A stretch of 64,000 nucleotides of DNA from Sphaerolaimus hirsutus. Lineage: Eukaryota; Nematoda; Chromadorea; Monhysterida; Sphaerolaimidae. Below the pieces are notes generated by a model that worked only from the letters and a program-made list of their open reading frames with translations, was not told the DNA's origin and made no database searches. The DNA is taken from positions 25,096,315 to 25,160,314 of the forward strand of contig OZ038454.1 of the NCBI GenBank assembly GCA_964036195.1, written 5' to 3'. Made by a program: the position numbers and the translations under genes. Numbering within the stretch: the stretch's first letter is position 1; each line of letters begins with the position of its first letter. Below are positions 1 to 64,000 of this stretch, piece after piece.

Positions 1-1321
1 CAGTGGGCGGTGTCTGAAGTGAAATGGCTTGAATGTTTTCTGGAATTAGTGGTTTTGTTTGGTATTTTGCGATGATTTTTGAGTATTTTTGAATTTTTGG
101 AAAGATTTGAATGTGCTTGTTTTTATAATAATTTGGAAACTTTTTGTTTTGTTGTTAATAGTAAATAGATAGCAGATATGAATTCTTTGTTAGACACAAA
201 AGTGCAACTTTTAAAGAATAAAAAATTTTTGAATTTTTTTACCTTGAATTTTCAAAATAAAAATTTCAAAAAGTTGTGTCAAAAGCTGTAAATGTTTTTT
301 GAAAATATGCAAAAATGCAATAATTAAAGTTTTCATGTTTGCTATTTTCAATCTCCAAATTGTTCAAGTTTAAAATGAATCTCCTCTTCTTTTTTTTTCT
401 TACAAATTTTTTGATATGTAAAGATTTACAAAACCACAACAACAACATTTATAAATTTTCAGAATTTAATTTTTAAAATGTACTATCTAAATATTTCTGA
501 GTAAAAAGCAGAAAAAATTTTGTTCAACAGATTCTGTTTGCAATTTCTCTCAAAATTTTACAACTTGATAAGAATCTTTCTTTCTCTTTTCTAAATCTGT
601 TTTTTTCTTAGTTGTTCGTTTTTCTTTAAACAATTCAAAACTTGTCAAAATATTCAAAACTTGTCAATAAACCCGAGTAGTACACGCTTTACTTTGTTGT
701 TTCCAATTCTAAAATTGTTGCTTTTTAAAGTTTTCAGCAATTTCTGTTACTTAATTTCGTTGATTTAAATTTTTCAAAATGTAAAATTTCGTAAAAAAGT
801 TCGTTTACTTGATCCAGATCGATGATTGTGTGATTTTTCACTTTAGTATGTGTCTTCAATAAATATGTAATAAAAAAACTAATTTGGAAAATTTCATTCA
901 AAAACGTAAAAACAACAGTAAATAACAATCATAAATATCACAACATATCACATTTGACATAAAAAACACTAATAATATCACATTCATAATTAACTTTTTC
1001 ACTTTTACACTTTTGGCAATTCAAAAGGCATAAATTGTGTATGCGTACGCAAACATTTGTATAAGTACGCAAAAAAACATACGCGTACGTTTTTCTGCGT
1101 TCGCGTATGCCAAAAAAACATACGCGTACGCAAAAAAACATACGCGTATGCTTTAGTTGACTCGGCCAGTGACACAAATATCTGTACTGCCCAAATTTAC
1201 TAGTTGACATTATCACTAGTGTGTACGTTGTCAACTAGAGTCAACTGAGAAAAATTTCAGTTGACTCTGAGTTGACATTTTACATGCAAAAAATGCGATG
1301 TCAACTAGCGTGTGGAGGCCC
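1..1321. mobile_element. Right-hand part of an AGTTGACA-word inverted-repeat element (left part outside window)
   Basis: Bases 1-430 match 48632-49060 almost identically and 936-1321 match 49331-49680, ending in the same terminus AGCGTGTGGAGGCCC. Between these blocks this copy has about 270 extra bases. The right subterminal zone repeats GTTGACA/TGTCAAC and CATACGCGTACG words. No ORF of interest. It sits in the laminin intron upstream of exon 1648. Confidence 0.9.
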
Positions 1322-1647
1322 ATTCTGTCGTACATTGGCCGATTTGGATGCCCTTTTGAGTATGTTGGGGTTTGGGGTCGGGGCTACAACCAAATTCTTT
1401 GTTTTTCTCGAATAGTCCCCCAGTCCTGAGATAACGGGGGTCAAGTCACAAAATTACACTAAAAACTGTGTGTTCCACAACTCACCCAAAATGTGGCCGT
1501 TTGGGTTGCAAACTTCAGAATAGGTGTCCTATGGAGTCTACTCTATTGTGCTAAAATTTCACTGCGATAGCTCATCCGTAGCTCAAGCTATCGCGTTTTT
1601 CCAGCGGTAACTGAAAATGCCCATCCCTGTATATTAAACTAATTTAG
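1322..1647 (+). other. Laminin intron, end
   Basis: Unique-looking AT-moderate sequence between the element end and the first exon; nothing recognised except the TTTAG acceptor at 1643-1647. Confidence 0.6.
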
Positions 1648-4600
1648 ATGGCAGTGAAACGAAATTGCCAGCGGCCTATATCGATGGATATTCCGGTGCA
1701 GCCAAAGTGGATTTGCCTGACGGGCAAAAGGGCACATACAAAATACTGGTAGGATATTTGGGAACGGGTGATATGATAACTATAGGACACATTATAACAT
1801 CTTAAAATTGTAAGCGGCCAGTAAAATGAGAAAGTTTTACATTTTACCTGACTTTTTTACAGGATGCATGTAATTTAACCTTTTACATGTCATTTTACAA
1901 GGCGCCGTATTAGCATTTCATTGGGACTGGCATTTTGATTCGTTGGCATCTCGAACGGTGCTCGAAAATCTCTACCTTTTACCAGAATTAACAATATTCA
2001 GGTTCTCGTTTCAACCTATCGATATATTAATGCAGTACTTTTTCTCCCTGTGGAATTGCTAAATTTTGAAAAGTCTGCATTTGGAAACTATTCTGTATTT
2101 CTCAAAATTGAAAATATTTTTTTTCAAACCATTCACTCACAGGTGCCGCTGGCCGAGCTCGGCAAGGAGCACGCGATCGTGATGGAATATTACAATGACG
2201 CACCCGACAGCGATTCCACTGCGACCATTGTGGCTACCGTCGACGAGCAACTTGACAAGCCCGGAAGGGTCACTATCAGACATTGTCCATACAGGTGACA
2301 ATTTTCATGTTTTCTCACGGGCGAAGCATTTTGTCAAAAAAAAATTGAAAATGTTTGATGCCACCCCCAGACCTGTAAAGTTCGCTGTCAAATGCCAATG
2401 TTATGCAAAGTATCAAAAGTCATGTGAAATGCCCCGGAAAATGTCAAAATTTATTTTATTCATAAACGGTCATTTGTCATTTTACAGTTATTTTTACATG
2501 ACTTTCGACACTTTTCATGACATTTTACATGACTTTTGACCTTTTGAATGACATTTTACAATTTACAGTTTCTGCAAGTTGCACCAGTACTCGCAATTGA
2601 TTCCACCTAACCCAATCTGAACACTTTTTCAGCACGCTGTGCCGCGAGGCGTTCATCTCTGCCAGCGGCGAGCCCCAGTTCTACTCACCCGCCAGCGCCG
2701 ACCAGACCGAGTACACGGTGCGGTTGAAGGTGCCCGGCCCCACCGCCGACTTTGCTATCGGCAAATTGGTCGCCGTGCCCAGAAGTACCATGGAAATGGG
2801 CGGGGCCGATTTGATGCGGCCCGCGCCCGCCTGTGTGAGCAGCGCTGATGGGTTAGTGAAGTGGTTGTGTTTATTGTTTTAAATTGGTTGTTATTAGGGT
2901 TCAAACGGGACCGCGGTCCCGGTACATGGTTCGGCAAAATGTCGGGACTGGGGCGGTCCCGGTCCCGGTCCCAACAATTGGAAAAAGCCAGTCCCGGTCC
3001 CGACACCCCAGTCCCGGTCCCGGTCCCAACAATTGGAAAAAGCCAGTCCCGGTCCCGACACCCCAGTCCCGGTCCTGGTCCGGCCAGTTGAAAAAAGCCA
3101 GTCCCGGTCCCCACACCCCAGTCCCGGTCCCGCCAGTTGAAAAAAGTCAGTCCCGGTCCCGACATTAGAAAATTTCTGGTCCCGGTCCCGGTCCGAGAAA
3201 CTGGTCCCGTTTGAACCATTTTTGTACTTCGCCGCGATATCGCGCATCACTGGTCGGACTGCGGAATTTGCCGCGAAAGTTGACAGATTTTGGTGCTTCA
3301 AGTCACTTATAAAGTACGCATCAAGTGAAAGTAAAATTAATGTGTGGCGATGAAAAAAACGCTTGTAAACTTTGTGTGCTTGTTTTTCAGACGTTTTATC
3401 ATAGATTTCACCTTGTTTTTCAGACGTTTTATCATAGATTTCACCGAAAAGTGCGATGTGAGGACACTCTAGTACCGTATTTGCTCGAATAATTTCCATG
3501 GGGAATGACTTTTCGACGGGGAATTATTCAAGGGGAGGGATTATTATTTCGTCAAAATTTTCCAGCATGTCTATCAACTCAAAAAAATGTCTCGCAAAAA
3601 ATCCAAAAAAAAATCCGATTTCGAACACACCTCACCCAGTTGCGCCCCGCTGAGCTACATGGTGCCGCCGAACGCGATCGTGGTGTCCGCGGCGGATCAC
3701 GCCAACCAGACGGTGCCCTATGAGGAATTGCCCTACGGGGAGGCTGCTGGCATCTGGCCAACAGATAGGGTCAAACCCTCTCATCTCGTCGTGCAGCTGC
3801 ACTCTGAGAGTGGCGAGACGGAAAAGGTTCGTTTTTTGGACTTGTAGCTAGTACCGGTGACCCGCCGCCGAAACTGGTATTTTAATAAAACATTCACATC
3901 AACTTTAATCAAAAATCAAAATCAAAACATTCACAGCAAAACGCGATAAATAGAGCCGCGCGGTAAAAAAAGCCGTTTTTAATAGAAAACCGGAGATCGT
4001 TAAAAACTTTTTTTTGCCCCTAGAAGTGACACATTGAGCTTTGCATTGACTGGAGTGTTTTTGGCACAATTTCATGCTCACGTCAAATGACGAACCCTCT
4101 GTAAACTCTCATAAAAAGTTTCGACTTTTCTAGTCCGCTTGTCATGTAAACATTCATTTCAGCTATTTTTTGAAACTCCGCGTTGAATCGACACGGAGCA
4201 TAACATGATCGGACATTTTTGTAAATATATGCGATTTAAGTCCAAAAAATGATAAAGTTTTTTTTTGTGTGTAAAATGTCTGGAATTCAATGTAATCAAT
4301 TTTCCGATAACTCTTATTCACGAAACTGTCTCCTGAAAAATACACAACCCCCGCTCCAATAGTCAAGCGACAAAAGGAAATTAATCACAATATAAACTAT
4401 ATAACTCCCATTTCGCAGTATTTCAATTTCACGGCCGACCTTACCGGCTCCGGCGGCTACTACATTCTCCTTCCACACTACCATAACCCATCGAATGGTA
4501 TCGGTGCCACGCTGCCAGTTACCATAACCAGCGAAGATGGTAGAATTACCATGGCGCATGGTAAAATGACCCACTGCGCAAGTGCGAGTGGTTGCAGGAT

Positions 4601-5255
4601 GGTATTGTATAGAGATGAGGATGGTAGGAAAGAGATCCATTTGGATGGCAAAATTCAGTTCAGTGTGAAAGTTCCTGTCACTGAGGAGCCTATTTATCTT
4701 GTTGGTGTTTTTGGATTCTATTTTGGGTTGGATTTGGTTTTGGTTTTGATTAATTGAAAAAAATGTCTGGGAGGTTTATATGAAAATGTTTTCAGATGCT
4801 AGAAAAAAATTTAAATATTTTTTGCCAGGATTTTCTAGCAATATTTTATTATATGTTTTCTGTTAGAGAGATTTTTCTTCGATTTTTAAAAATATAAGAA
4901 AACATTAAAACGTTTGCGGATTCATATTTATTTATACTTTTCCAATGGTTTTCGAGAGGGATTTAATTATACTTTCTCTTTAAGATATTTTCTTAAAATC
5001 ACCCATTTTTTCAATGCAATTTGTGTCATCCAAGCATCCAAACTTCACAAAAAAACTTTCTTTCAAAATGTACCTAATTGGGGGGGGGGGGGGGTTGTAA
5101 TTAGTCAACAGCAATAACGTTATTACTGGACGCTTGCAGGATTCAATAAACTTGGTGCCATATGCATCATACTCTGATGACCTGCTACGACCTTTACCTA
5201 CCGATTTGGCTGATGAATTTCTTGCTCAATGTGCTGCCGAAAACTTCGGCATGAA
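1648..5255 (+). CDS. LAMA: Laminin alpha exons 1-6 of the window: short-arm globular domain
   Basis: Exons 1648-1748, 2143-2294, 2633-2851, 3640-3826, 4419-4700 and 5140-5255. The translation is cysteine-poor and beta-rich (for example [42 protein letters not shown]) and runs into [16 protein letters not shown] just before the first LE cysteines, the arrangement of the globular region between LE arrays in LanA and alpha5-type chains. Reading phases join cleanly: 0, 2, 2, 0, 0, 2. The domain is far less conserved than LE or LamG repeats, so its extent is inferred mainly from its position. The first exon begins two bases into a codon, so at least one upstream coding exon is outside the window. 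Confidence 0.8.
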
Positions 5256-8200
5256 GTAAGTTAACAGCGCTTTTTATCAGTCATTTTTAATGGTAAGCAA
5301 AAAATGTGACCCATTTTCTAGGCCAGAAAAATTGACCGAATACTGTAAAAAGCGGATTTTCTCGCTTACTGTGGCTTTCAATCGCGGCGCTCTTCCGTGC
5401 GGCTGTGATTCTTCTGGTTTGTGAGCATTTTTATTTTTTTCATGCGTAAATCGGTAATTGACATCAATCGACGGTAATTCAAATCAATGTCAAAAAAATT
5501 ATTTTGTGTTTAACTCCTAAACATGTCTTTTCCGTGTATGTAGTTTTGTTTACTGGCTAAATCATAGTTTTGTTTACTGGCTAAATCAACAGATATTACG
5601 AGTCGCATTGTAAGTACTTTGAAAAACATAATAAATTGGCAGAAAAACAAACAAAAATAAAAGCATAATAAATTGACAGAAAAAAAACAAAATCGTTGAT
5701 AAGCTCTTGCAGCTCCATCAATGTGATTATTTTTTTATTGCTACTCAACAACAAAAACGCAGAGACCCAACAGCGTTCTGTGTTTCAAATGTGTGTTCTC
5801 CACATCACAATTTAACAAAAAAACTCAAACCCAGGTTCTACGAGTTTTGAGTGCGCTTCATTCGGTGGTCAGTGTCAGTGCAAACCGCGGATTATCGGAC
5901 GCAAGTGTGATAAATGTGCTCCAGGACACTACAACTTCCCGCAGTGCTCACGTATGATGTCTACTTTGGTTATTGTACGCAATACACCCCCTACTGAATA
6001 ACCCCCCCCCGCAATCACCCCCTGAGTAACACCCTAAGTGGGTTCCGTTACAATAAAAATTCTATTTAAAGAATAGAATCGCCAAGATAGTCTGACCAAT
6101 TTATAGCTGTCTGCTGAGTTAAAACTCCTCGACGAAATAATTCAAAAATCGTTGCTTTTTGTACATTTGGTAGGTATACCCCAGGCTTTACACCCTGCAT
6201 GCGTGGTTCACGCTGGAAGGAGTGCCAACGATATTTAACGGATGCTATTTTTATGAAAAGCTTAAAAAGCTCAAAGTTATACGTGAACGTATTCACAACA
6301 ATAAATTTTTCATCTTTTCACAAAACTAGCATCCTTTTATTATCATTGGCACGCTTCCAATGTGAGACATAAATAACTGCGCATGCAGAGTTTCATGTCA
6401 CTGGAGGTATGTATATCAGTTTAGTTACTTTGGTATACTCGGCGGACAGCACACCTAGTATGAAAACCTACCAGTATTTGAATAATTTTTTTTGGATAAA
6501 TTTCGCAATTAACTTTTTCATAGTAAAAACGAAATATTATGATGAAAAAATGTAAAAGGTTTGGTTCATTATTCAGATGGGTTACGGTATGTTTTCATAC
6601 TAGGTGTGATGTCCGCCGCGTGTACCATTCACCAACAAACAACCACCCACAATTCAACCCCCCCCCCTCAGCGTGCAACTGCCAGGGCCCCTACGAGCAA
6701 TGTGACGAGTCGACGGGCCAGTGCCGCTGCCCCCAGTACACCACCAACGGGCCCCAGTGCGACCAGTGCGCGCCCAACGCCTACGGCCACGACAAGTTGA
6801 TCGGCTGTCGGCCGTGCGACTGCGATAGGAGGGGGTCTAATTTGGACCTGTGCGACCCCGTGTTGGGACAGTGCGAGTGAGTGGGGGTGGGGTGGGGTCT
6901 CTGATGGTGTGTGATGAAGTTATGCAATATTTCGACGATGTTTCTTGATATTGTGCATGGTCAGTTCAAGCTGGCAGCATGCCAAGTTGGTCGTGCGGTA
7001 ACATAAGTACATTCCAACTACCGTATTTGCTTGAATAATTCCCCTTTGAACAATTCCCACTGTTAGATGAGTGGGGGAAAATAATTCTCTCCTTGAACAA
7101 TTCCCCCTCAAGGTTCATGATCAATTTGTTTTGTCCAATCTGAACAAAAATGGCATCTTATTTTGTGAATAAAGCATATTTCATGAAATAATTATTCCGC
7201 AGGGGAATTATTCGAGCAAATACGGTATGTAAAATTATGAAAGTATACTAAAGAACCCCCCACCCCCTCAAACCCTTCACATACAAATTCTCAACCCCCC
7301 CCCAGATGCAAGGAGCACATCACCGGGCGGCAGTGCTCGCAGTGCGTCGACGGGCACCACGGCTTCCCCTACTGCTACGAGTGCACGTGCAACTTGGCCG
7401 GCGCCACCCCCGCCGTGTGCAACAAGACCGACGCCAGTTGCAAGTGCAAGGAGAATGTCCAGGGCAATACTTGTGAACAGTGCAAACCGGTGCGTGGGAG
7501 GGGTTTCTGTGGTTGACGTTGAGTCCCTAGACATGTAAACCCGCTAGACATGTAGACTCGTTGCATGGTTGAATGGGTTACCATACTTGGAAATGCCGTA
7601 TTTTCGTTAATAAAAGTAGGTGTGTAGATTTTTGTCAACTTTTTACCTGACCAATTATTGAGGAATGGCAAATTATTTTTTGTTGCTTTTTGAAAACTTG
7701 AATGTTTATAATAAAATAAAAACTTACCCTAGCCGAGAACCATCACTGTTTTCCAATAAATGCTTCATTTCCAGGGTACCTACGATTTGGTGGCCTCAAA
7801 TCCCCGGGGATGTTCCGACTGCTTCTGTTTCGGCGTTACGGATAAATGCTCCAGTGCCGAGATGTACCACATGAATGTTTGTTGCTGTTTTGTTTTGTAA
7901 GAAAAACGCTTTTTGGCGGATCAACTCAAAATTGATCAAATATTTCTTTTGTGCAGATCACCTCTACGACGGGTTGGAGCAGTTCAAACGATCAGGCGCC
8001 GGTTTCTATCGTCGAAGACAACATTGAAATAAATCTAGAAACACCAGTTGATTCCATCAATGATGTTGGTTGCTTTGTCGTTTTGAGCTTTTTTCAAGTA
8101 CTGCCAATATATAGTCCATTGCATGATGGTTTGAGCTCTCCCAAAATTTGCAGGCGAATGCAATCTACTTCTTGGCACCGGAAGCATACTTGGGCAAGGC

Positions 8201-11200
8201 GCTCCAGTCCTATGGCAGTTTTATAAACTACACCATCGAGTCCAAGCCGGATCCCTCTGTTGATGAGTGTGTTTTTCAAAAAAATTATTATTGTTATTTG
8301 AAAAAACTTTGTCACTCACGTGAATGTTTAAATTTATTCAGGTCTGTGTCCGTTCGGTCGGCCGACATCGTGCTGGAGGGGGTCAACATCACCCTGTATT
8401 ACTTTGGCGCCAAGCAGGTTTTCGCTGAAGATGGCCTTGTTGTCAGTGCGCAGCTACATCCGGTGTGTTATTTTTTTGTGATTTGCGTTCTTTTAGTCTT
8501 TAAAGTAGTAAATGTGGTCATGGTGCCGACGCTTGTATTGTGTCAAATTCTAATTCTTTGGCGAAAATTCTAATTTTTTGGACTTTGTCTTGAATTTTTT
8601 TTCATTCCATACGTATTTATTCCGAAAAAAATTCGAAAACTAAATTTGAAAGGTCTAAAACTGGTTTTTCAAAAAAATCGAAAAGTCATTTTAGAAATTT
8701 TTTTAACACAATGCAAACATAAGTGTGTTAACCATCATTAATCCCGTGATCCAAGGATTTCTGGCGAGTGACTTCCTCGGAAGCTAGCGGCAGCCGGCGT
8801 CGGCGCCGAACCACAGAGGAACTAGTACCCGCATCCCGGGAACATCTGATGCGAGCCCTGCGACTGGTGCGAGCCCTGAAAATCAAGGCGAGCTACTACG
8901 ACACGCTCAAGAACGCCAGGCTGTTGGGCGGAGTCGTGCTGGGCACCGCTGAGCAGATGAGCGCTGAGGGAAGCGGGAAGGTTTCCAGCGTTGAGGAGTG
9001 TCAATGCCCCGCCCCTTATTCTGGGACTAGTTGCGAGGTTGGCTAACTGTTTTTGCTCTGGTATGTATCGCAGTAAAATAGATATTTAGAATCACGTCTC
9101 CACGCAGGGGTATCTTGAATTTTGACCCTCCGAGTGGTTGGATAGATAGCAAATCGCTCGACCGGAGGGATAGATAGCTGAAAAATTTTCTGGGGGGGGG
9201 GGTTGGGGGGGGTTTGGGGGGGGGGTTGTGGTGGTTCGATATTTAGGCTTTTTCGGGGCATAGAAGGAAGAAAAGGGAGAAAAATCGCTAAAAGTAGGTG
9301 TAAAATAGCTCAAAATGGGTATACAAGAGCATATAGTACTTAAAGTAGCTGAAAATAGGCAGTTAGACGCATGAACCAGTGATTTTGGAGGTGAAAATCT
9401 ATATATATAGGTATGAAAAATAGCGATTTTGAGCGAAAATTGGGGTATATTTTCTGAAAAATCGCTCCAGATAGGTAGATAGCTGAACGATTTGGGGGGG
9501 GGGGGTTTAGGGGGTAGTAGCCCAAAATTTTGCCTCCGGGATAGATAGATATTTAGCTGAGCGGCCTCCGGGATAGATAGATAGCTGGGCGGTTTGGGGG
9601 GGGGGGGTAACCCCCCCCAACCCCCCCCCCCCCCCATTCGAGACCCCTGTCTCCACGTGAAAAATGCTTCGTTTTTTAAGTGTGTAATTCAAATATATCT
9701 ACAATGTATACTTATATATATACCGTATATATTTTGAATTTTGAAATGTCTCAGTGTTTTAAATTTAAGTTTACTGGTTTTGACCAAAATAGATAATTAT
9801 AATCAAACAAGGTGAATCTTCCTACAAAACTCCCGTTCGACTTGAATAAAATCTCTTCATCAATAAAAATGTCTGACCAAAAAATTTTCAGCGATTTTTA
9901 CCGGGTACCAAAATACTACAGTATTAAACGATATATTTTTGTGAATTTTGTGGCATTCAAAATGTATTCAAAATAACCGCTAACCGCAGGAATGCGCCGA
10001 CGGTTACTATCGGGTACCCGGTGAGAATAATGGAGAATTGGGCGCGTGCGTGCCCTGCAAATGCCACCGGCACTCGGGCATGTGCGACAAGGCCACCGGT
10101 GTTTGCGAGGTCTGTGATATTGATGATTCTTTCGTTAATTCCCACCCCGCAGAATTTTTTTTGGATTTATCGATTGACGACTTGTGTGAGGAAAGGTGGT
10201 TGACAAATTTGCAACGCTGATTGCAACTAGGAAATGTAGTTCACAATTTCCAACAGTTGTGAGAGGAAAACTGTATTTTCCCTATAAATTGGCCGTCTTC
10301 CAAAACATTGCACTCTCTAATAAATGGTGCATTTATGCCATTGTCTGCCCCACTTGTAAATGCGCGATGGGTGAGGTGAATGTTTCCAATTCCTTTTCCC
10401 GACAACTTTCCCCCGCTCTACTTGTCTCAGAGCTGCATGCACGACACGACCGGCGAGCACTGCGAGCTGTGCGACACCGGTTTCTACGGCAACGCCACCT
10501 CAGGAACCCCATACGACTGCCAATTGTGTCCCTGTCCCATTCCCACGGCTGAGAACAGCTTTGCCGATTCGTGTGAAGTTACACCTTCGGGGACCCTGGT
10601 TGGATGCAGTTGCTTGGAGGGATATATAGGGCAGAATTGCGACACGTGCGTGGCGTTGATTTGTTTTGCGTTGGTGTTAAGTAGCTATGGTGAAGAAAAA
10701 GTGGAAAACTGTTAATAACCTTTATTTTTTTTGAGTTTTTGAATTTCCACCCATGTAGGGTAGGCGGTTTTGAGACGGGTTTTTCCCAGAGTTGCGAAAG
10801 TGTATTTACACTTACCCGGGTAAATGGGTTTTTATATTTACACTTACACTTACACTTTCATAAAATACCCATACACTTTTTTACACTTTCCTAGGTATTT
10901 TTAAAATACCTTACACTTTTGGTATCCATACTCAAAATTTGTAAAGTGTATTTACGCTTACACTTACACTTTTCAAAAATACTCCTTTCTGTTTTTTTTT
11001 CCTTTTGTACCGGAATAAAATTATAGGCATTTGAGAATGACTTGGGGCTGCCGCGAAAAAATTATTTTGGTCGAAATATTAGTATTTACATTGCAATGTT
11101 GTGATGAATATAATCAAATACAAGTTCTGGAGACTTTGCTATCGATAATACCAGAATTTAATAATGATAATCAGAACAAGAGTATTTTACGTTTTTTTAA

Positions 11201-14200
11201 ATATTGCAACTTAATCGACTACAGATGCGACTTGGGCTATTGGGGCAGTCCGTACGTGGCCGGAAGCGAGTGCATCCCTTGCAACTGCAGCGGCAACAAC
11301 GACTTGACCATGAGGGAAGCGTGCGACATCAACACCGGCTATTTTCATTTTCACAATTTTCATTTTTTTCACCATGTGCTCAATTTCACAATTTTTTTTG
11401 TCGCAGGCCTTTGCAACAAGTGCCAAGATCACACGTCGGGCGACAGTTGTCAACAGTGCGAACCCTGGTTTTACGGGGATGCTGTTGATGTGAAAAATTG
11501 CACAGGTTTGTCGAAATGTTTCTTTTGGTGCGTAGAATTTCAAGTGACAAATTTTATAATGCTGATAGTGCAATTCGCAATGTGAAAAACTCAGAAGTGA
11601 ACAATGTTCGCAAATTCACCAAAGAAACAGCGTTTTTGCGTACGAAGTGCGCAAATGCCCCAGATAAAAACCGCCCTGCATGAATTCGTCCAACCACCGC
11701 AACCCCCACCACCCAACCCCCGTCAACCCCCCCCCCCCCCCTCCCCCAGAATGCACGTGCTCCCAATGCGGCTCGTCCCAGTGCGACCACATCAGCGGCG
11801 TGTGCCAGTGCAAGCCCCTCGTGGAGGGCGCCAACTGCGACCGGTGCGCCGCCGACGCGTGGGGTCTCGACTTTTGCACCGGCTGCAAAGAGTGCGCCTG
11901 CGGCCTGGCTGCCTTAGATACCCAGGTGCCAGTCCCAGACCCTGTAAAATGCATTGTAGAATGTCAAATGTCATGCAAAGTGACAAAAGTCATGGAAAAT
12001 GCCCTGCAAAATGGCAACTCGGTTGCCATTTTGCAGGGCATTTAGCATGACTTTTGACACTTTGCATGACAATTGACATTTTACAGGGCGTTTTACAGGG
12101 TCTGGGACTGCCCCCAGTGCAACGTGACCAGCGGGCAGTGCGCGTGCCAGCCCGGCGCTGGAGGCACACAGTGCGAGAAGTGCGAGAGTGGGTATTGGAA
12201 TTATACTGAGAATGGGTGCACGAGTGGGTTTCTTGGAAAACTTTTTTTTTGTTTTTAAATTTTCGATGATGGTTTTTGGTGTGAGAAATGTTGTTTTATA
12301 AACCTACGGACATTTGAAAAAGATCTCGAAAGAGTCAAGGAGTAATTTTTAATTTTTCAACCGATAATTTTCCTCAAAACACGGACTGGAGTCTAATTTT
12401 CAAATGTACACCGACTTTGCGACTCGTTTACCATGTTGCAAAACATTGATAAAAGTTTTCACGAACCAAAAGAGAATATTCGCATTGTCTGCTCACGAAA
12501 ACATCCACAATTTTCAAATCCAAAAAATCCAACAAACCCCCCCCCCCCCCCAGAGTGCGACTGCGAGGCGGACCTGTCGCTGGGCACCGTGTGCGACGTG
12601 CTGACGGGCGAGTGCGTGTGCGCGCCCGGCGCCACCGGCGCCCGCTGCGACCAGTGCCTGCCCTACCACATCCGCATACCCACGCTCGGCTGCAGATGTG
12701 TGTTTGGGGTGGATGGGGTTGTAGTGGGCGTGGGTCGGTGCACAAGTAGCAAAAGTAGTATAAGGGCGCCATGGTGTGGCGTACTTTGGCGCCCTCAAAT
12801 GGCGCCATTCCATCACCAATCATGTGTATAGTTGTTGTTTTTGGAGGTGGGGGTGGAATGGGTTCAAAATTATGGGGTTTTTCAAGCTTTAGAAGGGAAA
12901 AAAGGGAGAAAAATCGCTAGATACATATGTAGATAGCTGGAGCATTTGGGGGGTAACCCAACCCCCTCCAACCCCCCATACTGAACACTTGCAATGCCCA
13001 TGAAGACCCAGTGCCCAAGTGTGGCGGCCGTACCCAAGCACCGGGTCTACATTGGTACCGGACATTGTTACTTGTGCACCGGGTTTACTTGTGCACCGGG
13101 TTTACTTGTGCACCGGTCCTGCGCCGGTTGTAGTGTTGTGATGTGTGGTTGTGTTGTGATGGTTGGGTGTGGATTGAGTGGGTTTTGTGACCTCTAGGGT
13201 ACTGCTGACACCAAGGCCACATTTATAAGCGGTCACATTTATTACCGGTTTTGGGTACGCAATTGCGTATACATTACTATGAATTTCTCGAAAATTTCTG
13301 ACGAAATAGAACCCCCCTCCCTCGAAATAACCCCCTCAAAATGTCCGCTCTGAAAAAATACCCCCCCTGGGGGTATTTCGAGGAACAGACGACGATTTTT
13401 GACGAGGGTATTTTTGACGACAGACTGCGACGCGTGCGTGCACGTGCTCGCCGACGAGATGACCGGATTATTGGACTCTGTCGACGCGGCTGACGCGCAT
13501 GTACGCAATACTTCGCGCGCGACGCTCACTGCTGTGAGGCTGCGCAAACTCAATGATACTGTTTATGAGTATAAGGTGGGTTTTGTTTTTGTTCGAATTG
13601 TTGTATGTTAAATTCATTGTCAGTCTACTCGAATTTGTGTGTTTTCTAATTGGTAGCTGCCAATCAAACTTGTTTTCTTCATTTTTCTTCATTTTATTTT
13701 TTTACATTCGTTTCTTTACATGTGTCAGGATTCGGCGCGGGAAATTGAAGAAACCGGTTCGGATGATATCCCCAAGCTGCTCGAGGAGGCGCTGGCGACC
13801 AGCGATCAACTACAACAGACTGAGTTTAATGTCTGTTCACCTCAAAATTTTCCATTGTTACCATATTTATTCTAATACAAGGGCGCTTTGTTATTTTTTA
13901 TTTTATTTTATGCATTTGGTACAAATGAAGGGTGTGCTTCTAAAAGTACCGATCTACAAATTTTTCTAATTTGAGTTAGGACCATTTTTGGGGTCCCCAT
14001 AAAAATTCGCTTCAAAAATATCTATAATATGTGGGGGTGCAAAATTCAATTTTGGGATATGGGGGGTCAAAAAAAGCAAAAAAATCGCAAAATACAGTTT
14101 TTGAAATTTTAAAAGTACCGAACTACAAGCTTTTTCAGCTTTTGTGTCTTTAAAAGTACCGATCTACACACTTTTTTCCAAATTGTTCTTTTAAATGTAC

Positions 14201-17200
14201 TGATCTGCACATTATTTTTTGTGCTTCTAAAAGTACCGATGTCAGTCAGATCGGTGTCCGGTTGCGCAAAAACTCAATTTGTGATTTTTTATTATGGGTG
14301 AAAGTACCGATCTACAGCTTTCTGATTTTGTGCTTTAAAAAATACCGATCTACACGCTATTACCAATTTGTTCCTTTTAAATGTACTGTACTACAAAAAT
14401 ACTCTTTCCTAAATTTTATATAGCTAGTGTTATGTGTTTAATCAATGATTATACCCATGCATGTGGATACCCAACAATATGGCCGAAATACCCTTACCCA
14501 ACATTCCCATACCCAATGCCCATGTATGGGTATTGCATGCTCCAAACTTTCAATCGCGATTATCTCAAAATCGATTTTTTGTAGATCGGTACTTTTAGAA
14601 GCACACCCTTCAAATCCAGCAGTTGCTTTCCCATCTATTGGAGACCGCCCTTCTATTTATTTCGTGGCCCACATAAGATCCAATAAGTGTATTTATTTAG
14701 CTTGTTATTTAGCTTGTTATTTAGCTTGTTATTTAGCTAAATTTTTACCATCTCAGGCCGAGTCAAGACTGAAATCTGCGAGTGGAGCCCTGCAGCGCAT
14801 GGAAAACTTTGAAAACAACACTATTCCACAATTAACCGATCAGCGCGATGAGGCCGTCGAGCGTGCCGAATTCGCCGTTAATGAAATCAAGGTTGAATAC
14901 CTTCTGAATTTTTCCCAATTTTATCGCCAAGTAAAGAAAAATCTCTTTGAACATGTTGGCAGCCGGCCAAAATTACCAAATCGCTTTACATATAAATAAA
15001 ATGGGCAAATAATTTTTAACCATCAGTTTATGTAGACGAAATAGCGATTGTGAGGGTGAATATTTGTAAAATGGAACAAATTTTAACGATTCTGTGCTAA
15101 AATTGGGCTTTTACTCGATCTGGTTCGTACAACAGGTATACAGATAATTTCTACGTGGGCCAACCTTTCGAAACTCGATCCCTCAAATACACAACATTGA
15201 AATCCTAATTTAAAAAAACTCAGAATTTGGCCGCTAGTCTGGGTTCGGGTCAAATGGAAGACAGGCAGAAGCTCCTTGAGGAAGCCAGTGGCTGGGTGGA
15301 GGAGATGCAGGCAGATGAACCTGAAACAGAGCATGCTCAGGATTTGGTTGAGCAGGCGGTGCGATGTGGGTTCGAGTTTATGTTCAATGTCCCAACGTGC
15401 ATAATTCAAAATACACTGCGATTAGCGTTCCAAAAATCTCGGGAGAATTATCTATATTTTCGAATATAGGTAATGAAGTATATAAAAATCATATACTTAT
15501 CTGTATTTTCGCCATTTCTTCCAGTTTTATGATAATAATGAAAAATTTCTGATTTATATATTTTCTCTGCATTTTTCACAGAGATTCTCTTAAATTTGAT
15601 TTTCGGTAAATTTTCTGAGATTATATTTAATTATATTTTCTGAAAAACACCCATTTTTGAACGCTAACGGTGATCAACAACATCAATATACCGTATTTCC
15701 TCGAAATATCCCCCCCCCTCGAAATACCCCCCCCCTGGTTTGACCCCCCCCCCTCTCGAGACCACTATGAAACAATCACCCCCCCCCCCTCGAAATACCC
15801 CCCCAAATTGAGTGTAAAGAGAACGTACATGACAAATACAGCAGTTTGTGTTCCACGTAGTGCAGAACACACGTTAAAACAATGTCGGAATCACGTTAGA
15901 ACAGTGTACATACCATCTACATACTAATATTAGTCTACAGAACCTTATAAATGGCGGTTTTTGTTGCATTTTTCGACGTCTGCGTACGTTTCAGACAACA
16001 ATTTCGTACTTGATTTTCAAAATTTTGCTTGTGATACAATAACCCCCCCCCCCTCGAAATACCCCCCCCCCCTCGTTTAACCCCCCCCCCTCTCGGGACC
16101 ACTATGAAACAATCACCCCCCGGGGGGTATTTCGAGGAAATACGGTAGGTACTCGAATATCCTTTCAAACATTGGTTAAATTTTGTCAGCTACTAAAAGA
16201 ATTCACCCATGAAACATCTTCACCTCTTTACTTTATCTAGATCATCACTTTCAGTGCTCGAAAACGTCACTTCGCTAATGGTGAATCGTTCCGAGGAGCA
16301 AACGACAGTGGCCGCTGATTCAAACGAGAAGTTTAATGATGCAGAGAGCGATGTCGATGCTTTTAAGGCACGCCTGGTTGAGAACGAACAGGCGCTGGTC
16401 GATGTTAATGTCGGTTGCTTTTTTGTGATTGTGGAATTATTTTTATTTGCTTTGATGGGGACATTACTAGCTTTTAAAGATCGGACATTTTTCAAATGAA
16501 TATTTCATCTGAAAATGTGCTTAGATATCTTATATTCTGATATAGACACCAAAATAACTACGGGGCAATCGCGAATAAATAGTTATTCCAGTGATAAAAC
16601 AATAAAAATTATTTGTTCCGATGATGAGACATTGTTGGCAATGATTTCTAGTCGCAATAATAAACAGATCTTTTTTTCAGGAAACCCTGGCCAATGCAAA
16701 CGTGGAAAATTTCGACGAGATTGTTCAGCAAATTAAAAAAGACAGTGAAAATGCGCAACGCTCGCTGGACTGGGCGAAATCTAGACTCGATGGCGGCAAA
16801 GAGGTGATAATTTTTCATGCATTCATATCATTATAATCACACATGTCATGGTACCGGTGCCAGGTCAAGTTTCAAAAAGTGACACGCGAAAAGAAAAGTT
16901 GTGAGCGGTAATTTCGTTTATTATCATTTACGTCACCACTTATCACTTAAATGTCAATTCTTAGTGCCAACCTGCAAAATTGGCTCCTACCTATTAACCC
17001 TTAGCACCTTTCATTTTGTATACCCCCCCCCCATTACAGCGTGGCGCTGAATTGTCAGCGTCGAGCGAGGCGCTGGTGTCGCTGAAAACGAAGCTGACGG
17101 ATGTGCACGCCGAGCTGGACAAGTGGACCAATGACACCCAGGAAGAGATGGGTGACGATGTGGCCGATTTGCCCCGCCAATGTCAGGATAAAGCGGATGA

Positions 17201-20200
17201 GTGAGTTTTGTGAACTTGTGAAAGTTAAGAGTGTAAATTTTTTTTCAAGATTATATGTGTAATTTTATTGTAAATAAAAATGCAGCTTCAAAATTGTATG
17301 TGTAATTTTATAGTAAAGAAAAAAAGTCATCTTCAAAAATATATTTTTGCAAACATTTTCATGGAAAACATAAAATTAAAGAAATTAAATATATTTGTAT
17401 ATTTATCAGTAAACTTATCAGTGTCTATAGGACTATTGGTATGTATGATTAATGTGGTGGCTGCTAGGGTTCAAACGGGATCCCGATCCCGAATCCCGAG
17501 AAATTTTGGGATTTTGTGGTCCCGATCCCGATCCCGATCCCGACATCTCAAAAAACCAATCCCGATCCCGAAAAGTCAATCCCATTTGAACCCTAGTGGC
17601 CGCCGCCAGCCCCTTTGCGCATCTAAACACCCAGTGCCCCTTTGCGCATCTAAACACCCAGTGCCCCTTTGCGCATCTAAACATTCAGTGCCCCTTTGCG
17701 CATCTAAACACCCAGTGCCCCTTTGCGCATCTAAACACCCAGTGCCCCTTTGCGCATCTAAACACCCAGTGCCCCTTTGCGCATCTAAACACCCAGTGCC
17801 CCTTTGCGCATCTAAACACCCAGTGCCCCTTTGTGCATCTAAACATTCAGTGCCCCTTTGCGCATCTAAACACCCAGTGCCCCTTTGCGCATCTAAACAC
17901 CCAGTGCCCCTTTGCGCATCTAAACATTCAGTGCCCCTTTGCGCATCTAAACACCCAGTGCCCCTTTGCGCATCTAAACACCCAGTGCCCCTTTGCGCAT
18001 CTAAACACCCAGTGCCCCTTTGCGCATCTAAACACCCAGTGCCCCTTTGCGCATCTAAACACCCAGTGCCCCTTTGCGCATCTAAACACCCAGTGCCCCT
18101 TTGCGCATCTAAACACCCAGTGCCCATTTGCGCATCAAAACACCCAGTGCCCCTTTGCGCATCAAAACACCCAGTGCCCCTTTGCGCATCTAAACATTCA
18201 GTGCCCCTTTCCGCATCTAAACACTTAGTAGCCCTGCCCGCACAGCCTCTCCGCAACGGCGTCGCACATGTCGGCCCAATTCACCACGGCCAAGGCGAGC
18301 GCCACGGACGCGCTGCGGGCGGCCGACGTGTTCACGAACATGGGCGACGAGATCGACAGGGCTGAGAAGGCCGCCAGTGAAGCCGTGCTCGCCGCCGATG
18401 GGGCTAAGCAGAGCTCGGAGGGGTTGGCTGTGCAGGCGCAGGTTGGATTTGAGGGTGGGGGGGGGTGGGGGTATTTTGAAGTGTAGAGGGGACATTGAGT
18501 TTTGGAGGAAACCTGTGTGCTAATATTATGTCGAAAAATGTCGAAAGTCGTGTCAAAAAATTATATCACTTGTTTGACCCTAGTTTGAATTACAGGAAAA
18601 GTGCTAATTCACAACATTAGCAATAGTGCGCCCAGACTCTATAAAACACCATGTAAAATGTCCTGTCTCATGTAAAAGACTCTGTAAATGTATTCAATGT
18701 ATACTGTGTATGCATATTTTATTCTATTTTATCCTAATTTAATCCAAATCTATTTTTTGTGTCCAAAATTTATGTCAAAACGTGAGATTTGGATACTATA
18801 GAAGAATAGTTGGACACGTGACAATTATATGGTCCTTTACATGACACATTACATGTCCGGGACTGGCACCAGCACTATTTAATCACCAAAATCATAAATA
18901 CAAACAATCATTCCAGGATGCCCGCGAAGCGTCGATGGACATGATGCGCACGACCACCGAGCACATGCAGGCGCTGAAAAACAATCTCACCACCAGTCTG
19001 CAGAATGCTGAAGATCAATCGAACCAGGTTAAAAACACCACGAAAATGGCTGAGAAGAAGCTTGATGCCGAGCACAAAGTGCTCACGCAAATGGTCACTG
19101 GTACGTTGTTTTTCTGATGTTCTTAATTGATTAATGAGTAAAGTGATTAAACTGCGGCGCGTTTTTACACTTTTAAAAACTAATTTCGTGAATATTGATA
19201 TTTAGACTCAAAAAATATTTTCATCAACTTTCTATCCATTTCTCCGGCTAAGCGAACTGCTTTCCGTACGCGCCGGCACAGTTCAGTTTTTTAAAGAACC
19301 GGTTTTTAAAGAGTTGTTTTTTAAAAAGATTCGCTAAAAAGCGCATCACCCAAAATAGTGATTTTGAAAATCAAATGGGCAAAAACAATAAAAAATTAAA
19401 AAAATCAATAATTTTAATAATAAACAATAAACGTTTACCAGGCTGCACTGCTGTTAACTGCAGTGTGTTTTTTTGTGAAATGGACAAGTTCGGAAATGTG
19501 TGTACCTTTCTCTTTTCCGATTTTTGTTAAAAAGCTAAAAGTCCTTTTTGTAAAAGCATTGAACCATTTTGCAAGAGGGTCGGGTCACGGGAGGAACCTT
19601 TTGAAATAAACATTCACTTAAACACACAACCCCCACATTTTTCCTAGCCAATCACGAGTCTGCCCTATCGCTGCTAACCCAGCGCGCCAATGAGCTCAAA
19701 GAATCCGCCACGGACACTGGCGCCAATGCACAGAAAATTGCGGATGAAGTTCAAGCTGTACAAACGAGGGGTTCTCAGGTTGTCGGCAGCAGTGAGAGGA
19801 CTGAGAGTGACCTGAAAAGTGCCAGGTCCAGTTTGGAGCTGGTTGGTTTTTGGGTGAAGGTTTTTAATGCCAACAAAAATGTCAGAATTTCAGAAAATCT
19901 GTTAAAATAAAATATAAAAGACCTTTTTCGGCCTCTATATATAAAATATTTAACAAATTATCGGCCTTTTCAGACTATTATATTTTATTTCTAAATATGA
20001 ATGAGAGATTTTCTTATCATAAAATAAATATACCAGCGATTTATGCGACTGAGAAAAACCGGAGAAAGTATCATTAAATTTAAAAAATTACAAATATATT
20101 TTTTCGAAAGTATAAATCACCCAAGATTTTTGGAACACTAGTCATATTTTATCATGTCTTATCATGTACATACATGCAGCATTTTCAAAATGTTTATTAA

Positions 20201-23200
20201 GATTGTTTAAATATGTCTGAAAATAAAAGCAATTGTAAAATAGTTCTTTGAGCTTTACATTTGACAGCTTTACAGCTTTACCACTTTACATTTAGGTTGA
20301 ACAACTGCTGGCCAATGTCACTGAAAGCCTGGCTGAAGCTGAATCTGCACAGGACGCTGCTCAGGGTGCTTTGTACATTGCAGATGACAAACTCACTGGA
20401 CTAAGAAGGAAAATAGCTCTGGCGAGAGACACAGCTAATAGGGTTTGTGACCTCTGCTGATGCAATTTTGACAGCAAAAGTCTACCGTATTTGCTTGTAT
20501 AAGTCCCCCTTGAATGATTCTCCCCTCGAATAGGCCCCCCTCGATTAGTCCCCCGCCCATCGAATAGTTTCCCCCTGAGTAAAAAGTAACCCCCTCAGAT
20601 AATTCCCCACTCAATGTATTTATATACCTAGTCAGTTTGTTGTGTTCAATTTGAACAAAAACGGCGTTTTATTATGTTAATCAAACGTATCAAATGCTTG
20701 AAAATTTTGACGAAAAAATAGCCCCTCTCCTTGAATGATCCCCCCTCGAAAAGTCCCCCCTCACAGGGACGTATCCAGGATTTTTGAGCGGGGGGTGGGG
20801 CTGATTGTTTACGTAGGCCGGCGAGGGGGGGGGGCTTAGCCCCCCCCCCTAAAATTTTAGCTACATAGTGGCGGAATGGCGCCATTGGCGTTGGCGTCAG
20901 CGCCAGGTAACGCTGTATATGTATGTAAATATACATACAAAACAGCAAAAAGCACAACATTGAGTGTATTCATGACGATTTGCGGCCACATGAAGCAAAT
21001 CTGATGATAATACACCTTATGTCTGGGGGAGAATGCGCGCTTGCGCGCAAAATTTTTCACGCTGACGTTGAAAAGTCGCATTTTCCGGTCACTTTCTGGT
21101 CTCGCCCCGGGAGGGGGGGGGCTGCAGCCCCCCCCCCGCCCCCCCTGAATACGGCCCTGCTGTTTGTTTACGGAACCCGGCGAACGCGGGGGGGGGGGGG
21201 CTCAGCCCCCCCCCCCCTAAATTTTTACCTATAGAGTAACGGAATGGCGCCATGGCGCTGGCGCCATTTGTAGGCGCCACGCCATGGCGCCATTGGCGTT
21301 GGCGCCAGCGCCATGAAATGCTGTATACGTATGTAAATATACATACAAATACAGCAAAAAACGCATTCACGTAAATTTTTAAGGATTTTCGGCTACATGG
21401 AGCAATATAGTGATATTCCCAAGGACGTACGCAGGGGGGGGGGGCGGGGGGGGGCGGCCGCCCCCCCCCCCCCCGTTCCCGGGCTGGACAGAAAAATTAG
21501 CCAGAAATGGCACTTTTCTGAGGCAAACTTGTAGGCACTTAAAAAATTTTTTCGAGCGCAAGCGCTCAAATACCCACCCCATTCTTTTATATGTCTTTTC
21601 AGACTTCAAATTGCACTAGAAAAGTGTCCAACAGTGCCAAAATCGGACCTAGTACCATATATATTTAGGTATAAATAGATACCTATATGGTAGACGTTGG
21701 CGCCAACGCCAACGCCAATACTGCCATGGCGCTGGCGCCTACAAATGGCGCCATCGCCGTGGCTCTATTCCTTTACTATAGTGCAAAATTTTAGGGGGGG
21801 GGCGCCGCCCCCCCCCCGTTCGCCGGGCTCCGTATACAATCCGCCCCCCCGCTCAAAAATCCTGCGTACGTCCCTGGATATTCCTAATGCCTGGTAGCAA
21901 ATGCGCGCTTGCGCGCAATAAAATTTGCATTACACCTTTCAAAATCGTACCGAAACTTGCATTTTCCAGTGTTTTTTCAGGTCTAACCCCGGCAGGGGGG
22001 GGGGCTGCAGCCCCCCCCCCGCCCCCCCCTGGATACGGCCCTTCCCTCAAAATTGTCCGATGAAAAAATAATTCTCCAGGAGGATTATTCAAGCAAACAT
22101 GACAAATAAAATTCCCGCAAACATTCAGATCCCCATCGGCGCCGAGTTCAACGAAACCAGCTGGCTGAAACTGAAAAACCCCACCGACATCGTGGACGCG
22201 GGCGCGCACACCACCATGAGCCTCTACTTCAAGACCGGCACCAACGACGGTTTGCTGTTCTTCCTGGGCAACATGGCCGGCGAGAGTAGGAGTTCCCTGT
22301 CCCGATCTGTGCCCACTGACGATTATTTGGCGCTGACTTTGTCTGGGGGTAAATTGGAGGCGTTTTTGTGGACTGGGCATGGGGCTGGTGATGAGCAGGA
22401 GATGGTCAAGGGTACGGCTAGATTGGCTAGTGATGTGTGAGTTTGGGTGGTTTTGGTTGGTTTTCTTTGATTTCTTACTTGCAGTGCCATTCGCCATTGT
22501 GATGACACATGGAAACAATGTGTCGTTATCGTTTTGACATTGTTTCATTATTTATTTTCCATGCTGGGCTTCAATTCTGTCACAATTCGTGCATGTCGCA
22601 ATTGAGGCGTTTCGTTCCGTAACCCGTTAAGGACCAAAGTGGCAAAAATTGAGTTATATATACGTCAGATCCGCACTTATGTTTTTCTTCTCGATAGAAA
22701 AAAATCAATATCTCATACCGTTCCCGAGATACAGATTTTTGAAAAAATTGAATTTTACATCCGAAACCCGTTATCTCCAGCCCAAAATACGTCAATTTGC
22801 ACTCGAAACCCGTTATCTCAAAAAAAATCTATCATTTTTTGGACCCGAAACCCGTTATCTCCACAGAAAAAAAGTTTGCATCCGAAACCCATTACAAATT
22901 TAGTGCTGATGTTGCAGAATCCCCATACAAAAATGAATTTTGCACTCGAAACCCGTTAAGGAACAAATCTCCATGTACGTATGTTGATGTGATGTCAATC
23001 AAGTGGCCATAACTTTAACCATATTTGCCAGCCAGAGGGTTGTTAATATAGAAAATGTAGAGAAATTCATGGCCTTTTCGAAAAGTTTTCGGCAAGCATT
23101 GTCACTCAAAGCATGCTGGCTTGGGCCAATGTCAAAGTTTCAAATGCAATTTTGACAACGTTGAAAAACGTGGATATAACGGATTTTGGAAACAAACTCC

Positions 23201-26200
23201 TCAATTGTGGCATGCATTAACATGGTGTGGGACATTCTGTACCAATGCTGCAAATTGCAGCAACATGTTGTTTTCTAATTGGTTGCGCTTGTCTCCCAGT
23301 GTTGTTTCTACATGTCAGCACGCTGGTGTATCGCTGTGTTGATGCTTCCTGTGAGGCTATCACAATGTTGTTGAGAATAATCCCCTTGAGCAAAACATTG
23401 TGACTGGGGGGGGGAGTTACTCAAGGGCTTTTATCAACATTTATACAAATCAACATTTAAGCTGTGTTCCTATTCCTTGAATAGTTGTGGAAGATATAAA
23501 TTTAAGCCTTATTTCCACGCTTTTATTAAGCATAGTCTGGACCATAGTTGTTAAAACGTATTTACGTTTACTCGATAATTACGGATACTCGAGTACTGCG
23601 TAAATACGTTTACGTTTCCTCGCGAAAAAATACCGGTACTCACTTACTCGCGTACTTTTTGAAAGTACGCGAGTACAGAAAACGTATTTTTAGGGGACAG
23701 AAAATGTCATTTTGCCAAACAGAGCCAAACAGAAAGTGAAAACATAAGACATTTTCATAAGAAATACTTAGCAGCAGGCGAGAAAAACACATATTTTTGT
23801 ATATCAGAGTAAAAATTCGACTAAATTCGACAGTAAAAAATACTGACTTTTTTCTGAGAATAATACTAACTTTTACGTTTTCTGTGAGAACCCCCCCCCC
23901 CCGTTTTTTACGCTTTCTCTAGAAAATATCGCGTTTTTAGGTTTTCTCTGAAAAAAAAGTATTTTACTCACGTTTTATGCAGCGTAAAAGTATTTTAAAA
24001 ATACGTTTACGTTTTCTGTACTCAGGGGTGGGTAAAAGAAAAATACTTTACGTTTACGTTTACTTTTAGAAAAGTTCAGTACTTTTAACAACTCTGGTCT
24101 GGACTAGCTTCCGACTGGGGAATTATTTATGGGATAGTTAAATATTTATTTCACTTGACTAATATTGTGAAGCGCTTCATGCGGGAAAAGTCGATAATGT
24201 GGAACTTAGTTATCCAAATTTTACAGGTATGTGTCGGATGGTCATTGGCACAGGGCTGTAATCAAACGGACTGGCAAAGCATTGTCACTGTCAGTCACGA
24301 GTCCCGGTGACGAGGGCTCCCCGGTCACTGTGACGTCGAACATGATTGCCCCAGGGTCTACGCAGGTGCTGCACTTGGATGAGAAGATCAGTAGCCTGTA
24401 TATTGGCGGCGTTCCTGACAGTGCGAGTGTGAGTTTTCATTTGTGTGACCTTTTGTCCATTTTATTGTTTTTCCGTGACCTTTTGTCCATTTTATTGTTT
24501 TTCCGTGACCTTTTGTCCATTTTATTGTTTTTCCCATCTTTTCAAAATTTGCATAGATTTTTCATGTTATCTTTGGTGGTTTGAGAAATTCAATCAAATG
24601 ATTACACTTTTAACTAGAACAAAATTTTAAACTCACGATCTACCATTAACTTTTTTCAAACACTACCAGATGCCAGTGCTTTTGCGCACTCGCCGCCATT
24701 TTGTCGGCTTGATTGAAGATGTCCGAATGCAAGGAAATCCACTGGGCTTGTGGCATTTTGCCCACAATGGAATGCACCATGTGACTGGGGTAGAAGGCAG
24801 GGCTGAGCTGAGGCAACCCAATGCTGGCACTGGTCAGTGTACTTTTTTGTTTATTTTTTTCTGGTCAGTTTGGTTTAGGTGCAGTTCAAGCAATGTAATA
24901 CAACTTCAATCATATCTGGTAGAAATTTTATAAGCGTAGTAACTTCATGACAAATTTTATCAAATCATGATGGATGACCAAATTTAAATTGGATTATGCA
25001 GAACACAACACCGTTTATAAGACAAATCAAGCCAACTGAACAAAATGCGACACCAGTAAAGTAATTTTTGCTTCCCAGCCAACTCTTGCTGGTTATAATA
25101 AATCTCTTGCCACCATCAAATTGTAATACTGGATAGTTGTATGTCACATGGAGAGTATAATTCCCAGCTGGAAGACCACCTTTAAAATTGTCACTTGCAT
25201 TTCTGTCTAACATTCTCCATGGCTTCCTAAAGCTGGGTAATGCTGCTGCAGCCATCCATACCTGCAATGAACAGTGTAAATGTCTGTTGTCTCTAAATCC
25301 ATTATAGCCATATCAACTTATCACGCCAATTATACCCTTATCAACTTATCACATATCATTTTTATCAAATTATGGTGACATCATGTGCAAACATGTGACT
25401 TTGTATTACCATATTTATATGAAATACCCCAGGGGTTTTATTCTTTCACCAGCAAATTTGGGGTTACTTTGAGGGGGCTCATATGAGTATTTTATTTCAA
25501 CAGAAATTTTGATGAAGAAATGTAGTAAATAATAAGCAATAACATACCCAAAATACAGTTTATAAACTACGCCTTTCTATGCTTTTTTCTAAATACCATA
25601 TTTCCTCGAAATACCCCCAGGGGGTTTATTTTTTTCAGAGTGGAAATTTTGAGGGGGGGTATTTCGAGGGGGGGGGGGTTATTATTTCGCCAGAAATTTT
25701 TTGAAATCCCAGTACAAAGTTGTCATCTAAACGTATACAGACATTGTTTTTCAGTGTGTTCTGCACTGCACCGATCACAAACCACACCTTTTGTCATGTA
25801 CGTTCTGTACACTAAATTTGGGGGGGGGGTATTTCAAGGGGGGTATAGGTAGATACATAGTGCCCATTTTGAGGGGGGTATTTCGAGGGGGGGGGTAAAA
25901 ATTCATACTGCCCATTTTGAAGGGGCTATTTCGAGGAAATACGGTATACACTTTTCTAACCATAAAGTCTGTATTCTGTAGGCCATTGTTTGCTGGGTTT
26001 GCTTTATCCAACATTTCTAATCTCTTGCTCCAAACGGGTGGTTTAGCATAACCAGCAAATGCTCTTGTCAAATTTTTATCTGATGGATTTCTGAATTTTG
26101 ATTCAATGTAGCTTTTTGATAATATGCCTTTATATGTCATTGGTACAATCTCATCAACTGGTATGGAATTCTGGGTTGGTAATTTGTATTTCAGTGAAAA

Positions 26201-29200
26201 TGTGTCATTAAACATGCCTGCAATTGGAAAGCAGAATGCATGAATTCATATATTCAATAGATTTCCCTCATGGTAATAGCCCCTTGGCAACAAACATCCC
26301 TGGACAACTGTGCTCAGTGATGACTGGAGCCATGGGATTACATATAAAAGTTGTGATTTGTGCTAAAAATATAATTTTTACCTTGGACATGGGACAAAGA
26401 GAAGGTGAATACATTGAAAGTGATACTGATTCTTCATACAACAGAGTAATGTACATACAGAAATTAAAACTTTGACATCAAAAATTTCCCACAACCAATT
26501 AAATGGATTCCACCATTTTGTGAAAATGTGAAATTGCATGCTGTTTTCTGTTATTTCTGCAATGGTAAGTACTTGATGTACACAGTGGAGATAGCCAGAA
26601 TTTTTCAATCCATCTTTGATGTCTACATCCAATCCATTTAACAATCTCCAATGTGTACATCAAGTACTTACCATTGCAGAAATAACAAAAAAACTGCTGC
26701 ATAAATATACTTACTGTTGGCAATAGCCCCACATGGAAGTATCACTGTTCCATCTTCAGTAGCCTGGAAAGGTTTACAACCCTGAACATTGCTGAGATCT
26801 CCCAGCAGTTGGTCATCATTCCGTGAGCTATGGTATCTTCTGTGGTTCTGGTAGAAGTTGTCTAATCCATAATAGAAAATTACATCATTTTTCAAAGATT
26901 CATTGATCGTGACCTGTGAACATAGTAAAATTTGGTTGTTATTGATTTTTTTGGAGCTATTTTAAACAGATGAAAACTTACTGGGATGACACATTTACAT
27001 TCTGCATTTGTGGTGGGACTTTGAGCAACTGGTGTTGCAATCAACCATTCAGCACATTCCATTGTCATTGGGCTTCCATCATCTTTCAATCCCATGGTAG
27101 TGTCACTCAAACAATGAGTATATGGTATTGTTATTTCAACTATAGAATTTGCTTCAATTATGAATATGATTCCAATTGGTATTGTAATGACAGCTACTAA
27201 TACAAAGCAAATTATGGCATTTGCTGCATTGTATATTGGTCTAAGTGTTGTCAACTTTTGCTGATAGAATTTATGTCCTGAGTTTAAGTGGTAATATGAT
27301 TATTGTACCTGATAGGCTAAAATAGGCTTTTATACCCATCTAGCAAAATGCAAATCTGCAAGCATGCGCTGGCACTAGTGATGGAATGATGCCATTTTAG
27401 TGTGCCAAAGATGCCAGTTTAGTGCACCATGTTGCTGCTGGCACTGGCATACATACCTATTTTTGACCAAAACCATACTTAAATATTTCTGGCCAAACCT
27501 GAATTTGACTGAAAATTACTGAAGAACAATTCATCTGGCAGCAGTCGCAACACCCTGTACAATGCCACGTCAATTGTCAAATCCCATGCAGCGTCAATCA
27601 AAATAAAAAAGAAGAGATTTGATTACTGAACTTTTGACATTTTGCATGACATTTGACACATGACTTTACACTAGGGTGTGACAGTGTGTGGGACCCACCT
27701 GGGGCCAGAGCTGCCAACAGTGGACAAGTACTTTACTCTTCACTCTTGACTTTACTTTTGACTTTCTTCTTGACTTTTCATTCTCTTAACTTCGCTCATT
27801 GACTTTCAATTTATATTTTACATTTGACTTTGTTGAGTCAGTCTTAATATAAATTTGTCATTTTACTTTACCCTTGACATTTCACTCTGCACTTGTCTAC
27901 TTGCGGCACTGGCACCTGGTATCTAATGGATAGATTTAATGTATGGATGTATGAATTGAATTGGCACGCTGAACACCATGCTAAGTATTTGAAATTATGG
28001 ACCACAATTATGTGCATCCGGCCTACTTGTACTTCCCTTATGCTCTATTCGGCTGCGAGGCTTTTGAAAATGAATACAAATATGTATCTACCTTTAGGTC
28101 TGTTTTTCTTTGTAGGTGTTCCAGGCCTTACAGTATCTGCATTAAACCTTCTCCTCAGTACATCATCAGAGATATCCAAAGAATGCTCATTGAGTTGAAC
28201 TGCAGGTGCCACTCTTTTGACATTAGAATTGATCATTTTTGGCCACTATCCAAGTGCACGAGGAAAAAAACTTTTTCATAATTTCACCTGTCTAGGTTTA
28301 CTTTGGGCAGCAGATACACTCATCGCAGCTAAATACATGTATTAACAATACAACAGGTGCCTTTGTGCTTGTGTGCATTCTGTGTGTATCACACTTACTG
28401 ACTGTTTCCAATGGCAACACGGCTCATGTGTTTAAATACAAATGTGTTTACTTTCTGTAGGCTGTGCTGATATCACTGTATTTATTTATGTACATAGGGA
28501 TACATTATGAAAAGAGCAAGAATGGTTGCATTCAAAAAACATGGATTGGGAAATTTACATAAAAATATGGTATAAGCTATTGGGATATAAGCTTTAAAAT
28601 GTAGTTCTTTCTAGAAGATTATTGTTTTTAACTCAGGGTGACATTCCATCCTAGAAATGTCAAATTACCTGGAGAAGTTGCATAACTTACACTGATTGAA
28701 CTCACTAAACAATGTTAGGCACGTGTGGGGGGGGCACGCATTTAATATTTACATGTTCCTTTCACTTCTAGCCACTTTGAATCACTTCGCAGGCGTGTCA
28801 CTGAACGGGAATGGCTACGTGGCGCTGCAGCGAACCGCATGGAATCCCCGCAAAGACATGCAACTCACGTTCACTTTCCGGACGCACTCGCCCCATGCCA
28901 TGTTGTTCTATATTGGCAAACAGGTATTTATGACCAATATCAATACAGTAATTCTTCTGATAGAACGGCGCCGTTCTATTTTTTTCGTCAACTGTTTTAC
29001 CTGACGTTCTATTGGAGGTGCCGTTCTATTGGAGACTGCCGTTCTATATTTTCACACGATTTTCATCTGAGCATGGTATTTTAGTGAAATAAGAGCAACG
29101 TTTTAATATTAGAGCATCAAGCCAAATGTGACAACAACCCCTGAATCATATTTACTTTGGAACACCCTGGATGTTCTCGCCACCAATTTTTCAAACACTT

Positions 29201-32200
29201 GTGCAGGCTGGCCGCGACGGAACCGCTTTAAGGCATAAACGCGTTACGCGTGGCCTTAAAGGGTTTCCCAACACACAAGCGCGCTGGCTCATGCATTTGC
29301 ACAAATGCAAGCGCGCATAAACACGTCGCTTAAAGCGACTCCCAAATTATCGACGCGCAGGCGCGCACGTGCTAAAGTGTTTGCACTCTGGAAACACTCT
29401 GTTAAAGGGTTTCCATGAGCGCAAGCGCTTTAAGGAAATATAAACGCGCTGGAAGCTCGTTTGAATGGGGGTTTGAATTCGGGGGTGCTGTTAACTGTCT
29501 CCATGACGCCAAACACATGCAATTACCTGCGATTCTATTGGAGGTGTTCCAATAGAAAGTGAGAAGTATGTACGGTAAAAATCAAATCCTTAGCAGACCT
29601 GTTTTGTCATTGCATTCAGGCACTTTCAGTTCATTTATTTGCTTAATTTGCTCTGAAATAAACAATATACATACACCCAAATATTCACATGACTCTATTC
29701 ATCAAAATTTGGTAACACTCTGTGCAAAGGATGCAGTTCGATCATTATAAAATGTCATCACATTCATATCGTTATGGTATCACTAATATTCAAATTTGTA
29801 ATTCTCACGGCACTTCAAATTTGCATTTTATGTTTCTGCTAATCGGCGCTGATTTTTCCACTCAGTTTGCAATATTTTCGGCACTTCGCCAAATGCCTTC
29901 ATTTAACATTTTTGCGGTATGATCATAGACATTTCCCGCCGCCCATGTAAAACAAAGCAATCATCGATCCAGCCCCTTTTCAACTGTACTCCAGCGACAT
30001 TACACCTTGGTTCGCGTGGTTCACATTGGAAGCGTGCCAATGATATTTATATCACGCATACGATTTTCATAAAACGTTGAAACAGTTCATTGCTGTAATA
30101 ACATTATAACGTTATACAAAAGAATTTGTTTCATATTTTTTTTAAATCTCATGCTTTGATTATTTTCATCATTGGCATGCTTCCAACGTGAGACATAAAT
30201 AAGTGTGAGTGCAGAGTATCAAGTCCGCCAACTATAAACAGGGTGCATTCCATGTGTGGTGCCACCCAAATCAATAAGTTTGATGTTCCGCGTTTTATGC
30301 AGGGTGGCCCAAAATGCAATTGAAATACAAATTTGGTAACTTTACTTTTTACTAATCATTTAGTTGTTTTAATATCGTTATCTTTGTGATGTGTGATTAG
30401 TGCCAAAATAGGTGTTTTTCAAACAATATTTTTCAATGTAATCTCAGAAAATCTCTCAAGAAATATGTAATGAAATCTCTCTGAAAGATGCAGAGTAAAT
30501 ATAAATTGGACATTTTTATGTATTTATTTCTCATAAAATAAATGTAATAAAATCCCCCTGGCAAAACCTAGAGAAATTCTTTAGTTTTTCTTTTATTTAA
30601 AAAATATAAATCATCTGAGATTTTCGGAACACTCTGTTGATGGGCCACACTGGAAAAATTGTGGTTTTGGCAATGCCTGTCACACTATCTTCCCACAGTA
30701 GACCAAACAGAATGCATACAGGGTGGCTCAATTGTGCATTTCAAAAAAAATTTTTCACATTTATTAGGCTTTGCCAGATTTGATAAAAAGTTATTCTACA
30801 ATTATTTGATTTCTGGGAACTATTTAAAAAAATTTCCTTATAATTTTCATCTTCATTCAAGTGCATTGTTTCAGTGTGTGAATGGTGATTGCATGCTGTT
30901 TTAAAAAGCTATGTAATAAAGTGAATAGTTCTGCTTTTTATCATACAGGGTGGCATTTATTCATCAAATTATCATATTATATGTGAAAAGTATGACAAAT
31001 GTATAATGTAGGGTTTTTTTAAAAAGGTCATGTAATGTAAATTTATGAAATTACACCATAAAGCGATGCTGTATGCGAGCCACCCTGTATGCCCACTATA
31101 TGGTTCACTCTGGACATAATCCATACTTCAACTACATGTAAAGAAAATCAGTTTGCATACCATTATTCCATAGCAGAGGCGGGTAAAAAATTAAAAATAA
31201 TGTCACAAAAAATATACCTATTTATGTCAATGTATGAAAATTTACTTAGATTTTCTGATACAATTGGATAATGTAAATTCAAATGGGATGGATAATAGGT
31301 AATAGTCATCAAAGGCTTATAGAAAAATTATCTCCAACATCTCCCAAATTTCCCACCAATGATAGAAGTCTCACAAGGTACAACATATTATTTACAAAAG
31401 TGAAAGCCTGCCGAAATGCATGCTTTGATGCACCGCACCTGTATTGTGCCGGTTTCACTACCGTATTTCCTCGAAATACCCCCCCTCAAAATTGGCACTA
31501 TGTATTTGTGGTCCGGGAAATGCATGACAGACGTTCAAAACACTGGGAGTATCCCATCAGGACAAAAGTGCATTCGTACAACAGTAGCTATTGTACAACA
31601 AAAGTGATCATTACTACAAAACGTGCTTTTGTACAACACTAATCCCGATTGTAGAACACATGTCGCATCTGTACAACATGTGTCGCATCCGTACAACAAA
31701 TGTCACTTTTGTACAACAAGAGTAAGTAGAATTCATCGTATAATGTCATTATATTTATTTCACATGCAACACAATATTATGTCTACTTGAGTTACCCACA
31801 CCTGTTAGAAAAAGAGCAAATTGAAGGTGAAACATCAAAGCTTAAATCAAGCAGGAAAAATTAGAAGTGGACAGATGTTGCTAAAGAGAAGACTGTGGCC
31901 AAAACAGCATCTGGATTAACCATGCACTTTGATGCCTTTATGAGTACCGATAGAAGCACCAGAAGTCAGCTGCATACCTGTTGCATTTTCATGTTATATT
32001 TACAATGCATTTAGTTGTGCAAATCGAAATTTCGATTTGCAAAAATAAATGTTATTGTATTTGTGAATAGTCCAGGGGTTTTGTAGATTTGGACCTCCGC
32101 GGGGGTTCAAATAGATAGCAAATCGCTCAAATCCAGCAAATTTTGAGCAAACACTGAGATTAAAAAAATATGAATTATGTAAAACTACAAATTTTTGCAC

Positions 32201-35200
32201 AATTGTTACACTAAAATGTTACACAAAATACAAATTTCTATACAATTTTTCTAAAATTGCACTATAATTCTAAGTTTGAAACAATTTTCTATGAATTTAC
32301 CACTTTATTTATATTATTTTATTCCTAAATTTTCCATTTTTTATTTTTTTTCTCTGAAATTTGGCCAACCCTGCAATGGGTAAAAATGTTTTTCACTTAC
32401 TCCTCTGCCATAAACTCTGTAAAATATAAATATGCTGTTATCGACACAACTCATGAATGACATTAGCCTATAAAAATACGTCACGGTATACATGTTGAGT
32501 GCAATGTCATCCATGGGATGTGACGGACGATCCAATTACTACATTTCCACTTATTTGGGGCAATCGCGGATGTGACAGGACAAAAGCGACCCCAGAAATG
32601 ACGTCCCTGTGTTTTTCCAATCATTTTGAATTGTCATGCGTTTAAATCGAATGGAAATGGCCGAAATGTGCCATGCCGAAAATGTCACTCAAGTTTTTAC
32701 AACAACAAAAAAAAACAGAAAAAACACACACGGAAACTCAAGTTTTTTATTATAAAAAAGTTCAAAATGCGAAAAAAAACCAAAACAATCAATGACAAAT
32801 TTTCATCGATCGTTAAAGCGGTTCCGGGGTGCAAACACGCAGTCAATATTATCTAAAAGTGTTTACAACACGGGAACCGCGTGCGCTTAAAGGGTTTCCC
32901 CCCGGCAAGCGCGCAGTGGCACATGCGCCACGCGACTGCAGCGGCGGGAACCACGCGCCTTAAAGCGGTTCCCCCCCGCAAACACTTTAGTGGCATTCGC
33001 TTAACGTGACTCCATGTGGCAACCGCTTTAAGAATAAACGCGCTGGAAACACTACGCGTTTCCGGCGCGGACAGCCTGCACTTGTGTTTTGGCACTCTTA
33101 AAACGTAATTTCTACTTGCCGTTCTATTGGAGGTATGCCGTTTTATTAGAAGTAATACGGTATTTGTTTACATGCATTTTCGTTCAACACCACAGAAATA
33201 AGTGTTGTGTTTGATTTTACTGGCATAATGCTCCTCCACTTGAAAATTGATCACTACCGTATTTCCTCGAAATACCCCCCCCCCTTGAAATACCCCCCCC
33301 CCCTCGTTTGACCCCCCCCCTCTCGAGACCACTATGAAACAATCACCCCCCCCCTCGAAATACCCCCCCCCCCAAATTGAGTGTAAAGGGAACGTACATG
33401 ACAATAACTGTAGTTTGTGTTCAGTGTACTGCAGAACACACGTTAAAACAATGTCGGTGTCACGTTAGAACAGTGTACATACCATCTACATACTAATATT
33501 AGTCTACAGAACCTTATAAATGGCGGATTTTGTTGCATTTTTCGACGTCTGCGTACGTTTCAGACGACAATTTCGTACTTGGTTTTCAAAAATTTTCTTG
33601 TGAAACAATCACCCCCCCCTCGAAATACCCCCCCCCCCTCGTTTAACCCCCCCCCCTCTCGGGACCACTATGAAACAATCACCCCCCGGGGGGTATTTCG
33701 AGGAAATACGGTACTATATTTACAACAGTACCACATTGCAAAAGAAAATTCTACAATTTCAAAAACGACATACATGCATAAGTGGTTTCTTTGTGGGCTT
33801 TCACCAGATGAATCCAGCCCCGCAGTTGAAAAATTTGTCCTCTCATATTGTTTTCACTTTTTCCATGTGAATACCGTGCACCACTTAAATGACTGGCAAT
33901 TTCTGACACCTGACAAATTTTGTCTGAAATTTTCCTTAAATCGACCCCATGTCAATTACCCAACCCTATACCAGAAAATCTGTCTCTATTTTTTCAGCCA
34001 GACTATCAAACAATTGAACTAATCGATGGTAAAGTTATCACCCGATGGAATCTCGGCTCTGGGGACGGCTGGGCGCAGTCCAAAAATGCTTACAATAATG
34101 GAAAATGGCACATGGTTCGGGTGACCAGACTGAATAGGACCGTGTCTCTCACTGTGGATGATGAACAAGGTGAGAATTTTTGATAATTGAAATTTTACTT
34201 TTTTGTAAATGTTGTGAAATTTGGATCGACTTTGCATTTAAATTGCATTTTCCGCAGTCATTGAGGCCGATTCGCCTGGCGCGATGTTTGAACTTGGTGT
34301 GGATGATCTCTATTATGTTGGAGGCCTGCCGCCCAATGTGTCAGTTTGCTTTAAAATTAGTAAAGTTCTGTACGAGAAATTTAAGTGTACAGATATTTTT
34401 TCGGTTCTGGAAATTGTTCTAACCGTTAATTTGATTTACTTCACCCAGGATTCTTTTAAACGTTTGCTATTTCGAAAAACGTAGGCTCATCCCACATCTA
34501 AACCCATCCCACATCTAAATTCACTTTGTCTCTCAAATAGACTGTATTTAATTTAAGGAATTCCATAAAAGTCATGATGACACAAGGTAATCAATCTAAT
34601 ATGTTAGAGTGTTTGAAGGTAATTTGACACCACATGTGTTTAAATATCACAGTTGACAACTATTGAGTGCAGTCAGTGTTACGAGTACAACTTTGACCTG
34701 CGAAATCACCGAGTCATCGAAAGTGGCTCTTAATGGCCCTACACACACTAGTTTTCACCGTGACTGATGTGAAAACTGAAATGGCGACATGGCGACATCC
34801 AGCCTAGGGTTCAAACGGGATTGACTTTTCGGGATCGGGATCAGGATTCACTTTTTGAGATTTCGGGATCGGGATCGGGATTGGGGTTTCGGGATCGGGA
34901 TCGGGATTGGTATTTTGAGATTTCGGGATCGGGATCGGGATTGGCCGGGATTGGGGTCACGGGATCGGGATCGGGATTGACATTTTTACGGGATCAAGAT
35001 TGGGGTCTAGGTATAAAGATTTTGGTCACTGTTCTGGCATTCACAGTTGTTCATAAAGGTCTCAAAACATTGTTGGATGCCAGAAAAGTGACATAAAATG
35101 GACGCTGGGTGTTTGCGTTCACATTTTTGCACGCAAAAATGTCATTTTTTCACTTTATATAATTTTCACTATATATTCCGGGATCGGGATCCCGTTTGAA

Positions 35201-38200
35201 CCCTAATCCAGCCTACTCATTTTGTATGCTTTTTGTGTTTTAGTTTTCAAATTTTCAAAGTTTAACTATCATTTATTTAAACTCAAATTTAAATAAAATC
35301 AAATCATTCAACCGTGATTTTTAATTTGCATTTGAAAAAATTTTAGTTTTCACACGAAGTCACGGTGAAAACTAGTGTGTGTAGGCACAATGTAGCACTT
35401 TTTCATCATCAACATTTTTTGCATCCATTATCCACCAAAAATGCGAGGAATACGCATCAAATATGACAGGCATCCAATTTCTGGGCCAGGATGTGGGATG
35501 GGTTTAGATGTGAGATGACACAGACCCTTTCGAAACAATGGAAGCATAAAAATTCTGAAATAGAATTCAGTATTTTAATCGATTTATGTTTTCCCTGGTT
35601 ACTGGCCAATAATGTACCATCACTATGCACTCGAATAAATCCCCGCAAAAGTTTAAATTCCTCGAAGAATTCTACAGTGAACGCTCTATCCCGAAGTTGA
35701 GGGGGGGGGGCTCATTCAACCACACACAATCAACCACCCACCAACCCCCCTCGCAGACCCGTAGTGCGCGCCGACCTGTCGTCTGGGCTGCGCGGCTGCG
35801 TGGACCAGCTCAAGCTGCAGGACGCGATCGCCGTCAACCTAAACGACGAGCTCGACGTGGTGCAGGCCAAGGGCGTCGAGGCCGGCTGCCCCGACATGCC
35901 CGTCACCGGCGTCGCCGCCGATGGCGAATTACCCATGGTGAGGGTTCGGTTTTGGATTGTTGTGTGGATGGGGGAGAGAATACCGTATTTGCGTGAATAA
36001 TTCCCGCTTGAGTAATTTCCCCAAAATGCGCTTAAACGATGAATACCTTCTGAAAAATATATTGCCGTGCTCGTTTACATTGCCCCCTAGGGTTGAAAAA
36101 AAACGTTTTTTTTTAACTCGATGTTTTTTTTAAAAAACAACGTTTTTTTCAAATAAAAAACGTTTTTTTTTAAAGCTCCCAGATATGACCTTGTGTCAAC
36201 ATATATAGGAATATAAAACAGTGGCAATACAATTCTGTGATGTAATATATGACCATACAATGGTTGTGGAGCCATGGGATAGCATTATAAGTGGTGATTT
36301 GTGTCAAAAATGGGGATGGTCCGGCCGTAAAGTAGACCCGGCCGTAAAGTAGAGAGTGCTACTTTAGGCCGGGCATCATTACGGCAGAGTTGTTAAAAGT
36401 ACTGAACTTTTTTCAAAGTAAATGTAAACGTAAAGTATTTTATTTTTAGTCACACCTGAATACAGAAAACGTAAAGTAAAAATTTTCTAGTTTTATGCTG
36501 TGTAGAAGGTGAGTAAACGTAAATATCTGTCAATACTCGTTCTGTACTCGCATACTTTCAAAAAGTACGCGAGTAACTGAGTACCGGTATTTTTTTGGGA
36601 GGAAACATAAACGTATTTACGCAGCACTCGAGTACCTATACGTATTTATCGAGTAAACGTAAATACGTTTGTACAACTATGCCTTACCGCCGCATTTACT
36701 TTACGGCCGGGTTTACTTTACGGCCGAGTTCTCGCCGTCAAAAATATCTATTTTTTTGTCGACATGTTCGTATATCGCCTTATAGTCGAATGTTCATGAC
36801 TTCAGGTTGAAAGTTTGGCACGGAATAGTGATCAAACAAAGTTATAAAAGGAGGTTGTTACTTTGGGAGTGAAGTTACACACTGTGGAGGTACATTGGAA
36901 GCACATTACCTCAATATTATATACTTCAGCAACATATGACGGCTTATCTACCCATGGTAGCACAAAACCACAAAACCAATGAAAACAACCAATGAATTGT
37001 GCGTGAAATTGCGCGCTTGCGCGCAAAAAGTTTGCAAAATACCTAGTGCTTAGTACTAAAAATTTCGGCCGATGTTTAAAAAAAACAAACATTTCGGACG
37101 TCATGTTTATAAAAAAACGTTTAAAAAACATCGGCCAACCCTACCCCCCTCAAACCCCCCCCCCGCTTGTGAAACAATACATCGGCGGTCAATATGATCG
37201 AAGTAATGTAGTCTTGATGAAATCCCCCCTCAAATAACTCTCTCATGAGCGACTTGACGAAATGGTAACACTTGAATTACTCCCTCGTCAAAGTTATGAG
37301 ACAAAAAGTGAATTTCTTATATGGCTTATTCAAGATTTTACGACATTTCATCACATTTTTCAGTTGACGTATTACAACGTGTCCGCGGCGGAGAATGGCG
37401 ATTCGTTGGAAATCTCGCTGCGCTTCAAGACCACAGAAAACCGCGGCACGCTGCTACGTCTGGCGGCCAAAGAGGACACGGTATGTTCTTGCAGCTGAGT
37501 ATTTCGTTGAGCGCTGAGTATTTTGAGGATACATCCCAGGAACCAGTCTCGCGCCCTGTAAAATGTTACGGAATTTCGAATTTCACGTGAAGTGTTAACA
37601 CGATTTATTATTTTTTATTTTACCGAACAGTTTACACATGTATATTTACAATTTTTGTGGCACATTGACAGGGTTCGCGACTTACGGTAGGCGATAGGTC
37701 CCTACTCAGTGAATTCGAATTTGGATTGGAATTTTCACGCTGGAAAAAACCGGTGTTCAAAAAGTTATTAAACCGTGTTTTGTATACATTTAATCGTTAA
37801 AATTCCTCCATTAAATTACAAAACAACGAAAGGTGTCCAGTTTTTACATTACTTTCATTTTCACCACTAAATCAGTAGGCTCAGAGAGGTTTTTGACTTT
37901 TTAACAGACCGGGCGAAATCTACAAGTACCCATACACTCGCAGCCGATTATCGCCACTCTGCATCTGGACGGCGGGCACATTGTTTTCGAAATCAACAAC
38001 GGCACCGAAAGTGCCGAATCTTCGATTCATCTCGAGTCCACCGACGCGGCAGACACCAAATGGCATTTCATCACCGCGTCCGTGAAGAAAACCGTTGGCG
38101 GAAAGTTTGAGTTGGTTTGGTTTGATATTTTGATGTTTTGTTGATGTGTTTTTGGATATTTGATCGATGTGTCAAAATTTGAAAAATTGATTGTCGATTT

Positions 38201-41200
38201 TCGGAGATGCTTAAAATTTTTTTTTAAATAGAATCGATTGAAAATGTGTTATATATTCGGAGCCGTAAATCGTCCCAACCTATCCCAATCAACGCATGAT
38301 CCCTGGGAACCTAAACACCTCCGGACATCTGCGTCCGTTCGATACCCCCCCCCACTGCGTGTGCAAATGTCCAGCGGTGTTTGATGCCCACAGCTTCTGC
38401 GTCTCGCAACCACCCCGTATCCACAAACAACCCCCACAAAACCCCACCCCCTTCCCCAGCGTGGCGCTGCACGTGGACGACAGCACGCACATGAGCGCCT
38501 TGATCGACCCGCCGCCCGGCTGGGCCGCCCTGCCGCGCACCTGGGACGTCCTGTCGCTGCTGAGCGGCGACGACGCCGACTCGTCCTGGTGCCAGTCCCA
38601 GACCCTGTAAAGTGCCCTGTAGAATGGAAAATGTCACGCAAAGTGTCAAAAGTCATGTAAAATGCGCTGCAAAATGGCAACCGAGTTGCCATTTTGCAGC
38701 GTATTTTACATGACTTTTGACACTTTGCGTGGCATTTTACATTTTACAGGGCACTTTACAGGGTCTGGGACTGCCCCCTGGTCGGGCTGCGTGGCCGACA
38801 TGATTTTCGCCGGCGCCCTGATGGACTTTGCCCAGGCAGATGTGAAAAATCAAGTTTCGGTGAATGGATGTCCACTGGCCACTATGGATGCCGAGCCGGC
38901 GCGGGCAACTGGTGTTGTTGGAGAGGAGAAACATCGCACGCCCAAGTTTACGCAGCCGCCGCTAGCGCCGCCCTGTGAGTGTGCATTGGTGTTTACTGGC
39001 CCATCCTAGGCCGCCTTTTCAAATGACTATATTTGTCAATAATCTAGGAAAGTTTCAAATGGCTTGGATTCACCATAAATCGTGAATGTGAAACTTTAAT
39101 CGTCACTAAGCGTAAATAAAGTGTCCGATGCACTGTAAGCATTTTCTTGGGACTTACAAATATTATGTTACTTAACAGGACTTTGTTCCCACAAACACTA
39201 GTTGACACCGGAAATAAATGTCAACTGAATGTCAACTAAATAACACAAAAACAATTTTTTTTAAGCATCACACTTGACAGAAAACATGAAAATAAACAAC
39301 AAAAATTATACTAGGTATGCTCTATCATCACAGGAAAGTTGAAATCACATCCCCAGATAATCAACCAAAATCCAGTTGACACTCATTTCCATGTCAACTA
39401 CTGTTCACTACCCTTTGTCACATTCCCCATCACATCTTGTCACCCCCCCCCCCCTTAGCGGTGTCTAGCGTGTCGTCGCTGGAGGCGAGCCAGTGCGCGC
39501 TGCCCTTGACGCCGCTGGGCGTGCGCGAGGACTCTGCCGGCATGCGCTTCGGCCGCTCCCCAGACAGCCGCATCGAGTTCGGCCAGCTGCCGCAGCAGTT
39601 GGATACTAGGTTTGTACACACTAGGCGTGTGTGTGATGGAGTGGATGTGTTGTTGGGATTTTGCTTTGCGACAGCGCGTGAGGTTGCCGTATTTTTGGTC
39701 TTTGTTAGTGATGGAATGAAGCCCTATATTAATGACGCCAAATGGCGCCAGCGCTGGGCCTGTGCCTCTATGGCGCCATTGGCGCTTGGCGACTTTTTCT
39801 CTGGCGCCTGGCGTCATTTGTTGAATGGAGCCTGGCGCTACTTATCCTAGCGCTTTTCCATCACTAGTCCATGTATTTATACATTTATGTAACTTATTGG
39901 CGCTGCGCACACCAGCGTATTACCGTGAGTAAATTGGGACTTTGGTAAACTCATTAATCGGCTTCGAACATTTGATGTGCGGCAACATCCAGGACAATGA
40001 GTTTTCAGCTCAGACCTATAAAGTAATTTTTCATCTACTTCTACGATTTTTAAACTTTTTTCTACATCTTGAACCTTTAACCCCCGCGAACCCCCAAACT
40101 CCACAAAACTTTTTTCTAGCTATCTCTGGAGTTTTTCCAGCCTACTCTGGAGCGATAAGCTATCTATCCAACCCCCTGGAGGGTCAACATCTAGAATACC
40201 CCCGACATGCACAGCGAGCAACATGCTAAGAGGCACAAGCTCGTCAACAACGATTCATCATAACGTTATCGTTCCACCCTCGCAGGGGCACGATCAGCCT
40301 ATCGTTCCGCGCGGTGGCCTCGTCGGGGCTGTTGGCGTTCACGAGCAACGCGGAGAAGACGGACTACGCGGCGCTGTACTTGCACCGGGGCAACGTGGTC
40401 TTCAAGTACGACAGCGGCAGCGGGCCGGCCATGCTGCGCAGCCCCCACGCGTATATGGATGGGGAGTGGCACATGGTGCGTTATGGGTTGCGGGGTTGTG
40501 GGTGGTAACAGTGACGGTGACGGTGGTGGATTCTGTGGGAAGAAGTGTAAATTTTTTTAATTTTTTTTTCTAAAATGACTTCGAATTACAATTTTTCCTG
40601 ACATAACTTTAAGATTTTGCGAATGTTTTTAGAAAAAATAGTTGAATATAAGTTTTAGAATTTTTGATTTTCTTGGTGAGAAATGAAAATTCGAAAATGT
40701 TTTGAAATTATCAAATTTCGTTTGCCATCGCTAAGCACCAATTCACAATCTAAACCACCAAACTCCCGGGTCCCTCCACCAACCCGCCTCTTCACCCTTC
40801 CAGCTATCAGCGGAGCGTGACGGCCGTCGCGGCTGGCTGATCGTGGACGGGCGCGAAGTGGCCCGCGGCGAGTCGCCCGGCCGGACGCACAGCGTCGAGT
40901 CGCAGCCGCCGCTCTACGTGGGCGGGGTGCCGCCGCACATGACACACGTGCTGCTGAGATTGGTGCAGGTGCGCGGGGGTTTCCTGAGGGGTTTTAACTG
41001 GGGTGGTGGTGATGCACTGGGATGCCAGTTAATGGTGCCAAATTTCCAAAATGTTTAAATGGTGCCAATGTAGGAAATAGCGAGAAGCGGATTGGGACCA
41101 CGACGTTACTACTGTAAACACTTTTATAGATCAGTACGTGTCCGGAGCTAGTTGCGCAATTAGTCAGATATTAGACAGTTACACGGCAAAAAGTTATGAT

Positions 41201-43448
41201 ATACTCGGCGGGCAGCACGCTATGCATATTTCTGAAGGAAACACTCCATCATGACGTCATGGTGAATAAAATCCAAATTCAGGAAAAACATTCGTCGTTC
41301 GTAGTATAATTAAAATTTCATTAATTTTAATAAAACGGAATTGGCACAGAAATGTTCATCGCTTAACCAGTATCCAACCACTATCCATCCATCCATTTCA
41401 CCGCCACCAGGAAGCCCACCCCTCTTTTGCGGGCTGCCTGCGCGACCTATCCATCAATTCTGTGCCGCTGGAGACCGAGGGAGAGGACGTCCGCTCGAAC
41501 GACATGGCGCCCTGCTCAGAGTACACCGAGCCCGGCCTCAAGTTCGGCAACGCCGGCGGCTGGGCCAAGTTGCCCAGGTTCGTTTTGTGGGTGGATAGTG
41601 ATTATGTGTGGGTTTTTCAGTGGTGCGATGCGGGTATAATTTGAAGCTGTACTTTGACCTAACTTTTGTACATACTTTTTGATTTGAGAATGCTTTAAGT
41701 CAATTTTTAACATAAAACCACTTGCATTGAATCCATGTTTCTACAAAAACACAGAATGTTTCTTTGTTTTCTTGTAAAAAAACTTTGGTTTTTACTAAAA
41801 ACACAACAAAACAGTAGCTCAAGGTTTTTGCAGCAAAACTCAAAACACAGGTATTTTTTTGAATACCGTATTTCCTCAAAATACCCCCGTGGGTTTATTT
41901 TGTCAGAGTGAGAATTTTGAGGGGGGGGGATTATACTTTCGCCAGAAACCATGCTCACATTAACTGTATCCTCAACCTCACTTGCACATCGCAGAGACGT
42001 GGCCATCTCGGACCAGTTCAGCCTGGAGCTGAGCGTCAAGCCGCGCGTGCACACGGCCGTGCTGCTGGCGCTCGGCGACGAGCACGTCTACGTCACGCTG
42101 CAGCTCAGCGACGGCGTGCTCGTGTTCACCGTGAATGCTGGCCATGTGAGTGGGGTGGGTGTAGATGGTCTGGTGGGTGACAGTACCGAGCCCTGTAAAA
42201 TGTGAGATCCAGTGTGAAATGTCACGCGAATTTGTGAATTGGCATGCAATGTGTCGGGAAAGTGTCAAATTGACACTGTCAATTGTCACGTAGTCGTGTG
42301 TCAAGTTCAGTAGTCGATTTTTTGTTTTGATTGACATTTTACATGAACGCGTGGTCCCCGCTGGAAGCGTGCCAAGTACTTTTTTATCAATGCGATTTTC
42401 ATAAAAAGTTTAGTTAAGTAATCTCTGTTGTGAATAAGTGAACGTATAGCGCCATAACAATGATTTTTTCCATCTTTTATACAAAAATCGCATGCTTCAT
42501 CATCATTGGCACGCTTCCAACGTGAGACATAAATGCGTGCGGTGGCAGAGTATCTGCCGATGTCCGCCGAGTATACAACGTCCACCCACCCTTAGGGCGC
42601 CGACTCGGCGACGCACGAGCGCAGCGGCGACGAGCGGGCGCTGTGCGACGGCCACTGGCACACGATCAAGGTGCACAAGGCCAAGAACATCATGACCCTG
42701 ACCGTGGACGGCGAGAGCGGCCCGCCCAAGCTGCTCAAGCGGCCCACCAAGCAGTGGCTGCTCGACAACCAGCACACGTTGGGCGTGGCCCACAAGATGG
42801 ACGTGTACTTGGGCGGCGTGCCGCAGGGATATGTCAATGGCGGGTTGAAGACCACTGGTGAGTGTGAGATGGGGATTAGGTGCCCTTGGGATAACTGCAC
42901 CACCCCTTGAAGTCCATGGTAGAAGGGACGTGTTCTAGAATTACCCCCCCCCCTGTGTAAAGAATACGCCCTGGAAAAAGTCCCATTTTTGTAAATAAAT
43001 GCTATAAATATGGAGTGAGTCATTGACTGGGAATAAATGAATCAATACATAAATAGTAGTGCACGCAGGACTTGATTATTTGCAAATTATGCAATGCTAG
43101 TGATGTATTTTCTATTATAAATTTGTCGTTATATCTTATTATCCAAATCTTATTTTGCCAACATCCTTGCGAAATAATGATCCCTTTGAATAGCGCCCCA
43201 CCTCGAACAACTCCCCCACAAAATGATTTTAACCGAAAATTAGTCTACAGGGGTTTATTCAAGGCTATACGGTAATCATCGTATACATACCTACCTGCCT
43301 ATACAACATATTTACCCTCGCAGAGCCGTTCGTGGGCTGCATCCGCGTACTGAACGTGGGTCGGCGCGCCAGATCACGCAAATCCGTCAACTTGCACCAG
43401 TTGACAACGGATGGGGACGTTGCCCAGGGAGAGTGCATTGTCAACTGA
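1648..43448 (+). CDS. LAMA: Laminin subunit alpha, 5'-partial, 51 exons to the stop codon
   Basis: Secreted basement-membrane glycoprotein; alpha chains assemble with beta and gamma chains through the coiled coil and bind cell receptors through the C-terminal LamG domains. Joining exons at GT-AG sites with consistent phase gives about 2,700 residues. In order: globular short-arm domain, four laminin EGF (LE) repeats plus a split one, L4 domain, remainder of the split LE plus six more, about 560 residues of coiled coil, five LamG domains, stop. Five C-terminal LamG domains identify an alpha chain; a globular domain ahead of the L4-split LE array resembles the alpha3/5, Drosophila LanA and nematode EPI-1 type. 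The LN domain and first LE repeats must lie upstream of base 1. Introns range from 66 bp to 5 kb and are full of repeats. One intron hosts an antisense gene, two are introner-like elements, and one seems to start with GC. A polyadenylation signal lies at 43688-43693. Exon edges are my reading, with no transcript support. Confidence 0.93.
1749..2632 (+). repeat. Two laminin introns with decayed introner-like sequence
   Basis: In the first intron (1749-2142), 1825-1940 holds TTTTACATGTCATTTTACA words and GGGACTGGC. In the second (2295-2632), 2361-2575 keeps CCCCCAGACCTGTAAAG, ATGCAAAGTATCAAAAGTCATG-type words and ends CATTTTACAATTTACAG. The order matches the fresh introner-like copies, but the termini no longer coincide with the splice sites. 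Confidence 0.55.
2897..3217. mobile_element. Short inverted-repeat element with GGTCCC-rich interior
   Basis: Ends GGGTTCAAACGGGACC and GGTCCCGTTTGAACC are inverted repeats. The interior is an irregular array of GGTCCC separated by CAATTGGAAAAAGCCA spacers. Same family as 17464-17597 and 34806-35205, which carry GGGATC instead. Intronic, after laminin exon 2851. Confidence 0.85.
3473..3560. mobile_element. One end of a CCGTATTTGCTCGAATAA-type element
   Basis: Begins TACCGTATTTGCTCGAATAA and carries GGGGAATTATTC; the partner end is not evident before exon 3640. The remaining introns up to 5139 (3827-4418 and 4701-5139) show only AT-rich sequence and a 16-base G run near 5080. Confidence 0.5.
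5322..7876 (+). CDS. LAMA: Laminin alpha exons 7-11: first LE (laminin EGF) array
   Basis: Exons 5322-5416, 5835-5951, 6672-6876, 7306-7489 and 7775-7876. Four complete eight-cysteine LE repeats can be read, beginning [42 protein letters not shown] and [15 protein letters not shown] fifth ([12 protein letters not shown]) is interrupted by the following L4 domain, as in other laminin short arms. The conserved spacing CxCx(n)GxxCxxCxxGxxG is evident. Exons at 6672 and 7306 have strongly GC-rich third positions, while 5322, 5835 and 7775 do not. Acceptors at 6672 and 7306 follow pure C tracts. Confidence 0.93.
5417..5834 (+). repeat. Laminin intron with short tandem duplications
   Basis: TAGTTTTGTTTACTGGCTAA occurs twice in tandem at 5541-5590, followed by two copies of CATAATAAATTG. 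Otherwise plain AT-rich intron. Confidence 0.6.
6190..6440. mobile_element. Hairpin element, GGAAGCGTGCCAA family (copy 1)
   Basis: Left core TGGAAGGAGTGCCAACGATA and right core TTGGCACGCTTCCAATG are inverted, with GAGACATAAATAA beyond the right core and GTATACTCGGCGGACA just outside. Two further copies lie at 29990-30240 and 42342-42580. The intron's left part (5985-6040) holds a CCCCCTGAGTAAC stretch related to the C-rich elements. Confidence 0.8.
7019..7227. mobile_element. CCGTATTTGCTTGAATAATTCCCC inverted-repeat element
   Basis: Left end TACCGTATTTGCTTGAATAA and right end TTATTCGAGCAAATACGGTA are inverted repeats. The interior alternates AATTCCCC and GGGGAATT words. A complete short member of a family seen in fragments across the window. 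Confidence 0.85.
7957..9037 (+). CDS. LAMA: Laminin alpha exons 12-15: L4 (laminin B / domain IV) module
   Basis: Exons 7957-8064, 8154-8266, 8342-8462 and 8756-9037. The translation [17 protein letters not shown], then [35 protein letters not shown], and finally a helix-like stretch with LKIKASYY matches the laminin B domain inserted within an LE repeat. Cysteines resume at [13 protein letters not shown], finishing the split LE. The acceptor at 8756 (ATCCAAG, no pyrimidine tract) is weak but preserves frame. A run of five arginines ([12 protein letters not shown]) in the last exon is unusual for this domain; it may be a basic protease site or a surface loop. Confidence 0.85.
8463..8755 (+). 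other. Laminin intron, no recognised content
   Basis: AT-rich sequence with TTTTTTGAAAA-type runs; nothing recognised. Confidence 0.6.
9091..9659. mobile_element. AGATAGATAGC / poly-G word element
   Basis: Imperfect terminal repeats CACGTCTCCACGCAGGGGT and ACCCCTGTCTCCACGTG. The interior repeats GATAGATAGCTGA and long G or C runs. Fragments of the same type occur at 12880-12985, 32080-32135 and 40080-40205. The rest of this intron (9660-9989) is AT-rich with nothing recognised. Confidence 0.7.
9990..12697 (+). CDS. LAMA: Laminin alpha exons 16-22: second LE array
   Basis: Exons 9990-10109, 10431-10645, 11225-11337, 11407-11505, 11750-11925, 12118-12223 and 12554-12697. After the remainder of the split LE ([10 protein letters not shown]) there are six full repeats, starting [55 protein letters not shown] and [13 protein letters not shown]. 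The intron after 11337 seems to start with GC (CACCG|GCTATT) because no GT keeps the frame; it is only 69 bp. The intron between 11925 and 12118 is an introner-like element that splits the fifth of these repeats between TQ and CNVTSGQC, inside its CxxTSGQC motif. Confidence 0.93.
10789..10990. repeat. TTACACTT-word repeat
   Basis: Irregular array of TTTACACTTACAC and AAGTGTATTTAC words in the laminin intron between 10645 and 11225; termini unclear. The rest of this intron and the preceding one (10110-10430) show nothing. Confidence 0.65.
11926..12117 (+). mobile_element. Introner-like element forming a complete laminin intron
   Basis: The 192-bp intron is itself a near-perfect palindrome. 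It starts GTGCCAGTCCCAGACCCTGT and ends ACAGGGTCTGGGACTGCCCC plus CAG, with the hairpin tip at GGCAACTCGGTTGCC. CAG stands immediately before the element and at its 3' end, as a target duplication would. Exon phase 0 is kept on both sides, inside one LE repeat. Confidence 0.85.
12698..13423 (+). repeat. Laminin intron of mixed repeat fragments
   Basis: 12760-12812 holds GGCGCCATGG-type words ending near CCATTCCATCACC; 12880-12985 is an AGATAGCT fragment; 13068-13120 has three copies of CTTGTGCACCGGGTTTA; 13300-13390 is a C-rich AAATACCCCC fragment ending GGGGGTATTTCGAGGAA. Confidence 0.65.
13424..20442 (+). CDS. LAMA: Laminin alpha exons 23-33: domain I/II coiled coil
   Basis: Exons 13424-13575, 13729-13830, 14757-14891, 15224-15365, 16255-16409, 16681-16803, 17040-17200, 18246-18441, 18917-19100, 19648-19841 and 20296-20442: about 560 residues, the usual size of this region. 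It opens with [12 protein letters not shown], the cysteine pair at the trimer junction, and continues as heptad-rich sequence dense in Leu, Ala, Glu, Asp, Gln and Lys with several NxS/T sequons. This is the long-arm rod that pairs with beta and gamma chains. The joint 15365/16255 is chosen because it alone keeps frame among nearby sites (VEQAVR then LLENVTSL). A 27-bp minisatellite fills the intron before 18246. Confidence 0.9.
13929..14611. mobile_element. AAGTACCGATCTACA-word inverted-repeat element
   Basis: Left end GGGTGTGCTTCTAAAAGTACC and right end GGTACTTTTAGAAGCACACCC are inverted. The same AAAAGTACCGATCTACA word recurs about six times with small changes through the interior. Intronic, between coiled-coil exons. 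Confidence 0.9.
14697..14745 (+). repeat. 12-bp tandem repeat
   Basis: About four copies of GCTTGTTATTTA just upstream of the laminin acceptor at 14757. Confidence 0.8.
15366..15688 (+). other. Laminin intron, left part, no recognised content
   Basis: AT-rich sequence between exon 15365 and the C-rich element; nothing recognised. Confidence 0.6.
15689..16147. mobile_element. C-rich CCGTATTTCCTCGAAATACCCCC element (copy 1)
   Basis: Left end TACCGTATTTCCTCGAAATA and right end TATTTCGAGGAAATACGGTA are inverted repeats. The interior has long C runs broken by CTCGAAATA, a doubled CCACTATGAAACAATCACC, and a unique core around ACGTACATGACAAATACAG. Near-identical to 33255-33713. Confidence 0.9.
17201..17463 (+). 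other. Laminin intron, AT-rich left part
   Basis: AT-rich, with two copies of ATTGTATGTGTAATTTTA-like sequence; nothing else seen. Confidence 0.5.
17464..17597. mobile_element. Short inverted-repeat element with CCCGAT interior
   Basis: CTAGGGTTCAAACGGGATCC at the left and ATCCCATTTGAACCCTAG at the right are inverted; between them CCCGAT repeats. Family of 2897-3217 and 34806-35205. Confidence 0.85.
17610..18233 (+). repeat. 27-bp minisatellite, about 23 copies
   Basis: Unit CCCCTTTGCGCATCTAAACA plus CCCAGTG, very uniform apart from a CATTCAGTG variant in some units and ATCAAAACA in two. The unit is a multiple of three without stops, so several frames stay open and yield spurious repetitive ORFs on both strands. 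It lies in a laminin intron and ends about 12 bp before exon 18246. Confidence 0.97.
18630..18866 (-). mobile_element. Decayed introner-like element in reverse orientation
   Basis: The right edge ACATGTCCGGGACTGGCACC is the reverse complement of the GTGCCAGTCCC terminus; the left edge is GTGCGCCCAGACTCTATAAA. The interior shares the inverted ATCCAAATCT/AGATTTGGAT pair with 45229-45431. It lies inside a larger laminin intron rather than forming it. Confidence 0.6.
19101..19647 (+). other. Laminin intron, no recognised content
   Basis: AT-rich intron between coiled-coil exons. The next intron (19842-20295) is the same; neither shows a recognisable element. Confidence 0.6.
20483..22106. mobile_element. 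Composite of nested C/G-run and GGCGCC-word elements
   Basis: Outer edges TACCGTATTTGCTTGTATAA and TTATTCAAGCAAACATG belong to the CCGTATTTGC family. Inside, ATCCAGGATTTTTGAGCGGGG (20772) and CCCCGCTCAAAAATCCTGCG (21846) are inverted, as are several GGGGCTGCAGCCCC blocks. GGCGCCATTGGCGTTGGC words occur at 20875-20910, 21240-21330 and 21690-21770. CGCGCTTGCGCGCAA repeats appear twice. The right edge is about 25 bp from the LamG1 acceptor. Confidence 0.7.
22129..24832 (+). CDS. LAMA: Laminin alpha exons 34-36: LamG domain 1
   Basis: Exons 22129-22436, 24227-24428 and 24670-24832. The start [18 protein letters not shown] directly follows the coiled coil, and the fold is recognisable from [30 protein letters not shown] and LYIGGVP. 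The usual late GC(I/V) motif is replaced by [12 protein letters not shown], so the normal C-terminal LamG cysteine is absent. The first acceptor lies about 30 bp from the right end of a large composite repeat. The domain's last exon is followed by a 3.96-kb intron containing the antisense TMEM30 gene. Confidence 0.9.
22605..22965. repeat. CGAAACCCGTTATC-word repeat
   Basis: CGAAACCCGTTA recurs about six times at irregular spacing, with GTAACCCGTTAAGGACCAA at the left and AACCCGTTAAGGAACAA at the right. The rest of the intron from 22437 is unremarkable. Confidence 0.75.
23545..24096. mobile_element. ACGTAAA/TTTACGT-word element (copy 1)
   Basis: Left GTTGTTAAAACGTATTTACG and right GTACTTTTAACAACTC are inverted. 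The interior is saturated with TACGTTTAC, AAAGTACG and ACTCGAGTA words. Related copies lie at 36389-36683 and 50158-50695. Intron between LamG1 exons; 22970-23540 otherwise shows nothing definite. Confidence 0.85.
24443..24533 (+). repeat. 30-bp tandem repeat, three copies
   Basis: Unit TGACCTTTTGTCCATTTTAT plus TGTTTTTCCG, immediately after a laminin donor. Confidence 0.9.
24850..24855 (-). promoter_or_regulatory. Probable polyadenylation signal of TMEM30
   Basis: AATAAA on the - strand, about 110 bases past the TMEM30 stop and 18-23 bp from laminin exon 36 on the other strand. Confidence 0.5.
24965..28236 (-). CDS. TMEM30: CDC50/TMEM30 family protein (P4-ATPase flippase beta subunit), five exons
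   Basis: Exons in transcript order: 28236-28092, 27277-26982, 26913-26715, 26217-25961 and 25261-24965, giving 397 residues with every joint in phase. Family members pair with P4-ATPases and are needed for their exit from the ER and for phospholipid flipping. Visible features: cytosolic N-terminus; first membrane segment around residues 65-90 ([20 protein letters not shown]); a large cysteine-containing ectodomain with [64 protein letters not shown] and several NxS/T sequons; second membrane segment near the end ([18 protein letters not shown]). Exon 5 starts [13 protein letters not shown], a hallmark of the family, which fixes the preceding donor at GTTAGA. The whole gene lies antisense within one laminin intron. 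Its codons are AT-rich, unlike most laminin exons. An AATAAA on this strand at 24855-24850 falls only 18-23 bp from laminin exon 36. Confidence 0.95.
25594..25947. mobile_element. C-rich CCGTATTTCCTCGAAATACCCCC element in TMEM30 intron 4
   Basis: Left end TACCATATTTCCTCGAAATA and right end TATTTCGAGGAAATACGGTA are inverted. The interior carries G runs with TATTTCGAGGGG words. Its right end is about 13 bp from TMEM30 exon 4. Confidence 0.8.
26530..26695. mobile_element. Small foldback in TMEM30 intron 3
   Basis: GTTATTTCTGCAATGGTAAG at 26550 is repeated inverted as CTTACCATTGCAGAAATAAC at 26667; both arms extend through TACTTGATGTACACA. The remaining intron, from 26218, has no recognised content. 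Confidence 0.8.
27376..27890. repeat. Word repeats in TMEM30 intron 1
   Basis: TAGTGATGGAATGATGCC begins a GGTGCC-type fragment at 27377; 27555-27680 has TGTCAAATCCCATG and GACTTTACACTAGGG words resembling decayed introner sequence; 27715-27890 is a TTGACTTT/CTTTAC-rich stretch. Confidence 0.5.
28793..35937 (+). CDS. LAMA: Laminin alpha exons 37-40: LamG domain 2
   Basis: Exons 28793-28923, 33998-34169, 34258-34339 and 35757-35937. Sequence landmarks are [52 protein letters not shown] and [10 protein letters not shown]. The donor at 34340 (GTCAGT) is preferred over the GT three bases later because only it gives the phase needed for [10 protein letters not shown]. The two flanking exons are GC-rich and the two middle ones are AT-leaning. 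The 5-kb intron between the first two exons is almost entirely a large inverted-repeat element plus a second, C-rich element. Confidence 0.9.
29990..30240. mobile_element. Hairpin element, GGAAGCGTGCCAA family (copy 2)
   Basis: ATTGGAAGCGTGCCAATGAT at the left and ATTGGCATGCTTCCAACGTG at the right are inverted, followed by GAGACATAAATAAG. Nested inside the 4.2-kb element. Confidence 0.85.
31555..31730. repeat. GTACAACA-word repeat
   Basis: TTGTACAACA recurs about seven times with short spacers; preceded at 31460 by a solo TACCGTATTTCCTCGAAATA end. Confidence 0.75.
33255..33713. mobile_element. C-rich CCGTATTTCCTCGAAATACCCCC element (copy 2)
   Basis: Same ends and same unique core as 15689-16147, differing mainly in C-run length. 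The 33714-33997 remainder of the intron is unremarkable. Confidence 0.9.
34485..35519. mobile_element. CATCCCACATCTAAAC inverted-repeat element
   Basis: Left GGCTCATCCCACATCTAAAC and right GTTTAGATGTGAGATGACAC are inverted. TAGTTTTCACCGTGACT (34750) and GTCACGGTGAAAACTAG (35350) are a further inverted pair around the nested GGGATC element. A short copy lies at 56866-57128. Confidence 0.8.
34806..35205. mobile_element. Nested GGGATC-interior element
   Basis: AGGGTTCAAACGGGATTG at the left and CCCGTTTGAACCCT at the right are inverted. GGGATCGGGATC repeats fill the left half, with a unique middle. Inserted within 34485-35519. Confidence 0.85.
36313..36737. mobile_element. CGGCCGTAAAGTA element carrying an ACGTAAA element
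   Basis: CCGGCCGTAAAGTAGACCCG at the left and GGTTTACTTTACGGCCG at the right are inverted. Between them, 36389-36683 is an AGAGTTGTTAAAAGTACTG element with TACGTAAAC words. An isolated TACCGTATTTGCGTGAATAA end is at 35981. The rest of this laminin intron to 37363 shows AAAAACGTTTTTT words near 36100 and 37110 and little else. Confidence 0.75.
37364..38974 (+). CDS. LAMA: Laminin alpha exons 41-44: LamG domain 3, split by an introner-like element
   Basis: Exons 37364-37480, 37908-38110, 38460-38588 and 38781-38974. Landmarks are [45 protein letters not shown] and [18 protein letters not shown]. The last joint is exceptional: removing exactly 192 bp restores ...DADSSW|SGCVAD..., but the element runs GT...TG, with no AG at its 3' edge. 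Neither nearby AG inside the element nor the next AG in the exon (38836) keeps frame. Left unspliced, the reading frame meets TAA 21 bases into the element. The domain is complete only if this element is spliced with a non-canonical TG acceptor, or is absent in other alleles. Confidence 0.88.
37481..37907 (+). other. Laminin intron with a possible introner relic
   Basis: CCAGTCTCGCGCCCTGTAAA at 37541 resembles the introner terminus with a few changes; nothing else recognised. The next intron (38111-38459) has no recognised element. Confidence 0.4.
38589..38780 (+). mobile_element. Introner-like element in LamG3 with GT-TG boundaries
   Basis: 192 bp, starting GTGCCAGTCCCAGACCCTGT and ending ACAGGGTCTGGGACTGCCCC plus CTG. 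Palindromic, with hairpin tip GGCAACCGAGTTGCC. CTG precedes the element and recurs at its 3' end. Removing it restores the LamG3 frame exactly. Same length as 11926-12117. Confidence 0.85.
39198..39415. repeat. AGTTGACA-word fragment
   Basis: ACTAGTTGACACC, TGTCAACTGAATGTCAACTA and GTTGACACTC words in a laminin intron; likely a decayed relative of the 46234-49680 element. Confidence 0.5.
39459..41577 (+). CDS. LAMA: Laminin alpha exons 45-48: linker and LamG domain 4
   Basis: Exons 39459-39609, 40286-40475, 40804-40968 and 41411-41577. The first carries the LG3-LG4 linker ([12 protein letters not shown]) and the start of LG4 ([18 protein letters not shown]). It continues with [37 protein letters not shown] and [15 protein letters not shown], the canonical C-terminal GCLRDL motif. 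The end of the last exon ([12 protein letters not shown]) already begins LG5. These exons are among the most GC-rich in the window. Confidence 0.92.
39705..39867. mobile_element. TAGTGATGGAA element with GGCGCC interior
   Basis: TTAGTGATGGAATG at the left and TTCCATCACTA at the right are inverted; the interior is rich in GGCGCCA and TGGCGC words. An AGATAGC-type fragment follows at 40080-40205. Confidence 0.85.
40476..40803 (+). other. Laminin intron, no recognised content
   Basis: AT-rich; nothing recognised. The next intron (40969-41410) has only a GATATACTCGGCGGGCAGC fragment at 41198, and 41578-41994 has a solo TACCGTATTTCCTCAAAATA end at 41865. Confidence 0.55.
41995..43448 (+). CDS. 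LAMA: Laminin alpha exons 49-51: LamG domain 5 and C-terminus
   Basis: Exons 41995-42145, 42596-42857 and 43324-43448. Landmarks are [46 protein letters not shown] and [16 protein letters not shown], with the final cysteine in GECIVN followed by TGA. Tandem LG4-LG5 at the C-terminus is the receptor- and heparin-binding end of laminin alpha chains. The intron before 42596 holds a decayed introner-like stretch and a hairpin element whose right end reaches almost to the acceptor. Confidence 0.93.
42178..42345 (+). mobile_element. Decayed introner-like stretch
   Basis: ACCGAGCCCTGTAAAATGTG at the left, GTGTCAAATTGACACTGTCA in the middle and GACATTTTACATG at the right follow the order of the fresh elements but lack intact termini. 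Lies in the LamG5 intron. Confidence 0.5.
42342..42580. mobile_element. Hairpin element, GGAAGCGTGCCAA family (copy 3)
   Basis: CGCTGGAAGCGTGCCAAGTA and ATTGGCACGCTTCCAACGTG are inverted, followed by GAGACATAAATG and GTCCGCCGAGTATAC. Ends about 15 bp before laminin exon 42596. Confidence 0.85.
42935..43272. repeat. Last laminin intron with C-run element fragments
   Basis: TTACCCCCCCCCCTGTGTAA at 42941 and GGGTTTATTCAAGGCTATAC at 43251 suggest a degenerate member of the CCGTATTT group; the rest is AT-rich. Confidence 0.4.
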
Positions 43449-43687
43449 TTTTGAGTGCGCTTTGTGGATGATGATATTTTTTTGAATATTTTTTTAGGGT
43501 GATAGTGTTGTAGTTTTGCAGTTTTTGAGTAGGTATTTAGCACAGCAGCTTGTGGTGCATTTTTGTAGGAATTCATTGGTTCTATATACTGTCTATCTAG
43601 AAATGTTTATTGTTTAGAAATCGTGCCTCACATATTTATTAGCTACCGTGCCTTCATTCAATTGAATGTTTCGCATTTTATTTGGTA

Positions 43688-43693
43688 AATAAA
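43688..43693 (+). promoter_or_regulatory. Probable polyadenylation signal of laminin alpha
   Basis: AATAAA 240 bases past the laminin stop, within AT-rich 3' UTR; the first good match downstream. Confidence 0.6.
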
Positions 43694-43999
43694 TGCAATA
43701 TAAATATTCTTTCATAGGGGGATAAATCTCCTACGCGGCCATTATCCTGTTGCAGTGATAGTGTTTTTGTATTTTGTTGACGTGCGTAAAAAAGCAAAAA
43801 AAATTTACTAAAAATTTCATTTCAATTTTGTTTGCCGTTTGTGCGTCCTATGGATTTCGGCTGGATCGATATCGTAATTAGCGACCAATTTAGACAGCCC
43901 AACACAGGGGAGTTTGACAAGCATTTCACCGTGTCCGTGATGGTCAGTTTCACATGTGACCTATTCCGCACGCCAATGTCAAGTGTAGTGATGACTACC

Positions 44000-44767
44000 C
44001 ATTCCCGGTCATGTCCGGCACCCTATTTTTGATCGTGTGACACCCTATCTCCAGTTCTAGGACGCGCCAGAAGCTGAAACTTGGGGGAAGTATTGGTTCA
44101 ACCCCCCTCTACTTCTCATGAATTTGGAGGGTCGCGGCTACCCCTCTCAGGGTGGGTCGCCCTAAGTGCGAATTTTTTTTTGGCTTTTTTGGTGTCCCAC
44201 CGCAGGTCCGGCACCCGCTCATTTCTGAGCTGTGGGAGCAGTATAAATCTTAAATTTTGGGGATGTGTTACCAACACCACTCCCCTACTATACACTATTC
44301 AATCATGTGAGATTGACGTGAAAAATTTCTAAAAAATGTGCTTATTCCCCAAAAAAGCATGACTCCCCAAAAAGTGAATTTTGTCATCCATCTATTGGGG
44401 AGTGGTGTTTTTTTGGAGAATAAGCGAATTTTTGAGAAATTTTTCACGTTAATCTCACATTTTTAAATAGTGTTTAGTAGGGGAGTGATGTTGGTAACAC
44501 ATCCCCAAAATTTTAGATTTATACCGCTCCCACAGCTCAGAAATCAGCGGGTGCCGGACCTGCTGTGGGACACCAAAAAGCCAAAAAAATATGCACTTAG
44601 GGCGACCCAACCTGAGAGGGGTCGCCGCGACACCCCCAATTCATGCTAGGTAGAGGGGGGTTGCGCCCATATCTCCCCCAAGTTTCAGCCTGTGGGGCAC
44701 CCCAGAACTGGGGATAGGATGTAAGAAGTAAAATCAAAAAATGGGTGCCGGACGTGACCGGGAAGGT
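44000..44767. mobile_element. Foldback element with about 340-bp arms
   Basis: CATTCCCGGTCATGTCCGGC (44000) is matched inverted by GCCGGACGTGACCGGGAAGG (44747). Arm similarity continues through CAGCTCAGAAAT and GGGGATGTGTTACCAACA to the centre near 44370. Termini resemble those of 58917-61235. Confidence 0.9.
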
Positions 44768-45034
44768 GTTTACAAAGCGCCAGGACTTATGGCGCTTCGA
44801 AGATCCATGACGCTTTTCTGACCCCAGCGCCAAACTCCAATGGCGCCAGAGCAAAATGGCGACAAGCGCCAGTGCCAGACATTTTGTTCCTGGCGCTGGG
44901 CAAAAACAGCGCCAAGCGCCATTGCGCTTTTCATGGGTATGGTGCCAAGCGCCAGTAGCCACGGGAAGATAGCGACAAGCGCCATGGCGCTTTATGCTTT
45001 GGCGCTAGCGCCATTGTGCTTTTACATCACTAGT
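44768..45034. repeat. GGCGCC-word element
   Basis: Dense GGCGCCA, AGCGCCA and TGGCGCT words ending CATCACTAGTCAGTGATG; the left end merges with the foldback. Confidence 0.7.
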
Positions 45035-45143
45035 CAGTGATGTGATGTGGGTAATGTTGGAAGTGGCAATAATCGGCGGTGCAGTGCTCTTGTCGTCGTA
45101 ACACTTTTATCATGTCGTATTTTCGTGCAGTGTTTTTTTACAG

Positions 45144-45471
45144 GATCGTGGCGCAGCGCCGCGAGGCCGAGCGACCATATCGACCCTTCCCGGTTTGTTT
45201 TGGGGCTGCGGGTTGCCATTTCGTGCTGGTGGCACTCCCGGACCCTGTGAAGTGTAAAAGACTAATTTGTCAACTAACTCTACAGGGCTTTTTACATGAC
45301 ATTTTAAAGGGTGATGTGTATCCAAATCTTACTTTTGATATAATATTCTGATACAGAAACATAAGATTTGGATACGATAATGTAATATATGGATACACAT
45401 GACACTTTACGGGGTCTGTGAGTGCCCCCTGGATTGGTGCCGGCTGCGTGATGGTGCTGGTGTCTGCTGTC
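45144..45471 (+). CDS. Possible orphan exon with a membrane segment, split by an introner-like element
   Basis: An acceptor (TTTTTTTACAG) and a donor (GTCG|GTGCGT) bracket GC-rich sequence interrupted by a 203-bp introner-like insertion at 45229-45431. With the insert removed, one frame reads SDHIDPSRFVLGLRVA then ISCWIGAGCVMVLVSAV, a plausible transmembrane helix. A second frame is also open. No partner exon fits in phase: a candidate upstream exon at 43850-43941 ends in the wrong phase. It may be a fragment of a dead gene. Confidence 0.35.
45229..45431 (+). mobile_element. Introner-like element in the orphan exon
   Basis: 203 bp, starting GTGGCACTCCCGGACCCTGT and ending GGGGTCTGTGAGTGCCCC plus CTG, with CTG also just before it. 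The interior differs from the laminin copies and carries an inverted ATCCAAATCTTA/TAAGATTTGGAT pair, defining a second subfamily. Confidence 0.7.
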
Positions 45472-45743
45472 GGTGCGTTAAAAATTTGGTGGCTAAAAAT
45501 ATTAAAATTGGGGTAAAAATTTGGGATAACCCCAAATAACCCACCTTATTTGATGTACAAAAACGTTTGATGCGTATTATGTTAAAATTTTCCGTATATC
45601 CTCGAATAAGACCCTAAGGAGTTATTTTTTCATCAGAAATTTTTGAGAATATGGAGGAGTTATCCAAATGTAAGTGAACTTTAGATGCAAGATACCAATA
45701 AGTCCTCAAATAAGTCATCCCCTTTTACTGCCCTCAAAAAATT

Positions 45744-45975
45744 ACTAGTGATGTAAAGGCACCGGGGCACCGGTGCCCCGGTGCTGGGCACCGAAGGGCA
45801 CCAGCACCGGTGCTGGTGCGGTGCCATTGCAATCTTCAAGGGTGCCATGCCGGTGCCGGTGCCATTTTTTTCAGAATAGCACCGGTGCGGTGCGGTGCCA
45901 TTTTTTTGCCGGTGCCAAAGGTGCTAGCACCAGGGCAAAGTAAAAGGCACCGGGAAAGGCACCGGCCAAGGCTTC
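45744..45975. mobile_element. GGCACC/GGTGCC-word element (copy 1)
   Basis: Begins ACTAGTGATGTAAAGGCACC; the interior is an array of CACCGGTGC, GGTGCCGG and GGGCACC words. Counterpart at 49914-50127. Confidence 0.85.
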
Positions 45976-46233
45976 ATGTGCTGTGCAATTTTGTCCATAG
46001 TATGTGCTTATTCATATTTCAAAAAACAGCGATATATTTACCCAACCGTTTTTGCCTATTTTGTAAACCTCCCATCAAAGAAATATACCTACTGTCAAGT
46101 CCTTTATACCCTATACGTGATCTAATGTGCGAATCTAAAATTTTGTTGAATTATAAATCATTTTTATATTTTATATTTATCTTAATTGTTTGTTCAAATT
46201 TTTGTCAGTTTATGACAGAGATAGTTCCATTCT

Positions 46234-49200
46234 GGGCCTCCACACGCTAGTTGACATCGCATTTCAGAGTCAACTCAGAGTCAACTAGTGTTTCAGTTGA
46301 CATTATCACTCACCACTTGCCTTTTTTAAAAGAGCATACGCGTTAACCCATATTTTTGGCATTTAGCTCATGTATTTCATTGAAAAAGTCAACTGGAAAA
46401 ATCCATTCTCAGAAACGAGTTGACCCTGCTTTCTACGATGCAGTTTGTGTGATTTAAAGAGTGTTATGTGATAGACCATAATTAATCTGATTTTTTGACA
46501 CCTAATTATCATATATTGTGTGAAGCATAACCAAATGAAAAATTATTTGCATGTTCCATATTCAAAATTTTTTTATTGTTTACATGTGTGAATGCTTGTT
46601 TATTAGATAGTTGTTTCATGTACTATAAATGTCTGTGAATTTTTCTGTACTAATTATCATTTGTAATAAATTTTTTTGAAAGAATAAAAAATCTTTTTCT
46701 TTAAATGGAAATTTATTTTTCATCACGCAACACGGAATCATATCATAATGCCAACATAACGAAATGAAAGGCAAAAAAAATGCTAACACAGCAGTATTTT
46801 TTTTGAAAGAATCACATAACATAAAAGAAAGACATGAATTTTTCAATATTTCAAACTTCAATAATTTTAAAAAGTTTTCCTGGCAAGTTATGACAGCACT
46901 GAATGTGAAATTTGATATACTAAGACTATTGAAGCAAGTAACACAAGAAATTTCAAAAAACGGCAGCTTTTTCAATTTTTAACACCTAAATATCTAACTC
47001 TGAAAAAAATTGATGAGTTGACACTGACAGTTTACGAAAATATGTCAACTGATTCATTTCACCTAGAAATGGATCAGTTGACATAACTTTTAAATCTGAC
47101 TCATTAACTCAGAAATCTTGCCAGTATACAGTATCTTTTTGTATAAAAAAAACATAATTAATTAACATAAAAAAATTAAATTAAATAAGGAAAATTTAAT
47201 TGAAATATAAATAAAAAAGTTATAAAAATAGGAAGAAAAAATAATAATAAAAATTATAAAATTCATAAATAAAAAGTAATTATAATATGAAATAATAATA
47301 ATAAAAATTATAAAATTCAAGTAAAAATATAAAAAAATTAGTAAAAATTAAAATGAAAACAATAAAATTTATTTAAATTTAAATTGAAAAATAAAAAATA
47401 GATAAAATACCCATAAAAATAAATATAATAAAACTTTAAGAAAAAAAAACAATTTTAAAAAATGGACATTAAAATATAAGTAAAAACATTTAAAACAAAT
47501 AAAAAAATAAAATTTAAATAAAAATAATTTAAAAAATAATAATAATATAGCAAAAAATATAAGTGTAAAAATAAATTTAAGGATGCACATACTGCACACA
47601 CAAATCAGCACTTGCAGAAATGAACAGAATCACCAAGTAGTGTCCCTTGTGATAGTAATATCTGGTGCAGCTACCTCTGCATCAACAAAATCAGAACATT
47701 AGTATTGAAAAGCATTGTTTACTGAACACATGAAGTGTAGAAAAAAATTTGAAGTTGACAAAATGTCTATGTAGCTTATGTCAATATGCGTATGCACTCA
47801 TAGTATACAAAAAACGCGATGTCAACTGACTTGGAAATTTTGAACAAAAAAAATTCTCACACTTTTTTGAACTGTTCCTTTGCAAAAAGTTCTTCTATGA
47901 AAGATGCGCATTATTTTTCTCTATGTGTACCTAAAATTTAGTATAAATAGAATGTAAATTGGATAAATAAAGTTACTTTTGGAAAGTCGGCGAGCGCTGA
48001 GTCAACTGCCGGAAATACGCACTTTTGCATACGTTTTTTGACGTTTTCATACGATTTTGGGTACTTGACATCGTACGCACAACACTTGTGTCAACTGAAA
48101 TGAAAAAAAACGTATACTAGCGTACGCAGCGTACACTTTCAGCTCAGTTGACATTTTCGATCATGATTTTCACTTTTATTGAAACTTTTGAAACAGCCAA
48201 AAAGTCAAGTCAATGAACACTGTAAATGAAAATGTCAACTGCAAATGTAAACACAGATTAGTTGACATTTACGGTTGCATGTTGTCATTTATGTTGCTTA
48301 TAGTTATATTTATAGATTGAAAATGTCAACTTATATAAGTTTGAGTGTGTGTGTAAGTGGTTGGCTCCACCTCATAATTGAAAAATAGGGCCCACACAGG
48401 CTAGTTGACATCGACACCAAATGTAAAGTTCCAAACCAAACTGATCCCCATTCAAAGCTCGCTTTCAGGAATTGAAAAGCAAGCTTTGGATTGGGACAGG
48501 AAACAGTTGACATTTTCTGTTGTTGTCAAGTAGCCTGTGTGGGGCATGGTAGTGAAGTAAACAATATATAAGTTGACATTTTATAGACTAATCCATTCTT
48601 AACTCTATTGACACTTTCAGGAGAGTGGCAGCAGTGGGCGGTGTCTGAAGTGAAATGGCTTGAATGTTTTCTGGAATTAGTGGTTTTGTTTGGTATTTTG
48701 CGATGATTTTTGAGTATTTTTGAATTTTTGGAAAGATTTGAATGTGCTTGTTTTTATAATAATTTGGAAACTTTTTGTTTTGTTGTTAATAGTAAATAGA
48801 TAGCAGATATGAATTCTCTGTTAGACACAAAAGTGCAACTTTTAAAGAATAACTAAATTTTGAATTTTTTTACCTTGAATTTTCAAAATAAAAATTTCAA
48901 AAAGTTGTGTCAAAAGCTGTAAATTTTTTTTTGAAAATATGCAAAAATGCAACAATTAAAGTTTTCATGTTTGCTATTTTCAATCTCCAAATTGTTCAAG
49001 TTTAAAATGAATCTCCTCTTCTTTTTTTTTCTTACAAATTTTTTGATATGTAAAGATTATCTGGTTCAAAAATTTTTAAGTTGTCAGTCAACCCAAGTAT
49101 TCTGTTGTTAAATTTTTATTTTATACAAATTGTGTCTGGAAACAACAGTAAATTACATGAAATATAAAGCAACATTTAAAAGGCAACAATACATCACTAT

Positions 49201-49680
49201 CACATGAAAAAATACATCACTATCACCACTTTCATCATTAACCTTTCAAGTTATCCTATTTTGGCAATTCAAAATAAAAGTACTGCAAATTGTGTATGCG
49301 TATGCAAGAAAACATGAAAAAATACATCACTATCACCACATTTCATCATTAACTTTTGAAGTTATCCAATTTTGGCAATTCAAAATGAATAAATTGTGTA
49401 CGCGTATGCAAGAAATTGTATAAGTATGCAAAATCTCATACGCGTACGTTTTTTTGCGTTCGCGTATGCCAAAAAAACATACGCGTACGCAAAAAAACAT
49501 ACGCGTATGCTTTAGTTGACTCGGCCAGTGACACAAATATCTGTACTGCCCAAATTTACTAGTTGACATTATCACTAGTGTGTACGTTGTCAACTAGAGT
49601 CAACTGAGAAAAATTTCAGTTGACTCTGAGTTGACATTTTACATGCAAAAAATGCGATGTCAACTAGCGTGTGGAGGCCC
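46234..49680. mobile_element. 3.45-kb AGTTGACA-word inverted-repeat element, complete copy
   Basis: Termini GGGCCTCCACACGCTAGTTG and CAACTAGCGTGTGGAGGCCC are inverted, extending to TGACATCGCATTT. TCT on both sides may be the target duplication. AGTTGACA/TGTCAACT words recur throughout, densest near the ends. The middle (47150-47600) is over 85% A+T by eye. No transposase-like ORF was found, so it is probably non-autonomous. The right 1.05 kb matches the window start. Confidence 0.92.
48388..48546. mobile_element. Small nested relative with CCCACACAGGCTAGTTGACA ends
   Basis: GGGCCCACACAGGCTAGTTG at the left and CAAGTAGCCTGTGTGGGGC at the right are inverted. It mimics the host element's terminus with altered bases, inside the host. 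Confidence 0.75.
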
Positions 49681-49913
49681 TCTCTGTACAGCAACGACTC
49701 CGATCAGTAGACAATAGTGGCTATGGACATTGCAGTGAATTGAATATTTTATCTTTCATTTGTAATCATTGTAATTGCTTCATAAAAGTGATTGCCACAT
49801 CATTCTGATCATTTTAAGTGCTCAACCATCAAAATCGGTTGAAAATTCATGGAAATATGCACTTCCAAAGGTGAGACCACTGAGAAACTGCCCGATATTT
49901 ACTTCGGAAATTC

Positions 49914-50127
49914 CAGCCCGGTGCGGTGCCTTTCGGTGCTAGCACCGGCAACCCGCCGGTGCCCTTCGGTGCCGGTGCCATTTTTTTCAAAAGGCACCGG
50001 TGCCGGTGCGGTGCGGTGCCATTTTCTGGCCGGTGCCCCAGGGTGCCAGGTGCCCTTTCCATGCGTTGGCAAAGGTGCCGGTGCGGTGCGGTGCCATGTT
50101 TCCCGGTGCCTTTAACATCACTAATAA
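49914..50127. mobile_element. GGCACC/GGTGCC-word element (copy 2)
   Basis: CCGGTGCGGTGCC words throughout, ending TTTAACATCACTAATAATTA, the complement of the TAGTGATGTAAA start at 45744. Confidence 0.8.
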
Positions 50128-50157
50128 TTACCCCTCGAATAACTACCCCCTTACAGC

Positions 50158-50695
50158 CAGAGTTGTTAAAAGTACTGAACTTTTTTAAAAGTAAATGAAA
50201 ATTTAAGTTATTTTGAAATACTCACCCCAGAGTACAGAAAACGTACTTTACTTTTACACTGTAAAAGGTGAGTACAATACTTTTTTCGAGAGAAAACATA
50301 CAAAACGAGTATTTTTTTCCAGGGAAAACGTACAAATGGGTATTTTTCTCACAGAAAATGTAAAAGTGGGTATTTTTCTCACAAAAAAAACAAAACAAAG
50401 AAAATCAGTGTTTTTTCAATTTTTACTTTAAATACGGAAACACATCAAAAATGTGTTTTTCCCTCCTGATAAGTATTTAAAAAGAAAATGTCATATATTT
50501 GTCACTTTCTGTCTGTCAAAATGACATTTTCTGTCCTAATTAGTACGTTGTCTGTACTCGCGTACTTTCAAAAAGTACTTGTAACTTACTTAAAAGTGGT
50601 ATTTTTTCGGAGGAAACGTAAACATATTTACGCAGTACGCGAGTATAGGTATTTATCGAGTAAACGTAAATACGTTGTAACAACAACTATGCTGT
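50158..50695. mobile_element. ACGTAAA/TTTACGT-word element (copy 2)
   Basis: Starts AGAGTTGTTAAAAGTACTG and ends GTAAATACGTTGTAACAAC; interior words AAACGTAC, GAGTATTTTT and TCGCGTACTTTC. Near-identical left edge to 36389. Confidence 0.8.
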
Positions 50696-50839
50696 CAGCC
50701 GAGTGAGGAAAAACATAACTCCCCACTTCGAATAACTCCCCCCCACTTTGATACACGTTATGTCTTAAAATTGAAAATATGAACCGAAAGAAAAGTGCTA
50801 GTGGTTTTCTAGTGCTCGAATCATTTGAAATTGTGCTTT

Positions 50840-53540
50840 CCAGAAACTCCTGCCGCCCTGCGACTGCGAGCGGTGCGCCGGAAACCTTCCATTTCTGGCA
50901 GTCCCAAACTCCCTAGATATTTTACACGGTGACCGACTTTTTATCCGCCGCAGTGTCTAATCCGAAAATAAATACATGAAAATTTCGGCGCGAAAATTCG
51001 GCTCCCATTCACGTGACCATCGATCGCCACTCGCAGTTGACATTCGCACCAATTCACAATGGGCCACCCTGTACTTATGCGTGTCGCCTCGGGGGAGGGG
51101 GGGTAGGGGGTAGTTTGTGCGGCTGTCACCGGGCTGAACTTTGCCACTGCTGCCATTTCCAAGTAGCTACCATACACTGCGGCGCGGCCAAAACTCGCTA
51201 ATGCCGCCGCGGCGGCAACTATATACTCCTGGCTTGTTGTAAAACGGCACACAGCTATATTTACCGGCCGCCCCGGGGTCGGCTGCAGATGAAACTCTAG
51301 GGCCGGCGGCAAATGCTTCACTTGTATCCGAGCTACTTCTACGTATTTTAGTAGTTTGGTCGGGCCTTTTCACTTCTAAATATGCGCGCATAAATAGTTT
51401 TAGTTCGCGCTGCGCTGTATTTGTTGTCGCAGTGCGCAGGTAAAAAAAAACATCGGTCGCTAATGTGGAATTGTCTGGGTTTTCGCATTAAATGGTTTTT
51501 TTTTGCAGGGGAAAGTATCAATTTTGTGCCAAGTGGGTTCGTATATGCATTTTGGTTTTGAATTTGTTCCTTGCTGTGTATGTGGGGGCCTGAAAAAACG
51601 TGATTTCAAATCTCAGAGGTTGTATAAAAATTCAACGTGACACCGTGAACGTATTGAACGTGACGCCGTGACCGAAAGAAAGTGTGTAATAAATAAATAA
51701 ATAATTTCAGAACGGCACCGAGCGAAAAAAATCCTTCAACTGTCTCCAAATAGTTTGTCAATCAGAAAAATACCGTATACACACGAAAAGCCCTTGAAAA
51801 TAACTGGAAAACGGCAACTGCGATTGTGGAGAAATGTAGAAACGACCAGAAAAGTTTGTGCAGCCGTTTTAGCTGCCAGTGCACTGCGTACACCGATGCG
51901 CGTAAATATGGTATTGAGGTGTGTTGCACAATCTCGTTGGAAGTTGAAATTGCTCCCCAAGTATATGTATTTATATTAAAATGGGAGGGACAGATGATTT
52001 TGCTCAAAACTAGCGCATATGAACTAAATATATTACACGGTGGCCCACTTTGCTCTTTGACTATGTACAGTAATTACGCCAATAAAATTCCATGCCATAA
52101 AACAACACGTTTTGTAACTTTCTACAATCATGTGAGAAGATAGATTTATCATATGATCATACAAATGATAAATTCACAAATGAAAAATTAGACTATAAGT
52201 TTTTGGGCTTATTGAAATTGATGATGTGATAAATTTTTTGCCTCTACTCTCAATAAATATATATTTTTTGGGAGGAGTGGCTTTACCACAGAATGCATTG
52301 AAATGAGTGAGAAAAAATCCAGCAAGAAGTCAAAAAAATAAGTGTCTTAACAATTTTTTTGTCCCTGGTTATGGAAAAATTATGTTTTGTGGACAATTTG
52401 GAACTTAACACATTTTTACAGTTTTGTTTCCGACAAAAAATAATAGCAAGTGTGGACTTTCAGCACAGTGCAGAGCACTTACAGTATAATTTTAGAGTTT
52501 TGAAAAAGTGTAGAAATATGACATTTCAAAAAGAGACAAGGAAACTAATGAAATTTATGGAAAATTGTCGAAAAAGTGCTGGATTACCCACATTTAGATT
52601 GTATTTTCAGGCACAAGTAAATTTTGCACTTATAATCTTTAAGAAGTCAGTTTCTTAGACCTCTCTAAAAAAGCGAGTTCTAATACAGTTTCACCAAAAA
52701 AGGGCAGATAAAACAACTTACAACGTACGTAGCCTAACACCGATCACGGCCAGTCCATAAAAACAAACACCACTCCCTCAATCACTTCCCCTGGACCACC
52801 CTGCAAACCCTCGCAGTGCAACGCAATGGCCGTGCAGCGCGGCGCGGCGCCACCCCCCCCCCCCCCCACCGTGTACAGCCGCAGCTGTGTTGCAAGTAGA
52901 CGACGCCCCCGCGGGGGTTGCGCATCGTGTGCAGTCGCGCCGCCGCTGCGGGAGAGTACCGGCTAGTCAGTTGTCGATCGCTGCGCCGCTACTATACATA
53001 GCTGGCTTTTGGGAGGCGGTGGTAGTACTGTGGGGGGAATGGCGCCAGCGCCATGGTTGAAAAATGAAGTGCGAGTACGTCTGATGAGTAGACAAGTGAT
53101 AAGTGATGGGTAAAGTGGCGTGCCACTTCAAAGTTTACTTGCTACTTTTTTACCACCTGGTATAGCGCAGTGGTACTACAAAAATGGCGCAGGGGATCAA
53201 AGAATGGCGCCGCCCCACTGTGGCGCCATGACATCGCTATCTAGCGGCAGCTATGTAAAGCAGCTGGCCGGGGGTATACACACATACCGAGACATACACA
53301 TACCGCTGCCCCCCCCCCCCCCCGGCGGCACTCAGTTTCAAGGCTCGCGATGCTCATAGAAGCCGATCTACACCCCCCCCCCCTCGCGGCGCCGGGCGCT
53401 TTGTGCGTTCGCATAGCATATTATACTTTGCGCGCAGGCACCTCAGTAGTATTCCCAGCCGGTCGCTGTAGCTATAAGGCCAGAGTGAACCGCCCCGACC
53501 CGCCGCTGTACCTGGTACCCGCTTGTTAAATTCGTTGCAG
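50840..53540 (+). promoter_or_regulatory. Upstream region of the myosin light chain gene
   Basis: Two GC-rich islands (50840-51440 and 52830-53540) in AT-rich DNA. The first holds TATA- or MADS-box-like words (CAACTATATACTCC, AGCTATATTTACC, a near-palindrome at 51376-51397 centred on GCGCGC) and a donor-like CGCAG|GTAAAA at 51440. The second has CTACTATACATAGCTGG and GGCGCCA words. Either could be promoter or noncoding first exon. No convincing coding exon; 51450-52750 is AT-rich with nothing recognised. Confidence 0.4.
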
Positions 53541-53580
53541 TACTCGATACCCGTTATCACACGCAAAACCCGGCACCATG
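53541..53580 (+). other. Short 5' UTR exon ending in the start codon of the myosin light chain
   Basis: An acceptor-like TTCGTTGCAG precedes this 40-base segment, which ends ACCATG|GTGAGT. It could be a cis-spliced second 5' UTR exon or a spliced-leader acceptor, as nematodes use; the sequence alone does not decide. A first coding exon holding only the ATG is a known arrangement in EF-hand light chain and calmodulin-type genes. Confidence 0.55.
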
Positions 53581-56500
53581 GTGAGTGATGGTGGGATTTT
53601 GGGTGGATTAATGGGTTTTTGGGGGATTTTTGGGGGATTTTGAAGGATTTTGGATTTTTATTCGCTATTTTGGAGGTTTTTTCGACTAATTTTGCTTGGA
53701 TTCTGAATTTCGACGTTCAATCGGTTCTAATATGATTGCCAAAAAGGGATCTACATAGCAAATTTAGTGTGATTATTGCTGAAAATGGCTGAAGTAAAAA
53801 CCGAAATCTACTACATGTTAGTGCCATTATGATTAGATCGACATCCTTTTACGTTCATGTGATGCATTGTAAATATTTAAAATGGCACAGTGCGAAATTA
53901 AATAGTAGCTGGGCACCGAGAAAGATGATAAAATTCATCTTTCAAGGGTTTCTCCTTGCAGCCAGTTGCTAATCATATCAGAACTGAATGACAACATGAT
54001 AATTTTGAAACATAAATAATCGGCATGCCCACGAAAAACGTGTCGGCTTTACTAGAAGTGCCTGCGCAGCACTTTTCAGTCCGGAAATTCTGATTTTTTC
54101 TGGAAACTGAAATTTTGGGGGCGTCGGTCTGAAAAAAACCCATGCCTAGTTCAAAACATTTTCATTCAAAAATACACTTTTTCAGAAATTAGTGTAAATA
54201 CACAAAGAAACCATTCAGAAAGTGTCGCTAAAGCAGGAAAATGTACAGTGCAAGTGAACACAGCGAAAAGTAGGCTCGTGTAACGTGTGGAAGCGAGCTA
54301 AGATGCACTTGAAGCGGCTTTTGTGAAGGCATTCATTCCTACTCGCTTCCACCCGCTTCACGCGGTTTTCGGTGAAGTGTCTTCCGCACACTTCACTTAT
54401 CATCACGACGGACAAAATTCGTGAAGGCCACTTCACGAACCACCTCAGCATACTTTGCATGGTTCGTTAAACGTCGTAAAGTGTCTATAGGAGCAGTGAA
54501 GTGTCTTCATGCTGACTCTGACCTTATCTGCATGAAGCCACTTCACGACACCTCACAACTCATCACACAAAAAACACCCTTGATTGCCCCCCCCCCCCTC
54601 CTTCAGGGCGACGGCCAGTTCGACCAGAAGACGGTGATGGAGTTCAAGGAGGCGTTCGGCATCATGGACGGCAACAAGGACGGCATCATCGACAAGAACG
54701 ACCTGAAGGACTTGTACGCGTCCATGGGACAGCTCATGGACGACAAGGTGCTCGAGGCCATGGTCAAGGAGGCGGGCGAGAAGATCAACTTCACCGTTTT
54801 CTTGTCACTTTTCGGCAACAAGCTCACTGGTGAGTGAGGGGGGGCTGTGGGGGTTTTGAGGGGGTTTCTGTGGGGGGTGGCGGTAGTTGACAGATTTGGC
54901 TTTGATGGATTGTTGAGTAACCTTTGGTAATGAGATTTCTTAGCACTTGTCACTGAAATGACACACTTAAATCACACTGGCGCTAAAGTTTTAGGAGCTT
55001 AAATTTTAGGTTATGTTTTTTATTTTGGATACGTACCGATGTTTATTCATACTGTCTCGTTGTTGACAATATATTTTTCATTGACAAAAGCGCAGAGAAG
55101 ATCTCAAATATGCATGCGCATCATCTGATAAAAATTCTTTCCCAAACACATCATATCAGTTACATATTTTTCACACTATTGTCATTTTATTGAATCCCAA
55201 TGAAAAATGAGCATTACTTAGGAAATGTTTACAACTTCAAATGCAACCCCCCATCGCAGGTACCGACTCATTTGACATGATCCTGGAGGCATTCAAAAAA
55301 TTCGACCCCCAAGAAACTGGCAAATTGAACGAGAACGAGCTGATCAGAATTCTCAAGTTCAAGAAGGGCAACCCCTTGACAGACGCGGAGGTAAATTTTC
55401 GCAGTTTTATTTTTGTAAATTTGAAAGTTTGGGTGCGAAAATGTATGTTTGGGTGGAATACTTTCTGTTAAATTTAAGGTTTCTGGGAAGTTTAGATTTT
55501 TATGGGTTTTTTAAGTGGACCTCGGAACGGTGAACGTAGATAGGTAAATAGGTAAACAGATTTTTGCTTTGGTGAAGTGGCCTCTTGCTACGATTACAGC
55601 TCGGGCGTAAAGTTCCAGCGTAAAATTCCATCGCAAAATTGATTACATAAAAGTGGATGATGATACAGGTCTGCAATTTTTCATGGAGAATATGTTTATC
55701 AATACCTTCATTGTGTCCGAGAGTCATCATCCACAGTCACTGCCATTTGATTGTGGAAATTCAAAAATTTCTATTTTACGTTGGAATTTTACGCCAGCTG
55801 AAGAAAAATCAATTCTACACTATGTCATTGCATGCAATCACCTGGCGTAGAATTGCCTTTTCTTCAGCTGGCGTAAAATTTCAACGTCAAATCGAAATTT
55901 TTGAATTTTCACAATCAAATAGAAGTGACCGTGGACGATGACCCTTGGTCACAATGAAGGTATTGATAAACACATTCTCCATGAAAAATTGCAGACCTGT
56001 ATCATCATCCACTTTCATGTAATCAATTTTACGATGGAATTTTACGCTGGAATTTTATGCCCGAGCTGTAATCGCTCCATAATGATAAATACATCGATTA
56101 ATTATGCTGTGTAACATAAGGATAGACCTGTAAAAAATGTTTGCATTTATGGAGTGCTCGATTCAAATAACAATGTTAAAATGATTTTTAATAACGTTTA
56201 GAGTTGGCTTCATCGGCAGATCAATTATATAGATATATTGCGAATAATTATTAAAAATGCTTCAAATTGATTTCAAATTCATGTTTTTCAAATTGATTTC
56301 AAATTCATTTTTTTCAATGTCGAAAAACGACACAAAGTAAAAAAATTCTGCATTTACATTTTAGTGGAAATATTGTCAATAGACCCGTGATGGTGGTGTC
56401 ATTCAAAAACGAACCAAATATGTACCGTAATTTTATGAATAATGATTTTGGTACTTCTTTCTCATAAGTTACTCATTTCTCTGAAGTGTTAACTGTGGTT

Positions 56501-57299
56501 ATTCAGGGGGCTCTAGATTACATTTTAGAACCTATTTAGTATTTCCTGGTGTTTTACTGGGGTGTGCTTGTTTTTTTGTCATCATTCAACTTAAACTGGA
56601 CAGACAGATCGCTATGCAATCACTGATACCGTTTTTTGATGAATCAAATCATATGAAAAACTGCACCAAATTCACCTAAAGTAGAAACAATTAGATAAAT
56701 ATGATGAGATATAAATTGAATGTTTGTCCATTTATTCAGATGGGATATGGTAGATTTCATCGTAAATAAGGTGTGCCGTCGGTAGACTATTCACAGTGGA
56801 CTAGAAAAAGGGTGGTTATTCGAGGGGAGGGGGGGGGGTTCTCTGACGACATAGGCTCATCTGATATCTAAACCCACATCCCACATCTAAATCTACTTTG
56901 TCTCTCAAATAGACTGTATTTAATTTATGGAATTCATGATGACAAAAAAAGTCTAATATAAAGTCTAAAAAAAATCAATATAATATAGTCTAATCTAGTG
57001 TAGCACTTTTTCATCATCAACATCTTATTGCAACCATTATCCACCAAAAATGCAAGGAATACGCATAAAATATTACAGGCATCCAATTTATGGTCCGGGA
57101 TGTGGGATGGGTTTAGATGTGGGATGGCACAGACCCTTCTCTCACTACCACTTTCACCACGAATTAAACGAAAATCGCAAATCTACCGGCCTCCCCCCAG
57201 GTGGACGCCATGTACAAGGGCAAGCCGCCGATCGACGTCGGCTTCTGCGACTACGAGGCCTTCGCCAAGCTCATGACCACCGGCGGCGACGAGGTCTAA
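53578..57299 (+). CDS. mlc: Muscle-type myosin regulatory light chain (EF-hand), four coding exons
   Basis: Exons 53578-53580 (ATG only), 54607-54829, 55260-55390 and 57201-57299 give about 151 residues. Regulatory light chains wrap the myosin neck and tune contraction. [18 protein letters not shown] leads into a first EF-hand loop [12 protein letters not shown] with intact metal ligands; the later loops ([12 protein letters not shown] and the last pair) are degenerate, as usual for this family. [27 protein letters not shown] and the C-terminus MTTGGDEV resemble nematode MLC-1/2. Odd point: those proteins begin with a basic Lys/Ser stretch carrying the kinase site, but here Met is followed directly by GDGQFDQ. 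Either the phosphorylatable extension is lost or a small exon in the first intron was missed. Exon 2 and 4 codons are strongly GC-ending. Confidence 0.93.
54234..54570. repeat. GTGAAG/CTTCAC-word repeat in the first myosin light chain intron
   Basis: CACTTCAC, GTGAAGTGTCTTC and GAAGCG words recur with both polarities up to about 30 bp before exon 54607. The preceding 53581-54230 is plain intron. Confidence 0.65.
54830..55259 (+). other. Second myosin light chain intron
   Basis: AT-rich after an initial G-rich stretch; no element recognised. Confidence 0.6.
55590..56078. mobile_element. Foldback element in the third myosin light chain intron
   Basis: CGATTACAGCTCGGGCGTAA (55599) is matched inverted by GCCCGAGCTGTAATCG (56059). 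The arms, about 150 bp, include GTGGATGATGATACAGGTC; an inner pair around AATTCTACACTATGTC fills the centre. Related words occur at 59100-59300. Confidence 0.9.
56079..56865 (+). other. Third myosin light chain intron, middle
   Basis: AT-rich; only a doubled TTTTTCAAATTGATTTCAAA near 56280 and a G-rich GGTTATTCGAGGGGAGG fragment at 56812. Confidence 0.5.
56866..57128. mobile_element. CATCCCACATCTAAAC element, short copy
   Basis: Left end around CCCACATCCCACATCTAAATC and right GATGTGGGATGGGTTTAGATG match 34485-35519, including the internal TAGCACTTTTTCATCATCAAC and GGCATCCAATTT, without the nested GGGATC element. Confidence 0.85.
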
Positions 57300-58916
57300 A
57301 TGCGGGCCTCGTCCCAATTTGGAGACCACTTTTGGATTCGGGCCAACGCATTTCGTTTTCGTTCACTCTGCCTTTTTGTTTTCACCGTCTCATGTAATTT
57401 TTCGTTGTCTTTTTTTTATCGCGACGCGCACCGGGGTCGTTTTGTGACGGATTTTTTTTGAATAATCCCCCCATTGAATTTTGAGTGACTTTCAATATGT
57501 ATGATGCTTGTAGTGGGCGGGGAGAAAGCAATTCGGGGGAATTTATTCAAAAAACGCCGGGCACATAAGATTACCGTGTGCGCGTCGGTCGGGCGATCTG
57601 TATGTCAATGATGGCTAAATTACGTTTCACTTTTTGAGAAACCTTCACCACCAACACCACCGAAAGGCAAATGAATGCAAAACTTTTACATATGTCGATT
57701 GTTATGTAGGCAGCCAATTTTTTTACAAAAATAAATTTACATTTTGCAAAAAATGACAGACAAAAACTTCGGCAACCCCAATGCAATGATGTACAATTGG
57801 CCCCACAGAACGGGAAAATCAGAACATTTCTGAATTTCATTTCTGCTCATAACCATGTTTTTTAAATTTTTTTTTTGTAAAAATTTCCCAAAAATGCTAG
57901 AGGGACAGCAGTGGCGGCAGCGCGGACCTGCACTCACTCTGCTCATTCCATCGGTTACCCCCGATTTTACCATCTGTACCGCTTTTCCAATGTCCTAAAA
58001 TTCGACACATAAGTCAAATTTGTTTGTAATGATGTAAATCGAATGTTGTAACTTGTTTCTAGGTTGTAAATGCGAGTGCTACATTTTTTGTGAATTCTGT
58101 GCCATTGGGAAGAGGGGATTTCCGAGGGTCTCGCCGCCCCTCTGCTTTGCATTTAAAGTTTTTTTTCTAATTTTTTTCTAGGGCAGTCGGTAAGATCGGC
58201 AGAAATTTGTGGTGCACTGATGAAAATTTTTGGTGCTCGGAAAATGGTGCACATCCTATTATATTATCATCCCAGCCTGTTTTTTCTTCATGCAAAATCT
58301 AGTCAAATCGTGCTATTTAGAATTGACAGAAACTACTTCATTTCTAAAAACAACTGATTTATTTTTCTTTTTTTTAATACAAATATTAGCATTTTTTGTT
58401 CATACAATGGTGACATCAGCTGCCGCACTGAGTCCACTTGTGATTATATTATTTCGTTTTACTTTTCTCCTGGGGTTTCCTGTGAAAATGTCGACAATTT
58501 TTAACATCACTGGGCACTGCATTTTCATAGGACAATCGCCATTGTTTTAAAAAATACGAAAAATAAAAACAGAAAAAATTGCTTGGTGTCTGTGGGCAAA
58601 TGATAATCGGCGACTGCGGTGACGTTCCACTGCGATTTCGATCAAAAATTTTTTTCACACATTTTCACACATGCAAACATGACAACGTAAATAGGAAACG
58701 TCAAGTAAATATTTATAATAATTTGAATGGCAACATAGCGGACTCTACGGCAGAAAAGGCACGGCGCGGAAAGCCAAAAGCCCCATGGCGTTTTGTAAAT
58801 AAAGGCATAGTGCCATACACTAATGGTGCCACAGCAAAATTGCCGTTTTGCTTTGGCGTCGGAGATTTCACATTTCTAGTAATGTGTCACTTTTGATGCT
58901 GAGCGAAACTATATAA
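57300..58916 (+). other. 3' UTR of the myosin light chain and downstream intergenic DNA
   Basis: AATAAA at 57730-57735 is the first clear signal after the stop. Beyond about 57750 no exon, RNA gene or element was recognised; a weak GGCGTTTTG word lies near 58785. Confidence 0.5.
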
Positions 58917-61235
58917 ACACCTTCCCGATCAAGTCCGGCCCCCTATTTTTATTTTCACTTCGCATGCCCTATTTCCGGTTGTGTGAGGGGTGGAAAGCTA
59001 ATACTTGTGGGGTATATAGGTGCAACCCCCCACTACCCCTCATGAATAAATGGGGCAGCGGCGACTCATTAAGCGGGAATTAGAACTCAGCGTCGATTCG
59101 ACGTGAAATGATGACGTGAAATGTCGTCGTGAAATTAATTACACGAGTGTGGATCATGCTACGGGTCTACAATTTTCTAAGGATAATATATGAATCAATA
59201 CCTTAATCGTGTCCAATACTGAGTGTTATCAGCCACAACTAGAGCGAATTGAAAAATTCAATTTTTGTCATTTCACGTCATCATCATTTCACGTCACAGT
59301 GTCAGTGAACAACTTGACATTTCACGTCAGACTGCTGCTTGCAATAATCGACGCTGAGCTCTAATTCCGGCCTTATAGAGGGGGTCGCTGTATATGTGAA
59401 AATTTTTTGCGGCGTTTTCACTGTCCTGCACAGGTCCGGCCGCCAGTTTATTTCTTACGCTACGGCTTGTAAAAGGGGCGTCAGCAACGATGGAAAAAAC
59501 ACAGAAATTGAACACAGAAACTCATTGAGTTTCTGTGTTTTTGTTTTACACAGAAACACAGAAACTCACAAATTTTGAAAAACTCAAAACTCAAATGAGT
59601 TTTTTTTTGGAGAACACAGAAACACAGAAACACTGAAACACAGAAAAGTTTTTTGAGTTTTTGAGTTTTTTTCAGCAAAGTGGTTGAACACATTTTCAGA
59701 ACACACATGAATTCAGTTAAACTAAACAAGATGAGATATGCATGTATAGCATGTAAATATGTACATAATGTATTCATATTTTATGATGGAACAAAAAATA
59801 AATTAAAGATGGCATGCACATCTCCCGGTGGACATGTTTAAATATAGTTGTAGTTCAAATCAATTCTTTAGTCTTCCATACAGTGCACATCCATTGAAGA
59901 ATTTTGGAGTACTGCGTAAATTGTCGTTTGTGAGCATTTTGTTGATGCTGGTGTTGTCATGTGGGTGGATGTCCTCATTGAGGACATTTTTATGGACTTT
60001 TTTGACACTTGAATGAATACACATATGTTATGTGGGCTTAAAACATGTGCAAAACCAATATTTTGTAAGAAAACCGCTGTTTCCACATCAAAATGCTGTA
60101 AATCAGAATTTTTGGTGGGAAAACTCGAGTTTTTTGGACAAAAACTCAAGTTTTTTGGACAAAAACTTGAGTTTTTTAGAAAAAAACTAAAAAAACTTGA
60201 GTTTTAACAAAAAACACAGAAATAAAAACAGAGTTACTCAAGTTTTTTTCGATAAAAAACTCAAAACACAGGTATTCATTTTTGAAAAACTCAAAACACA
60301 GAAAGTGTTTTTTTTGTGGAGAACTTACCCATCGTTGGGCGTCAGACGCCAATAACCCCACAGGAAAATGGTGCAAAGTGCTAATGACCTTCTCAAATGG
60401 CGCCAGTGCCATGGCGCCATTTGATCACTAATCCCGATGCCTCGATATTTTTTCCCAATCCCAAACCTTAAATTTTAAATGGCTTTTTCGCTTTTATTTT
60501 GTGACAAACTTGACCCGCTGGTTTAGGGTGTTTTATAGAGGAAGGTTTAAGGTTCCAAGTTGCGTAAAGAACTATACCCCAAAAATGCCTCCATTAGAAA
60601 ATTTACTTGGGGTTAATTCAAAATAGAAAATTTTGACAATTTTTGTTCCTGTAATGGCGTAATTTTGACATCATAAAGTTCACCCCAAGTAAATTTTATA
60701 ATTGCGGCATTTTAGAGGTAAAGTTTTTTATGCAGCTTGGAACCTTATACCCCACTCTTAAAAACATCCTAAACCAGTGTGTGAAGTGTGTAAAAAAATA
60801 AAAGCAAAAAGTGAATTTTTAAATTTGCCAAGTTCTTTTTCTTGTCTGCTGCTTAGGGGGTGGGTGTTTGTGGAATGTTTGTGGCTTAGGGCCATGGCAC
60901 TGGCGCCATTTGAGGTAGCCAAGTGGTGCCACGCCATGGCACCTATTTCCTGTGGCGTTATTGGTGCCTGACGCCCCTTTTTCAAGTCATAGCGTTAGAA
61001 ATAAACTGGGGGCCGGACATGTGCGGGACAGTGAAAACGCCGCTAAATTTTTTCACATATACGGCGACCCCCTCTATAGTTAGTCGCCGCTGCCCCATTT
61101 ATTCATGAGGGGTAGTGGGGGGTTGCACCTATATACCCCACAAGTATTAGCTTTCCACCCCGCCCACAACCAGAGATAGGGCGTGCGAAGTGAAAATAAA
61201 AATAGGGGGCCGGACTTGATCGGGAAGGTGTTTAT
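58917..61235. mobile_element. 2.3-kb inverted-repeat element
   Basis: AACACCTTCCCGATCAAGTC (58917) is matched inverted by GACTTGATCGGGAAGGTGTT at the right end, and similarity runs about 170 bp through ACCCCTCATGAATAAATGG. The interior contains a GACGTGAAATG stretch (59100-59340), an ACACAGAAAC/GTTTTTGAGTTTT word swarm (59490-60340), GGCGCC words (60355-60425 and 60885-60975) and an inverted AAGTAAATTTT pair (60600/60690). No transposase ORF. Confidence 0.85.
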
Positions 61236-61236
61236 T
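61231..61236 (-). promoter_or_regulatory. Candidate polyadenylation signal of the PAN-like gene
   Basis: AATAAA on the - strand, about 140 bases past the stop, overlapping the end of the inverted repeat of the neighbouring element. Confidence 0.45.
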
Positions 61237-61373
61237 TACAAGGTAGTTCCATTTCAAGCATCCAGATTCAGAAAGGTTCAATTGACAAATAGGTAATACA
61301 AATATGTAAAAATTTGAACACAGCTCATCGCAATTCACTCCCGTATAGATTTCAGATAGAAACATCAGGCCAT

Positions 61374-62098
61374 TCAGTATTCAAGAATACGCCACTCATA
61401 ATTCTGCGCCGTCTCGATGTGGTTGTTGTGTCCCTTGGGCATGGGCTTGTGCAGCTGGCAGTGGGCGGAGTCGAGGCCGTAGCTGAACGAGAAGCAGAAG
61501 CGGTTGGCGGCGCACTTGTGCTGGCAGCGCACCACCGACGCCACGCCCATCTCCTCCGACAGCACCAGCACGCTACCTGTGGGGCAGTCCCAGACCCTGT
61601 AAAGTGTCAAATGTCATGCAAAGTGTCAAAAGTCATGGAAAATGTCCTGCGAAATGGCAACCGAGTTGCCATTTTGCAGGGCATTTTCCATGACTTTTGA
61701 CACTTTGCATGACATTTCACATTTTACATGGTCTGGGACTGGCACCTGACACCAGACGACGGTTGCGCAATGTTGTTACCGCCTGCAACAAGGGATCAAA
61801 CAATTTTAGGGTGCAGTTTGCAAAAGTCAAAAATTGCCCTCAGTCAGCTAACAAGCAGGAGTTATACAAGGGGGGGGGGGTGTTTCGATGGATTCGGTCG
61901 AGGATGTACGGTAAATAAAAAACCCAAAATAAATTCCAAACCGAAGGAACGGACAACAAATTTTTTTATAAAAGCCTGATCCTCCAGCTGGCACATGACC
62001 CATCGCGCAGTAGTACCGTCCACTACAATACCATCCTCAATTTCTAAGGTTGTGGACAGTCGGCTGTTTGGCCCGCCAGTTGGTTTAGCCCAAAGTGT
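61374..62098 (-). CDS. 3' exons of a cysteine-rich secreted protein with a PAN/apple-like C-terminus
   Basis: Exons in transcript order: 62098-61976 (TLWAKPTGGPNSRLSTTLE... to ...WVMCQLEDQ), 61782-61746 (AVTTLRNRRLVS) and 61576-61374, ending RILEY and TAA. All three join in phase. The last exon reads CQHKCAANRFCFSFSY and CQLHKPMPK, the cysteine and aromatic pattern of PAN/apple domains, which suggests an extracellular binding protein; the exact family is unknown to me. The joint after 61976 seems to use a GC donor (CAG|GCTTTT), although a GT 18 bp further on is also in frame. The last intron is an introner-like element. Exons upstream (62.1-63.8 kb) could not be resolved. AATAAA at 61236-61231 lies inside the terminal repeat of the neighbouring element. 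Confidence 0.6.
61577..61745 (-). mobile_element. Introner-like element forming the last intron of the PAN-like gene
   Basis: 169 bp on the - strand, starting GTGCCAGTCCCAGACC and ending GGTCTGGGACTGCCCCA plus CAG. CAG precedes it as well. The hairpin tip GGCAACTCGGTTGCC is identical to that in 11926-12117. The flanking exons join in phase. Confidence 0.85.
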
Positions 62099-62590
62099 CT
62101 GCGGCGAACAGGGTTGGCAAAATCTCAGAACTAAAAATAAAATGGAAAATTCAAAAAAGTAGAATGTAAAATTTAAAAAAATGTAAAAAAATGCGAATTT
62201 TTGTAAATTTTTTTGTGAAACTGTAAAATAATTCATATTTTTGTAAAGCCGACGCTTTGTTAAGTGACAAATGACATGTAAAATGTCATGCACACGGTCA
62301 ATTGTCATGACAAATATGAAGTCAGGTGTCAATTGTCATGACAAATATAAGTTGGTATACTCGGGCAACTTTACAGCCTACATTTTCCTGGAGGTAACAC
62401 CATGGTCGGCAGTGAACTGCGGCTGCCTGAACCGGTTCAGAGTCGGGATGAAGTGTAATGAGGTGGGGAGTCGGCGGTCAGAATAAATTCCAACAGAACA
62501 CATTTCTGTCGCACAGTTATAAAAACGCGTACTGCACGTAACACACGTTTTGTTGCGACGATTTTGACTGGTTTTAGTCGATTGGAAGTG

Positions 62591-62772
62591 GTCGGAACAT
62601 GTTCCAATGCACAAGAAACTTGTTGCACAGTTTTTGCGTGACACAAGTTTGTAGTGCAGGTAGTGATGGAATGGTGCCATAGTGCTGGCACCATTCCGTC
62701 ACTACCTGCACTACAAACTTGTGTCACGCAAAAACTGTGCAACAAGTTTCTTGTGCATTGGAAGTTCCGACC
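62591..62772. mobile_element. Near-perfect palindrome with TAGTGATGGAATGGTGCCA core
   Basis: GGTCGGAACATGTTCCAATG at the left and CATTGGAAGTTCCGACC at the right bound arms of about 85 bp; the centre is TGGTGCCATAGTGCTGGCACCA. The core is a GGTGCC-type element. A separate small inverted pair, GTGGCGGTGA/TCACCGCCAC, follows at 62787-62877. Confidence 0.9.
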
Positions 62773-62892
62773 CAGTGACGAAAAATGTGGCGGTGACGCA
62801 GTGATTGTAACCGATTGCTTTTTGGATGTCACCGCGAGAAAATGAAGGGTCTTCGCGGTGACAATCACCGCCACATTTATTGAGCGGCAGTT

Positions 62893-63108
62893 CTGGGGGC
62901 AGTCCCAAGCCCTGTAAAGTGTAAAGTAAAGTGTCAAATGTAAAGTAAAGTGTCAAGTCAAATGTCAAATGTAAAGTAAAGTGTCAAGTCAAATGTCAAA
63001 TGTAAACTAAAGTGTCAAATGTAAAGTAAAGTGTCAAATGTAAAGTCAAATGTAAAGTAGTGTCAAATGTAAAGTAAAGTGTCAAGTAAAGTGTCAAATG
63101 TCATCAAA
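62893..63108 (-). mobile_element. Introner-like 3' terminus with expanded interior words
   Basis: On the - strand the sequence ends ACAGGGCTTGGGACTGCCCC plus CAG at 62893, the introner 3' terminus. Behind it lies an expanded array of TTTACATTTGACACTT words instead of the usual palindrome. No matching GTGCCAGTCCC end was found, so its status as an intron is uncertain. 63109-63866 has nothing recognised. Confidence 0.55.
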
Positions 63109-63866
63109 AACGTAAAATATTCACGAAAAAAATAAAAATATCAAATGGAAAGTTATGAAATCCAACTGAAGTGAACACCGACATGTATTGAATCATGTCG
63201 GATGTATCGTGAATCCGCACTATTGATTATTGACAGATTGACAGATCTTAAGTATGACATGGATTGAGTATCCAAATCGACTGCTTGAATTTAACAAAAT
63301 AAGATTGGCTCATGTATGTTAAGTTGGCCCATGTCCAAGTTACTGGTTATGTGTTGTTCAAACGAGAGTGAAAGCTATTGAAATGGGAGTTTTTGCTCAA
63401 AATTGCTAAAACTAGCTCAATTTTGACATTCATTATTTTGGCCTTTATAATTGTCTATGTTCATAGTTGAATACCTATTTTTATAGCGATTTCTGAACTT
63501 TTGGCCATCTGCCAACTTCACATAAGGCGTATCTCCGAAAGAAATCATCGTATTTATTTTGAAACGTTGATTCGTTACCAAACAAGGGAGGATCAACGCG
63601 TCGCGCTGTTACAAAAAGATATAAAAAGGGAGAGGAAATAATTGTAAATATGTACATACAAAATTATCAACTGTCAGAAACAATAACTAAAGTGAAACTG
63701 AATGGGAAGCGAAAGATTTTTGTGTGAAAATGACTATTTTTTATACGTACAGGGGATCGCCGACATTATGTGAACTTGGCGTCTTTCCAATAAAGTCTAA
63801 TTTTGTATATGGACATTGTACGAACGACACAGTAGAGTACATGTAGAGTACAAGACACAAGATTAC

Positions 63867-64000
63867 AGTCCGGGTCGCTGATAGTGTTGGCGGAATGTGA
63901 TAAAGCCACCGGATATGGTTGCTGATGGCCGCCACACACTGGCTGCAGCGCCGGTTCCCCATTGTCAATGGCAGTATACAAACGGGATATCCATACGGGC
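63867..64000 (-). CDS. Possible upstream exon of the PAN-like gene, cut by the window edge
   Basis: The - strand frame beginning PVWISRLYTAIDNGEPALQP and continuing VCGGHQQPYPVALSHS is open and GC-richer than its surroundings. It meets a usable donor (GACT|GTAATC) at 63866. Two other frames are also open, one with a hydrophobic stretch (TVILCLVLYMYS) that might be a signal peptide, so the frame is uncertain. Assignment to the gene at 61.4-62.1 kb is from strand and proximity only. Confidence 0.3.

Follow-up and report, generated by a model that had tools for sequence, protein, structure and literature searches.

RESULTS

A predicted laminin intron consisting of a palindrome and a duplicated codon

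How does a coding exon come to be split by an intron that is almost entirely an inverted repeat? The question is raised by positions 11926 to 12117 of the window, the whole 64,000-nt stretch of Sphaerolaimus hirsutus DNA analyzed here. The original prediction held that a 192-bp GT-AG intron splits one laminin EGF-like (LE) repeat at this place, that it folds on itself to a defined tip with inverted termini exactly at both splice sites, and that it is an introner, an intron gained by insertion of a mobile element. At the level of sequence, the intron was borne out. When the exon at 11750 to 11925 was joined to the sequence from 12118 onwards, Pfam EGF_laminin matched in three stretches, the best of which covers all 49 profile positions and spans the seam, where CAG meets TGC and a complete laminin EGF repeat is restored. 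Laminin beta-1 (PDB 4aqs) also aligns across this seam; a gap of one residue falls five residues upstream of the seam. When the laminin region including the element was used as a protein query, no match was obtained.

The interval reads GTGCCAGTCCC...GGGACTGCCCCCAG (GTGCC...CCCAG) and is nearly perfectly self-complementary. As DNA it folds end to end at -93.1 kcal/mol (z = -23) and as RNA at -143.1 kcal/mol (z = -23), and in both cases 0 of 200 shuffled sequences folded as well; the tip of the fold, GGCAACTCGGTTGCC, is the one that had been described. In the predicted structure, the first 4 and last 7 bases are unpaired, and GTGC lies opposite GGGG. The claim that the inverted termini coincide with both splice sites held for the left terminus, which is the predicted 5′ splice site. 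However, the right terminus is at 12114, and the final CAG is a duplication of the codon preceding the element. Thus, the predicted intron contains the element plus one CAG duplication and nothing more, and as read from the sequence its GT is supplied by the element and its final CAG by the duplication. The features are as follows.

11750-11925, plus strand: upstream laminin EGF-repeat exon (5′ limit set by eye)
11923-11925, plus strand: left target-site duplication CAG, the last codon of the upstream exon; the same CAG is at 12115-12117
11926-12114, plus strand: focal putative introner element, a 189-bp palindrome; the predicted 5′ splice site is at its GTGC end, and its CCCC end forms the C tract that precedes the 3′ splice site
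12115-12117, plus strand: right target-site duplication CAG, the predicted 3′ splice site, repeating 11923-11925
12118-12223, plus strand: downstream laminin EGF-repeat exon (3′ limit approximate, set by eye)

Several other introns of this host, for example those at 11721 to 11749 and 12530 to 12553, have long runs of C before their AG. This means that a C tract may act as the polypyrimidine tract here, and the CCCC end of the element fits such a role.

Related copies and other repeats in the window

A search with the 19 terminal bases of the element, allowing up to 3 mismatches, found nine matches in the window and none in 100 shuffled sequences. Beyond the laminin intron, the following copies and relatives were recognized.

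38589-38777, plus strand: second copy, within an exon, close to where a laminin G domain ends, with CTG at 38586-38588 and at 38778-38780; it would be a GT...TG intron
61580-61745, minus strand: third copy, in a PAN-domain exon, with CAG at 61746-61748 and at 61577-61579 (minus-strand reading) and one extra base before the second; GT...AG
45229-45428, plus strand: fourth, divergent copy with CTG/CTG duplications, in no recognized coding context
27538-27698, strand unassigned: divergent relative with CTG/CTG flanks
18622-18869, minus strand: divergent relative with CTG before its GT end
2356-2584, minus strand: degraded relative, left limit approximate
62896-63110, strand unassigned: GGGG-type end preceded by CTG, then tandemly amplified arm sequence

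The CTG/CTG flanks of the second copy and the CAG/CAG flanks of the third define the element as running from GTGC to CCCC, with a duplicated CWG of three bases on each side. Pfam matches were obtained in both cases: at the second copy the match covers an earlier part of the laminin G domain and not the seam, and at the third the PAN_1 match starts a few residues before the seam. Compared with the first and second copies, the third is missing an identical 12-bp segment from each arm, so the arms seem to change together. Within a copy, the two arms share some changes, this indel among them, as if one arm served as a template for the other.

Other repeats also occur in the window. Long palindromes outside the introner matches lie at 55591 to 56074, 44176 to 44589, and 62602 to 62763, with arms of 242, 204, and 78 nt that are 91, 88, and 99% complementary, respectively. 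A 27-bp tandem repeat array at 17447 to 18367 has more than 20 units and is open in several frames, and two pairs of repeats about 48 kb apart (1-300/48632-48931 and 983-1282/49342-49641) are 98% and 94% identical. As to the source of the DNA, the best named matches of a myosin regulatory light chain exon (54601 to 54834) are nematode (Oesophagostomum, Parascaris, and Toxocara), with fish scoring lower; among unnamed proteins, the nearest by identity (83%) comes from metagenome sources.

A high-copy family that duplicates CWG

The proposed genome-wide search was carried out on 348,482,957 bases in 762 contigs and placed the 192-bp sequence in a high-copy family of the host genome. The query itself gave 2377 first-look candidates, 40 of which were scored. 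Exact element ends (GTGCC...) occurred 1572 times, 850 as CAG|GTGCCAGTCCCAGACC and 722 as CTG|GTGCCAGTCCCAGACC, compared to 0 exact matches for the reversed control patterns; no exact end was found in the viral contigs searched. With random target choice and orientation, equal numbers of CAG and CTG would be expected, and the excess of CAG is significant but modest (P = 0.0014), with copies that carry GTGC at both termini entering the count twice.

Copies were sampled in three sets: the best matches to the query (L001 to L030), and the first CAG-left (L031 to L060) and CTG-left (L061 to L110) places, which were taken in contig order and come exclusively from contig C1. The 30 best-match loci were reduced to 21 by excluding repeat hits on one element, loci whose flanks were duplicated, copies that had GT at either both ends or neither, and copies with unlocated ends. 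The right end was located in 26 of L031 to L060 and 47 of L061 to L110. With L056, L083, and L084 dropped as duplicates, and L043 and L072 later, 71 copies (21 + 24 + 26) remained for the exon-join analysis below, to which 18 of 20 further CTG-left copies were added.

The flanks show a consistent duplication. Among the 21 copies not chosen by their flank, the left CWG was present in all 21, an exact CWG stood on both sides in 19, and the same trinucleotide was repeated in 17. Overall, 75 of 91 copies have an exact CAG or CTG on both sides, although 70 of the 91 had been found with a pattern that included the left CWG, and in these the right side alone tests the duplication. In the contig-ordered sets, with shifts of one or two bases accepted, the right end of CAG-left copies was CAG in 22, CTG in 2, and other in 2 (n = 26), and that of CTG-left copies was CTG in 30, CAG in 11, and other in 6 (n = 47). 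A C precedes the duplication in 45 of the 75 exact copies, a G follows it in 52, and both are found in 31, which suggests an insertion target of about CCWGG with the central CWG duplicated. A similar target is reportedly used by a zebrafish Harbinger element. In most sampled copies the termini are GGGG at one end and GTGC at the other. Measured copies mostly diverge by 3 to 12% from the family majority sequence. The GC content of the flanks is 0.557, compared to 0.415 farther out. The family has the features of a miniature inverted-repeat transposable element (MITE): it is short, with inverted repeats, a fixed-length duplication, many copies, and no transposase inside.

Joined flanks read through in one orientation only

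For the exon-join analysis, the flanks of each copy were joined minus the element and one duplication, one open reading was taken per direction by the same rule, and Pfam matches were accepted at an E value of ≤0.01. With the GT end first, 18 of 71 joined flanks matched Pfam at the seam, compared to 0 of 71 in reverse, and the further CTG-left copies gave 4 of 18 and 0 of 18, for totals of 22/89 and 0/89. The GT-first seams, together with sequence similarity extending to both predicted splice boundaries, are what a family of introners would show. In 19 of the 22, the match crosses the seam and extends 9 or more residues to either side (L100, L102, L103, and L106 counted by hand). The other three only touch it: the match starts at the seam in L003, ends there in L018, and has just 3 residues before it in L006. 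In the case of L018, the join was misplaced at the right side, so that the match covers the upstream exon only; read by eye, its right end is CCCAG and keeps the frame. A codon score computed for 73 copies favored the forward direction in 26 and the reverse in 6.

Seventeen of the 22 loci score above the Pfam curated cutoff. The five below it are L006, L059, L082, L086, and L103, and the families concerned are PDEase_I, Pkinase, Srx, E1_dh, and Calpain_III. Of these loci, L086 alone was compared with the PDB and matched, which confirmed E1_dh. The families read across or at seams are diverse and include EGF_laminin, CAP, SLC12, IRK, BTB_2, Glyco_transf_7C, p450, Oscp1, Xan_ur_permease, Cyclin_N, Rcd1, Sugar_tr, and AMP-binding. 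Five seams align without gaps to solved structures, namely CNOT9 (82 residues), Na,K-ATPase, branched-chain ketoacid dehydrogenase, cyclin Y, and Kir; these, with CWG at both borders, point to insertion into existing exons. Many sampled copies thus end where cutting restores a protein, the splice sites here being predicted rather than annotated ones.

By class, the 22 loci comprise 9 CAG-left copies, all ending in AG, and 13 CTG-left copies, ending in CTG (9), CAG (3), or CCCAG (1). In the contig-ordered samples, Pfam support was found for 2 of 24 CAG-left and 9 of 44 CTG-left copies. A rough extrapolation from these 11 of 68 seams, all on one contig, would put more than 200 introners among the 1572 exact ends, and because domains miss many exons the true number may be higher. 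Given 19 seam-crossing matches compared to none, reverse insertions, which lack the GT, would appear to have been lost from exons.

Some individual loci deserve mention. L040 (C1:3592982, CAG/CAG) and L067 (C1:3592147, CTG/CTG) both match Oscp1, lie 835 bp apart, and are probably in the same gene. L082, L083, and L084 represent a duplicated serpentine-receptor-like gene with a CTG/CTG copy in all three. The gene around one copy matches Srx, a serpentine family, with a score under the cutoff.

CTG copies and putative GT-TG introns

The nine Pfam-supported CTG/CTG copies are all GT first and none is reversed (two-sided P = 0.004). Eight cross the seam; four are below the Pfam cutoff, one of which is confirmed by the PDB, and for the six that pass the cutoff or match the PDB, P = 0.03. 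They lie in CNOT9, Kir, branched-chain ketoacid dehydrogenase, and other genes. No register of the exact join gives both a GT start and an AG end. In all nine, the last ACAG stands 19 nt short of the end, and its use would shift the frame, so that keeping the frame would require TG as the last dinucleotide. Six of the nine (L006, L019, L067, L082, L086, and L088) diverge by 4 to 7% from the family majority and are therefore not brand new. Taken together, these observations make GT-TG splicing of the CTG/CTG copies likely. GT-TG splice sites are described for the Micromonas introners IE-B and IE-D in the available part of PMC3879977, and our literature search found no report of GT-TG introners in animals. 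If CTG were spliced poorly, CTG copies should be depleted in exons; the 2/24 and 9/44 given above show no such depletion.

Some CTG ends appear to have become CAG. In cyclin Y (L087) and Na,K-ATPase (L094), the left CTG encodes a leucine that the best solved homologue shares, and so the right copy, now CAG, is probably the one that changed. The proportion of CAG on the right of CTG-left copies (11:30) compared to CTG on the right of CAG-left copies (2:22) is not significant alone (Fisher P = 0.11). CAG accounts for 11 of the 17 changed CTG ends (two shifted by one base), compared to a one-in-nine chance per substitution (P = 2 × 10⁻⁷, under a null that ignores mutation bias).

Transposon affiliation

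The CWG duplication, the CCWGG-like target, the GGGG end, and the animal host fit NuwaI of the PIF/Harbinger superfamily, for which the accessible sections of PMC4482050 describe CWG duplications, termini that are usually GGG, and a distribution in animal genomes. The genome contains at least 163 matches to DDE_Tnp_4 (150 of 306 candidates scored). A partner transposase was looked for and none could be tied to the element: at two Harbinger-type transposase loci (L111 and L112; stretches of 5.0 and 4.0 kb inspected), nothing resembling an element terminus was seen for about 2 kb around the match. Since autonomous NuwaI candidates average 4.46 kb (PMC4482050, in the part available), the ends may lie outside the inspected sequence.

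Many DDE_Tnp_4 matches score almost alike and contain equal numbers of stop codons, which seem to come from introns; they perhaps represent a young Harbinger-like family. A related short element lies about 1.5 kb from the DDE_Tnp_4 match in L112. This diverged relative (L112:242-433) has a GTGGCAATCC... end and CTG/CTG flanks and perhaps belongs to a second subfamily.

Alternative explanations

As a 5′ splice site, CAG|GTGCCA is unlike the usual consensus, and a better-looking pair, GTAAAA...TTTTACAG, is present inside the element, which counts against the terminal sites. A donor GTAAAA located 18 nt into the element might be paired with the terminal acceptor, the protein gaining six codons. 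The left-arm sequence CTGTAAAA is more donor-like than GTGCCA, judged by that consensus, and 18 nt keeps the frame with no stop in any phase, as read by eye. We consider this improbable, however, because six extra residues are hard to accommodate in seams as tightly conserved as those of CNOT9, cyclin Y, Kir, and the BTB domain, and the CTG copies would still need a TG acceptor. Even less probable is excision of the hairpin by a route independent of splice sites, as suggested for Amoebophrya introns with inverted and direct repeats. The very stable hairpin, the direct repeats at both borders, and the TG ends would all suit such a route, and Amoebophrya introners have inverted repeats and direct repeats of 3 to 5 nt (PMC7789003, in the part available). 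But a symmetric hairpin should work both ways, and the Pfam-supported copies are 22 GT first and 0 reversed; hairpin excision was set aside because of this bias. That the copies are ordinary MITEs, present by chance in preexisting introns or broken genes, is scarcely credible as a general account. It draws on the 67 of 89 sampled copies without a Pfam match at the seam, so that much of the family may be noncoding, and on L003, where a receptor-domain match begins at the seam and the upstream flank is AT rich and not coding-like, maybe at an old intron-exon border. Against it, the laminin intron consists of the element and one duplication only, and 19 joined exons read across the seam.

The most serious alternative, although still an unlikely one, accepts the CAG insertions alone as true introns. 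The exonic CTG/CTG copies would then either go unspliced, as recent or polymorphic alleles that break the gene, or be removed in some way that does not use GT...TG. Human TG acceptors are rare and AG dependent, found only beside an AG in the available part of PMC2374985. In 4 of the 13 Pfam-supported CTG-left copies, the 3′ side does carry AG (CAG in L004, L087, and L106; CCCAG in L018), and the gain of AG is what would be seen if TG worked less well, its direction being supported only for L087 and for L094 (by the PDB, without a Pfam match). Restricting introns to CAG insertions leaves the nine CTG/CTG copies hard to explain, however: all are GT first, eight cross the seam, they lie in genes such as those for CNOT9 and branched-chain ketoacid dehydrogenase, and the six measured are not brand new. 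The AG-only splice pairs that were worked out inside the element do not rescue them: the added length would be 19, 31, 37, or 49 nt, and every one of these moves the frame by 1.

DISCUSSION

The high copy number, the CWG duplications, and the Pfam matches at GT-first seams all favor the introner interpretation of the laminin intron. We consider it highly probable that this intron is an introner derived from a nonautonomous nematode DNA transposon, a MITE that is close to a single hairpin, is most commonly 189 bp long, and duplicates CWG at about CCWGG. A transposase acting in trans, most likely PIF/Harbinger-like and of the NuwaI type, would insert the element and duplicate the CWG seen at its borders. 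The GTGC end, which looks like an ancestral GGG terminus in which a G became T, then follows the first duplication directly, and the resulting CWG|GTGCC would serve as a 5′ splice site. A short C tract comes from the other end, and the putative intron closes with the second duplication, CAG or CTG depending on the direction of the target. The spliceosome would remove GTGCC...CAG, or GTGCC...CTG by means of an unusual acceptor, leaving one duplication and an unchanged mRNA, and insertions in the other orientation, having no GT, would be lost from exons. In some CTG copies the second duplication may later have become CAG, a change polarized in two conserved proteins and presumed in the others.

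On balance, we also lean toward a wider interpretation: that GT-first insertions of this NuwaI-like transposon, the CWG being symmetric, give rise to about half GT-AG and half GT-TG introns, that both are spliced constitutively, that some TG ends turn into AG by a T-to-A change, and that the target resembles a proto-splice site. If that holds, a single genome would let one watch new introns with weak splice signals become canonical, and a transposase target resembling the proto-splice site would explain why new introns begin there. An element landing in genes can seemingly be spliced out with the protein intact, one intron end being its own and the other coming from the duplicated target. The family is large, its measured copies mostly diverge by a few to about a dozen percent, and it has built-in controls in its orientation and in CAG versus CTG. 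It makes testable the route from transposon to intron and which end supplies which splice site, the constitutive removal of GT-TG introns on a large scale in an animal, and the idea that proto-splice sites reflect the target choice of a transposase.

How does the family compare with known systems? No nematode introner family was among the matches listed in our literature search, subscription papers being mostly outside its range. A large survey found introners in only two animal groups, and the word nematode is absent from its main text (PMC9860276, seen in part); a study of intron gain in 104 nematodes mentions introners, in the portion available, only as known from elsewhere (PMC9169325). 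The worm family resembles the introners of PMC9860276, as far as the available part describes them, in being repeated introns with similarity extending to near the splice sites, terminal inverted repeats, and short duplications. One class in Chrysochromulina, like the worm element, carries its 5′ splice site and co-opts the 3′ one, but it has 4-bp duplications and no inverted repeats. Unlike the introners of that survey, the worm element duplicates CWG, is one hairpin over its whole length, and leaves the choice between AG and TG to a target base.

NuwaI, assigned to the PHIS superfamily, shares the 5′-CWG-3′ duplications, has termini that usually begin with GGG, and is restricted to animals in the accessible sections of PMC4482050, with 12 bony fish, a beetle, a crustacean, a mollusc, and an anthozoan as hosts. 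Those sections mention neither a nematode among the hosts nor any part played in gaining introns. The worm element has GGGG at one end and differs in that the other starts with GTG. The Amoebophrya introner elements are similar in their inverted repeats, hairpins, and 3- to 5-nt direct repeats at the borders; however, their borders are highly variable and noncanonical (PMC7789003, in part), whereas the worm element has one fixed GT end and a strong orientation bias. Micromonas IE-B and IE-D share GT-TG sites with the worm element (PMC3879977, in the part available). These green algal elements have 25 and 6 members, respectively, and very variable lengths (100 to 6,494 nt, some IE-B), with long reading frames in eight of the IE-B members, whereas in the worm both GT-AG and GT-TG introns appear to arise from a single family of palindromic MITEs.
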